Positions 1 to 64,000 of a stretch of DNA of 64,000 nt are shown here, one piece after another; position 1 is the first letter of the stretch, and the number at the start of each line of letters is the position of its first letter. Location of the stretch: the NCBI RefSeq assembly GCF_921294215.1, contig NZ_CAKLDM010000001.1, positions 1 through 64,000 of the forward strand, written 5' to 3'. A program made the position numbers and the translations under genes. A model generated the notes under the pieces. That model was not told the origin of the DNA, did not search any database, and saw only the letters and a list, made by a program, of their open reading frames with translations. Source of the DNA: Vibrio marisflavi CECT 7928 (GTDB lineage Bacteria > Pseudomonadota > Gammaproteobacteria > Enterobacterales > Vibrionaceae).

Positions 1-60
1 GTTGGAATCCTGATCCACAATCTTTCTTGATCATTCTTCCATAGCTTCATAACCTTTTCG

Positions 61-95
61 AAAGCATGATCAAGCTAATTCCATGATCATGCTTT
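61..95. repeat. GATC-containing inverted repeat, probable RctB-type sites of the chromosome II origin region
   Basis: AAAGCATGATCA (61-72) is repeated perfectly inverted as TGATCATGCTTT (84-95) across an 11-base spacer. Each arm contains a Dam site GATC, and two further GATC sites lie at 12-15 and 29-32. Vibrio chromosome II origins carry 12-mer sites for the initiator RctB that contain GATC and need Dam methylation, and such sites also occur in the rctA stretch between the origin and parA2. Position just upstream of parA2 fits that. The initiator gene rctB is not in the window, so the assignment is inferred from layout. Confidence 0.5.
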
Positions 96-237
96 CAGAC
101 AATGCTGCTCTACCACGCTAATTAATGTCGTAGGTAATAGCATTGAGAAACAGATATGGAAATTGCCGCCTTTCTAAGTCGAAGTAACAGCTCCCGTAAA
201 TTATGGCCATATTCTAATCGTTCCGGCACTTCACATA

Positions 238-252
238 GTTTACATTGTAAAT
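238..252. other. parS2 partition site (chromosome II centromere-like)
   Basis: GTTTACATTGTAAAT matches the chromosome II ParB2 site consensus NTTTACANTGTAAAN at every defined position. It is a palindrome around one central base, lies 0.2 kb upstream of parA2, and is the origin-most of five matches in this window. Confidence 0.85.
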
Positions 253-388
253 AAGTGATGCTGTAACAATTTAAAAATCTGCTAGTTTTTGACTAATTCT
301 CCTGTTGAAATCGTCATGCTCTAAGTCACAATTTGAATAAAAAGACGTGAATAGCTCATAAAGTGCTCTTTATTAATATTAGATATCC

Positions 389-426
389 GTACAGCTATTT
401 GTTGATTATGGTTGATTATGCTGTAC
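389..426. promoter_or_regulatory. Inverted repeat framing a tandem decamer upstream of parA2 (candidate autoregulatory operator)
   Basis: GTACAGC (389-395) is inverted as GCTGTAC (420-426). Between the arms lie two exact tandem copies of GTTGATTATG (401-410, 411-420). The element ends about 35 bases before the parA2 start codon. Partition ParA proteins of this class, which have an N-terminal helix-turn-helix, usually repress their own operon, so an operator here is plausible. This is inferred from symmetry and position only. Confidence 0.4.
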
Positions 427-461
427 AATTAAGTCTGCATCATTAACAACGGATTTTGGCA

Positions 462-1679
462 ATGAAGAGAGAACAGACTATTCAAAATCTCTATCAACTC
501 GCTGAGCAGACTCAACAAGTTCAGGCTGATAGGATTGAAATTGTTTTAGAAGAACGTAGTGACGATCACTTTCCCGCGATGTCAAAAGCATTGATGGAAA
601 CTCGTTCTGGTCTCACTCGAAGAAAGCTTGATGAAGCGATCGGAAAACTTGAATCGAAAGGGCATCAATTTACCAAGAATAACGCCAATCATTACTCTAT
701 ATCCTTAACAGAAGCTCATATGATTATGGAAGCCGCAGGCGTTCCAAAATTTTATGAACGTAAAAAGAATGGCGGTAATAAGCCTTGGATTATTAACGTT
801 CAAAACCAGAAGGGTGGTACTGGCAAATCGATGACCGCTGTACACCTTGCTGCATGTATGGCTTTAAATTTGGACAAACGCTATAGAATTTGTCTAATCG
901 ACCTCGATCCCCAGGGCTCCCTACGATTGTTTTTGAACCCACAAATCAGTGTTACCGAGCATGAAAATATATACTCTGCTGTAGATGTCATGCTTGATAA
1001 TCTACCTGAAGAGGTCACTGTCGATAAAGAGTTTTTACATAAGAACGTATTGTTGCCGACCCAATATCCTAACCTAAAGACGGTATCTGCATTCCCTGAA
1101 GACGCAATGTTCAACGCTGAGGCTTGGCAACATTTATCTCAAGATCAATCATTGGATATTGTTAAGTTATTAAAAGAAAAGCTTATCGATAAGATTTCTG
1201 GCGACTTTGATGTCATCATGATTGATACCGGACCACACGTAGACCCACTAGTGTGGAATGCTATGTATGCGTCAAATGCTTTGTTAATACCCTGTGCGGC
1301 TAAACGTCTCGATTGGGCTTCGACAGTTAACTTTTTTCAACACTTACCTACCGTTTATGAAATGTTTCCAGACGACTGGAAAGGACTCGAGTTTGTAAGG
1401 TTGATGCCGACAATGTTCGAAGATGACAACAAGAAGCAAGTGTCTGTATTAACTGAAATGAATTATTTGTTAGGTGATCAAGTTATGATGGCAACGATTC
1501 CTCGAAGTCGAGCATTTGAAACTTGTGCAGATACCTACAGCACGGTATTCGATCTCACGACTAGTGATTTCGAAGGAGGAAAGAAAACTTTGGCGACGGC
1601 TCAAGACGCGGTACAAAAAAGTGCACTAGAGTTAGAGCGTGTTCTTCATAGCAATTGGCTGTCACTAAACAAAGGGTAA
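462..1679 (+). CDS. parA: Chromosome II partition ATPase ParA2
   Basis: 405 residues. It is the P1/F-plasmid-like (type Ia) partition ATPase that segregates the Vibrio second chromosome by forming DNA-bound filaments driven by ParB2. The N-terminal part (about 1-85) is a winged-helix DNA-binding region, and the deviant Walker A motif KGGTGKS is at about 117-123, followed by LIDLDPQGS and MIDTGPH. The protein is recognisably close to V. cholerae ParA2 along its whole length. A TTG at 456 is in frame, but the ATG at 462 gives the MKREQ start of the family and has GGA about 9 bases upstream, so I use 462. It is followed 8 bases later by parB2, forming one operon that ends at the terminator at 2678. 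Confidence 0.96.
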   Translation: MKREQTIQNLYQLAEQTQQVQADRIEIVLEERSDDHFPAMSKALMETRSGLTRRKLDEAIGKLESKGHQFTKNNANHYSISLTEAHMIMEAAGVPKFYERKKNGGNKPWIINVQNQKGGTGKSMTAVHLAACMALNLDKRYRICLIDLDPQGSLRLFLNPQISVTEHENIYSAVDVMLDNLPEEVTVDKEFLHKNVLLPTQYPNLKTVSAFPEDAMFNAEAWQHLSQDQSLDIVKLLKEKLIDKISGDFDVIMIDTGPHVDPLVWNAMYASNALLIPCAAKRLDWASTVNFFQHLPTVYEMFPDDWKGLEFVRLMPTMFEDDNKKQVSVLTEMNYLLGDQVMMATIPRSRAFETCADTYSTVFDLTTSDFEGGKKTLATAQDAVQKSALELERVLHSNWLSLNKG

Positions 1680-1687
1680 TAAGTTAA

Positions 1688-2659
1688 ATGACAATTAAAA
1701 CGTCTGAATTGAACGCAAAGTTATTTGGTAAAGCGAACAAGCGTCGCGCAACTACACCCCAAGAAGCCAGAAGTGCAGTAAAGGCACAGACACAGGTCAT
1801 CGAGCTTGATGTCGCTGGCGAGCAGACTGTGTCTTTTGAGTTGTTCCGAATACCTGCAAACAAGATTGAAGAGCAGACCGTTGTATTTTCTCAAAATGCG
1901 CGTGAGCAATCTTTTCTTAACGAGCACGCATTGTCTGATGTATTGGTGACTCTTAAAGAAAGAGGGCAACAATATCCGGCGGTAGGACGTAAAACTAGCG
2001 ATGGAAAGATTGAAGTCTTAGATGGTAGCCGCCGTCGAATGTCTTGTATTATCGCTGAGCAGGACTTTCTTGTTTACGTTGCCGACAATATCAATACTCA
2101 CCATGCTAAGTTTTTGTCTGATGTTGCAAATGCTCACAAGCCTTTGTCTCTATACGAGAAAGGTAAAGAAATGCAGGCTAAGTTGGACAGTGGCGAAGCA
2201 GAAGATCAAAAAGCATTAGCTAAGATGTTCCAATGTAGTGAAGCTCTAGTGAGTGGTGCGCTTAAAGCTGCGTCTTTGCCTTTGCCTTTGTTACAAGCGT
2301 ATCCCAATGTTGGCGATTTAGGCCGTCCGACTATTGTTAAACTGCATAAGCAATTCAATGAGCTTACCAACGCAAATCAAGCCAAATTGCTTGAGAAGTG
2401 CCAGTCGGAAAAAGGCGCAGTTTGGCAACGTAGCTCAACTCAAGGAGTCGCAAGGCTTACTAAAGAAGTCTCTGAATCTATTGAATCTTGGATTCAGCAG
2501 CTTGCGCCGAAGAAAAGTGCAGCGAGTAGCAAAGTTGATTTTATAAAAGGTCGTGCGAGTTACAGTCGCAGTGGTGCAAACTTATCACTGAACCTTAAAA
2601 AGGTCGACGATGAAATGATGCAAGAGATACTGTCTTTTATCGAAGAAAAGCTACAGTAA
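1688..2659 (+). CDS. parB: Chromosome II partition protein ParB2
   Basis: 323 residues, the usual size for ParB2. It binds parS2 sites (found at 238, 4755, 4866, 17591 and 49471) and stimulates ParA2. The N-terminal ParB/Srx CTPase region includes LDGSRRRMSCI (about 111-121), the Vibrio form of the GERRxRA-like box II. A central helix-turn-helix (about 165-210, LAKMFQCSEALVSGALKAA) should read the site, and the C-terminal part should dimerise. The gene starts 8 bases after parA2 and ends before a strong rho-independent terminator, so the two are co-transcribed. Confidence 0.96.
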   Translation: MTIKTSELNAKLFGKANKRRATTPQEARSAVKAQTQVIELDVAGEQTVSFELFRIPANKIEEQTVVFSQNAREQSFLNEHALSDVLVTLKERGQQYPAVGRKTSDGKIEVLDGSRRRMSCIIAEQDFLVYVADNINTHHAKFLSDVANAHKPLSLYEKGKEMQAKLDSGEAEDQKALAKMFQCSEALVSGALKAASLPLPLLQAYPNVGDLGRPTIVKLHKQFNELTNANQAKLLEKCQSEKGAVWQRSSTQGVARLTKEVSESIESWIQQLAPKKSAASSKVDFIKGRASYSRSGANLSLNLKKVDDEMMQEILSFIEEKLQ

Positions 2660-2677
2660 ACTCGTTGGTAAAAATAT

Positions 2678-2702
2678 AAAGCCGCATTTCGCGGCTTTTT
2701 TT
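2678..2702 (+). terminator. Rho-independent terminator of parA2-parB2
   Basis: AAAGCCGC (2678-2685) pairs with GCGGCTTT (2691-2698) over a 5-base loop, followed by a run of T. It lies 18 bases after the parB2 stop codon. Confidence 0.85.
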
Positions 2703-2745
2703 AGGTTGTGATAAAATTGCTAAATGACTCTTTGAGCGATCACTC

Positions 2746-4767
2746 ATGAATAACATCAAATCTTTTCTTTCCAAACTTAGCATGTCTCTTATCCAAACCA
2801 ATCAGCGATACGGCCTAACGTTATCGGGGTCGGAGGTTTGGAAAGGCGACACTATCGACCTGCTAATTCAGTTAATTAAATCTAGCCACTCATCTCGCGT
2901 GATTCAGCTCGGTGGCCCTGAATTGAAATCTATCGATCATCATGTGCATTACAAGAAAGGTGCTCAGTTACTAGGACAAGAGTGCTCGCTACTAGTCTGT
3001 GATTTTGAATCTGGGTTTGACGCAAATAGTTTCAATAGTGCATTGGGCGCTTTGGTTGGAGGAGGGATACTCATTATTTTGTCTTCTCCAACATCAAGCG
3101 GTGATTTAGCAATTAAGTGGTTACAAAGTCATTTAAATATGCTGTTACGCATAGAAGAAAATGAGGCTCTACCTAAGTTACCTGTTTTTGAATCGCACCG
3201 CTCAGCGAATCTTTATCTTCAGCAAAACGAAGCCGTTAACAATGTAATCAAAGTTGTCGAAGGACATAGGAAAAGGCCGCTATTGTTAACGGCGGACCGA
3301 GGGCGTGGCAAAAGCAGCGCATTGGGGATTGCAGCGGCAGAGTTGATGCAAAAAAGAAATATACGCATTGCAGTAACTGCCCCTAGCGTAAAATCTGTTG
3401 CTCCTGTTTTCCAACATGCTGCACGTTTGTTGAATGTACAAAGCCAGAAGAACTATGAACTGGAGTATGAACGCTCACAGTTAATATTTGCTTCTCCGGA
3501 TGATGTGGTAAAAGGGTATGTTTCATGTGACGTTTTGTTTGTGGACGAAGCATCGGCGATTCCTATCAGCATGCTTAAAAAAATGGTGAATCAATATAGC
3601 CGTCTAGTTTTGTCTACGACAATTCACGGCTATGAAGGCTGTGGTAGGGGGTTCACATTAAAGTTTGTGGAGTGGCTAAAACAAAGTAGACCTAATTATC
3701 GAGCTAAGCACTTAACTCAACCTATTCGGTGGGGAGAAAATGATTGGCTAGAATCTTGGCAATACAAGGCGTTTTTGTTGGATTCAGATGAAGTGGATAC
3801 TAAACCTGTTTGTTTAGATACGATGCAAATATCTCAAGTAGATAAGTCAAAGCTGTTGCAGGAACCAGATTCTTTGCGTTCGTATTTTGCTTTATTGGTT
3901 AGTGCTCATTATCAGACATCTCCAAACGACTTATTCACATTGCTTTCCGATCCCGCGATTAAGTTATTTGTCGCCGAATGTCAGGGGAAACCTATAGCTT
4001 GCATGTTAGGAGTAGAGGAGGGTGGTTTAAGTGAAAAGGATGTGGAGCAAATTAAAACTGGCTTGCGTCGTCCAAAAGGTCATTTAGTTGCAACATCAAT
4101 ACTCAACTCTTTCGGTATTCAATGTGCCGCCACGCAGAAAAGTTTACGTCTAATGCGAGTTGCCGTTGATCCGAAATGTCAAAGGCAAGGTGTTGCATCT
4201 AAGATGCTCGACTATGCAAAACGTCTTGGTGGTTATGATTTTCTTTCAACTAGCTATGGGGCAACATTTGATTTACTGCGTTTTTGGCAGAAGAACGAGT
4301 TTCACCTCATTAAAGTGGGCAGTAAGCGAGACACAGCAAGTGGGTGCCATTCTGCTCTAATGGTGTTTTCAACTCGATCTAATTGGTTGAAGAAAGCCAA
4401 TTTTGCTTTTACTAATTCTCTCACATACAACTTGATGGGCTATTTAAGAAACTTAGAAACAGACATTGCAAAAGAATTGGTGTTTCTGTCGGGTAGCCAA
4501 ACTGTGTCAAAATTAGAGAAAGAGGTCGTTCACTTATATGTTCAAGGTGGCGCGTCTTTCGAAACCGCTGCAGCTCAAATAAGTTCAATGCTGTTTAGCT
4601 TGCCTTACGATCAACTCATCCAAGTTTCGGGCTTGTTGATTTCAAAAGTAGTACAACAACGCAGTTTCCAGTTTTGTGCAGAAACCTATGGCTTCACAGG
4701 AAGAAAGCAAATAGAGCTCGCCCTTAAGAGCGAACTTCGTATCATTGAATCTCAGTTTACACTGTAA
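2746..4767 (+). CDS. tmcA: tRNA(Met) cytidine acetyltransferase TmcA
   Basis: 673 residues. TmcA makes N4-acetylcytidine at the wobble base (C34) of elongator tRNA-Met, using acetyl-CoA and ATP or GTP, which guards against misreading of the isoleucine AUA codon. Visible parts in order: N-terminal DUF1726-like domain (1-150), RecD-like helicase domain with Walker A ADRGRGKS (183-190) and Walker B VLFVDEASAIP (about 258-268), a GNAT acetyltransferase domain with the acetyl-CoA loop VDPKCQRQGVASKML (about 473-487), and a C-terminal tRNA-binding tail. It stands alone downstream of the par terminator. The stop codon lies inside a parS2 site. ATG at 2746 is the first in frame; its ribosome binding site is weak. 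Confidence 0.93.
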   Translation: MNNIKSFLSKLSMSLIQTNQRYGLTLSGSEVWKGDTIDLLIQLIKSSHSSRVIQLGGPELKSIDHHVHYKKGAQLLGQECSLLVCDFESGFDANSFNSALGALVGGGILIILSSPTSSGDLAIKWLQSHLNMLLRIEENEALPKLPVFESHRSANLYLQQNEAVNNVIKVVEGHRKRPLLLTADRGRGKSSALGIAAAELMQKRNIRIAVTAPSVKSVAPVFQHAARLLNVQSQKNYELEYERSQLIFASPDDVVKGYVSCDVLFVDEASAIPISMLKKMVNQYSRLVLSTTIHGYEGCGRGFTLKFVEWLKQSRPNYRAKHLTQPIRWGENDWLESWQYKAFLLDSDEVDTKPVCLDTMQISQVDKSKLLQEPDSLRSYFALLVSAHYQTSPNDLFTLLSDPAIKLFVAECQGKPIACMLGVEEGGLSEKDVEQIKTGLRRPKGHLVATSILNSFGIQCAATQKSLRLMRVAVDPKCQRQGVASKMLDYAKRLGGYDFLSTSYGATFDLLRFWQKNEFHLIKVGSKRDTASGCHSALMVFSTRSNWLKKANFAFTNSLTYNLMGYLRNLETDIAKELVFLSGSQTVSKLEKEVVHLYVQGGASFETAAAQISSMLFSLPYDQLIQVSGLLISKVVQQRSFQFCAETYGFTGRKQIELALKSELRIIESQFTL

Positions 4768-4769
4768 AT
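4755..4769. other. parS2 partition site overlapping the tmcA stop codon
   Basis: GTTTACACTGTAAAT is a perfect match to NTTTACANTGTAAAN. The TAA stop of tmcA (4765-4767) is part of the site, so the last codons of the gene are constrained by it. Confidence 0.85.
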
Positions 4770-5113
4770 TCAACTATTATGTCTTGGCTGAGGTTGTGCC
4801 AACTATTTCAACTTTGGTCTATAGTCAAACCTCGAATGAACAGCCTTACCTACTATTTAGAGTTAATTTACACTGTAAATAGTCCAACTTTAGCAACTAA
4901 CCTCTTCTTTTATCTGTAATTTTACTCTAAATCCACCGTCTAACATAACAAAGTTAATACTTATACGGATTGGAATGCTGATCAAACTCACAATATGCCA
5001 CTATGTGTATTTACATGAATGGTTCAGCGTTTGCTAATTCTCTATTTCTACCTACACTCACTATTAACGTCAGATAAAAATTTTATTAAAACAACTATAA
5101 AAAGGATGGCGAC
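4768..5113. other. Intergenic region: two parS2 sites and the presumed promoter of the chemotaxis operon
   Basis: This 346-base AT-rich gap contains the end of one parS2 site and all of another. The promoter for the downstream 12-gene chemotaxis operon must lie here because all genes to 17536 read the same way with short gaps. I could not pick one -35/-10 pair with confidence. No gene was seen. Confidence 0.4.
4866..4880. other. parS2 partition site
   Basis: ATTTACACTGTAAAT is a perfect match to NTTTACANTGTAAAN. It is centred 111 bases from the site at 4755, in the non-coding stretch between tmcA and the chemotaxis operon. Confidence 0.85.
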
Positions 5114-5380
5114 ATGGATTGCCTACTTGAAGAGTGCTTGGATATATCAACAGTAATGGACTCAAGCTCCAATTACAAAAAATGGCTTAACCTACCAACT
5201 CCAATTCTGATTGATGCATCAAAAGTTGTGCGAGTAGATACTGCTGGCATACAAGCACTTGCGTCACTGTTTGCAACGGCAAGAGCTGCCGATTCCAATA
5301 TACAACTAATAAACGCTACAGACACTTTACTAGAAGGCATTTCTATATTGGGTTTGAGCGATTTATTTGAAATACATTAG
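5114..5380 (+). CDS. STAS-domain protein (SpoIIAA/RsbV-like anti-sigma antagonist type), first gene of the chemotaxis operon
   Basis: 88 residues, essentially one STAS domain. The core motif is DASKVVRVDTAGIQALASL (about 35-53). At the place where SpoIIAA and RsbV carry their phosphorylatable serine (D-S-x-G) this protein has D-T-A-G, so threonine would be the acceptor if it is phosphorylated. A ribosome binding site (AAAGGA) precedes ATG 5114. It begins the operon, 22 bases before cheY. A second STAS gene (15528) and a PP2C/kinase protein (15842) close the same operon, which suggests a partner switch tied to chemotaxis. Similar STAS genes sit beside cluster III of V. cholerae. Confidence 0.85.
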   Translation: MDCLLEECLDISTVMDSSSNYKKWLNLPTPILIDASKVVRVDTAGIQALASLFATARAADSNIQLINATDTLLEGISILGLSDLFEIH

Positions 5381-5402
5381 AGAGAAGTTTGAGAGGCTAA
5401 AG

Positions 5403-5762
5403 ATGACTAAAATCCTTGCGGTAGATGATTCTGTGTCCATTCGTCAGATGGTAAGTCATACATTAAAAGATGCAGGTTATGACGTAGAGACTGCAAATGA
5501 TGGACGCGATGCATTAAACAAGGCAAATAAGACACGGTTTGATGTGGTTATATCCGATGTCAATATGCCGAATATGGGTGGGTTTGATTTTGTTCGAGAG
5601 ATGAGGAACAACCCACAATACAAATTCATACCGATTTTAATGTTGACGACTGAAACCAGTATCGAAAAAAAACAAGAAGGGAAATCGGTTGGTGCTACTG
5701 GGTGGTTAGTGAAACCCTTTAACCCAGAAACTTTACTTAAGACGTTAAAGCGAGTCATCTAA
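5403..5762 (+). CDS. cheY: CheY-type response regulator
   Basis: 119 residues, a stand-alone receiver domain. The acidic pair is D8-D9, the phosphorylation site D52 (ISDVNMP), the switch threonine about T82 and the conserved lysine K104 (LVKP). It should receive phosphate from the CheA encoded next. A TTG at 5367 is in frame and overlaps the STAS gene, but ATG 5403 has GAGAGG 7 bases upstream and gives the normal CheY length. Its target is unknown: CheY proteins of the F7 clusters are not clearly tied to flagellar motor switching. Confidence 0.93.
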   Translation: MTKILAVDDSVSIRQMVSHTLKDAGYDVETANDGRDALNKANKTRFDVVISDVNMPNMGGFDFVREMRNNPQYKFIPILMLTTETSIEKKQEGKSVGATGWLVKPFNPETLLKTLKRVI

Positions 5763-5811
5763 AAACTAAATCGCTATACAACGTCGCTTGGCAATGAAAT
5801 AGGAATTTCTT

Positions 5812-7953
5812 ATGGCTTTAGACATGGAAGAGCTACGCAAGATGTTTTACGAGGAGTGTCGTGAAAACCTTGAGGTACTAGAAGGTGTCCTTTTAAAACT
5901 CGATCCCAACGAGGATGATTTAGAGCCAATAAATACAATTTTCCGAGCAGCTCACTCAATAAAGGGTGGAGCGGCGACGTTCAATTTATTCGATATAAGC
6001 GAGTTTACTCACTCTGTTGAAGCCTACCTAGATTTAGTCCGTAATGAAGAACTGAGTTTGACTGTTAGTAGTATTGATGTACTGCTACAAAGTGTCGATT
6101 GCATTATGAACATGCTTGAAGGACATGAAAGTGGTAAAGAAGTAGACGCTAGCCTAAAAGATTCAGTAAGCAAAAAGCTTCATCAGCTATTAGAAAGTGA
6201 ACCAGACAAGCCAGACACCCCATCACAAGTAGCTCCGCCAGAAGAAAAACCTGAAAGTACTCAACCAAGTGACACCGAATCCGACGATTGGAAGGTTACT
6301 TTTGTTCCTCATCCTGAAATGTTTTTCAGTGGTAATGACCCCTTAAGAATTCTAAGGGAGGTTATTGATCTTGATGAAAGCGTTTCGATTACTTGTAATA
6401 GAGACAAATTGCCAGCCATTACCGAGATAGAAGGTGAACTCAGTTACCTTAGCTGGCAGGCGACTTTGTCGGGCTCGATTGAAGAAGAGCAAATACGCGA
6501 AATTTTTGAGTGGGTCGAGGATGAGTGTGACTTACATATAGAGCGAATTAAAACTCATGACGCAATACTAGAAACAGAGTCTCAATCTAACAAATCCGTC
6601 GATATACCGGATAACGGTAATACAGCGACGGCTGAAGTCACACAAGACGCTTCTAAGCAAGCAGCGACAGAGAAAGGTACTGAGAGAAAAACACCGAAAA
6701 ATGAAGTGGCAGATTCAAACACTAAGGTGGCTAAGTCCGAGCCTAGTGTGAGTTCGATACGAGTCGATATTGATAAGGTTGACGGTCTAATTAACCTCGT
6801 TGGTGAATTAGTAATAACGCAGTCCATGCTCGCCGAAATTGGCAATGACTTTACTATCGATAAGCTTGAAAAACTGAAGGCTGGTTTAGACCAACTTTTG
6901 CAAAATAGTAAAGACCTGCAAGAAAATGTGCTCAATATTCGAATGTTGCCGATGAGTTTTGCGTTCAGCCGCTTCCCTAGGCTGGTTCGAGATTTATGCG
7001 GACGACTCGAAAAGCAAGTCGACCTGCAAATAAAAGGTGAAAACACCGAATTAGACAAAACAGTGTTGGAAAGAATCGTTGATCCGCTTGTTCACTTAGT
7101 GCGAAACGGAATCGACCATGGTATCGAAGTGCCACAAGTACGCCTCGAGAACGGGAAGCCCGAACTAGGAACGATTGAGTTAAACGCATTTCATCAAGGT
7201 GGATCAATAATCATCGAGATAATCGATGATGGAGCTGGCATTAACTGCGACAAGTTGTGGGAAAAGGCTTTAGAAAAGGGGGTTGTTCCGTCTGATGCAC
7301 GCCGTGAAGAAATGTCAGATAAGCAGGTCCTAAATTTAATATTCGCTCCTGGGTTTTCTACGGCAGAAGAGGTTTCAGATATTTCCGGCCGTGGCGTTGG
7401 AATGGATGTAGTGAAACGAAACATTGAAGAGTTGGGTGGACACATTGAAGTGGAATCCGAGCTCAATGTAGGTAGTCGCTTCACAATCAGTCTGCCTCTA
7501 ACGCTCGCTATTTTAGATGGTCAATTAGTCAAAGTGGGAGGGGAGGTTTACGTTATTCCTCTTTTAACCATTGTTGAGTCCATCCAAATTGATATGGACT
7601 GCGTGAAATATGCTTCTGGTGGTGTGGAGTTATATCGATTAAGAGAAGAGAACATACCGATACTTCGTTTACAAGATGAGCTGAAAATGGGTGATAGTGG
7701 CCCATTGGATGAGCGTATTTTGTGCTTCGTGGAGGCTGCTGGGAATCGGGTAGGTCTACTGCTTGACGAGTTACTCGATCAGCAACAGGTCGTTATCAAA
7801 AGTCTGGAGTCTAACTACAGCAAGGTGCCTGGTATCTCAGGAGCAACCATTCTAGGCGATGGTTCTGTATCTCTGATTCTTGATATTCAGGGGCTTATTA
7901 CTAGTTTTTTGAGTCGTAACTCTGAGACTGGCCGCAACGGTAGAGCTGCTTAG
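5812..7953 (+). CDS. cheA: Chemotaxis histidine kinase CheA
   Basis: 713 residues. Domains in order: HPt (P1) with phospho-histidine H48 in RAAHSIKGGAATF; a linker; a mixed alpha/beta module at about 160-250 (starting WKVTFVPHPEMFF) which takes the place of the E. coli P2 CheY-docking domain; an acidic/Thr-rich linker; dimerisation (P3, about 310-380); the ATP-binding kinase (P4) with N box LVHLVRNGIDHGIE and G boxes DDGAGI and GRGVGMDVVK; and a C-terminal CheW-like P5 (about 560-700). It lies between cheY and two cheW genes. The central module is typical of CheA proteins outside the enteric flagellar class. Confidence 0.95.
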   Translation: MALDMEELRKMFYEECRENLEVLEGVLLKLDPNEDDLEPINTIFRAAHSIKGGAATFNLFDISEFTHSVEAYLDLVRNEELSLTVSSIDVLLQSVDCIMNMLEGHESGKEVDASLKDSVSKKLHQLLESEPDKPDTPSQVAPPEEKPESTQPSDTESDDWKVTFVPHPEMFFSGNDPLRILREVIDLDESVSITCNRDKLPAITEIEGELSYLSWQATLSGSIEEEQIREIFEWVEDECDLHIERIKTHDAILETESQSNKSVDIPDNGNTATAEVTQDASKQAATEKGTERKTPKNEVADSNTKVAKSEPSVSSIRVDIDKVDGLINLVGELVITQSMLAEIGNDFTIDKLEKLKAGLDQLLQNSKDLQENVLNIRMLPMSFAFSRFPRLVRDLCGRLEKQVDLQIKGENTELDKTVLERIVDPLVHLVRNGIDHGIEVPQVRLENGKPELGTIELNAFHQGGSIIIEIIDDGAGINCDKLWEKALEKGVVPSDARREEMSDKQVLNLIFAPGFSTAEEVSDISGRGVGMDVVKRNIEELGGHIEVESELNVGSRFTISLPLTLAILDGQLVKVGGEVYVIPLLTIVESIQIDMDCVKYASGGVELYRLREENIPILRLQDELKMGDSGPLDERILCFVEAAGNRVGLLLDELLDQQQVVIKSLESNYSKVPGISGATILGDGSVSLILDIQGLITSFLSRNSETGRNGRAA

Positions 7954-7961
7954 GAGGGCGC

Positions 7962-8486
7962 ATGGAAACTGAACAGGAACAAGCAAAAAGAGAACAAGTC
8001 GCTCAAGCAATCGTGGGTATGGTCGATTCAGAAGTAAGTGAAAGTGCGGATTTCTTAAGTTTTGAGTTGGCCAATGAACTTTATGGCGTACAGATCAAAG
8101 ATGTTGAGGAAATTCGAGTATGGGAACAACCCACCCCTATTCCTCATTCACCAGATTACGTAAAAGGTGTGATTAATCTAAGAGGCATGATTGTCCCTGT
8201 TGTCGACCTACGAAGCCGTTTCGATATCGGTGAATGCCACTATTTACCTACTACTGTCGTACTGGTTTTACGACACCGCGCTGGAGATAGCGAACGTTTG
8301 ATGGGACTCGTTGTCGATGCGGTGAGTGATGTGATTAGCCAAGGTGCCAATGAGCTAGCGCCTGCAGTTGGAGACTCGCACATCACGCCCTATTTGCATG
8401 GAGTGTTGAATGTGGGCGACCAAGTGATGTCTCTTCTTGAAACAGAAGAGCTACTCAACATAGAACGGATTCTAAAGGCAGGTTAA
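7962..8486 (+). CDS. cheW: Chemotaxis coupling protein CheW (first copy)
   Basis: 174 residues with a single CheW SH3-like fold that couples receptors to CheA. The signature stretch is VKGVINLRGMIVPVVDLRSRF (about 66-86). It has a polar 30-residue N-terminal extension absent from the second copy. It starts 8 bases after cheA with GGAGG (7952-7956) upstream, and ends 5 bases before the second cheW. Confidence 0.94.
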   Translation: METEQEQAKREQVAQAIVGMVDSEVSESADFLSFELANELYGVQIKDVEEIRVWEQPTPIPHSPDYVKGVINLRGMIVPVVDLRSRFDIGECHYLPTTVVLVLRHRAGDSERLMGLVVDAVSDVISQGANELAPAVGDSHITPYLHGVLNVGDQVMSLLETEELLNIERILKAG

Positions 8487-8491
8487 TAGCT

Positions 8492-8956
8492 ATGGCGACA
8501 CAAGAGTTCTTAAGTTTTATTTTGGACGAAGAAGAATACGGTGTACCTATTCTGGATGTGCGTGAAGTGCGTGGGTGGAGCGAAGTTCGAGAAGTTCCTA
8601 ATTCGCCGCAATATCTATTAGGTGTGCTGGAAATTAGAGGTGAATACATACCCATTGTTGACTTGCGAATGCGTTTTAATTTAGCGCCCGCAACAATAGG
8701 AGCAACGACGGTAGTGATAGTCCTGAATGATGCAGAGAATCATCCATTAGGCATTATCGTTGATGGTGTATCAGAGGTGTACAATTTATCCATTGAAGAG
8801 ATAAAGCCAGCACCTCATATGTCGGTGACGGTCGACGAAAGCTATATCAAAGGGATAGCTTCTGTTGAAAGTGGCCATTTAATTTTGATTAACTTGGAGG
8901 CTCTATTTGATGTTCAGGAGCTAAACAAGACGTCAGTGGAAGAAGTGACAGCTTGA
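8492..8956 (+). CDS. cheW: Chemotaxis coupling protein CheW (second copy)
   Basis: 154 residues. It is a CheW fold without extension; signature [21 protein letters not shown] at about 45-65. The two adjacent copies differ considerably in sequence, so they are likely to have divided functions (for example array core versus rings) rather than being a recent duplication. It ends 10 bases before the receptor gene. Confidence 0.94.
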
Positions 8957-8966
8957 GGGAATATTC

Positions 8967-11768
8967 ATGGCATTTTGGAATAAACGCAAAGAACCAATGA
9001 GTCAATTTGTAGCATCTGCGCAAGACTCGCTAATGGAAGATTATAAAGAGAAAGAAGAAGGGGTGTCTAAGGAGCAGCTTTTATCTGCGCTAAATGCAGC
9101 CCAAACAGCACTTATGATGATAGATAGAGATTTTAAGATCACCTATCTAAATCAACAATCTTTAGATCTACTCAAAACACATCAATCTTTATTTCAATCG
9201 ATTTGGCCAGAATTCCGAGCTGATGAAGAGTATCTCATCGGGTATTGTATCGATGGATTCCATGCCAATCCACAGCACCAGCGGAGTATGTTAGCGAACC
9301 CAAGCAATTTGCCTTATACCACCACTATTGAAGTAAAAGGCGTAAAAATTGAGCTTAATGTTGGTGCGATAATTAATTCATCTGGTGAATATGTTGGCAA
9401 CACACTTGAGTGGGCTGATGTTACCCAGCTTCGAGAAAGAGAAAATGATGTCGCACGACTGCAAGCAGCAGTGGATCAAGCACAAACCGCAATGGTAATG
9501 ATCGATCGGGATTTCAATATTACTTATGCAAATGAACAAACTCTTTCGTTATTTTCTAAGCATGAATCAAAATTTAGGCAAGTATGGCCGGGCTTCATCG
9601 CTTCAGAAGAGTGGTTAATGGGTAGATGTATTGATGAGTTTCATAAGAACCCGGCACATCAGAGGCAGCTTTTAAGCACTCCAGCTAATTTGCCTTACAG
9701 CACTGACATTGAAATAGCTGATCTAAAAATAGAGTTAAACGTCGCCGCTATCGTGGATCTTGAGGGTAACTATATAGGCAATACCTTGGAGTGGGCTGAT
9801 GTTACTGAAGAAAGAGAACAGCAAAACAATGTAGCACGTTTGCAAGGAGCTATTGATCAGGCCCAAACTGCTATGGTGATGATCGATCGTGACTTCAACA
9901 TCACTTACGCAAACCAAGAAACCGTCGATTTGTTTAAGAAGCATGAAGGAACACTTCGTTCAGTATGGCCTGGGTTTGTAGCATCAGAAGAGTGGTTAAT
10001 GGGGCGATGCATTGATGAGTTCCACCGTAACCCTTCTCATCAGCGCAAGCTTTTAGCAGACCCTTCCAACCTACCATACAGCACAGACATTAATATTGCA
10101 GACATTATCATTGAGTTAAATGTAGCTGCGATTTTAGATGCCCAAGGACAATATATCGGCAATACCCTTGAGTGGAGAGATGTCACCGAGGTTCGAGCAA
10201 GAGAAACTGAAGTAGGACGTTTGGCTTCAGCGGTTGAAGGTATGACAACTAACTTAATGATGGCAGACAAAAATGGAGTCATTCAGTACTTGAACCCGTC
10301 TTTGCTCACTTTGCTTAAGTCCAGAGAAAGTGATTTACGTAAAGTTATACCAAGCTTTGATGCAAGTGCTTTGGTTGGTCAAAGCATGGATATTTTCCAC
10401 AAGAACCCGAGCCATCAACAGAGCATTATCAATAATCCCGATAGGCTCCCCTTCTCAGCAGACATTAAGGTTGCAGGGTTGGAGTTTAACTTAACCTGTA
10501 TTGCAATGCATGATGCTAACGGTGTGTACATTGGCCCAGCTTTACAGTGGGAAGATATTACTGAGCAGCGTGATGGACAACGACAAGTTGAATCTTTGAT
10601 ACAAAAGGCAATTGCTGGCGACCTAGAAGAGCGTATCGACACCACAGTATACAGTGGCTTCATGAAAGAGTTAGGCGATGGTATTAACAGCCTATTGGAT
10701 ACACTAGTAGATCCGTTAGGACAATGTATTGATGTAATGAGTCAAGTGGCCAATGGTGACTTGAACAATACTATGTCGGACACTAACCAAGGTGAATTTG
10801 GCCGCTTGGCAGACGCAGTCAATACCTCGATCACCAATATTCGCGACATGGTAGAGAAGATAACTACGTCTTCTGCGCGTGTAGCGACGGCCTCTACCGA
10901 AATTGCCGATGGAAACAACGATCTGAGTCAACGGGTAGAATCACAAGCATCGAACCTTGAAGAAACTGCAGCGAGCATGGAGGAGATGACTGCCACTGTT
11001 AAGCAGAATGCTGATAACGCCAAAGGGGCCAATGAGCTTGCTGATGATGCAGCGCAAAAAGCGGGCAAGGGTGGCGAAGTTGTTGGGCAAGCAGTTTCTG
11101 CCATGTCTGAAATTAACTCTGCAAGTAAAAAAATCTCAGACATTATTGGTGTGATTGACGAAATAGCTTTCCAAACCAACTTACTTGCGTTGAACGCAGC
11201 GGTTGAGGCTGCAAGAGCCGGAGAGCAAGGAAGAGGGTTTGCCGTAGTTGCAGGAGAGGTACGTAACCTTGCTCAACGAAGTGCAGCGGCAGCGAAGGAG
11301 ATTAAAGGGTTAATCAAAGACAGTGTTGAGAAAGTGGATGAAGGCTCACGCTTAGTCGATGAATCTGGAGAGACACTCAATGAAATTGTTGAGGCTGTAG
11401 GCAAGGTGACTCAGCTCGTATCGCAAATTGCCGCATCTAGCGTTGAACAATCAACAGGTATTGATGAAATAAATCGCGCGATTTCGACCATGGATGAGAT
11501 GACCCAGCAGAACGCATCGTTAGTTGAAGAAACATCAGCTGCAAGTCAATCGCTTAAAGACGAAGGTAAACAGCTATTGAAGCTTATGAGCTTCTTTAAC
11601 GACGACAGTAATGTGACTACTTTCGAGCCGACAAGGGCGGCAGCGTCAAGTAGTCAAGCTCCAAAGCGTCGACGAGAAAACAAAAAAGTGAGCCCTATTC
11701 ACAGTGTTAAGGTTGCAAATTCGAACTTAAATGTGAGCGAGGATAGTGACGAATGGGAAGAGTTCTAA
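8967..11768 (+). CDS. Soluble Aer2-type chemoreceptor with four PAS-haem-like domains and a CheR-tether pentapeptide
   Basis: 933 residues with no membrane segment or signal peptide. Four PAS modules follow each other: about 35-155, 165-280, 290-407 and 415-533. Each has the haem-ligand motif of Pseudomonas Aer2 (FHxNPxHQ) with histidines H99, H226, H353 and H478, and the distal tryptophan in LEW/LQW at W149, W276, W403 and W528; His and Trp are 50 residues apart in all four. Two HAMP-like units follow (about 540-628), then a long methyl-accepting domain with the hairpin [31 protein letters not shown] (about 731-761). The last five residues are EWEEF, like the GWEEF tail that tethers CheR2 in P. 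aeruginosa. V. cholerae Aer2 has two such PAS domains. It probably senses oxygen; haem binding is inferred. The cheR gene begins inside its last codons. Confidence 0.93.
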
Positions 11769-12616
11769 CGCGAGAAACCGATCCAATGGATGCCTCAGAG
11801 CAGTCAGAATTTGAGCTAACCGCAAAGGATTTTAAATATATCCAGTGGTTTATGCATAAATCGGTTGGTATTTACTTGGGTGATCGCAAACGCGCCATGG
11901 TGTATGGGCGCGTTAGCCGGCAACTTCGAAGGTTAGGACTCAAGCGCTTCAAAGAATATCGAGAGCTGATAGAAAGTGATGATAACGAGCGTGTGCACTT
12001 TATAAATAGTTTAACAACGAATAAAACGGACTTTTTCCGTGAATACCATCACTTTGAGTTTATAGAGAGGGTTTTAAAGCAGGAATGGCAGGAAAGAGGA
12101 GAGCAATCATTAAAGATATGGTCCGCTGGGTGTTCGACTGGACAGGAGCCTTATAGTTTAATCTCTTCACTTTATGTTTCGGGTATTCTCGAGTGGAGTG
12201 AGAGCTTGTCCATACTTGCAAGCGACCTCGACACTATGGTGTTAGAGAAAGCCAAAGCAGGAATTTATGACGATGAATCAATCAGTACTATTCCTGATGC
12301 TTATCTAAAAAAGTGCTTTGTTAAAGGAAAAAAACAGCAAGACGGAATGATTAAAATCAAAAAGGGATTACAACAATTTATTGATTTTAAACAAATTAAC
12401 TTACTTGATGATTGGCCTATGGATGGGCAGTTTGACCTAATTTCTTGTAGAAATGTGATGATTTATTTTGATAGACCAACACAAGAGCAACTAATTAGGC
12501 GCTTTTACGAATATTTGAAGCCAAACGGGATACTGTTTCTAGGGCATTCTGAGAGTGTCGGTGGGTGTTCAGATATATTCCATCATTTAGGCCATACCAT
12601 CTATGTAAAACAGTGA
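11753..12616 (+). CDS. cheR: Chemoreceptor methyltransferase CheR
   Basis: 287 residues. It transfers methyl groups from SAM to receptor glutamates. N-terminal helical domain (about 20-90), then the SAM fold with [14 protein letters not shown], the acidic [15 protein letters not shown] and [14 protein letters not shown]. It overlaps the receptor gene by 16 bases. ATG 11753 has GAGGA 9 bases upstream; ATG 11786 is a possible shorter start (276 residues) with a weaker site. The neighbouring receptor ends in a CheR-docking pentapeptide, so the pair is probably dedicated. Confidence 0.93.
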
Positions 12617-12623
12617 GGTTGAA

Positions 12624-13271
12624 ATGGCAGCGATGGGAAATACAAAGCTTGAGCATGATGAAACATATATTAATCGCTTCTATCATCCACAAAAGCAGAA
12701 GCACTTGGTGAAAGTCATGCCGGGTGGCGTTTATTGGTCTAGAGATGAAGAAGAAATTATTTGTACTGGATTGGGCTCTTGTGTTGCGGCATGTATCTGG
12801 GACCCTGAGCAACATATCGGTGGATTGAATCACTTTTTGCTGCCATTTGATAACAATAATCAGCTACGACATTGGCATCCTGATGAAGTTGTTTCAACAG
12901 CATCCCGTTATGGAAGTTACGCAATGGAGATGCTTATTAACAGTTTGGTTTCGCATGGAGCATCTAGAGACAACTTAAAAGTTAAGCTATTTGGTGGAGC
13001 CAAAATGATGGGCCACATTTCGATGGTTGGACAGAAAAATATTGAGTTTGTTAGGTGCTATGTTGAGCAAGAAGCTCTGAACGTCATTGCAGAAGATTTA
13101 GGTGGTGATACACCAAGAAAAGTGATGTTTGAGCCTACAACAGGCCGTGTTTGGATTAAGAAACTTCCGTTCAACGAAGTTAATAAAATTCATAAAGAAG
13201 AAGAAAAATACGCAAGTCAATTGGATAAAGAAAGCCATAGAAATCATGATGATGATGCGGAGTTGTTTTAA
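12624..13271 (+). CDS. cheD: Chemoreceptor glutamine deamidase CheD
   Basis: 215 residues. CheD deamidates receptor glutamines and can bind receptors directly. The catalytic cysteine lies in [14 protein letters not shown] and the histidine in [10 protein letters not shown] variable tail of about 35 charged residues (ending DDDAELF) extends past the domain. It starts 7 bases after cheR, and its stop codon overlaps the cheB start (TAATG), indicating translational coupling. Confidence 0.94.
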
Positions 13272-14314
13272 TGACAAATAAGTCCAAAGTATTGGTAGTT
13301 GATGACTCCCCCGTTTTTCGGGCCTTGTTGTGCCAATTAATTAACAGTGATCCGCTATTGGAAGTTGTCGCTGAAGCTGCAGATCCCTATGAAGCGAGAG
13401 ATCTTATCAAGCAGCATAATCCAGATGTATTAACCCTAGATATTGAGATGCCTAAAATGAATGGGGTGCAATTTCTAAGGAACTTAATGCGTTTGAGGCC
13501 AATGCCAGTGGTGATGATCTCTACCTTAACCCAACATGGCGCGGAGGCGACTTTAGAAGCACTGGAATTAGGAGCTGTGGACTACTTCCCAAAGCCTGAT
13601 GTGGAAAATACTGGTGACATGGTCAATTACAAAGACCTCGTCAACGAAAAGATTCGGATGGCAGCTGGTGCCAACATGAACGTTTCCCATTCGTCATCAC
13701 CCGCAACAAAAGTTTGGGATGAGAAAAAAGTAAGTAAAACCTCTTGTGAGGTGATCGCGATAGGAGCTTCAACTGGCGGAACAGAAGCCATTAGGGATGT
13801 ATTATCTGCATTCCCTGCAGGTATGCCACCTATTATTATCTCTCAACATATAAGCGCGATGTTCAGCAAATCATTTGCCAATAGGCTCAATGAATGCAGT
13901 GCAATTGACGTTAAAGAACTCAGTACCAGTTGCGCGCCTCTCGTTTGTGGGAGTGCCTACGTTGCCCCAGGCGATAAGCATATAACCGTTATTCGAAAAG
14001 GTAGTCATTTATATTGCCAGCTGGATGATAGGCCGTTGGTGAATCGGCACAAGCCTTCAGTAGAAGTTATGTTTGATACTGTAGCAGAAACTGTCGGCCA
14101 AAAGGCGGTCGGAATTATATTAACGGGAATGGGAAATGATGGTGCTCAAGGCTTACTGAAAATGAAAAACAAAGGCGCACTGACTATTGCACAAGATGAG
14201 AAATCTAGCGTGGTTTGGGGAATGCCAAGGGTAGCCGTTGAAGTAGGAGCTGCGGAGAAAGTTGTGGACTTGAAAAAGATCCCCAATCTTGTTTGCGAAT
14301 ATTTATTTAAGTGA
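13271..14314 (+). CDS. cheB: Chemoreceptor methylesterase CheB
   Basis: 347 residues. Receiver domain with D11-D12 and phosphorylation site D57 (LDIEMP), a linker of about 30 residues, then the methylesterase domain with the catalytic triad S167 (IGASTGG), H193 (SQHI) and D290 (GMGNDGAQG). It removes methyl groups from receptor glutamates after phosphorylation by CheA. Translation is coupled to cheD by a one-base overlap. Confidence 0.95.
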
Positions 14315-14348
14315 TTCAGTTTTCTGAGTCCATGTCAGAGACAGCGCT

Positions 14349-15512
14349 ATGGAAAGATTATTTAGAATAAGGAAGTTCCAGTATTTCTTGGCAGTGATAT
14401 TACAGGTTATTTTGCTTGCTATTAGCCTTTTTTTCGCATCCAGCTTATGGCAGCTAGTTTTAGTTGTTTGTATTGCAGCTATTCCATGGGTTCTGCTTTC
14501 TAGCCAACCTAAAGCTGATTTACCAGAGAAAGAAGAAGAGTCCAGAAAGCAAGCAAACCTTACTAAGTCTTTAAAAGAAATAAAAAATATCTTGTCAGAT
14601 GTTCATCCTCAAATATCGGATCCTCTTGCTCGCCAACACACAGTAATCGATGAGTCAGTTGAAACGCTGAATAATTCCTTTTTTACCTTGCAGAAAGTTG
14701 CTGAAGAGCAAAATCAAATTTCTAACCTTTTGGTGGATAACCTGCTAGGAAATCAAGACAGTGAATACAGTTTGACAAAGGTTTTGCCTCGAACTGAAGA
14801 GATTATCGATGAATATGTACAAAGGTTAATCGACGTCTCTGAAAAAAGTATTTCAGCAGTGCATAGTATCCATGATATGTCCGATAAGCTCGGCGTTATA
14901 TTTAAGCTGCTCAATCAAGTCAGAGGCTTATCCGAGCAAACTAACTTATTGGCCTTAAATGCGGCTATTGAAGCCGCTAGAGCAGGTGAGGCTGGTCGTG
15001 GGTTTGCTGTTGTGGCTCAAGAAGTTCGTAACCTATCGATCAAAGCCGATGAGTTAAACAACCAAATTCAAGAAGAGATTGGTATCGCGCAAACAACCGT
15101 TGAACAGGCAAATGAAACGGTTGGGATTATGGCAACAATTGATATGACAGAAGCTATCGAGTCCAAGGAAAAAGTGGATGAAATGTTGCGTGGAGTTCAT
15201 CAGGTAAATATTGGGATAGAGCAGGAAATTCAAAAAATACATCAATTAGGCTCAGAGCTTCATCAACATGTGGACAATGGTATTCGTGCTTTGCAGTTTG
15301 CTGATATTGTTGTTCAGCAAGGTGATTATGCTAAAACTTCAATTGTTTATGTAGAAGATCTCGCCCAAATTGTTGCTCGTTATACCAATCACGAAATTGA
15401 TGAAGAAACACTACTGTCTCAATTAACGCAAATAATCGAGAAGGTGAACGACCGAGGAGATCCTGCGGCAAATCAAGTGAGCATTGAAGAAGGTGAAGTA
15501 GAACTGTTTTAG
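14349..15512 (+). CDS. Membrane-anchored MCP-like protein without a sensor domain
   Basis: 387 residues. Two close hydrophobic segments at about 13-31 and 34-51 form a hairpin, and almost nothing is left in the periplasm. The rest is a long coiled coil containing the signalling hairpin [38 protein letters not shown] (about 196-235). There is no PAS, Cache or HAMP domain. V. cholerae cluster III has a similar gene at the same place. It may respond to membrane state or to partner proteins; the ligand is unknown. It sits 34 bases after cheB. Confidence 0.85.
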
Positions 15513-15527
15513 GGAGTATAACAATTC

Positions 15528-15827
15528 ATGACAGTTGAAACGAATATAGATCAAAACTCGAAACGTGTGACGATTTCAATTGAGGGTGCGTTTGGTTTTA
15601 ATTTGGTACAAGAGTTTCGTCGCGCGTATTTAGATCGAAAAGAATTTCAGTTTGTAATCGATCTCAGGAAAGTTGACTACATAGATAGTGCTGGCCTTGG
15701 CATGCTTCTAAACATGCAAAATTACTTGGGTCAAGGTGACAAGGCTATTGCAATTACCAATACACTACCGCAAGTGAAAAAGATCTTATTAATTTCGAGG
15801 TTTGATAAGAAGTTCAGTATTGATTGA
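15528..15827 (+). CDS. STAS-domain protein (anti-sigma antagonist type)
   Basis: 99 residues, a single STAS domain. The phosphorylation motif is intact: VDYIDSAGLGMLLNM (about 48-62) with serine in D-S-A-G, as in SpoIIAA and RsbV. It is likely to be phosphorylated by the kinase domain and dephosphorylated by the PP2C domain of the protein encoded next, with which it forms a gene pair. Preceded by GGGAG (15513-15517). Confidence 0.88.
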   Translation: MTVETNIDQNSKRVTISIEGAFGFNLVQEFRRAYLDRKEFQFVIDLRKVDYIDSAGLGMLLNMQNYLGQGDKAIAITNTLPQVKKILLISRFDKKFSID

Positions 15828-15841
15828 TCGAGGGGCTGTCT

Positions 15842-17536
15842 ATGCGAGTAATGATCGTTGATGATCATGAAACGAATAGAGAATTATGTCGTTACATGTT
15901 GGCTAATGTTGCAGAAGCAATTGACACTTTTGAAGACGGTGAACATGTTGTCAATGCGATGAAAGAAATGGCAGTGCTACCAGATGTGATATTGCTAGAT
16001 GTCATGATGCCTGTGAAAAATGGCTTTGAGACAGCTGCCGAGATCAGAAACGCTTTTCCCGACAACCATATTCCAATTATTTTCTTAACCGTATTAGATG
16101 ATCACGACTCTTTTGAGCGCAGTTTAGCATTAGGTGATGATTTTATATTAAAGCCTGTGGAAAGGAGTGTATTGGTTGCCAAAGTACAGGCTCATCACCG
16201 CATTGTTAAAATGCACAAAGAGGTGATAAATCAGCGCGATGAACTACAACACTTTCACGAGCATGTAAAATATGACTACGCAATCGCGGAGTCCATTTTT
16301 ACCAATCTAATGGACGAGATGAGTTCTCAAGTCAATCATATATATGGCCTGAACTACATCTCCACTCCGTCCACCATTTTCAATGGTGATTTGATTGTCG
16401 TTGCCAATCGTCCGCACGGTGGTGTTTACGTTATGATTGCAGATGCAACAGGCCATGGTTTGCCTGCTGCGATTTCCGCAATTCCTGCGACGAGAGCGTT
16501 TTTCTCTATGGCTGCTAAGGGGATGTCACTGGGAGAAATTGTCACGGAGATTAACAATTCATTGGTGAAATTTTTGCCGTTAGGGATGATGCTTGCGGCA
16601 AGTGTATTTGAAGTTAGAGCAAATGGTTTTGAAGTTTCTTGGTGGGGTGGTGGGCTACCAGATGCTTATGTACTCGGTGCTGATGGTAAAATAATTCGCA
16701 GGTTGGAATCGAATCATATGCCGCTTGGCGTATTGAAAGAGCACGAGTTTGAGACCAATTTAGTGCACTTAAAGCTTGAGCCTAACCAGCAGATTATTAG
16801 TTATACAGATGGAATTACAGAAGCTTCCAACCAAGAAGGAGAACAGTTTGGTTCTGAACGGTTAGAGAAAGTAATACAAGAGAGCAAAAATATCATCTCT
16901 AACCTTTATGACAAGGTACAACAGTTTACCTCTCAAGGGAGAGATGACGATTTATCCATCCTTGCAATGAACTTCCCAATATCTAACGGTGCAGATTTGA
17001 TAGAACCGATGGAAGGGATAAGTATGCGCTCTTTACCAATAAGAGCTGCACTCAACTTTCCCTGTGAGGTACTTAAGGACGCAGTAGTTATGAATGAAGT
17101 GCGTCAGTACTTGATGGGAACCATTCCTGGTGGTGGACACCTTGATTTAATCTGCTCTGTTTTGTCAGAGCTATTTGCCAATGCTATTGAACACGGTCTG
17201 TTGTGTTTGGACTCAAAAATAAAAGACGATCCTGATGGGTTCTTTAATTTCTACCTTATCCGCGAACAAAAGCTAAGTGAACTAGAGGATAGTGCATTCC
17301 TTGAACTGCGATTAGAGTTTTTGCCTAAGGAGGGGTTGCTCAAAATGGAACTAGAACACAACGGTGAAGGCTTTGATTACGAGAAATTTGATGACGTGAA
17401 TAGTGAACAAACCTATGGACGTGGTATTGTTCTTGCTACGGAATTGTGTGAATCGTTGCAATATTCTAAGCAAGGGAAGTGTGTTACCGCGGTCTATAAT
17501 TTTGATGCCACACACCATTTTCCAAGCTCTTTGTAA
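15842..17536 (+). CDS. Response regulator fused to SpoIIE/RsbU-type PP2C phosphatase and anti-sigma-type kinase
   Basis: 564 residues from ATG 15842 (GAGGGG just upstream); a TTG at 15824 is in frame but overlaps the STAS gene. Domains: receiver with phosphorylation site D53 (LLDVMMP); a coiled linker (about 120-165); PP2C domain (about 175-380) with metal residues in FNGDLIV, IADATGHGLP, SYTDGITEA and GRDDDLSIL; and a C-terminal HATPase of the RsbW/SpoIIAB type with ELFANAIEHG and YGRGIVLATEL. Phosphatase and kinase in one chain would set the phosphorylation state of the STAS protein encoded just before, under control of CheA through the receiver. It ends the chemotaxis operon. Confidence 0.9.
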   Translation: MRVMIVDDHETNRELCRYMLANVAEAIDTFEDGEHVVNAMKEMAVLPDVILLDVMMPVKNGFETAAEIRNAFPDNHIPIIFLTVLDDHDSFERSLALGDDFILKPVERSVLVAKVQAHHRIVKMHKEVINQRDELQHFHEHVKYDYAIAESIFTNLMDEMSSQVNHIYGLNYISTPSTIFNGDLIVVANRPHGGVYVMIADATGHGLPAAISAIPATRAFFSMAAKGMSLGEIVTEINNSLVKFLPLGMMLAASVFEVRANGFEVSWWGGGLPDAYVLGADGKIIRRLESNHMPLGVLKEHEFETNLVHLKLEPNQQIISYTDGITEASNQEGEQFGSERLEKVIQESKNIISNLYDKVQQFTSQGRDDDLSILAMNFPISNGADLIEPMEGISMRSLPIRAALNFPCEVLKDAVVMNEVRQYLMGTIPGGGHLDLICSVLSELFANAIEHGLLCLDSKIKDDPDGFFNFYLIREQKLSELEDSAFLELRLEFLPKEGLLKMELEHNGEGFDYEKFDDVNSEQTYGRGIVLATELCESLQYSKQGKCVTAVYNFDATHHFPSSL

Positions 17537-17590
17537 TAAACTACTAAAACAACAAATACTTTCCGTGCAACTCCTGTATGCGCGCTTATA

Positions 17591-17605
17591 ATTTACAGTG
17601 TAAAA
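17591..17605. other. parS2 partition site
   Basis: ATTTACAGTGTAAAA is a perfect match to NTTTACANTGTAAAN. It lies in the gap between the chemotaxis operon and the DUF342 gene, about 17 kb from parA2. Confidence 0.82.
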
Positions 17606-17721
17606 AATGCAGTTGCCAAATTTTAAACGCCTGGCTAGGGAATTCGAGAAGTAGGTTATTTGGTTAACAGGTTTCAGCGAGTGACTGAACTACCTGTACG
17701 TATGCGAGTGATGGATGTTTT

Positions 17722-19401
17722 ATGTGGAATAAGTTCGTTTCAATGTCTGAGGACAGTACATATGTGACGGCAAAGCTGTCTCCAGATATAACTGTTGATA
17801 GCAATTTTAGTACTCGAGGGCTAGATGAAGCGCTGGCCGAGTTATCAGCAAACAAGTTTTTTGTACTTGAGGAAGAAGTTAATAAATTCATCAACTGTGC
17901 GAAAGAAATGAAAGGAGAGGCATACTCCGGCATTCGAGTCGCCGAAATGCGTGATTCGTCTGTTGAGGTTACGCTCGACGACGAAGAGATGTTGGCTAGT
18001 ATGCTTGTTACTGGCGCTTATGATGGTAAACCCCTCAATGGTCCAGATATTATTAAAGCGCTGGCTGATGCTCAAGTGACTAAAGGAATTAACAAACTTG
18101 CGCTAAAGAAAGTGATGGTAATGAGTGCCAAACTCAAACCGGGTGAAACGTTTACTCAGCCAGTAGCTCAAGGTAAAAGGCCTATTCAAGGCAAAGACGC
18201 ACGATTTGTTCCACTCGTTGAAGACGTGAGTAAGCGTGTATTGGCCCCGAAAAAGAAAGATGACGTGGGCAATGTGGATATGAAGAACTTGGGTGAAACG
18301 ATCACTGTTGAAGTGAATCAACCCTTAATGAAGAAAGTTCCAGCCACTCAAGGTACTCCCGGATTAACTGTTCAAGGTAAAGTTATCTATCCCAAGCCCG
18401 GTGATGATTCCCCTCTAACTGAAGGTTCTGGATCAGCAATCTCTCCCAAGGACCCAAATATTCTTATCGCCGTAGAGTCTGGATTACCTATACTCAAGCC
18501 CAAAACGGTTGATGTTGAAAATGCACTCTGCCTCAAATCAGTTGGCGTAGGTACAGGTCACGTCAAGTTTAAAGGCAATGTAGTTATCAATGGTGATATA
18601 GAATCCGATATGGTGGTGCGTGCAACAGGCTCAATTACAGTGGGCGGGTTTATCGAGTCTGCAGATGTACAAGCTAAGGGTGATATCGTTGTAGCAAAAG
18701 GTATCATCGGCCACACGGTACCAGAAGGCTCAGAGAAAAGCTGTGTTGTAAAATCTGCGGGAAGTATTAAAGCGAATTATGCACAATACGTAAAGATTCA
18801 AGCAGCAGAAAACATCGAGCTGTCCGTGCATTGTATGGGGAACGAGTTAAGTTGTGGTAAAGATCTTAGCGTATCTGATGCTGGTGGAAAGCAAGGAACA
18901 CTAAGTGGTGGTGTCACCAAAGCTGGTGGCAAGATCTCTTGCGTGAATTTAGGTGTAGAAGGAGATACTCCTACATTGGTGGAAGCTTTCGCTCGCTACG
19001 GTAAATTCAAAGACCGTTTATCCAAGCTGAAAGAGAGATATAAGCTTGCCCAAGAAGGGACGATGGAAGTGGTACGCAAAGAGCTTGATTTTAAAAAGCT
19101 ACCCAAAGAAGAGCGAACTCCAGAAGCTGAGCAAGAGTTAGAAGACTTTAAAGTAAGTGCCAATGAGAAGTTAGAAAAGGCGAAAAATGCTGTAGAAGCG
19201 ATGGAAGCGGACTTTGAAGAGCAGTTAGAAAACAGCACAATCGAAGCAAAAAACAAGGTTTATACACACGTGACGATTCAATATGCTGAAGAAAAGCTCA
19301 TCACTAAAAGGGTACATGGCCCAAGTATATTCTCATTCAACAAGTATCAAATAGAGTGTACTTCAAAGCTTGGTAGTGAAGCTATAGAAGGAGACGCTTA
19401 G
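17722..19401 (+). CDS. DUF342 (FapA-like) protein
   Basis: 559 residues, no signal peptide or membrane segment. The N-terminal and central parts match the DUF342/FapA family: a run of glycine-rich beta repeats (about 270-420, for example GNVVINGDIESDMVVRATG and KAGGKISCVNLG) expected to form a right-handed beta helix or bactofilin-like stack. A long charged coiled coil follows (about 430-530). Family members in vibrios are linked to flagellar synthesis and to binding of EIIA-Glc, but this copy has not been assigned. The proximity to the chemotaxis operon is suggestive. ATG 17722 has a poor ribosome site; ATG 17743 is an alternative start. Confidence 0.8.
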   Translation: MWNKFVSMSEDSTYVTAKLSPDITVDSNFSTRGLDEALAELSANKFFVLEEEVNKFINCAKEMKGEAYSGIRVAEMRDSSVEVTLDDEEMLASMLVTGAYDGKPLNGPDIIKALADAQVTKGINKLALKKVMVMSAKLKPGETFTQPVAQGKRPIQGKDARFVPLVEDVSKRVLAPKKKDDVGNVDMKNLGETITVEVNQPLMKKVPATQGTPGLTVQGKVIYPKPGDDSPLTEGSGSAISPKDPNILIAVESGLPILKPKTVDVENALCLKSVGVGTGHVKFKGNVVINGDIESDMVVRATGSITVGGFIESADVQAKGDIVVAKGIIGHTVPEGSEKSCVVKSAGSIKANYAQYVKIQAAENIELSVHCMGNELSCGKDLSVSDAGGKQGTLSGGVTKAGGKISCVNLGVEGDTPTLVEAFARYGKFKDRLSKLKERYKLAQEGTMEVVRKELDFKKLPKEERTPEAEQELEDFKVSANEKLEKAKNAVEAMEADFEEQLENSTIEAKNKVYTHVTIQYAEEKLITKRVHGPSIFSFNKYQIECTSKLGSEAIEGDA

Positions 19402-19425
19402 CATAGACTCTTTTAGGTTTATCTA

Positions 19426-19449
19426 TAGTCGCTTCGCTCGAAGCGACTA
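19426..19449. terminator. Hairpin between convergent genes, candidate bidirectional terminator
   Basis: TAGTCGCTTC (19426-19435) pairs with GAAGCGACTA (19440-19449) over a 4-base loop. It lies between the converging ends of the DUF342 gene and the MEKHLA gene. There is no long T run on either side, so function is likely but not certain. Confidence 0.55.
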
Positions 19450-19454
19450 GCTAT

Positions 19455-19916
19455 TTATAGATATGTCCACTCTTTCAAAATCGCGGCTTGACCATAATAT
19501 TGTTGATTGTTATCCACTAGATTGAAAACAATAGCGTTTTTAAGCTTAAATCTTCTTCCTGTAGAAGCAATTCTGATTCCACAATAGTCATCAATGTATC
19601 CATGTTGACTCACTCTCTGCAACAGGTGATCCCTTTCCTCTTGAACCATTGGTTCTGCTGAATACTTTGAGGGTAACTTCGTTAGATCCTCGAAATCCAT
19701 CTCAAACAGCTTAAGTGCAGTTTCATTACCAAAATTAAAGATGGGGTCGGATTGATTACCATGGGAAAGAATAGCAAAAGGAGCCTGCCACAAGTCTTGG
19801 ATAATATGCTCATGAGTAGTGTTGCAAAGGTCATGACCAAAATACGATTTATAGTTTTGAGCGATAATTTTGCCATGCTCGATAAAAAATGGGTTGTTCA
19901 AATCAACGTTTTTCAC
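19455..19916 (-). CDS. MEKHLA-domain (PAS-related) protein
   Basis: 153 residues, a single MEKHLA domain. This PAS-like fold was first described at the C-terminus of plant HD-ZIP III proteins and is found alone in some bacteria. Visible features are LWQAPFAILSHGNQSDPIFNFGN, a PAS-type N-terminal strand with FNFGNETALKLFEMDFEDL, and C-terminal NAIVFNLVDNNQQYYGQAAI. No output domain is fused. It reads toward the DUF342 gene. The function is unknown; a small-molecule or redox sensor is a guess. Confidence 0.75.
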   Translation of the reverse strand: MKNVDLNNPFFIEHGKIIAQNYKSYFGHDLCNTTHEHIIQDLWQAPFAILSHGNQSDPIFNFGNETALKLFEMDFEDLTKLPSKYSAEPMVQEERDHLLQRVSQHGYIDDYCGIRIASTGRRFKLKNAIVFNLVDNNQQYYGQAAILKEWTYL

Positions 19917-20085
19917 ACTTCTTCCTAATATTTGGGTGTGCCTTTATACATTGGCGTTTTTAGAGTAACGCTATTTACCTTTACGGAATTATTTTTTAAG
20001 GCAATGTCACTTTATGATTAATTTATTCCGACTATGATTACCAGTACGAAATATGACTAATTTTAAAGTATCGATTCTAAAGTTT

Positions 20086-20118
20086 GTCAAAGAGCTATTG
20101 TCAAATGTGGTGTATGGA
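20086..20118. repeat. IS256-family terminal inverted repeat (transposase 3' side)
   Basis: Begins GTCAAAGAGCTAT and ends GGTGTATGGA; matches the inverted copy at 21431-21463 in about 25 of 33 positions. It abuts the transposase stop codon. Confidence 0.75.
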
Positions 20119-20120
20119 GA

Positions 20121-21359
20121 TCATGCAGTAGCCTGTTGATGAGTCTCCATTTCTTTCACCCCATCGATGAAGCGAACATCTTTCACAACATCAGCCAGGA
20201 GTTTAAAACCTCGTAGACGACGCCACTTCGTCTCTGCACTGCGCATTAACTTGTAAGCCATCATCAACGTAGTCTTTCTGTTTCCACAGTTCTTCGTCTT
20301 GTTCGTGCGCAAGCGTACTGTGGCGAACATTGATTCTATCGGGTTCGTCGTCCTGATATGAACCCAGTGCTCTGCTGGGTAATCGTAGAACGCTAACATT
20401 TCAGCTTTGTCTTTCACCAAGCAGTCCGTTGCTTTTGGGTACTTGGCTTCGAAGCGCTTCTGGAAGGTTGAGAAGGCATGATAAGCCTCATTCCTGGTCT
20501 CTGCCATCCAGATATCTTGCAGTGCTTCCTTCATCCTAGGCTGAACACTTTTGGGCACCTTGTTAAGCACATTCGCTGTCTTATGTACCCAGCAACGCTG
20601 CTGACCCGTTTGAGGCCAGCACTTAGCAACCGCTTTCCAGAAACCAAGTGCGCCATCTCCGATGGCTAGCTTTGGTGCTAACTGTAATCCCTGTGCTCGT
20701 AACTGCTCAATGAGTTCCGTCCAACTTGCTTCTGACTCTCGATGACCATCCAGAACGCCAAGGACTTCTTTGCGCCCAGTGTCATCGACGCCAATAATGA
20801 CGAGCAAACAGAGCTTGTCGTCCATTCTGACGTGACAGTAAATACCGTCAGCCCAGACGTAGACATAGCGACGCTTACCGAGGTCTCGTTTGCGCCACTG
20901 CTCGTATTCTTCATGCCATTGCTCCTTGAGGCGACAGATACTGTTGGCTGAGAGTCCTTTTGCATCCTTACCGAGCAGCGACTCAAGAGCGGGTAGCATA
21001 TCGCCCGTCGATATCCCCTTGAGATAGAGCAGTGGGAGCAGTGTTGCTATGTTTTTAGTTCGCTTGAGATACGGTGGTATCAAGCTGCTATTAAATTTAA
21101 CACCATTCCCTGAGCGATCTCGTACCTTAGGAATTTGCACTTCCACATCGCCGACACCTGTTTGTAAGGTTCTCTCAGGTAAGAAACCATTGCGAACTAT
21201 GGCTTGTTTGCCGTCAACCATCGTATTCTGATATTGAGTAAGCAGCTGCTGAAGCTCCGCTTCAACAGCTTGTGAAATTAAGTCTCTTGCACCTTGGCGT
21301 ATCAATTCAGTGAGCGGGTCTTGTGGTGTATTCAGTGAAACAACAGTATTATCAGTCAT
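20121..21359 (-). CDS. IS256-family transposase
   Basis: 412 residues, full length for the family. The catalytic DDE domain shows YVWADGIYC (first Asp), VIIGVDDTGRKEVLGV, IGDGALGFWKAV (second Asp), QRCWVHKTANVL and the terminal NPIESMFATVRLRT with the catalytic Glu. The frame is intact, so the enzyme may be active. Framed by inverted repeats, see the element entry. Confidence 0.95.
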   Translation of the reverse strand: MTDNTVVSLNTPQDPLTELIRQGARDLISQAVEAELQQLLTQYQNTMVDGKQAIVRNGFLPERTLQTGVGDVEVQIPKVRDRSGNGVKFNSSLIPPYLKRTKNIATLLPLLYLKGISTGDMLPALESLLGKDAKGLSANSICRLKEQWHEEYEQWRKRDLGKRRYVYVWADGIYCHVRMDDKLCLLVIIGVDDTGRKEVLGVLDGHRESEASWTELIEQLRAQGLQLAPKLAIGDGALGFWKAVAKCWPQTGQQRCWVHKTANVLNKVPKSVQPRMKEALQDIWMAETRNEAYHAFSTFQKRFEAKYPKATDCLVKDKAEMLAFYDYPAEHWVHIRTTNPIESMFATVRLRTNKTKNCGNRKTTLMMAYKLMRSAETKWRRLRGFKLLADVVKDVRFIDGVKEMETHQQATA

Positions 21360-21430
21360 GCGGTGTACCTTTCTGTTAATCGTTCTGGTGAGAACTACAT
21401 CAACAGATTACACCGCAACTTCTTTTCTCT

Positions 21431-21463
21431 TCCATACACCAGAAACCAGCATAGCTCTTTGTC
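21431..21463. repeat. IS256-family terminal inverted repeat (transposase 5' side)
   Basis: On the minus strand it reads GACAAAGAGCTAT at the outer end and GGTGTATGGA at the inner end, matching 20086-20118. Confidence 0.75.
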
Positions 21464-21640
21464 AAAGGTTAATGAGTATTTTGCCGATAAACTTATGAAG
21501 CAGAATAAAACAACAAATTCGAGTTATATAACCCATACAAAGCAAATACATCTTCTCCATATTTGCTCATAGGTAAGCCAAAGGAAACTTAAGCAATTAA
21601 GGAAAATTTGCGCTCAATATTAAAAAGTTAAAGGTTTTCT

Positions 21641-23527
21641 ATGTTTAAATCATTATCATTAAAGAAGAAATTGGCAATATCAGCCAGCTTAGCGATCATC
21701 GTCGGTGGGTTGTTGGTTGAGTTTATTTCCTTTCGAGCCTCGCTAAGTAGGTTACATACGCAGGTTGAGCAACGCTTAGATAGTGCGACAGCTTCGTATA
21801 ACCAATATGTGACTGACTGGCTCAAGTCAAAGGAACGTGCATTAACTTCTCTACCAAAAGGTATTCAACCGTCGGCAATCGTTGGTCACTTAGAGCAAGT
21901 TCGAGACTCTGCAGGCTTTGACAATGTCTTCTTGGCATACCCAGATGGCAGTCAGAAAAATGCCAATGGTGTTACTCTACCACCTGGTAATAATGATCCT
22001 AGAAAATGGGGCTGGTACACCAACGCCAATGCCGATCCATCTAACGTATTTATGGACAATCCAACTGTTGCGGCTGCTACGGGAGAAAATGTAGTCTCAC
22101 TGGGTAAAGCTTTGAACTTAGAAGGTAAATCAGTGGTTCTAGGTGCTGATGTTGGAATTTCAGACATTATCAATAGTATGAAGAAAGTGATTTTGCCGGG
22201 TGAAGGGTACATGCTTATTGCTAATGCTCAGGGCAATATCTTTACTTACCAAGATACCAAGTTATTGAACAAGCCAGTAAGCGTATTGGGTTTAAATATA
22301 CAAGAGCTTCGTGATGCTGAAAAATCTCAACATGACGTACAAGTCGATATAAAGGGCGAACCATACTTGGTTTACGCACGAAATATTGAAGGCACAAAAC
22401 TAATGACGGTTAGCGTTGTAAGCTATGACTCTTTAGTTGCTCCACTTTATAGCGCCATGTGGGGGCAAATAATAGTGACAGCTATTGTGGTGATTGCTTG
22501 TGTGCTTTTGTTTAACTTCCTCTGTAATGTGCTATTTAGGCCGCTCAATAACGTTTCAAGCGCACTGGCTCAAATTGCTAATGGTAGCGGAGATCTGACT
22601 CAACGAATTGAGATTGAAAATAAAGATGAAGTAGGTGAGCTAGCTGATAACTTCAATCGGTTTGTTGAGAGTTTACAGGGCTTAATTGGTCATATTCGCA
22701 GCCAATCACAAGATCTGAACCAGCAATCGGATATCAGTACTTCCCGCGCTAATCAATCAGCAAACGAGCTAAACCATCAGCAGCAAGAAATAACGATGGT
22801 AGCGACAGCAGTGACGGAAATGGCGTCGGCAACACAGGAAATTGCCTCACACGCAGAGCAAACAGCACAATCGGCACAAGACTCATCTGTTAGTACTCAG
22901 AATGGACATGACCTTGTAGTGAACACTAAGGACTCAATTAATAACTTAGCAAATGAAGTAAGTGAAGCGAGTTCCGTAATCAGTGAATTGAATCAGCACG
23001 CACAAGAAATCTCCACAGTATTGTCAACCATTCAAGAAATTGCCGAACAAACCAATTTGCTTGCACTAAACGCTGCAATAGAAGCGGCCCGAGCGGGTGA
23101 GCAAGGGCGTGGATTTGCAGTTGTTGCTGACGAAGTAAGGGTTTTATCTCAACGTACTCATACTTCGACTGAAGAGATTCGAGCAACTATCGATGTATTG
23201 CAAAAAACAACGTCGAATGCGGTAACACTAATGGAGCGAAGCTCTTCTCTGGCTCTCAGTTCGGTAGAAGATGCTGACAAAGCAACACAAGCGCTGGATG
23301 AGATAAACTCAGCGGTAGCGAAAATTAGCGATATGGCGACACAAATTGCGACTGCGGCAGAAGAGCAAACTCATGTAACGAGTGAGATCACGCAAAATGT
23401 GACTTCGATAAAGGATGTGACTGATCAGCTTGTCGTTGGCGCTACGGACTCTTTACAACAGTCGAACCAATTAAAGTCACAAGCAGAAGACTTGAACTCA
23501 AAAGTGGCGACCTTCAAGTTGGCATAA
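21641..23527 (+). CDS. Methyl-accepting chemotaxis protein with periplasmic Cache domain
   Basis: 628 residues. Membrane segment 1 at about 11-30, a periplasmic double Cache sensor (about 35-270; typical pieces are [28 protein letters not shown] and [16 protein letters not shown]), membrane segment 2 at about 275-298, HAMP (about 300-350) and the methyl-accepting domain with [41 protein letters not shown] near 465-505. There is no CheR-docking pentapeptide at the end. Cache receptors sense amino acids, organic acids or other small molecules; the ligand cannot be read from sequence. A single gene, ending at a terminator, right of the IS256 element. Confidence 0.93.
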
Positions 23528-23560
23528 TTAAGTTTGAATCGGGTGGACGGTTGTGTCTCT

Positions 23561-23583
23561 GGGAGAGCGTATCTCCCTTTTTT
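23561..23583 (+). terminator. Rho-independent terminator of the Cache chemoreceptor gene
   Basis: GGGAGA (23561-23566) pairs with TCTCCC (23572-23577) over 5 bases, followed by six T. It starts 34 bases after the stop codon. Confidence 0.8.
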
Positions 23584-23602
23584 AAGAGACCAAAAACTAA
23601 AA

Positions 23603-23631
23603 AGCTGGCTTTCGGGCCAGCTATTCTTTTT
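23603..23631. terminator. Second hairpin, terminator that can serve the minus-strand small gene
   Basis: AGCTGGC (23603-23609) pairs with GCCAGCT (23616-23622). On the minus strand it is followed by TTTTTAGTTTTTGG, a good T tract, and it begins 24 bases after the stop of the 27-codon gene at 23646-23729. On the plus strand ATTCTTTTT follows. Confidence 0.7.
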
Positions 23632-23645
23632 CGACGTTTATTTAT

Positions 23646-23729
23646 TTAAGATTTATTACTTGGTTGTTTAGAGTCTTTCCAATATTGAATTCGAATACGA
23701 TGCAATTGAGCTCTTCTCATTTTTTTCAT
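23646..23729 (-). CDS. Small basic protein gene, 27 residues (unannotated-type small ORF)
   Basis: Reads MKKMRRAQLHRIRIQYWKDS then KQPSNKS, strongly basic with no hydrophobic stretch. It has a very good ribosome binding site (AGAGGG, 6 bases before the ATG) and a rho-independent terminator 24 bases after the stop (hairpin 23603-23622 with a T tract on this strand). That gene-like pair of signals around a short open frame, in a gap with no other explanation, is the support; no family was recognised. Nucleic-acid binding or ribosome association would be only a guess from its charge. Confidence 0.55.
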   Translation of the reverse strand: MKKMRRAQLHRIRIQYWKDSKQPSNKS

Positions 23730-24063
23730 ACCAATCCCTCTTATTATTAGCTTCTTCAATGAGCTATCAACAATTATTCCTTTTTAAAACTAGAACAATT
23801 TAACCTTGTAGCAGATCATTAACTGCGATATTGCTCACGTTTAAGTAACTAAGTCCCATCCTAGCTAATCTGAAATAGCTAGGAAAGTACCATATTGTAA
23901 TTCATGGCGATTTTTTGCTCTTACTCGAAGTTTTAGCTGGTGAAACAGTAAAGACTCATTTATTTCACAAAATGATCATTTTTAACTTGTAGGCTCGCCT
24001 CGATTAATTTCTCCTGTTTAGTTATTAAACAATAGCTGGACGTATTGGCAAAGGATCGCAACA

Positions 24064-25941
24064 ATGAAAAATAGAGACGACAAACAACCCGCCTTCAGTG
24101 AAATGATTGAGTCTTGCCTTAACAGGCGTAGCTTCTTATTAGGTGCGAGTGCAATTGGCGCTGGTGCATTCTTATCTTTGAACCCAGTCGCGACAGCGTT
24201 AGCTAGGAGTTCCTCAGACTCTTTAATGCAATTTTCAGCCGTTCCAGTTTCGACTGCTGATAGTGTGGTGGTTCCAAAAGGGTATACCGCGACGCAGTTG
24301 ATATCTTGGGGAGATCCAATTTTTTCCGATGCGCCAAGGTTTAACCCTAAAGGTAGCGACTCGGCCTCAGTGCAAGCGAGGCAGTTTGGCGACAATAATG
24401 ATGGTATGAGCTTATTTCCAATTAGCGCGGACCGAGCAGTGTTAGCCATCAACAATGAATATACCAACTACGAGTATCTGTTTCCGCATCAGGGAAGTGA
24501 GATGACCAAAGATGATGTGCTAAAAGCACAGTCGGCTGTGGGTGTTAGTGTTGTTGAAATCGTCAAAAGAAATGGTAGCTGGGAGGTAGATAAAGCTGGC
24601 GCTAGAAACCGAAGGATCACAGCAAATACTCAAATGGTTTTTTCCGGACCAGCAGCGGGGCATAGTCTTTTAAAAACCAACGATGATCGTCAAGGGATGC
24701 ATCCCGTCGGGACGTTTGCCAACTGTGCGAATGGAAAGACACCATGGGGAACATACTTAACATGTGAGGAGAACTTTGATGGTTATTTTGGTACTGATCA
24801 AGACTTAACACTGACAGATGACGACAAACGTTATGGTGTCGAGGCGGAGCCTAGCAGTACACAATGGGAAAAGCATGATCAACGATTTGATATAGCTAAA
24901 AACCGCAACGAGGTGAACCGCTTTGGTTGGGTGGTAGAAATTGATCCTCATGATCCAAACTCTACGCCGGTGAAGCGCACAGCGCTAGGCCGCTTTAAGC
25001 ATGAAAATGCGGCATTGGTTGTCAATAAAGACGGTCATGTTGTGGTTTACCTTGGCGATGATGAGCGTGGTGAACATTTGTACAAATTTGTGTCGAAGAA
25101 CAAGTTCCAGCCGGGCAACGACACTGAGAATAGAAAACTGTTAGAAGAAGGGACGTTATACGTTGCCGAGTTCAATGCTGACGACCAAGAGCTAAGCGGT
25201 AAGGGAAAATGGATAGAGCTTACCTATGGAAAAAATGGACTTACCAAAGGAAATGGTTTTAGCGATCAGGGGGAGGTATTGATCTTTGCTCGCCGAGCAG
25301 CAACGCAAGTGGGCGCAACAACTATGGATAGGCCAGAATGGGTTGCCGTTCATCCAGACAAAACCCAAGTATTTTGCACATTGACCAACAATAAAAATCG
25401 GGGTGTGGAAGAAGATCAACCGGTTGGAGGGCCCAATCCGAGAGCCAAGAATCAATATGGACAAATTTTGCGTTGGCAGCCCAAAAATAGTGATCACACG
25501 CTCGACGAGTTTGACTGGGATCTGTATCTGATCGCTGGAAACCCAAGTGTTCATCCTGATAGCCTCTATGCTGGGAGCCAAAATATTACGGCAGATAATA
25601 TGTTTAATAGTCCAGACGGTATTGGGTTTGATGATGCAGGGCGGCTGTGGATCCAAACTGACGGTAACTATTCCAATAAGGGCGATTTTTCAGGCCAAGG
25701 TAACAATCAAATGTTGTGTGGCGATCCGAATACGGGCGAGGTGAGGCGATTTTTGACTGGACCAATAGCTTGTGAAATAACAGGTCTCGCCTTTTCAGAG
25801 GATCAGCGGACTATGTTCATTGGTGTACAACACCCCGGAGAAAAAGGAGCCCCATCCCATTTCCCGGGAGGTGGTAATAGCAAACCTCGCTCGACAATTA
25901 TGATGATTACACGAGATGACGGTGGAATAATCGGCACTTAA
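24064..25941 (+). CDS. phoX: PhoX-family phosphatase (DUF839), Tat-exported
   Basis: 625 residues. A twin-arginine signal is visible: CLNRRSFLLGASAIGAGAFL (about 19-38). The body is the PhoX beta-propeller (DUF839) with PISADRAVLAINNEYTNYEYL, GTYLTCEENFDGYFG, GRFKHENAALV, YLGDDERGEHLYKFVS and NSPDGIGFDDAGRLWIQTDG. PhoX enzymes are periplasmic phosphatases that release phosphate from organic esters using Fe and Ca, and are folded before export. The symbol reflects family membership; substrate range is unknown. Single gene; converges with the HDOD gene. Confidence 0.88.
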   Translation: MKNRDDKQPAFSEMIESCLNRRSFLLGASAIGAGAFLSLNPVATALARSSSDSLMQFSAVPVSTADSVVVPKGYTATQLISWGDPIFSDAPRFNPKGSDSASVQARQFGDNNDGMSLFPISADRAVLAINNEYTNYEYLFPHQGSEMTKDDVLKAQSAVGVSVVEIVKRNGSWEVDKAGARNRRITANTQMVFSGPAAGHSLLKTNDDRQGMHPVGTFANCANGKTPWGTYLTCEENFDGYFGTDQDLTLTDDDKRYGVEAEPSSTQWEKHDQRFDIAKNRNEVNRFGWVVEIDPHDPNSTPVKRTALGRFKHENAALVVNKDGHVVVYLGDDERGEHLYKFVSKNKFQPGNDTENRKLLEEGTLYVAEFNADDQELSGKGKWIELTYGKNGLTKGNGFSDQGEVLIFARRAATQVGATTMDRPEWVAVHPDKTQVFCTLTNNKNRGVEEDQPVGGPNPRAKNQYGQILRWQPKNSDHTLDEFDWDLYLIAGNPSVHPDSLYAGSQNITADNMFNSPDGIGFDDAGRLWIQTDGNYSNKGDFSGQGNNQMLCGDPNTGEVRRFLTGPIACEITGLAFSEDQRTMFIGVQHPGEKGAPSHFPGGGNSKPRSTIMMITRDDGGIIGT

Positions 25942-25976
25942 CATAACCTTAAGCTTATTTTTCAGTATTTGTTTAT

Positions 25977-26807
25977 TTAGTTGGAAAGAAGCTGGCTCGC
26001 TAGCTCTTTCCCATCTCCAACACTTTGATCGATGATGTGAGCAAACTCAGCGGGGATGCTCAGTAGGCGTGAGTCTGGGTGCTTTTCTATGTAGTCTGAT
26101 TTCTGTGATTCAGTGTCCATACTCTCCCAGTTATTGTGGATTGAGTGAGCAAAGTGCAAGATGACGGCTAGCTTGGGCGACAGCTCCGCTTCCCTAGGTT
26201 GATGAAAGTGCGCTATGGCATCGACCATTTCAGCAGGAAAGTTCCAGTTTTTCGCAAGCCGTGCACCTAAAGTAGGCGCTGATACATCAAGCGTTTCTTC
26301 CTGTGCATCGAAAACGTTCTCACCTTGGTTTACTTTTTCTACGATTTGTTGTGCTTGTTCTGGGACTAAAGTATGTATCATTAACTCACCGATATTGTGT
26401 AATACACCGATAGTGAATACCTCATTTCCGTCAAGTCCTGTCTTATCCGCTAGTTTGCTAGCAATCACAGACACTTCAAATGTATCGCACCAGTATTCAT
26501 TCATGTCTAAAGTTGGGACATTGTCAAAAACGCCAGATAAGACAGAAGCAACAACAAGTGTTCTTACAGGGCCAGTGCCAACTCTGATGAGGGCTTCATT
26601 TACTGAACTCACACTTTTGCTCGCACCAAAGTGGGCAGAGTTTGCTAGCCTGAGTAGCCTTGCACTTAACACTTGATCCATCGAAATTTTCTCAGAAAGT
26701 GAGCTAAAATCGACCTCCTCTTGGTTCACCATGTCTAGGAGCTCTTGCAAAACTTTTTGAATTCGAGGGAGCTCGTTGATCCTAGTTATAAGTGGTGTGT
26801 GGCTCAT
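25977..26807 (-). CDS. HDOD-domain signalling protein
   Basis: 276 residues, one HDOD domain over most of its length. Typical pieces are ARLLRLANSAHFGASKSVSSVNEALIRVG (about 50-78) and FTIGVLHNIGELMIHTLV (about 152-169). The metal-binding HD pair of the parent HD superfamily is degenerate, as usual for HDOD. Such proteins act as scaffolds in chemotaxis, motility and c-di-GMP signalling. Monocistronic, converging with phoX. No receiver or GGDEF domain is attached. Confidence 0.85.
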   Translation of the reverse strand: MSHTPLITRINELPRIQKVLQELLDMVNQEEVDFSSLSEKISMDQVLSARLLRLANSAHFGASKSVSSVNEALIRVGTGPVRTLVVASVLSGVFDNVPTLDMNEYWCDTFEVSVIASKLADKTGLDGNEVFTIGVLHNIGELMIHTLVPEQAQQIVEKVNQGENVFDAQEETLDVSAPTLGARLAKNWNFPAEMVDAIAHFHQPREAELSPKLAVILHFAHSIHNNWESMDTESQKSDYIEKHPDSRLLSIPAEFAHIIDQSVGDGKELASQLLSN

Positions 26808-26980
26808 AGTTGGTTCCTTCGATAAAACTAGCAGGAAAGCAATGACTAAACTGTATTGCGTGGGCCTAGCTAGTATGGGTTCTAGTTACTATAGGATAGC
26901 AATTCTTATTCATACAAAGCTTTGCTAATATCTAGCCTGAAACACAGACATCCCATTCTTATACAAGTGAATCAAAAACC

Positions 26981-27808
26981 ATGAATCAACCTTCTAGCTC
27001 TTCTTCTACGCCTATTGTTCTTACTATTGCGGGCTCAGATAGTGGAGGTGGTGCAGGCATTCAGGCTGATATCAAAACAATTTCCGCTACGGGTAGCTAC
27101 GCTTGTTCCGCGATAACGGCGATAACGGCACAAAACACATTGGGAGTGTCCGCGGTTTTTCCTACGCCTTACGAGCAGGTGAGAGCTCAGCTAGAGGCTG
27201 TTTTTAGCGATATGCCCTTAGCTGCGGTAAAAATCGGAATGTTAGCCAACGCATCTATTATTGGGGTCGTGAGTGAGGTACTGCGCAAGTATGCACCTGA
27301 ATTTGTTGTGCTCGATCCAGTCTTAGTTTCAAGTAGTGGAGTCCCATTACTTGAAGCTAACGCCATCTCGATGTTAAAAGAACAACTTATCCCACATGTC
27401 ACCTTGCTAACACCCAATTTGCCAGAAAGCATGTTGTTAACGGGGCGCGATTGTACTGAGTCTGAAGAAGATATCTTGCAGCTTGGTGAGGCGTTAACTC
27501 AACTGGGGGCAAAAGCTGCTTTGCTGAAAGGCGGTCATATGAGTGACAAGCACAAGAGCGCAGACTGGCTTTTCTACAACGGTAAAAGTGAGCAGTTTAG
27601 CTCAGCCAGAGTAGTGACCAAGAACAGTCATGGAACGGGCTGTACACTGTCTTCTGCAATCGCGTCGTATAGTGCTCAGGGCTACAAGATGAACGATGCT
27701 ATCCAACTTGCAAAACGCTATATATTTCAAGCTCTAGCGTCTTCTGATAAGCTCAACGTAGGAAAAGGTGTGGGACCATTGAACCATTTTCATATGCTGG
27801 ATGTATAG
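26981..27808 (+). CDS. thiD: Hydroxymethylpyrimidine / phosphomethylpyrimidine kinase ThiD
   Basis: 275 residues. ThiD phosphorylates HMP and HMP-P to HMP-PP for thiamine synthesis. Ribokinase-fold motifs: LTIAGSDSGGGAGIQADIKT near the N-terminus, VVLDPVLVSSSG (about 107-118), LKGGHM and the C-terminal anion hole NSHGTGCTLSSAIASY. The gene stands alone here, away from other thiamine genes, and I see no TPP riboswitch in the 170 bases upstream. It may therefore also serve pyridoxal or HMP salvage. Confidence 0.92.
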   Translation: MNQPSSSSSTPIVLTIAGSDSGGGAGIQADIKTISATGSYACSAITAITAQNTLGVSAVFPTPYEQVRAQLEAVFSDMPLAAVKIGMLANASIIGVVSEVLRKYAPEFVVLDPVLVSSSGVPLLEANAISMLKEQLIPHVTLLTPNLPESMLLTGRDCTESEEDILQLGEALTQLGAKAALLKGGHMSDKHKSADWLFYNGKSEQFSSARVVTKNSHGTGCTLSSAIASYSAQGYKMNDAIQLAKRYIFQALASSDKLNVGKGVGPLNHFHMLDV

Positions 27809-27888
27809 TCAGTAGTTGTGATTGAGAATAAAATGAATAAACCTTAGGATCTTTCTACAAATTGACAGCAATTTGAAACATCATTTGA

Positions 27889-28707
27889 ATGTATTGGTTA
27901 GTATCACCCCCTGATTTTGGTAAGCATGTGAAAATTATCGTGAATAGATTACTCCATCAAAAGCAATGTGGCTTCTTTATGCTATTGGCTATGTTTGTGT
28001 CAATTGCGTTGATAGCAATGTTAACTTCAGGTTTAGACTTGAAGGGACCGGTGAGTAATTTCAGTGGCTTGTTTTTCACAATCTTGACCGATTCTGCGGG
28101 CAAGGGATTTGTCATTTCTCTTGCCGTTTTATGTTTTATGGCTAGCCGCTTAGGCATCTCTCGTGAAAAACTACTTGCACGTGGTGTTCAGCTTTTCATT
28201 ATCTTAGCAATCGGATTTGCAGGTAAAGTTGGTCTCAAAAACTTGACTGAAAGTCCAAGACCATACACTAACTTACTCGCTAGCCAGCTTGTTATCCCTC
28301 AGCCTTCTCATTTCTATAACCTAGATAAAGCGCAAAAAATTCAGGTTATTGAATCGATGGCAAATAAAGTGAGCTCATGGAGAATTGCTAGCTGGTTGAA
28401 AGGGATGAACTATTCATTTCCTTCTGGGCACACTATTTTTGCAGCAATTTGCATTGCTTTGTTTGGTGGGTTGTTCTTAGAGTATAAACACTACTGGTTT
28501 GCTGGTGGTGTACTTGTATGGGCTATGGGGGTTGAATATAGCCGCATATGGATGGGAATGCACCGTCCTGCGGACTTAGTTGGTTCAGTACTGTTTATTT
28601 CACTGGTGTATCTATTATTGCCGACGTTTAGTAACGTGGCACTTAAGTTGTCAGCCATGTTACCCGCACGATGCCAGCTTGCCTTCAAAAAATGTAACTC
28701 TAAGTAA
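27889..28707 (+). CDS. PAP2-family membrane phosphatase
   Basis: 272 residues with about six membrane segments. The three phosphatase motifs are complete: K-x6-RP (KNLTESPRP), PSGH (FPSGHTIF) and SRxxxxxHxxxD (SRIWMGMHRPAD). The enzyme probably removes phosphate from a lipid such as phosphatidylglycerol phosphate, undecaprenyl pyrophosphate or a lipid A intermediate on the periplasmic face; the substrate is not readable. ATG 27889 lacks a clear ribosome site; GTG 27928 is a likely alternative start. The gene ends at a strong hairpin shared with hmp. Confidence 0.87.
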   Translation: MYWLVSPPDFGKHVKIIVNRLLHQKQCGFFMLLAMFVSIALIAMLTSGLDLKGPVSNFSGLFFTILTDSAGKGFVISLAVLCFMASRLGISREKLLARGVQLFIILAIGFAGKVGLKNLTESPRPYTNLLASQLVIPQPSHFYNLDKAQKIQVIESMANKVSSWRIASWLKGMNYSFPSGHTIFAAICIALFGGLFLEYKHYWFAGGVLVWAMGVEYSRIWMGMHRPADLVGSVLFISLVYLLLPTFSNVALKLSAMLPARCQLAFKKCNSK

Positions 28708-28725
28708 AAGACATATTAGAATTTT

Positions 28726-28758
28726 AAGGCCCCCATTATGTCGATAATGGGGGCCTTT
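28726..28758. terminator. Bidirectional terminator between the PAP2 gene and hmp
   Basis: AGGCCCCCATTAT (28727-28739) pairs perfectly with ATAATGGGGGCCT (28744-28756) over a 4-base loop: 13 base pairs. It lies between the converging ends of the two genes. The T tract after it on the plus strand is short. Confidence 0.75.
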
Positions 28759-28766
28759 ACGTTTAA

Positions 28767-29951
28767 TTAAACCACTTTATGTGGTCCAAAACACTCGTAG
28801 TGGAATTGCTGATCGGAAACGCCTAACTCTAGCAACTGTTTGGCGATATGCTGCATGAAGCCGATAGGGCCGCAAAAATATATTTTGGCGTTGGGTTGCT
28901 TAATCGCTGCTTCAATTTCTTTGAGGTTAACCCAACCTTGGAAGTGATAGTCTTCGCCTAGTTTATCTTGGCCGTTAGGTTCGTTGTACCAGACAAACGA
29001 GTTCATATTCGCATGAGTCTGGATCATTGTTTCAACGTGTCTCTTGAATGGGTGGTGTTCGCCATTTTCAGCGGCGTGAACCCAAGTAACAGGTGCGTTG
29101 TGCTTCTCCAATGTTTCTAACATGGATAATGTAGGTGTTAGACCAACACCAGCAGAAATCAGTATTACAGGAGTATCTTGCTCAACCTGCATGAAGAAGT
29201 CACCTGCAGGTGCTGCTAGCTGTACTCTGTCTCCAACTTCTAGGTTTTGGTGTAAGTGGTTAGATACTTTGCCATCTTGCTCGCGTTTAACGGCAATACG
29301 GTAGCTGTTTTCTCGAACTGCAGAAGAGAGACTATATTGACGAATTTCTTGGTTTTCAAAGTGCTCGGAATTGATATAGATCCCTAGATATTGACCGGGT
29401 TTGTATGAGCAAACAGGTTTGCCGTCAGTAGGCTCAAAAGTGAAGCTGCATACCGAATTTGATTCCTGTTGTTTTTCGACTAATTCAAATTCACGTAAGC
29501 CTCTCCAACCACCAGATTGTTTTTCATTCTCCTGATAAATTTGTTCTTCACGTTGAATAAATACGTTTGCTAGAACCTGATAGGCTTCTCCCCAAGCATT
29601 TAATACTTCTTGGCCTGGAGAAAACAGTTCATCAATTGTCGCTAAAAGGTGCTTTCCTACAATGGCATATTGTTCTGCACTAATTAGAAAGCTGGAATGC
29701 TTGTGAGCTATTTTTTCTACTGCAGAAAGTAGAGCAGGCAAGTTGTCAATATTTGTCGCATACGCGCATATCGCGTTAAACAGGGCTTCGCGTTGATCTC
29801 CTGTTTTCTGATTGCTCATATTGAACACATCTTTCAACTCGGGGTTGTGTTGAAACATTCGATCATAAAAGTGAGCGGTTAGGCTTGGCCCAGTTTCAGC
29901 TAGAAGAGGGGCGGTAGACTTGACTATCTCGATTGTTTTATCGCTTAGCAT
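28767..29951 (-). CDS. hmp: Flavohaemoprotein (nitric oxide dioxygenase) Hmp
   Basis: 394 residues. Oxidises NO to nitrate with O2 and NAD(P)H. N-terminal globin: proximal haem ligand H85 (IAHKH), distal Y29 and Q53, Y95, and glutamates near 135. FAD-binding domain (about 150-255) with RQYSLSSA, then the NAD-binding domain with [11 protein letters not shown] and the C-terminal [10 protein letters not shown]. Divergent from nsrR; two NsrR-type operators lie within 70 bases of the start, so it should be de-repressed by NO. Confidence 0.97.
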
Positions 29952-29973
29952 ATGGTTTCTCTCATAATTATAA

Positions 29974-29996
29974 AACTTGCATCACAAATGCATGTT
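29974..29996. promoter_or_regulatory. NsrR-type operator 1 in the hmp-nsrR intergenic region
   Basis: The known NsrR site is an 11-1-11 inverted repeat with half-site AAATGCATCTT. The right half AAATGCATGTT (29986-29996) matches 10 of 11; the left half (29974-29984) is weaker at about 7 of 11. It lies 22 bases upstream of the hmp start codon. Confidence 0.65.
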
Positions 29997-29998
29997 TT

Positions 29999-30021
29999 AT
30001 GTTGTATCTCAAATGTATCTT
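29999..30021. promoter_or_regulatory. NsrR-type operator 2 in the hmp-nsrR intergenic region
   Basis: The right half AAATGTATCTT (30011-30021) matches AAATRCATCTT in 10 of 11 positions; the left half ATGTTGTATCT (29999-30009) matches about 8 of 11. Its centre is 25 bases from that of operator 1, so the two may be bound on nearly the same DNA face. Confidence 0.65.
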
Positions 30022-30062
30022 TTAGGCAAGAAAAGAATTATGCTTTTTTGGAGGAGAAAGAA

Positions 30063-30488
30063 ATGCAACTGACGAATTTTACTGACTATGCTCTAAGAAC
30101 CCTAATATATTTGGCTTCACTACCGGAAGAGCAGCTAACCAATATCACTGAAGTAACGGAACTTTTTGGCGTGTCTCGCAACCATATGGTAAAGGTAATT
30201 AACCGTTTGGGTCAGTTAGACTATGTGCACACCGTTCGCGGAAAAAATGGTGGAATTCGGTTGCTTAGGGATTCAAGTGATATTACGGTTGGGCAAGTTG
30301 TAAGAGACCTAGAGCCACTTGATTTAGTTAATTGTTCAGTCGAGCATTGCCACATTACCCCTGCATGTCGCCTCAAAGAAAAATTAGCAAAAGCGAAATC
30401 CGCTTTTTTAGCTGAGTTGGATGATGTTTCCATTAAATCATTGCTAACTGATAACTCAGAATTACTTATTCTGCTTACACGTTCATGA
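30063..30488 (+). CDS. nsrR: Nitric oxide-sensing repressor NsrR
   Basis: 141 residues from ATG 30063, which has GGAGGAGAAAG upstream and gives the canonical [12 protein letters not shown] start. The frame is open much further upstream, but that part covers the operators. Rrf2-family winged helix (about 1-75) with the iron-sulfur ligands C91, C96 and C102 in [16 protein letters not shown], the exact NsrR spacing. NO destroys the cluster and releases repression. It probably controls hmp and itself, and perhaps the two membrane-protein genes that follow. Confidence 0.95.
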
Positions 30489-30530
30489 CTGCCATAACTA
30501 AGCTTATTGAGCTGATTTAGAGGGAGAATT

Positions 30531-30806
30531 ATGATGATGAAACAACGAGGACCGATATCCGGCTATGAGTTGTATGAACCGGTAAATATCACCTGTGGGT
30601 TTATCTTTTTATTCACTGCTGTCGTCTATGTATTGGCATTTTTTGGGATTGAATACACACCTCTCACCACGTTTATCGGCTATTTTGCTCTTGGAGTTGT
30701 GGTTGCCATTATTTCACCTCGCTTGAAAATTTGGGTCAAGATACAAGACAGTTCAGAACAGCCTAAAGCTATTGGGCATGCCAGATCCGACGATCGGGAG
30801 GCTTAG
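30531..30806 (+). CDS. Small membrane protein of unknown function, downstream of nsrR
   Basis: 91 residues. Two hydrophobic segments at about 18-39 and 44-62 with a short loop, then a polar C-terminal tail of about 28 residues. I recognise no family. It starts 42 bases after nsrR with a good GGGAG site and is followed 50 bases later by another membrane-protein gene, so the three may be co-transcribed and NO-responsive. ATG 30531 and two following ATG codons (30534, 30537) are alternative starts. Confidence 0.7.
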   Translation: MMMKQRGPISGYELYEPVNITCGFIFLFTAVVYVLAFFGIEYTPLTTFIGYFALGVVVAIISPRLKIWVKIQDSSEQPKAIGHARSDDREA

Positions 30807-30856
30807 CTTGTGCTTAGGCCTCAGCTGATTTAATGGAATACACAATTAGGCTCTAA

Positions 30857-31627
30857 ATGCTGACTTTTCTAGCTACGTCCTCCTTGCTGCTCATCACCGT
30901 GGCGATTGTGCACAACTTAATGAGTGCCGCTCTGTCCGGTTCAATTTTTGCTAACCGAATGAGCCGAGTTGTCTACAAGATAACAGCTATCATAGGTACA
31001 CCGATTCATGAGCTTTCTCATGCGATTGCATGTGTGTTGTTTGCACATAAGATTACCAGCATCAAATTGGTAGATTTGTCATTTAGCAATCCAACGCTTG
31101 GGCATGTAGGCCATAGTTGGAATACTCGTTCAATATACCAATCCATTGGCTGCTTTTTCATTGCAATCGCTCCACTTATCACTGCAAGTCTCCTTGTGAA
31201 CTTCTGTTATATGCATGAGCCACATTGGCAGCCTCATTTCAATCTTCAGGGAATGGATGTAGGGCAAGTTTTGCTAACGACTCTTTCTCAATCGGGGTCG
31301 ATGGCATTTGAATGGTTTGTCTTTTCCGTACAAAACCCTATCGGGTTCGGTAAGTTTCTATTGGTTAGCTTGATTTGTTTTCACTGTATCCCAAGTCGAA
31401 CCGATTTCCATAATGCAGCTAAAGGTAGTGTCATTGTACTGGTAATCGTCACTATTCTTATTGTGTTGAGCCTTTTCGCCAGCAACTTGGGGTTTGATAT
31501 ATTTCTAAGCACTGACTATTTTGCAAAGTTGCTAACTGCAGTAGCACTGACTGGCAGTGTGATGTTTCTAGCGCAAGCTTTTTGGTTAGGGCTGTTTTTG
31601 TTTTCCAAAATTGGCCGACTAAGATAG
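30857..31627 (+). CDS. Polytopic membrane protein with HExxH motif (M50-like)
   Basis: 256 residues with about five to six membrane segments. IGTPIHELSHAIACVLFAH (about 45-63) contains HELSH within a hydrophobic helix, as in intramembrane zinc metalloproteases of the M50 (site-2 protease) group. No clear NPDG-type third-ligand motif is seen, so it may be an M50-related membrane protein without proven protease activity. It is the third gene of the run nsrR-small membrane protein-this gene. Confidence 0.7.
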   Translation: MLTFLATSSLLLITVAIVHNLMSAALSGSIFANRMSRVVYKITAIIGTPIHELSHAIACVLFAHKITSIKLVDLSFSNPTLGHVGHSWNTRSIYQSIGCFFIAIAPLITASLLVNFCYMHEPHWQPHFNLQGMDVGQVLLTTLSQSGSMAFEWFVFSVQNPIGFGKFLLVSLICFHCIPSRTDFHNAAKGSVIVLVIVTILIVLSLFASNLGFDIFLSTDYFAKLLTAVALTGSVMFLAQAFWLGLFLFSKIGRLR

Positions 31628-31855
31628 GTAATCAATTGTGCTTGTGTACCTGATAAACAGAAAGTAATCACCGCACTCAGGCCGGAGCGATAAGCATAGC
31701 CGTCAGGCTTAAGCCACGCGCAAAAGTTGCTAACTTGCTACAAAATAATGTAATTCTTACTTAATATTTACAGTTAACCATCTTGTATATCATTAATTCT
31801 ACTAATTGAGCAGGTTAGTATTTGTATGTGATTAATTTTGCATTCAAGGATAGTT

Positions 31856-32827
31856 ATGGCTCAAATGAAAAAAATATTCTCACTTTCGACTCTTGTTCTT
31901 ACTACATTAGCGTTACAGGCGTGCTCATCATCAGGCGGTGATGCGCCTAGCAAAATAACTAACCAGTATTGTTCCGAGAGCACATTGAACGATGCCGGAC
32001 GAGTTCAATTTATCGACCAATCTCGTCAAGGCAATTACTTATTTAGAGGCAATTTACCTGAGCTAAATGATGATACTCAATTTGACTACTCTGGGTTGAA
32101 GTCTCGCTTGTCAGCGGCCGCAGAGTGCTCGGATATCAAGCTTCCTGACAATTACCGCATCATAGATATCAGCTTACTTGACCCAATTCTTAGCCCGAAA
32201 GACACCAAAGCAAGTTTAACCGAAGCGAAATACTTCCTCGATAACCCAGAGCAAGGCAAATACGTTTCTTGGCCACTACTTGGCTCTTTTGCGCCGCCGC
32301 TGCCAAATGAGAATACGCCGCTATTGGCTCAACAGAAAATCGGCTCCACTTATACTTATGACAATTTGATGGAGAGAGCAGAAAAGCTACATCGTATGAT
32401 GAAAAAGCGCGATAAGGATGGTGTGAAAAATGTTTACTACCTGCACTGCCAAGCCGGCTGTGACCGAACAGGCATGATGTCAATGGCCTATAAGATCATT
32501 AAATCGAGAAATCGAGCTAGTCTAGCGACCACGATGGGAGACTATTGGCCAGTCCAAAACGGTAGCGATATTTCAACACACAGTCCTGGATGTGGACGAA
32601 ACCCGAATTATTGGGCAACCTCTCAAATATTGTGGCTCTGCTATACCAAAGTTGGTGAGTTTGTTGGTGGTGACAATTGGACACAAAATAGTGATGCAAT
32701 CCATAGAGCTTACATATCTTCATGTTTGGCACCAATCAAGATGGAAAACGACCCTGAGCTGAAGGCCTATAAAGCTTTGCCTGCTGACGGTATGGGTAAG
32801 CTTATCTTAGACGCAGGAAAAATCTAA
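31856..32827 (+). CDS. Lipoprotein with tyrosine/dual-specificity phosphatase active site
   Basis: 323 residues from ATG 31856 (AGGA 5 bases upstream); ATG 31865 is also possible. The lipoprotein signal ends in LALQAC (lipobox), so the mature protein starts with a lipidated Cys followed by SSSGGD. The body carries a Cys-phosphatase P-loop, LHCQAGCDRTGM, which fits HCx5R(S/T). The closest families are dual-specificity or phytase-like phosphatases with PTP fold. Position at the cell surface or periplasm suggests a role on extracellular phosphoesters such as inositol phosphates; this is inference. Several cysteines lie in the C-terminal part and could form disulfides. Confidence 0.8.
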   Translation: MAQMKKIFSLSTLVLTTLALQACSSSGGDAPSKITNQYCSESTLNDAGRVQFIDQSRQGNYLFRGNLPELNDDTQFDYSGLKSRLSAAAECSDIKLPDNYRIIDISLLDPILSPKDTKASLTEAKYFLDNPEQGKYVSWPLLGSFAPPLPNENTPLLAQQKIGSTYTYDNLMERAEKLHRMMKKRDKDGVKNVYYLHCQAGCDRTGMMSMAYKIIKSRNRASLATTMGDYWPVQNGSDISTHSPGCGRNPNYWATSQILWLCYTKVGEFVGGDNWTQNSDAIHRAYISSCLAPIKMENDPELKAYKALPADGMGKLILDAGKI

Positions 32828-32920
32828 TTGAGGCTGTATTGTGCCCATTTTTGAGGTTATCTTACATTACCAACGTCGAAGGCGTATCAGCTAGTGCTGA
32901 TACGCCGAGTTTCGAGTCAA

Positions 32921-33847
32921 TTATTGATTGGAAAGGAAGTGATGGAGAGAGCGATACAGAGAGTCACATTCTTCACGAACAAGGTTTTCTAAGTTTAGGA
33001 AGCCATGAATCATATCAGGATAGTTAAAACCAGATGCTTCTACTCCAGCTTGCTGAAGTTTTTCTACGTACTTCAAGCCTTCATCTCTGAGAGGACAAAA
33101 TTCAGTGGTAATTACGAAGGTTCTTGGCAGAGCGTTTGAATACTCCATATACAGTGGTGACGCTTTCTCTCTGTTTTCCCCATGTTGAAAATAGTTATCA
33201 AAGTACCAAACCATGCCTTTTTCTTCTAACAGGTATCCTTTGCTGTTTTCTTTAACTGACTTCTCACGCATCGTGTAATCTAAGCTAGGGTAGATAAGGA
33301 TTTGGTTGTCGATTTTAATGTTATCGTCATATTGAGCTTTGTGGCAGATAGATGCAGACAATGCGCCGCCGCCTGAGTCACCAGCGATCGTCAATTTTTT
33401 TTCAGGCTCGACACCATTTTTCTCAAGCAGTGCCCAAATATTTTCGACAATTTTATATGCGTCGTTTAGCCCGGCCGGATAAGGGTTTTCGGGAGATAAG
33501 CGATAATCGACTGAAATAACGATGTGATTCGTTGCCTTTGCAATTTTGCGACAAATTGGCTCATAAACCTCGATACTACCTGCCATATGGCCACCGCCAT
33601 GAAAATAGATCATGACTGGTAGTCTTTCTTCTGGGCTAGGGTGGTAGATTCTTACTGGAGTGCCTTCAACGTTATCATCTGTAATATACGCAACAGGCGG
33701 ATAGTCGGTGACGTGCGTTTGGGTTGTTAAGGCAAATCCCTCTCGCGCTGCTGTCGGGGTAGGGGCAATATTTTGCGCTTCGAGCGAACGAAGAATCTCA
33801 TTTAGACCAGCTAGCCAGAGCTGCAATTTAGGGTTGACGTTGCGCAT
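32921..33847 (-). CDS. Alpha/beta hydrolase, hormone-sensitive-lipase (family IV) esterase
   Basis: 308 residues. Oxyanion motif HGGGH at 83-87 (YFHGGGHMAGS), nucleophile S158 in GDSGGG, acid in CPLRDEG and catalytic His in DMIHGF. Soluble, no signal peptide. It hydrolyses short-chain esters; the natural substrate is unknown. It is the last gene of a minus-strand group with a CoA-transferase and a FabG-like reductase, 39 bases downstream of the CoA-transferase, so they are likely co-transcribed. Confidence 0.9.
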   Translation of the reverse strand: MRNVNPKLQLWLAGLNEILRSLEAQNIAPTPTAAREGFALTTQTHVTDYPPVAYITDDNVEGTPVRIYHPSPEERLPVMIYFHGGGHMAGSIEVYEPICRKIAKATNHIVISVDYRLSPENPYPAGLNDAYKIVENIWALLEKNGVEPEKKLTIAGDSGGGALSASICHKAQYDDNIKIDNQILIYPSLDYTMREKSVKENSKGYLLEEKGMVWYFDNYFQHGENREKASPLYMEYSNALPRTFVITTEFCPLRDEGLKYVEKLQQAGVEASGFNYPDMIHGFLNLENLVREECDSLYRSLHHFLSNQ

Positions 33848-33886
33848 AGTAAGTCCTGATTATTGTGGTTGCTAAATGAATATACA

Positions 33887-35452
33887 TTAACGATTTTGCA
33901 TTGATAAGTTCATTTTCTGTAAGGAAAATAGTCTTCCATCCATTTCTTTCAACTCAGAAGAAATTTTAGGAGAAAAGCCCATTTTGCTCAGAATATCCTT
34001 TTCTAAGTCGATGCCGGGTGCAATTTCTATTAGTTCAAGCCCTTGTTCTGTGAGTTGAAAAACAGCTCGTTCAGTAATGTATAGGACGGGCTTGCTATTG
34101 AGCGTTGCAGTATGGGCGGAGAAAGTGATCTGCTGGACTTGCTCAATAAACTTATTGATGTGACCGTCTTGAATGATTTGTAACCCAGATTCGGTAATTT
34201 TTATATCTGAGTACCCTGCGGTAAAGGTGCCACAAAAGTAGACAGTTTTAGCGTTTTGAGTGATATCGATGAACCCGCCACAACCAACCAGTTTTTGGCC
34301 AAACTTAGATACATTGATGTTGCCTACTCTATCAACTTCAGCCAACCCTAGAAACGCTTGGTCAAGACCGCCACCGCCATAAAAATCGAACATTTGATCT
34401 TGAGTGATGACGGCTTCTGGATAGGCTGATGCACCAAATGATAGACCGCCAGCAGGAGTACCTCCAATGGCTCCCGGTTCAACCGTCGCAATTGCTTTTT
34501 CACTAATGTCTTCTTCTCTAGCGACTTGCGCTATTAACTCAGGTAAACCAATTCCGTAGTTTATGATGGCATCTTGTTTAAGCTCTAACGCTGCTCTTCT
34601 GGCAATCACTTTTTTTATATCTAATGGAGACATTTCTAGGCTAGAAGCATGAGGCTTCTCTCCCCTACCGATATAGGCTGGATTGAAGGGCTCTGAGAAG
34701 GTTTGTGGGTGCTCACTTTCGTCACACAGAACTATTGCGTCAACAAATACGCCGGGAACTCGGACAGATTGAGGAGGCATTTCACCGGCTTTGACGATGT
34801 TTTTTACTTGCACAATCACTTTGCCGCCACAGTTATGAACCAGTTGGGCGATAGCAAGGTTTTCCAATACGAGGCACTCTTCTTCCATCGAAATATTTCC
34901 ATTTTCATCGGCTGTTGTGCCTCGAAGTAGAGCTATATCAGCATCAATTCGAGGATAGAATAGGTATTCCTTGCCTGCTATTTCGGTTAGTTGGACTTTG
35001 TCTTCCACTGTTTGTTGGTTGACTTTCCCACCTTCGAAGCGTGGGTCGATGTAGGTGCCCAAACCAACGTGAGTTATCATACCGGGCTTACCTGCCGCTG
35101 AGTCTCGATAAAGTTGGCAAATCACACCTTGAGGAAGGTTGTGGCCTGTTACTTTGCCTTCGTAAACCAGGGATTGTAGTTTGGGAACTAGACCCCAGTG
35201 GCCACCAATCACATGGTTGACTAGTCCTTCATGAGCTAGCCGATTGACGGCTTTTTCTTTTCCGTCTCCTTGGCCAGCGGCAAATACTAAGTTGAGTTTT
35301 TGCGGTGTTTTCGTTTCCAAGTAACGTCTTTCTAGTGCGCTCTCTAAGGCGTCTGGTACGGCGGAGCCAATAAAGCCGCCGAGGATGACAGTATCTCCAT
35401 CCTTAACTAGCTTGGCGGCTTCTTCGCTCGAAAGTTGTGATTTTTTTCTCAT
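33887..35452 (-). CDS. Acetate/acetoacetate-type CoA-transferase (YdiF-like, fused subunits)
   Basis: 521 residues, the fused alpha-beta form of family I CoA-transferases. The N-terminal half carries GGFIGSAVPDAL; the C-terminal half holds the catalytic glutamate E325 in EPGAIGGTPAGG. It moves CoA between short-chain acyl groups such as acetate, acetoacetate, propionate or butyrate. The ribosome site at the start is weak. A 257-base gap separates it from the upstream reductase gene, so it may have its own promoter. Confidence 0.92.
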   Translation of the reverse strand: MRKKSQLSSEEAAKLVKDGDTVILGGFIGSAVPDALESALERRYLETKTPQKLNLVFAAGQGDGKEKAVNRLAHEGLVNHVIGGHWGLVPKLQSLVYEGKVTGHNLPQGVICQLYRDSAAGKPGMITHVGLGTYIDPRFEGGKVNQQTVEDKVQLTEIAGKEYLFYPRIDADIALLRGTTADENGNISMEEECLVLENLAIAQLVHNCGGKVIVQVKNIVKAGEMPPQSVRVPGVFVDAIVLCDESEHPQTFSEPFNPAYIGRGEKPHASSLEMSPLDIKKVIARRAALELKQDAIINYGIGLPELIAQVAREEDISEKAIATVEPGAIGGTPAGGLSFGASAYPEAVITQDQMFDFYGGGGLDQAFLGLAEVDRVGNINVSKFGQKLVGCGGFIDITQNAKTVYFCGTFTAGYSDIKITESGLQIIQDGHINKFIEQVQQITFSAHTATLNSKPVLYITERAVFQLTEQGLELIEIAPGIDLEKDILSKMGFSPKISSELKEMDGRLFSLQKMNLSMQNR

Positions 35453-35709
35453 GGCAGGTACGTCCTAGCTCAATTCTGACTTCTAGTTATAGGCCTACAT
35501 TTGTATTTTGATTTTACGTAGACCGCTTTCATTGCCGGTATTAGTTGTAATAGGTAATGAGTTTTAGCTTCATCAAAGTGATACTTTGAGAATAATGTAG
35601 AACTGTAATGCATTGATGCTGAGCCCTAAGCGACTAATTGTTCAGGTGCTTCGGGCTCATTGCTTAGACTGTTATGAAGGGTAAACTTTGGCGTGTTGGT
35701 ACGACAAAG

Positions 35710-36444
35710 TTAAATAACAAGTCCTCCATCGATTTTAAGCGTTTGGCCAGTGATGAAGCTAGACTGTTCACTCGCTAAGAATGCTACACCGTTAGAAATA
35801 TCTTCACTAGTCGCCATTCTATTTAGAGGTGTCTTGCTGACCATATACTGAATAACTTTTTCTGGTAGGTCTTTAGTCATCGGAGTTTCAACAAAACCCG
35901 GTGCTACACAGTTGGCTCTCACCTGCGCGCCTTTGCGAGCAAATTCTTTCGCCCAGCCTTTTGTCATTGCAATAACGCCGCCTTTTGTTGCTGCGTAGTT
36001 ACTTTGGCCGATGTTACCATCTGTGCCCACAACAGAAGACATAGTCACGATTGAACCAGCATTGTTTTCAATCATTAGAGGAGCGATAGCTTGAGTCATA
36101 TTGAAAACGCCTTTTAGGTTGACGTCTAGAACGATGTCCCAATCTTGCTCAGTCATACGGTCAAGTAGGTTGTCGCGAGTTATGCCAGCGTTATTTACCA
36201 GCACGTCGATGCGCCCATGGCGTTGTTTAATATCTTCTACTAGAGCTTGGATCCCTTCGCGATCGCAAACATTCAGCAGAACAGGAGAGACATTGGTCGT
36301 GTTTTCGTAGGCTTCTTTTATAGCATCAATATTCATGTCACAAGCATATACGTGCTCTGCATTTTCTGACGCGAAACGTTCTACAATTGTTCGACCTATA
36401 CCCTGTCCACCGCCAGTTACAACACAGATTTTGCCTTTAAGCAT
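35710..36444 (-). CDS. FabG-like short-chain dehydrogenase (3-oxoacyl or acetoacetyl reductase)
   Basis: 244 residues, classical SDR. Nucleotide motif GGGQGIG (about 12-18), NNAG (about 88-91), catalytic Ser in MSSVVGTDG, YAATK and the FabG-type ending FITGQTLKIDGG. The preferred substrate is a 3-oxoacyl group on ACP or CoA. Beside a CoA-transferase and away from fatty-acid genes, a 3-hydroxyacyl-CoA (short-chain acid) role is more likely than housekeeping FabG. GAGGAAAA precedes the start. Divergent from a LysR regulator. Confidence 0.88.
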   Translation of the reverse strand: MLKGKICVVTGGGQGIGRTIVERFASENAEHVYACDMNIDAIKEAYENTTNVSPVLLNVCDREGIQALVEDIKQRHGRIDVLVNNAGITRDNLLDRMTEQDWDIVLDVNLKGVFNMTQAIAPLMIENNAGSIVTMSSVVGTDGNIGQSNYAATKGGVIAMTKGWAKEFARKGAQVRANCVAPGFVETPMTKDLPEKVIQYMVSKTPLNRMATSEDISNGVAFLASEQSSFITGQTLKIDGGLVI

Positions 36445-36601
36445 GATGTTTTCCTCCGTTATTAAATTTCCCTATGAATCCGTAAGATAGGCTTCATAGA
36501 TATAGCAACTAGTATTCGATGACTCAAATTTTGCCAATGGCATCCAACGCAGAAAGTACAAATGAGCGCCAACCCGCCACTTGACGTATTATTTAGTTAT
36601 A

Positions 36602-36625
36602 AATCAATAATATAATGCATTGATT
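36602..36625. promoter_or_regulatory. Candidate LysR-type operator between the FabG-like gene and the regulator
   Basis: AATCAAT (36602-36608) and ATTGATT (36619-36625) form an inverted repeat with a 10-base spacer in a very AT-rich stretch. LysR-family proteins bind such interrupted dyads between the regulator and its divergent target. The 302-base intergenic region (36445-36746) holds nothing else that I could name. Confidence 0.45.
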
Positions 36626-36746
36626 ATTAAACGTGATTCACAATGGCGTCTTGATCAACATCATAGAAATGCTATCTAATCGCCGCTTATTGTCCTATAT
36701 TAGGGATTCTGATTTTTGAAATTGGGAATGCTAGCAAGGTAGCTAA

Positions 36747-37655
36747 ATGTTGGATAAAGCAGCGTTTTTTATAGAAGTAGTGCGCACAGGTTCCATCTCT
36801 GAAGGGGCCCGCATTTATGGGATTTCCACCTCTGCAGGTAGTCGATGGATTAAGGAGTTGGAAGAAGAACTTGGTGTTAGTTTGCTGATGCGTTCAACCC
36901 GAACAATCTCCCCAACCGATGTCGGAAAAGAGCTCTATGAGCAATATAGTCCCATATATCAAGGGGCGAATGATGTGTTTACTGGCATCCAAAATCTTGG
37001 TCATGAAATCAGTGGGTTGATCAAAATTGCAGCTACGCCACTTTTTGCCCAGAAGTTTTTGAGCCAAATTGTGGGTGAATACTTGGCAATGCACCCAAAG
37101 GTATCTTTCAAAATAATTGAAACGGCATTACCTGTTGATCACCTGCATGAAGTTGATTTTTCTATCAAGGCTCATGCGACCTATAAAGGACATCTTGATA
37201 AAGATAGCTTGCTAATAAAAAGAGTGTTGCTTCGTTATCCATTGGTGGCCTGCTGTTCTCCAGACTATATTCAAAAATATGAAGAACCTATGACTCCAGA
37301 GGAGTTGAAATATCATAACTGCCTTTATACGTCGACGCTGGTGGGAGGGAATCGTTGGCAATTTGAAAAAGGTGGCGAATTTACGACCGTTGAGATAGCG
37401 CAGACCATCGAGATAGAGAACAGTATGTTTGTGAAAAACGTCGCGATGCAAGGTGGTGGTGTAGCGTATTTACCGAAGCAGTTAGTAAAAGGAGAACTGC
37501 GAGAGGGGAGCTTAGTCTCTATTCTTAATGATTACGTCAAAAGTGAGTTTGAACTTAGCCTTTATTATCAAAAGCGGACACAAATGCCCGCACGATGTAC
37601 TGATTTTAAAGACTATCTAATCAAGAGAACCAAGCAGCTCAAGGATGAGATGTAA
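36747..37655 (+). CDS. LysR-family transcriptional regulator
   Basis: 302 residues. N-terminal winged helix (about 1-60) with FFIEVVRTGSISEGARIYGISTSAGSRWIKELEEELGVSLLMRSTRTISPTD in several pieces, then the substrate-binding domain (about 90-295). It resembles the CrgA/AaeR-like subgroup. The divergent position makes the reductase, CoA-transferase and esterase genes its likely targets. The inducer is unknown. Confidence 0.9.
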   Translation: MLDKAAFFIEVVRTGSISEGARIYGISTSAGSRWIKELEEELGVSLLMRSTRTISPTDVGKELYEQYSPIYQGANDVFTGIQNLGHEISGLIKIAATPLFAQKFLSQIVGEYLAMHPKVSFKIIETALPVDHLHEVDFSIKAHATYKGHLDKDSLLIKRVLLRYPLVACCSPDYIQKYEEPMTPEELKYHNCLYTSTLVGGNRWQFEKGGEFTTVEIAQTIEIENSMFVKNVAMQGGGVAYLPKQLVKGELREGSLVSILNDYVKSEFELSLYYQKRTQMPARCTDFKDYLIKRTKQLKDEM

Positions 37656-37690
37656 TTACCCCTTAAACTGAAGCACTGGATTGGACGATA

Positions 37691-38008
37691 TTAGCTGCTA
37701 CTGGAATCACTTGAGTTGGCTGCTTGTTGCGCTTCATACTGTTTGATGAATGCAGACAAAAAGTTTTCGTCGTACTGAGCTTTGCAACTAGAGTAGTCTA
37801 ATTTTCTTCTATCGAACTCAGAGGCGACGGCCACTCTAGTTTGGGTTGTAGGCCTAGAAAAGTATAGCGTCTGGCAAAGCTCCATATTGGTCATGTTTTG
37901 CGGGTAGTTCGTGACTGTACCATTCCCAATACCCATTTCATTTGCCTGATGTTCCGTGCAACCGGCTAGCAAAATAATTGTCATCGCGACAAAACAGCAA
38001 CGCAGCAT
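37691..38008 (-). CDS. Small putative lipoprotein
   Basis: 105 residues. Signal peptide with lipobox LAGC at 15-18. The mature part has a conserved-looking motif MELCQTLYFSRPTTQTRVAV and ends in a Ser-rich tail (SSDSSSS). Two cysteines (in MELCQ and SSCKAQ) may form a disulfide. No function is recognised. It converges with the LysR gene, and has a start preceded by GGAGA. Confidence 0.78.
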   Translation of the reverse strand: MLRCCFVAMTIILLAGCTEHQANEMGIGNGTVTNYPQNMTNMELCQTLYFSRPTTQTRVAVASEFDRRKLDYSSCKAQYDENFLSAFIKQYEAQQAANSSDSSSS

Positions 38009-38397
38009 AGTATCTCCGATAAATGCGCCCTAGCGAGTAGGGTATGTAATACAAAGGTTGTGCGCATTCTAGCTATCTTTCAGTAAAAGCGGGAGGGCAA
38101 TGACCCCCCAATAACCGAAAATTAACCTTTCTATTTATATCGGTACCAATTTAACTCAGACAAGCTACGGAGATACCATTAGATAATACAAGGCACACAT
38201 TACATGTGAGCACTCACTTACTGATGGGTGGTATTTTAGTTACTACGTATTGAGTGCAAAGGTAACAGAGTCGTTAAATAAAGCTCGACGATATACATAG
38301 TGATTGATTTATACTCTATAAAACCGCGAGCAACCGAAGTGAAGCGAGGCTCGTGGGAAAACAAATAACAATAAGTCAACTTCAATAAGGCTCACAC
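38009..38397. other. Intergenic region without recognised content
   Basis: 389 bases between the divergent lipoprotein gene and the FMN glutamate-synthase-like gene. It should contain both promoters. No gene, strong hairpin or known operator was seen. Confidence 0.3.
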
Positions 38398-39861
38398 ATG
38401 TCGTATAGAAAAATTTTTATCTTTATGTCTACCGTGCTAAGCATCATGGCGATCGCCAATCAGATTTTGCTTCAAGGTGATACCTTAGTGCTGATTCTAA
38501 TACTCGCGTTTAGCACTCTAGGTTGGTATGACCTATTACAGAAGAAAAATGCAGTATTACGTGAGTACCCGATATTTGGTCATTTAAGATATATTTTGCT
38601 CGATATTGCCCCAATCCTTCACGATTACTTTGTAGAAAACAACACCGAAGGGCGACCATTCAGTAAAAATGCGATTAAACAAGTCTACGCCAGAGCAGAG
38701 AATAAACCCGGTTATCACCCACTTGGTACCGAACGTGATTTTTATAAAGAAGGTTTAGAGTGGGTTGGGCACAGTATGTTCAGCAAAGGGGAGTTTCAGG
38801 ATCCACCAAGGGTACTCGTTGGTGGGCCAGAATGTACGCATCCTTATTCCGCTTCTATCTTAAACATTTCTGCAATGAGCTTCGGTGCTCTTAGTAAAAC
38901 TGCCATTCAGTCTTTGAATAAAGGTGCTGCTTTAGGTGGATTTTCTCACAATACTGGAGAAGGTGGACTCACCCCTTTCCATATGGAAGGCGGAGATATT
39001 GTGTTGCAGGTTGGCACTGCAAACTTTGGTTTTCGTTACCCTGATGGCCATTTAGATGAAGAAGCTTTTCGCAAGAAAAGCACTTTAGAGTCTGTAAAAA
39101 TGGTTGAAATAAAGCTATCTCAAGGAGCGAAGCCCGGCCATGGTGGCGTTTTGCCTGCTGTAAAAAATACAGCGGAAATAGCGAAGATTCGCATGGTCGA
39201 GCCTCATACTGATGTGCTTTCTCCACCATTTAACCCTTCTTTTCCAACAGAGGAAAAGTTGGTGGAGTTTATTGGTAAGTTGCGAGAGCTTAGTGGCGGA
39301 AAACCAGTAGGCATAAAGTTATGCGTAGGACAGCCCAAAGAGTTTGAATCACTGCTAGATAGGTTTTTATCACAAGACATCTATCCTGATTTTATCACTG
39401 TGGATGCGGCAGAAGGCGGTACGGGAGCGGCACCGCTCGATTACTCTAACCATATCGGTATGCGCGGCGATGATGCATTAAAGTTTGTTCACAACTCGCT
39501 TATTAATAAAGGGCTCAGAGATAGAATTAAGATCATATATGCGGGTAAAGTAGTTTCTGGGTTCGGTATGTTTAAAGCATTTTGCTATGGTGCTGATCTT
39601 TGTAATTCAGCGCGCGGTTTTATGCTATCACTCGGCTGTATTCAGTCGCTAAAATGTCATACGGATCATTGTCCGACTGGAGTTGCGACTCAAAACCCAG
39701 AGCTAGCTAAAGGGATCGTTCCAAGCTTTAAAGCGCACCGAGTTAGAAATTATCACGACAATACGATTGCTGACTTTATCGATATTGCTGAGACTGCAGG
39801 TGTCACTTCATTTAGCCAGTTCTCGCAAGAGTTGATTAGTATTTATAAGCCAGTCAGTTAG
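38398..39861 (+). CDS. FMN-binding glutamate synthase family protein (membrane-anchored)
   Basis: 487 residues. Two hydrophobic stretches at about 6-26 and 28-43 suggest an N-terminal membrane anchor. The rest is the FMN-binding domain of the glutamate synthase large subunit: ILNISAMSFGALSKTAIQSLNKGAALGGFSHNTGEGG in parts, VDAAEGGTGAAPLDY, and iron-sulfur cysteines in SLGCIQSLKCHTDHCPTGVATQ. It lacks the glutaminase domain, so it is not a complete glutamate synthase. The electron donor and substrate are unknown. A related protein with CDGSH motifs is encoded at 50966. It ends at a terminator. Confidence 0.85.
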   Translation: MSYRKIFIFMSTVLSIMAIANQILLQGDTLVLILILAFSTLGWYDLLQKKNAVLREYPIFGHLRYILLDIAPILHDYFVENNTEGRPFSKNAIKQVYARAENKPGYHPLGTERDFYKEGLEWVGHSMFSKGEFQDPPRVLVGGPECTHPYSASILNISAMSFGALSKTAIQSLNKGAALGGFSHNTGEGGLTPFHMEGGDIVLQVGTANFGFRYPDGHLDEEAFRKKSTLESVKMVEIKLSQGAKPGHGGVLPAVKNTAEIAKIRMVEPHTDVLSPPFNPSFPTEEKLVEFIGKLRELSGGKPVGIKLCVGQPKEFESLLDRFLSQDIYPDFITVDAAEGGTGAAPLDYSNHIGMRGDDALKFVHNSLINKGLRDRIKIIYAGKVVSGFGMFKAFCYGADLCNSARGFMLSLGCIQSLKCHTDHCPTGVATQNPELAKGIVPSFKAHRVRNYHDNTIADFIDIAETAGVTSFSQFSQELISIYKPVS

Positions 39862-39871
39862 GAATATAATA

Positions 39872-39900
39872 AAAAGGCACTACCAAGTAGTGCCTTTTCT
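39872..39900 (+). terminator. Rho-independent terminator after the FMN glutamate-synthase-like gene
   Basis: AAAAGGCACTAC (39872-39883) pairs with GTAGTGCCTTTT (39887-39898) over a 3-base loop. It can also act for the converging gene at 39939 because the stem carries A and T tracts on both sides. Confidence 0.85.
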
Positions 39901-39938
39901 AAGTTCAGTGTTCTATCTTTCGTTCCATTACCGATTCA

Positions 39939-40244
39939 TTACAGAAGATCACGCATCAACATTTCGTATTCTTCATTGGCATCTTCAATCAAGAGATTGA
40001 GTTCTTCGGCGTCTTTTTTGTTCAATGTAAGTTGCCACTGACTTTTTTTTCTACCTTTTTCTTCACATCCAGAAACTATTGTCTTAGACCCTACTTTCTT
40101 AAAAGCCAGTGAATCAAAGGTTGAGCTATGGTGTTCACGCTTTTCCACAATGTCGACGTCCACAATACCAATCGGATTTACTTGGATATGCGCGTGGAAA
40201 TTTTTCGTATCCTGCAGCAAGTAGTCTCTGTGCTTAGCGATCAT
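39939..40244 (-). CDS. Conserved-looking hypothetical protein, 101 residues
   Basis: No family recognised. It is soluble with beta-rich N-terminal half (NFHAHIQVNPIGIVDVDIVEK) and a charged helical C-terminus rich in Glu and Asp (LNLLIEDANEEYEMLMRDLL). The frame is open 33 codons further upstream, but ATG 40244 has an excellent ribosome site (AAAAGGAGAGGTT before ATG), so I use it. The preceding 740 bases are non-coding. Confidence 0.65.
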   Translation of the reverse strand: MIAKHRDYLLQDTKNFHAHIQVNPIGIVDVDIVEKREHHSSTFDSLAFKKVGSKTIVSGCEEKGRKKSQWQLTLNKKDAEELNLLIEDANEEYEMLMRDLL

Positions 40245-40983
40245 AACCTCTCCTTTTGTCGATAGTACAAATACCGCACAATTAGTGTAGACCAAGACCA
40301 TAGGAATATCTGGCAAAAAATAGGGATGTTTGAACTTACGCAATTAGTTGTTCATGAACTGCATGTTTTTGCAATATAAAAGAGATATTCATTCACTTTT
40401 TGACAATATTGATAGATAACAACTAACTATTGGCATTTGCTACTAAGCTACAATTCCCATTTGACTTTCAAAATAACAAAAAATCAAATAGATTCATGTG
40501 CTTAAAGTGATGTTTCTATTGCTTTGATTTGACTAAATACACTCATTTATATCAGGGGCAAATCGGATAATATATTGTATTTTCCGCTACTTTCCCTATT
40601 TGAAAATATAAGCAGTTTCAAATGAAGAATTTTACTTCAAGTTCTTTGCTTTTTTTGGCGTCATAACCCCTTTCGATTTGCGACTTTTCGACACTGAATA
40701 TACTGGAAAAATCTTACCAAGTGTGTCCGTGTTTTGGTTGATCTAACTTCTGCCATCACGATAGTAATATGAGCGTAAGGTAAGCTTTTCGCTTACTAAG
40801 AAATCGGCTGCTAGTACATCCATAGCATCACATTATGTTGTCGGTATCTCATCTCATTTTGGTTACACAAATAGAGCTCACAGCCTAATTAACAGATTGT
40901 TTACATTTGGCATTTTCTTGTGTTTGAGTAACTTAGATTGGTATTGGCCAATATATTAAACTCGTCTAACTAGGATTGTTAAC
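40245..40983. other. Long AT-rich non-coding region upstream of the EEP protein gene
   Basis: 739 bases with no plausible gene on either strand. It is the longest gap in the window and must hold the divergent promoters for the 101-residue protein and the EEP gene. No tRNA, known riboswitch or strong terminator hairpin was recognised. Confidence 0.4.
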
Positions 40984-42333
40984 ATGTCGAATTTAAAAGT
41001 TGCAGTATTAACCTACAACCTTGCAAACCAAGCTTACTCAAAAACAAAATCTGGAATGAACAACATTGGTATTCTGGCTCAAGCCTTACTCAGCTCTAGA
41101 GCAGAAGTCATCGCTGTCGGTACGCAAGAAGGGAACAGCTTTCACAATGCAATGGGAGCAAAGCTCAAAGGCTATACAGATATTGGCAAAGAGATCATGC
41201 GAACAGCTACCAAATGGGGTGACATGTTTAATCCCAAAGAGCATGGTCAAGGGAGCGTTCAACTTAGAGTATATGTAAAAAGCAAGTATGCTGTGGATAC
41301 TATGATTTCTAGGTCGACAATAGAAGTTGTCCATAAAGGTAGTGTTCATCATTCGAAGAAAACCCTTCCCGGCACGCCTTCGTGGAATAAAGGGGGAAAT
41401 TACGTCATCCTGAAACTCGTACTAGCGACACCAATTGGTCAAAATCAATACAAGAAAAAGACAGGGTATATTGCTATCTGCAATATTCATTTTGACTCGG
41501 CAGAGCAGAGTGCTAGGAAACACGAGTATGACAAGCTGATTGATGAAGTTGCTTCATACAATGTTCCCCTTTCAGCTTTAATCATGGTCGGAGATTTCAA
41601 CGAGAGAATGACCATTGGTAAGTTCATCGGAGGAAATGAACTGTCGACGGGCTTAGCGAAAAGTCGCAAATATTCAGTGATGGATCAGTTTGAAGATGTA
41701 TCAACGTTTTCAAAGTCAATGGGTGGCGTGAATAAGAATTACCATAATATTAAAGGTAAGTATGACAGTAAAACCCTAAATAAATGGAACTTTCATAAGG
41801 ATCTACAGAATACAAATATCGATAATTCAAAGAATAACAACAGTTACGATCTTTTCCAAAACGAGTACAACTCGCAGGTGAGTTCTATTCAGATCCGGCA
41901 GCGCCTACAACAGAACTTTCAACAAGTGTTACCCCAGTATAGTAAGCTGCAATTTGTTCCACCTAGAAGCTTTAACTCAACGTATTTTCCTAGTATGAAC
42001 AAGGTACTCAATCCAAAATTTGAAAAGAAAAGTGGCAATACTAAGGCAAATTACGGTGTGCTAGATAGGGTAGGCTTTATTAGCCATGGTAACTTTCTAG
42101 TACCAAGCCGAACTCGGTGCGACATTATTACCCAAGGCTTAAACTACAAATATCGCAAAAATCACAACACGGTTTCGTTTGATAACTTTAATCAGTTTGA
42201 AAGTGATCATATTCCGGTGATTGGAGTGTTCTGTTTCAATTGGAGTGCACGACTAAAAACGGTTCGCCCGCAGGTTACTTCAAACTATCTAGGCAAGAAA
42301 AATTACGGCCAGAAAGTGCAGTCAATTTTTTAG
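40984..42333 (+). CDS. Endonuclease/exonuclease/phosphatase-fold protein resembling inositol polyphosphate 5-phosphatases
   Basis: 449 residues, no signal peptide or membrane segment. EEP-fold motifs in order: LTYNLANQ (6-16), GTQEG with the catalytic Glu (about 47-51), CNIHFDSAEQSARKHEYDKL (about 163-182), MVGDFNERM (about 202-210), and the C-terminal ESDHIPVIGVF with the catalytic SDH. The spacing and the GDFNxR form resemble the IPPc family of inositol polyphosphate 5-phosphatases more than DNA-repair nucleases. A large insert (about 265-345) rich in Asn, Gln, Ser and Lys separates the motifs. It stands alone after a long AT-rich region, which hints at horizontal transfer. Role unknown; a phosphoinositide-active secreted protein is possible but unproven. 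Confidence 0.75.
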   Translation: MSNLKVAVLTYNLANQAYSKTKSGMNNIGILAQALLSSRAEVIAVGTQEGNSFHNAMGAKLKGYTDIGKEIMRTATKWGDMFNPKEHGQGSVQLRVYVKSKYAVDTMISRSTIEVVHKGSVHHSKKTLPGTPSWNKGGNYVILKLVLATPIGQNQYKKKTGYIAICNIHFDSAEQSARKHEYDKLIDEVASYNVPLSALIMVGDFNERMTIGKFIGGNELSTGLAKSRKYSVMDQFEDVSTFSKSMGGVNKNYHNIKGKYDSKTLNKWNFHKDLQNTNIDNSKNNNSYDLFQNEYNSQVSSIQIRQRLQQNFQQVLPQYSKLQFVPPRSFNSTYFPSMNKVLNPKFEKKSGNTKANYGVLDRVGFISHGNFLVPSRTRCDIITQGLNYKYRKNHNTVSFDNFNQFESDHIPVIGVFCFNWSARLKTVRPQVTSNYLGKKNYGQKVQSIF

Positions 42334-42426
42334 CTGAAACTTGGCCAAGAAAATCGGCCACTTCTTACTATCCTACAAATCGATTGAGTTGCCTGTGTTT
42401 AGGTGACGACATAGTGGATTGGCGCT

Positions 42427-42448
42427 GCTCGGGTGTGAAAACCCGAGC
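42427..42448 (+). terminator. Hairpin after the EEP gene, possible terminator
   Basis: GCTCGGGT (42427-42434) pairs with ACCCGAGC (42441-42448) over 6 bases. No good T run follows. It lies between the converging EEP and solute-binding protein genes. Confidence 0.45.
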
Positions 42449-42484
42449 GAATTTGCTTCCAACTTAGCTTAAGAACGGCAAAAT

Positions 42485-43228
42485 CTACAGGCCCCCTATA
42501 TGCTTTTCGAGTATGTAATCGATTCTTCCGCTATCTCTTAGCTCTTTAAAAGAAGAATCTAGTTTGCGTTTCAAGGCGGGGTTACTGTTTTTGTTTAATC
42601 CTATGTATTCATCGAAGACGAGCTCAAGAGTGTAAACAGCTTCAACTTCAGTCCAGCTTCTTCCATGCTCCTTCAGATAGAAAGACAGGACAGCTGGCGA
42701 GCTAGAGATAAACGCCACTCTTCCTGAGATAAATTTTCCTACATTTTGCTTTTCTGAATTTGTCGTATCTAAGTTTACATCTGCAACAAAGCCTAATTTC
42801 TTCAGCTCTTTCTCAGACGCGTAGCCTTTTACCGCACCGACTCTATGAGCCTTAATGTCCTTGATGTTGTTAATAACTAAGTCGCGACGAGATTTCAATT
42901 TATAGATATTCACTGGGGTTTTGAAAATAGGTCCAATCCACGTAAAGTCATTTTCTCTTTCTGGTGTTCTAGACAGGGTGAATACCAGAACATCTGGTTT
43001 GGTTTTCGCCATCAAATAGGCTCTTTTCCATGGGTAGAAAGCAATTTCAAGCTCGACACCGGCATTGGATGCCATTGTTTCTAGCACTTCTACAGCGACA
43101 CCAAGAGGTTCACCGCCCTCTTGATATACAAAGGGGGGGTAGTCATCTGTGACTGCTTTTACAGAAAGAGAATCATCTGCAAAGCAAAAGAAGCTAATAA
43201 AAAATAGAGTAGAGAATAGAGCTCTCAC
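42485..43228 (-). CDS. Periplasmic solute-binding protein, family 3 (amino-acid type)
   Basis: 247 residues. Signal peptide of about 17 residues ending FCFA, then an SBP_bac_3 domain: VTDDYPPFVYQEGGEPLGVAVEVLETMA, VFTLSRTPERENDFTWIGP and a C-terminal SGRIDYILEKH. There are no permease or ATPase genes next to it, as is common for vibrio proteins of this group. These orphan binding proteins are often sensors or have unknown partners. Confidence 0.85.
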   Translation of the reverse strand: MRALFSTLFFISFFCFADDSLSVKAVTDDYPPFVYQEGGEPLGVAVEVLETMASNAGVELEIAFYPWKRAYLMAKTKPDVLVFTLSRTPERENDFTWIGPIFKTPVNIYKLKSRRDLVINNIKDIKAHRVGAVKGYASEKELKKLGFVADVNLDTTNSEKQNVGKFISGRVAFISSSPAVLSFYLKEHGRSWTEVEAVYTLELVFDEYIGLNKNSNPALKRKLDSSFKELRDSGRIDYILEKHIGGL

Positions 43229-43355
43229 AACAGCCTCAGCAATACCAATATTAAGCCTACTAATTGTAGGCTCTTTTCTCTCAATAAACGTGCCTTATAT
43301 CTAAACAGTCTATAGCAGCAACAATGTGAGTAGCCATGTGTGTAATATCTGCAGA

Positions 43356-44291
43356 TCATGCCACTGGAGACATAAAACCTTCTGGCTTTAGTGCTACCAG
43401 CGAACAATTAATCGCTTGCAAGATATTTTCTGCGGTATTCCCTATCACAAACCCAGAGATACCAGTTCGCGCAATTGTGCCCATAACAAGTACATCGATT
43501 TCACTTTCTTCGACGGATTTTGGTATCGCATCGTCAGGTTTACCGTGCAAGTGATGAATGACGTAATCACCTGCGACTCCCGATTCAGCAATGAGCGCTT
43601 GAAGGGCTTGGTGGTGGTTATCTTTAGCTTTCTCCAATTCTTGGGACAGTTGCTTGTCTTCAACGTGGATCCAAGCGTGGTTGTCGAGGTAATGTTCTAG
43701 GTAATATTCCCAGCATGAAATAATGTGCAAGTGGCTATCACAGGAGTCGGCAATTGAGCGGGACAACTCTAATAAACGTAGTGATAAGGCACGTTGCTGT
43801 TCATCAGTGTTTTCAGGGTCGACGGCAACTGCTACCCGACGTTTAGTCTGTGGCTTTTCCGTGGGTCGATGAAGCCATACAGCGCACGGACACTTGCGAA
43901 GAAGAGTCATGTCTACAGCTTTGAAGCCTTCGCCGCCTTCTTTAATAGGTTCAGCTTCTTTTATCAACAGATCGATATTGTTGTTCATCGCTTCCTTTAT
44001 TATGCAGATGGCTGGTTGCTCACTACTTTTTACCGCGAAAGGAAAGGGGGCTTGCTGCTCAGTTAGATTGTTTTGGTGTCGATAACTATCGATGTCTTGT
44101 TGTAGGTTGTTTTGCAGCGTCGCTTGGAAGTTCTGTTGATATTGCTGCAATTCATTAGGGAATGTCGGAAATGCGATTAGGCCGCTTACATTTACATTGT
44201 CGCTTGCTGCTAACCGAATCGATTGGTCAAGTGCGTCGCTTTTGCTTGGTAATCCCTGCGTAGCAAAAAGTATGTTTTCGAATCGTTTCAT
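43356..44291 (-). CDS. Tandem universal stress protein (UspE-like)
   Basis: 311 residues, two Usp domains (about 1-145 and 155-310). The second has the nucleotide-binding-type loop GTIARTGISGFVIGNTAENIL; the first is degenerate. This is the layout of E. coli UspE. A strong AGGAG site precedes the start. A 17-base palindrome lies just upstream at 44306-44322. Start codon at 44291; single gene. Confidence 0.88.
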   Translation of the reverse strand: MKRFENILFATQGLPSKSDALDQSIRLAASDNVNVSGLIAFPTFPNELQQYQQNFQATLQNNLQQDIDSYRHQNNLTEQQAPFPFAVKSSEQPAICIIKEAMNNNIDLLIKEAEPIKEGGEGFKAVDMTLLRKCPCAVWLHRPTEKPQTKRRVAVAVDPENTDEQQRALSLRLLELSRSIADSCDSHLHIISCWEYYLEHYLDNHAWIHVEDKQLSQELEKAKDNHHQALQALIAESGVAGDYVIHHLHGKPDDAIPKSVEESEIDVLVMGTIARTGISGFVIGNTAENILQAINCSLVALKPEGFMSPVA

Positions 44292-44305
44292 AATCGTCTC
44301 CTGTG

Positions 44306-44322
44306 TGATTAAATTTTAATCA
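44306..44322. promoter_or_regulatory. Perfect palindrome upstream of the universal stress protein gene
   Basis: TGATTAAA and TTTAATCA flank one central base. It begins 15 bases upstream of the start codon, near the ribosome site. It resembles an FNR-like dyad but the half-site spacing is wrong for FNR (TTGAT-N4-ATCAA), so the regulator is not named. Confidence 0.3.
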
Positions 44323-44425
44323 ACAAAAAGACAAAATGACCAGTTAGCTTTAGGATTTATTTTATAAAATACCCAATAGCTCAATGTCAGCTATCGGGCA
44401 GAGTGATTTGGTTGTTGGCTGGGAG

Positions 44426-44677
44426 CTACTTTTGCAATTTCTCTTTGGCAGCTTCTACTTTAGAAAAATCTAGGCCTAACTCTTCAACAGCTTCTTTGAT
44501 TAAAGCTGGGTTCTGCATGACTTGCCCCATCAACATTTGTAGTTTTTCTTGAGGTAAACCTAGCTGTGCGATGGTTGCCATTGCAGCGATAGGGTTGTCT
44601 GTAAGAGTTTGGAATAGCTCGTTGATTTGCTCGTCACTAATATTGTTTTCTTTTAACAATGCAAGAATTGGGTTCAT
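44426..44677 (-). CDS. DUF2999-family small protein
   Basis: 83 residues from ATG 44677 (AAAGGTAAAGG upstream; a TTG seven codons earlier is in frame). It is all-helical and soluble: MNPILALLKENNISDEQINE, repeats of the form NPIAAMATIAQLGL / NPALIKEAVEELGL. It matches my recollection of the DUF2999 proteins found in Vibrio and related marine bacteria. Function unknown. Confidence 0.68.
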   Translation of the reverse strand: MNPILALLKENNISDEQINELFQTLTDNPIAAMATIAQLGLPQEKLQMLMGQVMQNPALIKEAVEELGLDFSKVEAAKEKLQK

Positions 44678-44972
44678 GCCTTTACCTTTTGCTAGCAATT
44701 TAAATTAGGCGAGTAGTTTATCACTCGCTCGACCTTAGATGTACCATGTTGTTGAGGTTACTCCGCGATTTCGTGGTACGCAACTCCTGTGGAGAACGGC
44801 AAAAAGCAGAACACGGATTTTGTAGAATTTCCCCATTCTGAAATGAATTTGAAAAATTCGTAGAGTTGGGTCACTTGAAAGCAAGAGAACAGGGAATCTT
44901 TTATAAGGACTTGATCTGTTTTTTGCTTTCCTTGTCTCAGGCATTATGTCATTGAGTTTAAAAGTTACTCAC

Positions 44973-45035
44973 TTCGGTATTTGGCGAAAGTGCTCCTGAT
45001 TCCCCCGATTGTTAAGTATTTTGCCAAATACCGAA
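44973..45035. repeat. 13-base perfect inverted repeat with 37-base spacer
   Basis: TTCGGTATTTGGC (44973-44985) and GCCAAATACCGAA (45023-45035). It lies just beyond the stop codon of the MHS transporter gene. It could form the base of a terminator-like or regulatory RNA hairpin, or be a protein site. The rest of the 44678-45041 gap holds no gene I can support. Confidence 0.6.
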
Positions 45036-45041
45036 TTCTTA

Positions 45042-46316
45042 CTAGCTATGCTGCGCCACAAGTTGGTCGTCCAGCCTTTGGTTTGTCATCAAGACTGCCG
45101 CGCATATTGCGCCAATGACAAGCGCTCCAACGAAAATATAGACAAACCCATTGGAAAAGCTGTGGTCCAGTTGAGTTGCGAGCATGGGTGAGAAGCCACT
45201 GATCGCGGCCCCAATTCCGTAGCTTGCACAGCAACCACTACTTCGAACATGTTTGGGATAGATCTCGGAAAAAATAGGTGTGATTGCGCCTTGTACCCAG
45301 CAACCCAAAATGACCAATATCATTAAGCCAAGAGCCATGTTCAGCATATTGTGCGAGAGGATCAGGTGAATTGCAGGGTACAGAAGAGCAATATGAACAA
45401 TGATGCCATAAAGAGTCATTTTGGCTCGTCCAAATTTATCAGAAAGCAGTCCAAATAATGGATAAAGCAGGCACGCAACAAGAAGCGATATGGTATTTAG
45501 AGTGAGTGACTGACTCATTGTAAGGTGATTATATTGAGTAAAAAAGGTCACAAAATAAACGAAATCAATATAAAACATACCACCGAGAGCGGCACTAAAC
45601 AGCACCACAATTGAAAAGCTCAACTTATGCTCTTTCCATAAGTATTTGTAGGTGTTCGTAGTGGGAGTATTAGTATTTTCAAACTGAGTGGATTCTTGCT
45701 GCTTGAACTGTGAACGAATAATGACGAGATAGACAGCCAGCAAGATGCCACCAAATAGAAAAGTCGCTCTCCAGGCATAAGGTTCAAGGCTAGTTGGCGT
45801 AAAATTCAGTACGAGGTAACTGGTCCCAGATGCCAGCAAAAATCCAATTAAGGAAACGGTAATCGCTATCCCTGAGTAGAAACCAGTATTGTTTAGTTGC
45901 TTGTTCTCAGTTGTCACTACAAGCAGGTTAGCGTACTGACCACCAGCAGATATACCTTGAATAATCCTTATCACTACTAGCAAGATAGGAGCGGTGATAC
46001 CAATGGAATGATAGCTTGGCAAAAATGCGATGAACAGAGTCGAAAGCCCCATAATGATGATGGCTAAGTTCATACTGAAATACCGTCCAACTCTATCCCC
46101 AACCCAGCCAAAGATAACTCCGCCTAACGGTCTTGCCATAAAGCCAACGGCAAAAGTTGCAAAGGCAAGCAGCAAACTGCTAAACGCACTGGCAGAGGGA
46201 AAAAATTGTCTACCGATAGTAGCGGAGAAATAGCCGAAGAGACAAAAGTCGTACCATTCGATGGCATTACCAAATGAGGTCTTTAAAGTGTGCGAGATAT
46301 TTTTACGTATGGGCAT
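45042..46316 (-). CDS. MFS transporter of the metabolite:H+ symporter (MHS/ProP-ShiA) type
   Basis: 424 residues with 12 predicted membrane helices. It begins with the MHS signature FGNAIEWYDFCLFGYF, has the loop 2-3 motif GWVGDRVGRYFSMNLAI and GLLSDKFGRAKM in the second half. MHS members import proline/betaine, shikimate, citrate, alpha-ketoglutarate and others; the substrate cannot be read. Single gene. Confidence 0.9.
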   Translation of the reverse strand: MPIRKNISHTLKTSFGNAIEWYDFCLFGYFSATIGRQFFPSASAFSSLLLAFATFAVGFMARPLGGVIFGWVGDRVGRYFSMNLAIIIMGLSTLFIAFLPSYHSIGITAPILLVVIRIIQGISAGGQYANLLVVTTENKQLNNTGFYSGIAITVSLIGFLLASGTSYLVLNFTPTSLEPYAWRATFLFGGILLAVYLVIIRSQFKQQESTQFENTNTPTTNTYKYLWKEHKLSFSIVVLFSAALGGMFYIDFVYFVTFFTQYNHLTMSQSLTLNTISLLVACLLYPLFGLLSDKFGRAKMTLYGIIVHIALLYPAIHLILSHNMLNMALGLMILVILGCWVQGAITPIFSEIYPKHVRSSGCCASYGIGAAISGFSPMLATQLDHSFSNGFVYIFVGALVIGAICAAVLMTNQRLDDQLVAQHS

Positions 46317-46802
46317 AAAGTGTAGAGGCTTTAGTTTAGTCAGCTGTAGAGCATGCTTGACGGGGGATGAGTTGCAATATTATAGAAACTGATTGAATAA
46401 TCTAACATTTGATCGATTTTGTTTAAATTTGATTTAACAAATAGTCATGCAATCTTAGATTGACCATGGCTATGTGGCACTTTGGTTCATACTAAATGAA
46501 TGGTCGTTCATTGATTTTTTAGCTACTAAATTTTGCTTATTTCTTTCTTTGCCTAACAAGACTTTTTAGTTTTGCAGAACAAAACTCTGTGGTATGGTTG
46601 TTTTTTGCTCTAGTTGATCGGTCAAGCAGAATAATATGTTAGATTTGCTAACAGGTCTGTAAAAAATTATCGATTTTAAATGTCGCCTACCTAACCGATA
46701 CTCCTTTCCTATTTTTTCTCATCAATTTGTGTGCAAATACATATCATATTGATACTAAATATTTTTAAGTCGTTATTATTACTATAATTAAGTGAGAGTT
46801 TA
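46317..46802. other. Divergent promoter region, nothing recognised
   Basis: 486 AT-rich bases between the divergent MHS transporter and aromatic amino acid permease genes. I looked for TyrR boxes (TGTAAA-N6-TTTACA) and found only a poor partial one near 46659. No gene was seen. Confidence 0.35.
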
Positions 46803-48044
46803 ATGGAATCGAAAACCATTGGAGCCATTTTGATCATTACTGGTACTTGCGTTGGTGCTGGTATTTTGGCTCTACCATTGTCTACTGCCGGGCTAGGCTT
46901 TGTTCCTACTGTTGTTTCACTAGGTGTTACCTGGGTCATCTCGATAATCACTGCATTCTTGCTCGTTGAGGTGCTTGCCGATCTGAAGCTGAAAAACATT
47001 AACTTCGACACCATGTGTAGCAAGACCCTCGGCCGTGCTGGGCAAGTGGTCTGTATGGTGGCTTATTTGATCCTAATGTACGCAGTGTCGTCTGCGTATT
47101 TGAGCGGTGGTACATCAATGCTCAGTGCTTTGCTTAAGCAAGGTGGGATTACGATACCTTACTGGGTATCGAGTTTATTGTTTGCAATCGTACTCGGCTC
47201 TGTTGTTTGCCTAGGTCATCGAGCGGTAGATTTAGCGAACCGAAGTCTTCTGTCGGTAAAAGGGCTGAGTTTCGTTGCTCTTGTCGTGATCTTAACTCCA
47301 GACGTCTCTTATGCGAACCTTTTCCAATTTAAGCATACGCTGCCTTATTTCTGGTATGCCGTGCCTGTATTGTTCTTCGCATTTGGTTTTCAGGTCATTG
47401 TTCCAAGTATGTACAACTACTTAGAGCAAGATATTAAACAACTCAAAATCGCAATTGTGCTTGGTAGCTTGATTCCTTTTCTACTTTACAGTTTATGGCT
47501 ATCAGTAACGTTAGGTATTTTGCCACGCTTCGGGGCGACCAGTTATTCAAGCTTCTTACATACTCACAGCAGTGGTGATGTCGGAGCATTGTTTACTATG
47601 CTTGGCTCTCAAGGCTCATTGCACTGGAGTCATAAGGTGATGGATATTTTCACCAACGTTGCAGTAACGACCTCTTTCCTAACTGTGACTATGGCGCTAA
47701 AAGACTATCTATGCGACATATTCCGTTTAGATAGTAGTACTAGAAGTGGTAACAGCAAAGGTGCGCTGCTTACGTATTTACCACCTTTAGCATTGGTACT
47801 ATTTGCTCCGACGTTGTTCCAAGAAGCGTTAGACTACGCTGCTGCAAGTTTAGCGGTTGTTTTGGTATTTTTACCGGTAGCGATGGCAGTGGCAATTAGA
47901 CGTAAGCAAAAATTGGCGAATGTGGTCAGTACGTTTAAAGTTCGTGGCGGTGTGGTGCTGTTTGCGTTGCTTGTTACCTTCGGTATCGTATTGCTTGTAT
48001 TGAGCTTTATGGCAAGCTGGCACATGTTGCCAGTGTTGCATTAA
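46803..48044 (+). CDS. Aromatic amino acid permease (HAAAP family, Mtr/TyrP/TnaB-like)
   Basis: 413 residues, 11 membrane helices. N-terminal signature GTCVGAGILALPLSTAGLGF (about 14-33) and FAFGFQVIVPSMYNYL (about 196-211) are typical of tryptophan/tyrosine proton symporters. It cannot be assigned to Trp or Tyr from sequence alone. It ends at a strong terminator. Confidence 0.9.
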   Translation: MESKTIGAILIITGTCVGAGILALPLSTAGLGFVPTVVSLGVTWVISIITAFLLVEVLADLKLKNINFDTMCSKTLGRAGQVVCMVAYLILMYAVSSAYLSGGTSMLSALLKQGGITIPYWVSSLLFAIVLGSVVCLGHRAVDLANRSLLSVKGLSFVALVVILTPDVSYANLFQFKHTLPYFWYAVPVLFFAFGFQVIVPSMYNYLEQDIKQLKIAIVLGSLIPFLLYSLWLSVTLGILPRFGATSYSSFLHTHSSGDVGALFTMLGSQGSLHWSHKVMDIFTNVAVTTSFLTVTMALKDYLCDIFRLDSSTRSGNSKGALLTYLPPLALVLFAPTLFQEALDYAAASLAVVLVFLPVAMAVAIRRKQKLANVVSTFKVRGGVVLFALLVTFGIVLLVLSFMASWHMLPVLH

Positions 48045-48066
48045 AACCCTCCGGTTGTATATGAAG

Positions 48067-48099
48067 AACGGCTGTCAGTTACATGGCAGCCGTTTTTTA
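48067..48099 (+). terminator. Rho-independent terminator of the aromatic permease gene
   Basis: AACGGCTGTC (48067-48076) pairs with GGCAGCCGTT (48085-48094, one G-T pair), followed by T6. It starts 22 bases after the stop codon. Confidence 0.88.
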
Positions 48100-48253
48100 T
48101 GCCCCTAAACAACGATAGCTTAAGCTGTAGGTGTAGATCACTAGAAGGTGTTGATTAGTAACAAAACCTTCACTGACTCGTAATGGTATTTGCTAGGGCA
48201 ATTGTTTAACTTTCCGTAGCCATTTAGGAATGATAGTTATATGGAGATAACTG

Positions 48254-48874
48254 ATGCCGACAAAAGGAAACTTGAACCTGTCACCAAGTGAAGCTTGGCA
48301 CAACTTTACCCACCCCGGTATCGAAATGAGTACCCCCAACGAAATTAAAATCTATGCGGCATCCAAAATGGAAGCCATCATGGGGGCAAAGACGTCATTG
48401 ATTGCCGGAAACTACTTTAGTACCAACCTTGGTGTGACCAATAAAGTTTATGCGATGGAGTATGGGCAGTGGTATCCAGGTTACAAAATTGATGTCGATG
48501 GCGTTTCAAAAAAATGGTCATTTTTGAATGCTCATTATGCAGCGTACAAACAAACAACCTATTTGAACCAGCTACAAGCAATACAAAGTGATTTCAATGT
48601 GGCAGTGCAGCAAATGCATGCGTGTGAGAACAAGCTTTATGCTGCACAAAATGACTTTGGTTGTGTCAATGCTCGCACCTATATGAATAACTTGGATACG
48701 GCAATGAATCAGCTGGCTCTAGCGCAAAACAATGTCGAAGTTAAGAAAAACCAAGCATTCACAGAGCAAAGCGCGATAGTCGCAAAAGTAACCGAAAGCA
48801 ATTTAGAGCAAGCAAGAGCAAGATTGATTGCAGGTGATATTCAAGTGCAAAATAACAAACTGCTCATGCTGTAA
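48254..48874 (+). CDS. Orphan hypothetical protein, 206 residues
   Basis: No family recognised with confidence. No signal peptide. The N-terminal third contains repeating MEAIMGAKTSLIAGNYFSTNLGVTNKVYAM, a pattern seen in beta-helical tails of type VI secretion tip (VgrG-like) proteins and their adaptors. The C-terminal half (about 98-200) is a Gln/Asn/Ala-rich coiled coil. GGAGA precedes ATG 48254 by about 8 bases. It is a single gene with no secretion genes near. A VgrG-associated or structural role is only a hint. Confidence 0.7.
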   Translation: MPTKGNLNLSPSEAWHNFTHPGIEMSTPNEIKIYAASKMEAIMGAKTSLIAGNYFSTNLGVTNKVYAMEYGQWYPGYKIDVDGVSKKWSFLNAHYAAYKQTTYLNQLQAIQSDFNVAVQQMHACENKLYAAQNDFGCVNARTYMNNLDTAMNQLALAQNNVEVKKNQAFTEQSAIVAKVTESNLEQARARLIAGDIQVQNNKLLML

Positions 48875-48892
48875 AACTTTGCTCTTAGCCGA

Positions 48893-49603
48893 TCAGCGCA
48901 GACTAAGACTAAACTCGCTTGAATAACCGCCATCCAACTTTATATCTTGCCCAGTCATAAAGTTGTTGTTTATTAGCATTTGAACAACAGAGAAAACATC
49001 TTCAACAGTGCCGCAGTTGCCAGTTTGATAGCTGTTGGAATAGTCTGGCAGTTCACCTTGATACTTTCTTCGAATCATAGGTGTGTCGATAGTTGCTGGT
49101 GAAATTGAATTGACTATCAGCTCAGCTGAATGCTCTACGGCGATGACTTTGGTTAAATTGATAATGGCTGCTTTTGCTGCACTATAGGCAGCCATATTCG
49201 TGCTGCCATAATGACCTGTGATACTTGCGATATTAATGACCTTTCGCTTTTTGTGTTCAGCCGATTTGCAAAGCTTTAACTCACTCTGGATTGCGTTAAA
49301 GAATGGATGAAAGTTCATGTTGAATGCATCCATGTAGCCATCCAGCTCAAACTGGTCAAAACGTTGCCTAACACTGCTGACACCAGCGCAGTTTACTGCG
49401 ATATCAAAATCACCGATTTCGTTGAAAATAGCCTCGGTTGATATTGAGTTCATTAGGTCTACGACACGCTGTTTACATTGTAAATTTTCAAGTTCTGCGT
49501 TTTCTTCTCGGTCTAGTGCGTATACTTCGTATCCTAGTTCTATTAGACGCATCGCAGTGTGTTTGCCAATGCCACTTGCACTACCGGTCACTATTGCTTT
49601 CAT
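48893..49603 (-). CDS. Short-chain dehydrogenase/reductase
   Basis: 236 residues from ATG 49603 (MKAIVTGSASGIGKHTA, the standard SDR start); an in-frame ATG at 49621 adds six residues. GSASGIG nucleotide motif, catalytic Ser in NIASITGHYG, YSAAK and C-terminal FMTGQDIKLDGG. Substrate unknown. Its start overlaps the end of the GNAT gene upstream by 23 bases, so they are translationally coupled. A perfect parS2 site (49471-49485) lies inside the coding sequence. Confidence 0.88.
   Translation of the reverse strand: MKAIVTGSASGIGKHTAMRLIELGYEVYALDREENAELENLQCKQRVVDLMNSISTEAIFNEIGDFDIAVNCAGVSSVRQRFDQFELDGYMDAFNMNFHPFFNAIQSELKLCKSAEHKKRKVINIASITGHYGSTNMAAYSAAKAAIINLTKVIAVEHSAELIVNSISPATIDTPMIRRKYQGELPDYSNSYQTGNCGTVEDVFSVVQMLINNNFMTGQDIKLDGGYSSEFSLSLR
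49471..49485. other. parS2 partition site inside a gene
   Basis: GTTTACATTGTAAAT is a perfect match to NTTTACANTGTAAAN and the same 15-mer as the site at 238. It lies within codons of the SDR gene (48893-49603), about 49 kb from parA2, far from the other four sites. Confidence 0.75.
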
Positions 49604-50159
49604 TTTGTTCTCTGTATTCATGTATCAATTTTCTATAGACGATTGTGTCATCGAGCTCCCCATCGGGTAAGCGGCGAGTGTGTTTTAGCTGCGCTTCAAA
49701 TACGAATCCACACCTTTTTGCTACGGCAATACTTTTAGTATTCGATTTTACCGCTCGAATTTGTACTCTCTGCGCATCTAGCTCCTTGAAAGCGTAGGAT
49801 TCCACAAGCCTCACGGCCTCGGCAATATACCCTTTGCCAACTTCGGAAGTTCTGAGCCAGTAGCCAATTTCAAAATGAGGAATGGATTTATCACATATGA
49901 TAAGCCCAGTCATACCTAAAAAACGCCCCGTGCTTCGCTCTATGATTGCAATTCTAAGCTCTTCACGAAAGTTTTCATAATTTTCAATCGCTTCGAGCAT
50001 GTTATCCTTTGTACTTTGCTCTGTTAAGGCAAACTCTACCCAAGGTAGGTATTTTGCAAGCTCTGCCTTGGACTCAACGACAGCTTCTAAAACCTGATCG
50101 CAAAGCTCGAGCGTGGGTTTACACAAAGTGATTCGCTTTCCTGTTGCTATGGTTTCCAT
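49581..50159 (-). CDS. GNAT acetyltransferase, RimJ/RimL type
   Basis: 192 residues. RimJ/L pattern: TGKRITLCKPTLELCDQVLEAV, FEIGYWLRTSEVGKGYIAEAVRLVESYAF (acetyl-CoA motif A) and VAKRCGFVFEAQLKHTRRLPDGELDDTIVYRKL. These acetylate N-termini of ribosomal proteins or small substrates; the exact target is unknown. It sits between the Nudix and SDR genes, all in the same direction, 7 bases after the Nudix gene. Confidence 0.9.
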   Translation of the reverse strand: METIATGKRITLCKPTLELCDQVLEAVVESKAELAKYLPWVEFALTEQSTKDNMLEAIENYENFREELRIAIIERSTGRFLGMTGLIICDKSIPHFEIGYWLRTSEVGKGYIAEAVRLVESYAFKELDAQRVQIRAVKSNTKSIAVAKRCGFVFEAQLKHTRRLPDGELDDTIVYRKLIHEYREQNESNSDR

Positions 50160-50166
50160 GGCGTTC

Positions 50167-50793
50167 CTAATCTACGTGTATGTATGGCACAGAGCTATCA
50201 GCGTGACGGAATACCATCTCAATATCTTCCGGCAGTACGCGGCTGGTGGATAAGTTTGGTAGTGTGTTGAGCTCGAAAAAATTGGCTTCAGAAATTTCCA
50301 TAGTCGGTTTGGGCTCACCAGACACATATCGGCAGACAAAGAAGAGCTTGTAAATATGAAATGGGAACTCGGGCTCATACGGATGAAGTGAACGATCTTT
50401 AATGGCGATTAGTTTTGGTGAATCCACTACAATGCCAGATTCTTCGAAAACCTCTCGCACTACACCTTGAGAAGGCGATTCGCATACGTCTGCCCAGCCG
50501 CCAGGCATACTCCAGCCACCATCTTCAATCTCTTTAACCAGTAGTATTTTGTTGTCTCGGATTATGCCCGCGCGTAGGTCAACTTTCGGCGTAGGGTAAC
50601 CTGACTCCGGAATAAAGAGTTTTTGAATCGCTTCAACGGGTTGATTGCTCAGGTGGGAAAACATTTGGTTGGCAACATCAGACAGTTGATCAAAGCGCTC
50701 AAGGTCATATTTGTCTTTGCTGTATGCTTGTCCTGCTTGAGAGATAGCTTGAATCTGTTTTGCACAGTCTAGCCAAGGTGACATGCTCTTCAT
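50167..50793 (-). CDS. Nudix hydrolase with N-terminal helical domain
   Basis: 208 residues from ATG 50793, which has AAGGAG 8 bases upstream; an ATG two codons earlier is only 2 bases from that site. The Nudix box is complete: G-x5-E-x7-REVFEESG at GWADVCESPSQGVV-REVFEESGI. The first 60 residues form a helical domain seen in ADP-ribose/nucleotide pyrophosphatases of this subgroup (MutT with N-terminal NUDIX-like extension). The substrate is unknown. First gene of the Nudix-GNAT-SDR run. Confidence 0.9.
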   Translation of the reverse strand: MKSMSPWLDCAKQIQAISQAGQAYSKDKYDLERFDQLSDVANQMFSHLSNQPVEAIQKLFIPESGYPTPKVDLRAGIIRDNKILLVKEIEDGGWSMPGGWADVCESPSQGVVREVFEESGIVVDSPKLIAIKDRSLHPYEPEFPFHIYKLFFVCRYVSGEPKPTMEISEANFFELNTLPNLSTSRVLPEDIEMVFRHADSSVPYIHVD

Positions 50794-50965
50794 TTTCATT
50801 GCTCCTTGTCTGCGAGTTATTTGAAATTTTTATCTAACATCAATGCTCGGCTTAACTTAACAAAAAAGTACTGACTCGGAAACGTAAGTAGTTACAACTA
50901 ATTGAATTTTTAGCAAGAAGGAGTTAGGGAGCCTTTAACCGGGGAGATTAAAGGCTAGGATATTG

Positions 50966-52510
50966 CTATTGAGGATCGCTGAACCCGGAATAGTTAACGC
51001 CCGACAAAAGCGCCATTTCTCTATTCCAAGTAGCTAAATCATTTTTATTAAAATCGTTCAGAGAATGATGACCACAAGCTCTTGCCATAACCTGCATTAA
51101 CTCAACGGAAGCTTCGAAGAAGTTCTTCAATTGCAGAGCAGATTTATCAACGTTTAGCCTTTGGCGCAAATCAACTTTTTGCGTAGCAATACCAGCGGGG
51201 CAGTTATTGGTATTGCACATTCGAGCGGCTACGCAGCCGATAGCCTGCATGGCACTATTTGATATAGCGACCCCATCTGCTCCTAAAGCGAGTGCTTTGA
51301 CAAAGTCAATCGGTAGTCTTAGTCCACCAGTGATAATGAGTGTGACGTTTCCACTTTGCCCTTTTTCATCCAGATAACGTCTAGCTCTGGCCAGAGCGGG
51401 AATCGTTGGCACACTGATATGGTCACGGAATATCTCAGGTGCAGCACCAGTGCCACCACCTCTGCCATCCAATATTATGTAGTCTGCACTGGCATCAAGA
51501 GCAAACTGTATATCTTGTTCTATGTGATTGGCGCTTAGCTTAAAGCCTATTGGAATACCGCCGGACACTTGTCTGACCCCATCAGCAAACCGCTTGAAGT
51601 CGTCGGCTGTTTTTAAGTCTGCAAATGTAGGTGGGGAGACTGCGGGCTGGCCTTCTGCAATGCCGCGTACTTGAGATATTTTCCCAACGTTTTTGCTTCC
51701 CGGTAGGTGCCCACCTGTGCCCGTTTTTGCGCCTTGACCACCTTTAAAGTGGAATGCTTGAACATTTTTCAAAAGCGATTCGTCATAGCCAAACTTTGCG
51801 CTGGCGAGTTCATAAAAGTATCTGGAATTAGCTGCTTGCTCTTCTGGTAACATTCCGCCTTCGCCAGAGCAGATACCAGTGCCGGCAAGCTCGGCGCCTT
51901 TGGCTAACGCCGTTTTAGCTTCTTCAGATAGGGCTCCAAAGCTCATGTCTGAAACAAATAATGGTATGTTGAGTTTAAGTGGTTTATCTGCTTTGGGCCC
52001 GATAACCAGTTCAGTGCTAATGTTGGTATTTTCCATGAGCGGCTTAGTGGCCATTTGAGCAACCATCACTTGTATATCATCCCATTGGGGGAGCAAGTGA
52101 CGAGGCACTCCCATTGATGTCATGGGGCCGTGATGTCCAAGTTTAGAGAGCCCTTCTCTCGCTAATTGATGTATGAGTTCAACAGTGGGCTCTTCTTTCG
52201 TCGCGGACGCGATAGGGATGGTTCCTGCTTTGGCTTGTAGCCCAGGGCCTTCTTGACCGACTTGCTGACTTGTAAATTGTTTATGTGAACCATCGCAAAA
52301 CGGTGGATTTGCGGTGTGCTTGCACTGGCAAAGGTAGGCATCACCGTTATCGTCAGCCGTGAATTGCTTAGGCCTAAAGTCAGTTCCTGCATGTGAACCA
52401 TCACAGAAAGGTTGGTTTTGAGAACGACCGCAGGCACAGAAGTAGTAATCTTTGCCTTTGCTTAACTCTACTTTGATCGGTTTATTGTCAACAATGATTG
52501 GCTTGCTCAT
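50966..52510 (-). CDS. FMN glutamate-synthase-like protein with two N-terminal CDGSH iron-sulfur motifs
   Basis: 514 residues. Two CDGSH modules at about 25-45 (FCACGRSQNQPFCDGSHAG) and 62-82 (LCQCKHTANPPFCDGSHKQ), each C-x-C-x-PFCDGSH, which bind 2Fe-2S clusters through three Cys and one His. The remainder is the GltB FMN domain: FVSDMSFGALSEEAKTALAKGAELAGTGICSGEGG in pieces, LDGRGGGTGAAPEIF and the iron-sulfur part AIGCVAARMCNTNNCPAGIATQ. There is no glutaminase domain. It is a redox enzyme of unknown substrate; the CDGSH pair probably delivers electrons. A sister protein lies at 38398. Start at ATG 52510, with AAGGA nearby upstream. Confidence 0.87.
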   Translation of the reverse strand: MSKPIIVDNKPIKVELSKGKDYYFCACGRSQNQPFCDGSHAGTDFRPKQFTADDNGDAYLCQCKHTANPPFCDGSHKQFTSQQVGQEGPGLQAKAGTIPIASATKEEPTVELIHQLAREGLSKLGHHGPMTSMGVPRHLLPQWDDIQVMVAQMATKPLMENTNISTELVIGPKADKPLKLNIPLFVSDMSFGALSEEAKTALAKGAELAGTGICSGEGGMLPEEQAANSRYFYELASAKFGYDESLLKNVQAFHFKGGQGAKTGTGGHLPGSKNVGKISQVRGIAEGQPAVSPPTFADLKTADDFKRFADGVRQVSGGIPIGFKLSANHIEQDIQFALDASADYIILDGRGGGTGAAPEIFRDHISVPTIPALARARRYLDEKGQSGNVTLIITGGLRLPIDFVKALALGADGVAISNSAMQAIGCVAARMCNTNNCPAGIATQKVDLRQRLNVDKSALQLKNFFEASVELMQVMARACGHHSLNDFNKNDLATWNREMALLSGVNYSGFSDPQ

Positions 52511-52714
52511 ATACCCAAATCCTTATTTCCCTCGCAGAAAAGGTGTTGAAGTTGGTCAGTGTAAGAATAATTGCTCTTTTAACTGTAGTTACAAATACAG
52601 TAAGTGTGCGGAGAGCTTTCGATTGTCTTTTGGGGGGACGTGTATGGATTCTAGTATGGAGCGAACTAATGTCATTGATACATTAATATTAAATTAAAAA
52701 AGCTAATCCAATGG

Positions 52715-52743
52715 TTGACATGCTCTTTTCGGAAGCATATATT
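52715..52743 (+). promoter_or_regulatory. Sigma-70 promoter upstream of hsp20
   Basis: TTGACA (52715-52720), 17 bases, then TATATT (52738-52743): a full -35 and five of six at -10 with optimal spacing. Predicted start of transcription near 52750, giving a leader of about 215 bases before the hsp20 ATG. Confidence 0.7.
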
Positions 52744-52908
52744 AATTACATGAACTGCCTTATGGAGTTCGTTGGCTGCTTACTTTGCCAATAGTTGGGA
52801 AGTACAAAGCAGCACAAAGAGGGTAGCCGACATAGAGTCTGCTGCTTTTATTTAACTATGAGCCGTATGTCCTGCTTAGCATTATGTAAGTAGAAGGAGT
52901 GCGAGTTC

Positions 52909-52959
52909 ATCCTCTACACCTTTATATCTGGTGTAAAGGCTATTGCTTATTAAAAGGAT
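52909..52959 (+). promoter_or_regulatory. Leader hairpin that can cover the hsp20 ribosome binding site (possible RNA thermometer)
   Basis: TACACC (52915-52920) pairs with GGTGTA (52930-52935). Outside it ATCCT (52909-52913) can pair with AGGAT (52955-52959), which is the hsp20 ribosome binding site. Small heat shock genes often use such thermolabile leaders (ROSE, fourU). The pairing is short and is proposed by eye only. Confidence 0.35.
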
Positions 52960-52965
52960 AGTACT

Positions 52966-53382
52966 ATGCGAAACTTAGACTTTTCTCCCCTATATCGTCA
53001 CGCCATTGGCTTTGATCGTTTATTCAACTTAGCTGAGAGCAGTGCGAACAAGCCGTCAAACGGTTATCCACCTTATAATATTGAGCAAAAAGAAGAACAT
53101 AACTACCGTATTACTATGGCTGTTGCAGGTTTTTCTGAACAAGAGCTCACTCTCACACAAAACGAAAACATGTTGATTGTTTCTGGTGAAATGAAGCCAG
53201 AAGAGACAAAGAAAAATTACGTATATCAAGGTATTGCAGAGCGCAACTTCGAGCGTAAATTCCAACTTGCAGACTATGTCAAAGTGACCAATGCCACGTT
53301 GGAAAACGGCTTACTTCATGTCGATCTCGTTCGTGAAGTGCCAGAAGCGGTACAACCTAAAAAGATAGCGATCAACAAATAG
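52966..53382 (+). CDS. Small heat shock protein Hsp20 (IbpA-like)
   Basis: 138 residues. The alpha-crystallin domain (about 35-125) has YPPYNIEQKEEHNYRITMAVAGFSEQELTLTQNENMLIVSG and the GLLHVDLVRE strand, and the C-terminal I-x-I tail motif KKIAIN. It holds unfolding proteins for DnaK. Ribosome site AAGGAT. It is followed by dnaK after 132 bases, so the set hsp20-dnaK-dnaJ forms a chaperone relay. Confidence 0.92.
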   Translation: MRNLDFSPLYRHAIGFDRLFNLAESSANKPSNGYPPYNIEQKEEHNYRITMAVAGFSEQELTLTQNENMLIVSGEMKPEETKKNYVYQGIAERNFERKFQLADYVKVTNATLENGLLHVDLVREVPEAVQPKKIAINK

Positions 53383-53514
53383 CATAGAGATCTTAATTAC
53401 GTAATCAACTTGGGCAATTCTTCATCAGGTAATGCAATTGCCCAATCATTTCGACTAAAAGTTTATTAGATATATGCATTAGTAAAACTAATGTTTATGT
53501 CGGAGGAATATATT

Positions 53515-55413
53515 ATGGGTAAAATAATTGGTATTGACTTAGGTACAACGAACTCTTGTGTTGCTGTGTTAGATGCAGAGCAGCCACGCGTGATTGAAAA
53601 TGCAGAAGGTGAACGTACTACCGCATCGGTTATTGGCTATACAGATAGCGAAACCTTGGTTGGTCAACCAGCAAAACGTCAAGCGGTGACAAACCCTACC
53701 AATACACTATTCGCGATAAAACGTTTGATTGGACGTCGCTTCGAAGATAAAGAAGTTCAGCGTGACATCGAAATTATGCCTTACAAAATCGTGAAGGCAG
53801 ATAATGGCGATGCTTGGGTTGAAGCGCAAGGCCAAAAGATGGCTGCGCCTCAAGTCTCTGCAGAAGTTCTGAAGAAGATGAAGAAAACTGCCGAAGAGTT
53901 TTTGGGTGAAAAAGTCACTGGAGCAGTTATCACAGTCCCTGCGTACTTTAATGATGCGCAGCGTCAGGCTACAAAAGATGCTGGTCGTATTGCAGGGTTA
54001 GAAGTGAAACGTATCATCAACGAGCCTACGGCAGCTGCACTTGCTTATGGTTTAGATAAACGTGGTGGCGAACGCACAATAGCTGTTTACGATTTAGGTG
54101 GTGGTACCTTCGATATTTCGATTATTGAAATCGACGAAGTTGACGGTGAGAAGACCTTCGAAGTACTTGCAACAAATGGTGACACTCATCTTGGTGGTGA
54201 AGACTTTGACAACCGTTTGATCAACTACTTAGTCGACGAGTTCAAAGCCGATCAAGGGATTGATCTTAAAAATGATCCACTAGCGATGCAACGGGTAAAA
54301 GAAGCAGCAGAAAAAGCGAAAATTGAGCTTTCTTCTACGCAGCAAACAGATGTGAATTTACCTTATGTTACTGCAGACGCTGCAGGCCCTAAGCACATGA
54401 ATGTGAAAGTGACTCGCGCCAAGCTGGAGTCTTTAGTTGAAGACTTAGTGCAACGTTCGCTAGAGCCGATCAAAGTGGCACTAGCAGATGCTGAGCTTTC
54501 TCAGGCTGACATCACAGACGTTATCCTAGTCGGTGGTCAGACTCGTATGCCGATGGTGCAAACCAAAGTGGCAGAGTTCTTCGGCAAAGAAGCACGCAAA
54601 GACGTCAACCCCGATGAAGCGGTGGCAATGGGCGCTGCTATTCAAGGTGGTGTTCTGGATGGTGATGTGAAGGATGTACTTCTGCTTGATGTGACTCCAC
54701 TTTCTCTTGGTATTGAAACCATGGGTGGTGTGATGACTAAGCTTGTCGAGAAAAACACAACCGTGCCAACCAAAGCACATGAAGTGTTCTCAACAGCGGA
54801 AGACAACCAAAGCGCGGTAACTGTGCATGTTCTACAAGGTGAGCGTAAGCAAGCAATGTACAACAAATCTCTAGGCCAATTTAACCTAGAAGGCATTCAA
54901 CCAGCGCCACGGGGTATGGCTCAAATTGATGTCACGTTTGATATCGATGCTGATGGTATTTTGCATGTGTCGGCAAAAGACAAACAATCTGGCAAAGAGC
55001 AAACCATCACAATCCAAGCATCTGGTGGACTGAGCGAAGCTGAAATTGACAAAATGGTTCAAGAAGCGGAAGCAAACAAAGAAGCTGACAAGCAGTTTGA
55101 AGAGCTTGTGACTGCTCGTAATAAAGCGGATCAATTGATTCACTCGACTAAAAAACAAGTAGAGGAGTTGGGCGATGCACTTCCTGCTGATGAAAAGGCT
55201 AAGATTGATAGTGCAATATCTGAACTAGAAGAGGCAAAAAAAGGCGACAACAAAGACGCTATTGATGCTAAAGTTCAGGCACTTGTTGAAGCCTCTAAAA
55301 AGTTAGTGGAAATTGCGACGCAGAAAGCTCAAAATGCGCAGTCCGCGAGTGGCACTCAAAACCAAGCTCAACAAGACGACGTCGTTGATGCTGAGTTTGA
55401 GGAAGTCGACTAG
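53515..55413 (+). CDS. dnaK: Chaperone DnaK (Hsp70), accessory chromosome II copy
   Basis: 632 residues from ATG 53515, chosen because GGAGG (53502-53506) precedes it and [15 protein letters not shown] is the family start. Full-length Hsp70: ATPase domain with [22 protein letters not shown] and VGGQTRMP; the linker [16 protein letters not shown]; substrate domain; helical lid; and the C-terminal EEVD end (DAEFEEVD). A 7-base-pair hairpin (CATTAGT 53477 / ACTAATG 53493) sits just before the ribosome site. It is likely a second DnaK, as vibrios keep the main dnaK-dnaJ-grpE elsewhere; grpE is absent here. Followed by a terminator before dnaJ. Confidence 0.95.
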
Positions 55414-55479
55414 AAGCAGCATGAAGTGAGGAAGCCACTATATGGTTTCCCCTTCATTGCCTAGAGCAACAAAAGTAGT

Positions 55480-55505
55480 GGGCGTATATTATACGCCCAT
55501 TTTTT
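55480..55505 (+). terminator. Rho-independent terminator between dnaK and dnaJ
   Basis: GGGCGTAT (55480-55487) pairs with ATACGCCC (55491-55498) over a 3-base loop, followed by ATTTTTT. It ends only 26 bases before the dnaJ start codon, which leaves no room for another promoter, so dnaJ must be read through it. Confidence 0.8.
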
Positions 55506-55531
55506 CGATTAAAGATTAGAGAGGTGACAGC

Positions 55532-56434
55532 ATGTCCAAGCGGGATTTTTATAACGTGCTCGGTGTTTCGAAAACCGCCTCAGATAAAGAGATCAAAAAG
55601 GCCTACAAAAAGTTGGCCATGCAGTATCATCCAGATAAAAATCCAGATGACGCTGCTGCTGAAGCGAAGTTTAAAGAAATAAAAGAAGCATATGAAGTGC
55701 TCACGAACAAAGAAAAGCGTCAGCAATATGATCAGTTTGGTCATGCAGCTTTCGATAAATCAGGATTCGGTGGGCAAGGTCATCAGGGCCAAGGTTTCGG
55801 CGGCTTTGAAGACATTTTTGGTGGAGCATTTAACCAACAAAGCCAAGGCTTTGGCGGTGGTTTTGGTGGATTCGAAGATATTTTCTCTCAAGCTCGTAGC
55901 GGCCGCGGCCAAGCGAGACCACGCAAAGGGCAAGATATTGAGTTCACGTTAACCGTCGACTTTATTGATGCCGTTAAAGGTGCAGAAAAAGTTGTTGAAC
56001 TGCCATTAAATGGCGAGCAGAAAAAAATCAATGTCAAAATCCCTGCGGGAATCAGTGACGGAGAGAAAATTCGTTTCGCTGGTAAAGGCTCTGCAGGCAT
56101 GGGTGGTGGCCCGGCTGGAGACATGTTGCTCATCATTGCTATTCGTCCCCACGCCTTTTTGGAAAGAGAAGGCAATGATCTGATCTGCAACATTAACGTG
56201 GATATGGTGACAGCCGCCTTAGGCGGAGAAGCTGAAGTGAACGTGATCGACAATCGCTTTAAGCTTAAGATCCCAGCAGGCACGCAAACTGGTCGTAAAT
56301 TTAAAATGACCGGCAAGGGTGTGACTAGCAGAAAAGGCCAAACTGGTGATTTATTAGTGAAGGTTTTTGTTGAAACACCAACAAACCTCACCGAGAAGCA
56401 GCGCTCTCTCTTGGAGCAGTTCAAAGCTGCTTAA
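55532..56434 (+). CDS. dnaJ: Class B J-domain co-chaperone (DnaJ/CbpA-like, no zinc finger)
   Basis: 300 residues. J domain at 1-70 with HPD at 33-35 (QYHPDKN); Gly/Phe-rich region (about 75-130: GFGGQGHQGQGFGGFEDIFGG and more); then two C-terminal beta domains (about 135-300) without the CxxCxGxG zinc-finger repeats of the true DnaJ. This makes it a CbpA-like type B protein. It should stimulate the ATPase of the neighbouring DnaK and deliver substrates. Ribosome site GAGAGG. Separated from dnaK by a terminator; followed by another. Confidence 0.93.
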   Translation: MSKRDFYNVLGVSKTASDKEIKKAYKKLAMQYHPDKNPDDAAAEAKFKEIKEAYEVLTNKEKRQQYDQFGHAAFDKSGFGGQGHQGQGFGGFEDIFGGAFNQQSQGFGGGFGGFEDIFSQARSGRGQARPRKGQDIEFTLTVDFIDAVKGAEKVVELPLNGEQKKINVKIPAGISDGEKIRFAGKGSAGMGGGPAGDMLLIIAIRPHAFLEREGNDLICNINVDMVTAALGGEAEVNVIDNRFKLKIPAGTQTGRKFKMTGKGVTSRKGQTGDLLVKVFVETPTNLTEKQRSLLEQFKAA

Positions 56435-56446
56435 CATTCTCAATAA

Positions 56447-56486
56447 ATTTAGCTCGGAAGGTTTTACCTCCGAGCTAAATTTTTTG
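56447..56486 (+). terminator. Rho-independent terminator after dnaJ
   Basis: ATTTAGCTCGGA (56447-56458) pairs with TCCGAGCTAAAT (56469-56480), followed by T5. It closes the chaperone set. Confidence 0.88.
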
Positions 56487-56729
56487 ACTATCGGTTTCAG
56501 TATTTCTCTTGAATGTTCTTTAATTTCCGTACAAACCTTGGTGAACAATTGAGATGCCTGTTGTCTTAAGGTATCAAAGTACGCTAACCAAACTCCTCAC
56601 TACCCACTCCCAATACCAACAATAAGTCGTTGACTTTCCCCTTGGTGGAAGCTTTAGGCTAATAACCATCCCTCAGAAACGTTATGAAAATATTCGTTGA
56701 GGCTAATTACTTATTGAAGGAGAACAGTT

Positions 56730-56879
56730 ATGGGTTGTTGTGGTTCTAGTAAAAAACGCACGTCTACACCGGAGCAGAATGTTAATCAATCTGGGCAGCA
56801 TATGTCTCATGAACAGTCGAAGCAGATAACGAATCAGAAACCTAAAGTTGGTTTTTGGCGCCGACTGTTTGGTCACTAG
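56730..56879 (+). CDS. Small Cys/Lys-rich peptide, 49 residues
   Basis: Begins MGCCGSSKKRTSTPEQ, continues with a Gln-rich middle and ends KPKVGFWRRLFGH. A strong ribosome site (GAAGGAGA, 8 bases upstream) supports translation. The N-terminal CC and the C-terminal aromatic-basic GFWRRLFG stand out. No signal peptide or membrane segment. It lies right after the chaperone genes; the same C-terminal motif recurs in a second short frame at 56940. Function unknown. The CC pair may bind metal. Confidence 0.6.
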   Translation: MGCCGSSKKRTSTPEQNVNQSGQHMSHEQSKQITNQKPKVGFWRRLFGH

Positions 56880-56939
56880 TGCTTAGAAAGTAAGTAGCTA
56901 ATTGACATTATTTAATGTAGATCCAAAGTTAAGAAACCC

Positions 56940-56990
56940 ATGTTGGAGAGCGAAAGTGATTTCGGCTTCTGGCGTGGGTTGTTTGGTTAG
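56940..56990 (+). pseudogene. Remnant resembling the tail of the 49-residue peptide gene
   Basis: The short frame MLESESDFGFWRGLFG and stop repeats the ending GFWRRLFG of the preceding gene (GFWRGLFG here). There is no ribosome site and no Cys-rich head, and the frame is closed upstream at 56913-56915. It looks like a decayed duplicate of the peptide gene. Confidence 0.35.
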
Positions 56991-57102
56991 ATTAGTGGTC
57001 CGGGCAAATGTTATTTTTCTCAATTAGTACATTTTCTGTGTGATAGAAACAATTGCTTTGATATGCTTCCGCTTTTACACGCCATAAAAAGGATTTATCA
57101 GC

Positions 57103-57885
57103 ATGAAGGCTGCAACCGCAATTCTCCCTTTTTGTATTCTATCTGCTTTATCCACCGTCCCCAGTTCTGCACTGGCTAAAACAAGTTCGGTGAAGCCTCC
57201 TAGAAACTTTGTCGAAGTAACAGAAGTCATACCTAGCATGCAGTTGGATATGCGTTACTACACCAATTATAACTTTGTTGGCAAAAGGATTGATGGTTAT
57301 AGCAAGCCGGTTTGTTTGCTAACCAAGAAAGCAGCTAATGCATTAAAAAAGGTGGAAAACCAGTTGCTTCCAATGGGATTGACGCTGAAAGCTTATGATT
57401 GTTATCGACCTCAAAGAGCAGTTGATGAGTTTGTTCAATGGGCGGATCGCATTGAAGATACAAAAATGAAAATGGCGTTTTATCCCCATGTCGACAAAAC
57501 AGAGTTATTTTCTGAAGGCTACATCGATAAGCGCTCAGGGCACAGTCGAGGCAGTACGATAGATTTGACCATTGTTCCTTTGGATAGCGAAGTGCCTAAT
57601 TTGGACAATGTGAATATTCACAAGTCATGTATCGCGCCTAAAGATGAACGTGCACCAGACAACAGTTTAGATTTTGGCAGTGGCTATGACTGTTTTAGTC
57701 CAATCTCTCACCCTGATTATTACCAAGTCAGCCCTCAAGCAAAGGCGAATCGCTTACTACTCCGAACTTTGATGACACGTGCTGGATTTGTACCTCTCGA
57801 TACAGAGTGGTGGCACTTTACTCTGGCGTATGAACCATACCCAAATACTTACTTCAATTTTCCAGTAGACAACTTGAAGCAATAA
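57103..57885 (+). CDS. D-alanyl-D-alanine dipeptidase, VanX/DdpX family
   Basis: 260 residues. Signal peptide of about 25 residues (ends SSALA). Zinc-peptidase pattern of VanX: RPQRAVDEF (about 104-112), SGHSRGSTIDLTIV (about 143-156: SxHxxGxxxD) and EWWHF near the C-terminus. It cleaves D-Ala-D-Ala dipeptides in the periplasm, so it is likely peptidoglycan turnover or D-amino acid salvage (DdpX-like), not glycopeptide resistance. No vanRSHA genes are nearby. Ribosome site AAAAAGGA. Confidence 0.9.
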   Translation: MKAATAILPFCILSALSTVPSSALAKTSSVKPPRNFVEVTEVIPSMQLDMRYYTNYNFVGKRIDGYSKPVCLLTKKAANALKKVENQLLPMGLTLKAYDCYRPQRAVDEFVQWADRIEDTKMKMAFYPHVDKTELFSEGYIDKRSGHSRGSTIDLTIVPLDSEVPNLDNVNIHKSCIAPKDERAPDNSLDFGSGYDCFSPISHPDYYQVSPQAKANRLLLRTLMTRAGFVPLDTEWWHFTLAYEPYPNTYFNFPVDNLKQ

Positions 57886-57994
57886 GAGAGTTGTGCTGAC
57901 TGGCTTCATTTCTTTGAAGCTGGGACTATTTAGTGAGCCGTTGTTAGTGTGTCTATAGATAGCCTAACAAGGGCTTTGTCGAAGGGGGTAACTG

Positions 57995-58426
57995 TTAGTG
58001 AGATTCTTTTGCTGCGTGTTCTGGAACCGGGAATACTTTATCGTAGCCTAGGTTAAACACATAAGCGTAAATAACATAAAAAATAACTAGGCCAATATCG
58101 AGTATGAGCGCTTGAAACAGGCCAACATTTAGAAAACAAGCGATCATTGGAACAGTGATAATAACTAAACCACCTTCAAATATGAGCGCGTGAAATATTC
58201 TAATCAGCGTCGTTTTCTTAATGCTACCAAAGCGCTTCAGAAGAAATTTATCGAACCCGATATTGTAAATGTAATTCCACCCAGTCGCGATGACAGAAAG
58301 CACGACACCGAGCACGCCGATATGGCCTGCATCATAGCCCAAGTGCTTAAACGCGAAGACGATTATAACCAGTCCAATAATTTCAAAAGAGATCGCATGT
58401 CGAACGCGATCCAATGGGGTTCTCAC
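57995..58426 (-). CDS. PACE-family efflux transporter
   Basis: 143 residues with four membrane segments in two repeats, the bacterial transmembrane pair layout. Repeat pattern RxxHAxxFE: RVRHAISFEIIGLVI (about 8-22) and RIFHALIFEGGLVII (about 76-90). PACE proteins export amphipathic cations such as chlorhexidine or short-chain polyamines. GTTCTCAC start region; single gene. Confidence 0.9.
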   Translation of the reverse strand: MRTPLDRVRHAISFEIIGLVIIVFAFKHLGYDAGHIGVLGVVLSVIATGWNYIYNIGFDKFLLKRFGSIKKTTLIRIFHALIFEGGLVIITVPMIACFLNVGLFQALILDIGLVIFYVIYAYVFNLGYDKVFPVPEHAAKESH

Positions 58427-58630
58427 AACATATTCCTAGAGCTTTTTATTTCGAGACATTGTACACCAGAAATAACGATAAGGAAGGTATTGAGAAGAGT
58501 TGCTAATAAGGTGCTGATATATTTAACATTCACCTATTAAATATATCCAAGATCCCGAAGGCACCTTGGATATATAGTTAATTTTTCTAGAGGCTTAGGT
58601 TATTAGATGACTTTCATTTTTATAAGCGTT

Positions 58631-61090
<2,460 letters not shown>

Positions 61091-61109
61091 TTACTTACCG
61101 AGAGGTGAG

Positions 61110-62552
<1,443 letters not shown>

Positions 62553-62566
62553 TCACATCAAGTATA

Positions 62567-62582
62567 GCCCCATCGATGGGGC
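62567..62582. repeat. 16-base perfect palindrome between ebgC and ygjI
   Basis: GCCCCATCGATGGGGC is self-complementary. It lies 30 bases upstream of the ygjI start codon and is next to AGCGC-TAG-GCGCT (62592-62604). It could act as an attenuating hairpin within the ebg operon or as an operator. No regulator is assigned. Confidence 0.45.
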
Positions 62583-62649
62583 GTGAATAGCAGCGCTAGG
62601 CGCTGCGGTGGTACACAAACAAGCCGCTATTGCCTGTCTGTGTACGTCC

Positions 62650-64000
<1,351 letters not shown>

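Follow-up and report, generated by a model that had tools for sequence, protein, structure and literature searches.

A four-PAS Aer2-type chemoreceptor in an F7-type operon of Vibrio marisflavi, and the varying number of predicted haem-PAS modules among its relatives

Results

The window analysed here is a stretch of 64,000 nucleotides from Vibrio marisflavi CECT 7928 (assembly GCF_921294215.1, contig NZ_CAKLDM010000001.1, positions 1 to 64,000 of the forward strand), in which an aer2-type chemoreceptor gene lies on the + strand at 8967..11768. From an ATG start it encodes a protein of 933 aa, ordered PAS1-PAS2-PAS3-PAS4-HAMP(s)-MCPsignal-pentapeptide. PAS1 (residues 35-156; 9069..9434, +; His99 and Trp149) is of the class that we call 'first'; PAS2 (residues 162-283; 9450..9815, +; His226 and Trp276) and PAS3 (residues 289-410; 9831..10196, +; His353 and Trp403) are of the 'middle' class; and PAS4 (residues 416-535; 10212..10571, +; His478 and Trp528) is of the HAMP-proximal 'last' class. 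There follows a HAMP region (residues 536-627; 10572..10847, +), in which Pfam calls one HAMP (564-627); from the architecture of V. cholerae Aer2, as given in excerpts of PMC7184735 and PMC7534058, a further HAMP would be expected ahead of it. Besides PAS-type stretches, Pfam finds the MCP signalling domain (MCPsignal, PF00015, residues 690-846; 11034..11504, +; 196.6 bits). The protein ends in the pentapeptide EWEEF (11751..11765, +), which fits x-[HFYW]-x2-[HFYW], reported as the tether motif of Aer2 receptors; Aer2-like receptors are assigned in the same source a signalling domain of the 36H heptad class (PMC7184735, excerpts).

The motif FHxNPxHQ begins at residues 98, 225, 352 and 477, giving the four His at 99, 226, 353 and 478; these units, with Trp 149, 276, 403 and 528, lie at the very residues at which a preliminary description of this DNA had placed them. 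No FHxNPxHQ motif arose in 20,000 residue shuffles of the protein, and a degenerate DNA pattern for the motif has four matches across the whole genome (4.78 Mb), all of them within the aer2 gene, against 0 for the reversed pattern used as a control. The further statement in that description, that the receptor is Aer2-like, agrees both with a family score and with the PDB matches of each unit. The protein scores 1781.9 bits against the NCBIfam model NF041847.1 (Vibrio aerotaxis transducer Aer2, an equivalog; cut-off 1200), a model of 804 aa, which is the length of the three-PAS forms. In PDB searches by phmmer (E<=0.01) each PAS unit aligns to Aer2 haem-PAS chains, namely 3vol and 4hi4 of P. 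aeruginosa and 6ceq of V. cholerae, and no sequence other than Aer2 haem-PAS chains was matched by any unit at that threshold (best E from PAS1 to PAS4: 2e-19, 1.2e-21, 9.7e-19 and 4.3e-47). PAS4 is closest to 6ceq (162.7 bits), which has Leu at the position aligned with Trp528 and which we take to be an engineered mutant.

The AlphaFold2 monomer model of the protein (mean pLDDT 68.4, pTM 0.34) is weak outside the PAS units, over which the 10-residue pLDDT blocks lie mostly at 75-90, with 59 at residues 411-430. In this model each motif His stands immediately after a short helix (95-98, 222-225, 349-352 and 474-477) and each Trp lies in the last strand of its unit (142-151, 269-278, 396-405 and 521-530); we take the helix to be Eeta and the final strand to be Ibeta in PAS nomenclature. 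Searched as a whole with Foldseek, the model gave 85 matches at E<=0.001, with 6ceq at rank 1, 3vol at rank 9 and 4hi4 at rank 13, and high ranks were also taken by the haem sensor DosP, NifL, PpsR and MCP chains. A model of PAS3 folded alone from the single sequence had a pLDDT of 43.1 and was discarded. By sequence, the window protein is an Aer2 family member with four predicted Aer2-type haem-PAS pockets and a tether peptide, encoded in the F7-type operon described below.

The operon lies entirely on the + strand. Upstream of aer2 are a CheY-type response regulator (5367..5762; called from a mechanical TTG start, an internal ATG probably being the real one) and, from a domain scan, CheA (5812..7953) and two CheW proteins (7962..8486 and 8492..8956). 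The end of aer2 is overlapped by a gene for a CheR-like methyltransferase (11753..12616), after which come CheD-like (12624..13271) and CheB-like (13271..14314) genes, all three named from sequence and operon order, and a short McpA-like MCP (14349..15512). By gene order (CheY, CheA, two CheW, Aer2, CheR, CheD, CheB, McpA-like) this is an F7-type cluster, and the che genes stand in the same order in most of the 61 long loci of relatives (61/84 loci, each at least 17.5 kb), in which tblastn matches, counted anywhere in the locus, were obtained for cheY in 59, cheA in 59, cheR in 59, cheD in 57 and cheB in 59. The McpA-like protein ends in EVELF, with Val second in the tether motif, as in P. aeruginosa McpA, for which excerpts of PMC7184735 report Val at this position and no binding of CheR.

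Beyond these genes lie a STAS protein of anti-sigma-factor-antagonist type (15528..15827, +), CrsA-like by architecture, and a receiver-SpoIIE/PP2C phosphatase-HATPase_c_2 protein (15824..17536, +; mechanical TTG start), CrsR-like by architecture; as called, the two genes overlap by 4 bases. A FapA/DUF342-type gene (17722-19401) directly follows the F7 cluster and was matched in 12/61 long loci, some of which end too early to include it. Against the antagonist model TIGR00377 the STAS protein scores 46.7 bits, below the cut-off of 53.45. The architecture of the CrsR/CrsA partner switch, receiver-PP2C-HATPase with STAS, is nonetheless present in the window, the former domain set being presumably that of CrsR. 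In S. oneidensis the che1 locus is reported to carry CrsR/CrsA as a partner switch on RpoS (PMC9855816, excerpts), and in V. cholerae RpoS has been linked to expression of the F7 cluster, the role of which is described as poorly understood (PMC7534058, excerpts). The pair is thus a candidate for the output of the array, and a path from O2 to the stress response through it seems plausible by analogy. Within the available flank, STAS and PP2C-type genes are both found downstream in 26/61 long loci and the pair is absent from 35/61, including those of Shewanella (L058 and L059), and such an output therefore cannot be general.

Among the PAS units of the window protein, PAS2 and PAS3 are the most alike (78% aa identity, the other five pairs lying at 39-57%), which bears out the internal duplication suggested in the preliminary description. 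This duplication does not look recent, because the two units are 70.2% identical in nucleotides and 24/32 comparable fourfold sites differ, which is near saturation. A recent PAS2/PAS3 duplication in the window lineage, which we had considered, is thus not supported by the DNA, and the protein tree cannot date the event. In AM-375-E20, units 2 and 3 are 97% identical in DNA, and to judge from this they are a fresh duplication.

Relationships among units were examined in two quick trees of receptors hand-picked from 197, one Vibrio-centred (25 receptors with 96 units, from vibrios and a few neighbours) and one wider (22 receptors with 98 units); both rest on 122 columns and carry long-branch warnings, with open forks at 45/91 and 30/93 inner branches. 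The AU test rejects the four units of the window as one clade (p=7.5e-09) and does not reject a clade of PAS2 with PAS3 (p=0.562); the tree constrained to hold this clade surpassed the quick one by 3.85 log units. In the Vibrio-centred tree itself the partner of PAS3 is V. sinus unit 4 (97), and PAS2 sits inside an eight-row group that includes V. sinus units 2 and 3 (90); V. sinus is absent from the wider tree. In the Vibrio-centred tree the HAMP-proximal units form a single clade (25/25, SH-aLRT 100), and 22/25 first units form another (SH-aLRT 98), with 3/25 outside. In the wider tree the 22 last units come close to a single group, requiring 3 changes; the first units, which require 14, do not, and often group with middle units of their own lineage. 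We therefore rejected fixed ends as a general rule outside vibrios and regard the conserved N-terminal unit as a vibrio feature. In both trees the units that have multiplied inside individual lineages are the middle ones, as in V. profundum, AM-375-E20, Colwellia and Sessilibacter, among others. Across 67 receptors, 17 columns separate the first, middle and last classes.

Compared with P0072, a protein named V. vulnificus, PAS4 is 75% identical to unit 3, and PAS2 and PAS3 are 73% and 75% identical to unit 2. PAS1 is 62% identical to unit 1, and PAS2 is slightly closer to that unit (64%) than PAS1 is; the orthology of PAS1 therefore rests on the tree, which places it with unit 1 of P0072 in the 'first' clade (SH-aLRT 98). 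Judged from these sequence relationships, PAS2 and PAS3 jointly occupy the place of the single middle unit of three-PAS receptors.

The number of units was counted in 197 receptors, made up of 121 proteins (P0001 and the best 120 of 3028, out of 7992 scored candidates, a ranking by score that favours many-unit proteins) and 76 locus ORFs; P0001, P0004 and L001 are all the window's own protein. The ORFs had passed a filter for a frame of 450 aa with at least one FHxNPxH, which removed 8/84 loci, namely L002-L004 (other receptors of the window genome) and the relatives L017, L020, L025, L036 and L049. Counts span 1 to 8 units. Among the 121 proteins (P0001 and the best 120 of 3028), three units occur in 57, four in 26, five in 30, six in 5, seven in 2 and eight in 1; of the 76 locus ORFs, 1 has one unit, 29 have two, 34 three, 7 four, 4 five and 1 six; and the five relatives first filtered out have 3, 3, 3, 3 and 2. 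The tether motif x-[HFYW]-x2-[HFYW] is present in 119/121 of the proteins (P0001 and the best 120 of 3028).

Of 329 genomes of the window's family, 95 have a match at E<=1e-140. By frame length, a proxy calibrated on Vibrio loci and less sure beyond Vibrio, these 95 divide into 8 two-PAS (671-694 aa), 61 three-PAS (785-834), about 12 four-PAS (927-954 aa, the window included), 3 five-PAS (1069-1077) and 3 six-PAS forms (1182-1187), with 2 of odd length (855 and 898) and 6 short or cut (661 or less). To judge from these lengths and counts, three PAS is the usual form and four a recurring minority. The preliminary description, which called for PAS number to be surveyed in homologs, had listed receptors with one and two PAS; those stand, and the list was incomplete, a three-PAS V. 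vulnificus Aer2 being in print. It had also allowed that four-PAS forms might already be characterised in many vibrios, and in the open-licence literature searched we found no report of a four-PAS Aer2. Four PAS is thus one module beyond the published one, two and three, and not a new kind of receptor. Two proteins named V. amylolyticus have 5 and 4 units and are 84% identical; at this identity they may not be of one species, and we did not retain them as a case of strain-level change in copy number.

With the five re-examined loci included (202 receptors), the motif His is present in 702/706 units and the Trp in 705/706. The first set accounts for His in 690/692 and Trp in 692/692, the two missing His being a gap in P0024 (named partial) and a Phe in L077; the re-examined loci account for His in 12/14 and Trp in 13/14. 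Across 24 four-unit sequences, the window included (24/26 four-unit proteins), none of the eight His/Trp varies. When the 692 units were reduced to 270 that are <80% identical, Trp was the most conserved column (270/270) and His the second (269/270), with an Asn column level with His (268/269). A permissive search for a further degenerate PAS unit gave 0/197 receptors; its profile was built from His/Trp-bearing units, which brings some circularity and a bias toward finding such units. Neighbouring motif His are 127, 125 or 131 residues apart in 480/495 pairs, a spacing that leaves little room for skipped units.

The statement that every unit keeps His and Trp had nevertheless to be narrowed to nearly every unit. 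Four of the five re-examined relatives are intact (11 units), and the fifth, Veronia pacifica L025 (ORF from 7971; units at residues 27-146, 152-273 and 280-398), has the Trp of unit 1 replaced by Phe, and the His replaced by Tyr in unit 2 and by Phe in unit 3. This could be a natural haem-free form, and the loss of His or Trp in each unit, the output unit included, suggests that the receptor family can exist without a full pocket.

Discussion

We propose that the window protein is most likely a soluble Aer2 receptor for O2 with four tandem haem-b PAS modules, which organises an F7 chemosensory array. Each PAS would hold haem b on its motif His, with O2 binding to the haem face opposite this His, near the Trp, and in a dimer the PAS modules would pile up into a rod standing on the HAMP modules. 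As the orthologue of the last PAS in two- and three-PAS receptors, PAS4 would signal via HAMP to the kinase-control tip and so to CheA; PAS2 and PAS3 would each be a copy of the modulating PAS found in the middle of the V. vulnificus three-PAS receptor; and PAS1 would be the N-terminal module. The least certain step is the output: from CheA the signal may pass to the receiver in the neighbouring PP2C/STAS partner switch, and so to the general stress response, and not to the flagellum.

According to a review (PMC13401364, excerpts), each PAS of the three-PAS V. vulnificus Aer2 binds haem and the three have similar O2 affinities; PAS3 is regulated by PAS2 and signals downstream, and PAS1 is worded as 'largely indispensable'. 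Orthology to this receptor leads us to expect that PAS4 is the output unit of the window protein and that PAS2/PAS3 form a duplicated modulator. Aer2 is reported to be required for the F7 array of V. cholerae (PMC7184735, PMC7534058, excerpts). In cryo-ET of F7 arrays, the layers assigned to PAS modules appear at 24.5 +/- 1.4 and 30.1 +/- 2.3 nm (PMC7184735, excerpts), or about 5.6 nm per PAS with an error of a few nm, and with the 38 nm given for the two-PAS V. cholerae array (PMC7534058, excerpts) they suggest that, assuming a straight stack, a four-PAS array would measure near 49 nm.

The tri-PAS-haem Aer2 of V. vulnificus (Stuffle et al. 2022, via excerpts of PMC13401364) belongs to the same family and has the same first-middle-last order, differing from the window protein in having one middle PAS fewer; P0072, which we take to be that receptor, has three His/Trp units, 62-75% identical to those of the window, and likewise ends in EWEEF. 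The V. cholerae Aer2 was reportedly described as a dual PAS-haem receptor by Greer-Phillips et al. in 2018. It too is an F7 array receptor (PMC7184735, PMC7534058, excerpts), the one to whose solved PAS (6ceq) the window's PAS4 is closest, and differs in having two PAS, and so no middle one. Two V. cholerae genes seem to go by the name Aer2, namely VCA0658 in earlier aerotaxis work and VCA1092 as the haem receptor: PMC9777591, in the excerpts available, likens its aer2 to an earlier 'Aer-2 (VCA0658)' and has VCA1092 also among its six genes. Aerotaxis phenotypes should therefore not be transferred unchecked between them. The P. aeruginosa Aer2/McpB holds haem in its PAS through a His, as predicted for the window protein, has two HAMPs ahead of the tip, as would be expected there too, and carries the CheR-tether pentapeptide that the window protein also has (PMC7184735, PMC13401364, excerpts); it differs in having one PAS and three N-terminal HAMPs. 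The che1 locus of S. oneidensis shares Aer2 (Aer2so), a second MCP (McpA) and regulator/antagonist genes (PMC9855816, excerpts); its Aer2 has two PAS, and the RpoS partner switch is reported there and only proposed for the window.

PAS folds in general are known to bind many ligands, and the motif-bearing units might accordingly bind another (flavin, for example) or none, their likeness to Aer2 being one of fold. We hold this to be very improbable: the sole PDB sequence matches of each unit (E<=0.01) are Aer2 haem-PAS, and S. oneidensis Aer2, with the same His/Trp, is reported to show b-haem spectra (PMC9855816, excerpts). It is also improbable, if less so, that the extra PAS serve chiefly as spacers and determine how tall the array stands, with haem incidental or absent. 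The regular His-His spacing, which suggests that modules are added whole, would suit such a role, as would the two cryo-ET layers (PMC7184735, excerpts) and the retention of three PAS in Veronia L025 after each had lost its His or Trp. A spacer, however, needs no haem ligand, yet the His and Trp are kept in almost every one of the 706 units, and the permissive search (with its bias toward His/Trp units) found no receptor among the 197 with a further, degenerate unit.

The four haems might instead act jointly as a graded or cooperative O2 sensor, differing affinities widening the range or coupling sharpening the response. Four intact predicted pockets, the columns that separate first, middle and last units, and the modulation of PAS3 by PAS2 in V. 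vulnificus (PMC13401364, excerpts) all speak for this; what speaks against a graded range is that all three V. vulnificus PAS have similar O2 affinities. The 'graded' sensor of the preliminary description would thus fit poorly with units that, by analogy with V. vulnificus (PMC13401364, excerpts), should have similar affinities and different signalling roles, and we think a joint sensor of either kind rather unlikely. Somewhat better placed, while still doubtful, is the idea that the receptor drives flagellar aerotaxis and not a stress-response partner switch. The operon has its own CheY, and Vibrio Aer2 can work through the E. coli chemotaxis system (PMC13401364, PMC7534058, excerpts); against this, in V. 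cholerae only the F6 cluster is reported to control motility (PMC7534058, excerpts), and the aerotaxis reported for a gene named aer2 (PMC9777591, excerpts) may concern another gene. Narrowing the claims of a fixed first unit and of unbroken His/Trp did not change our estimate of the proposed reading, since neither touches the residues or the family of the window protein itself.

The more interesting part is, to our minds, the pattern that the family's sequences suggest, of a conserved output unit, a multiplying middle and haem ligands left almost untouched. As a speculation, which we would not expect to prove right as a whole, the receptor could be an 'accordion' sensor, in which entire haem modules are gained or lost, by unequal crossing-over, in front of the conserved HAMP-proximal output unit, tuning the number of O2 sites (1 to 8 PAS, with a globin in some lineages), the sharpness of the switch and the height of the array, and feeding a stress-response partner switch; in vibrios, as an equally speculative part of the same reading, the added modules would mostly lie also behind a conserved N-terminal unit. 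The vibrio receptors share their output module and carry 2 to 7 closely related, predicted haem modules; this natural series could address how O2 affinity, cooperativity and the height of the array depend on module number. The V. cholerae F7 arrays are described as without a known cellular response (PMC7534058, excerpts), for which the PP2C/STAS pair offers a concrete candidate.

Some relatives also carry a globin domain. In 35/121 proteins (P0001 and the best 120 of 3028), including P0005, P0033, P0061 and P0087, precomputed Pfam annotation places an N-terminal globin ahead of 4-6 PAS, and hmmscan was used to check four of the 35. The His at P0087 position 81 is present in 34/35, the P0005 globin resembles bacterial globins of solved structure (3s1i, E 1e-26), and in P0061 there are two Globin stretches together with a match to Protoglobin; if all of these domains bind, such receptors would hold several haems per chain. 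PAS and globin have been reported together in one cytoplasmic MCP (BMC Genomics 2018, PMC6194562, excerpts), in seven proteins named in Corallococcus, Colwellia, Glaciecola and others. The globin there is Bac_globin (PF01152), that of the relatives here is PF00042, and the window protein has none.

The window genome also encodes another chemoreceptor (L002:1537-3870, -; G000:C2 near 2094400) with, counted by eye, four tandem PAS-like units that carry an HHxMF motif. FHxNPxHQ is absent from it and we rejected it as a fellow Aer2; its four tandem units suggest that tandem amplification of PAS is not special to Aer2 in this organism.
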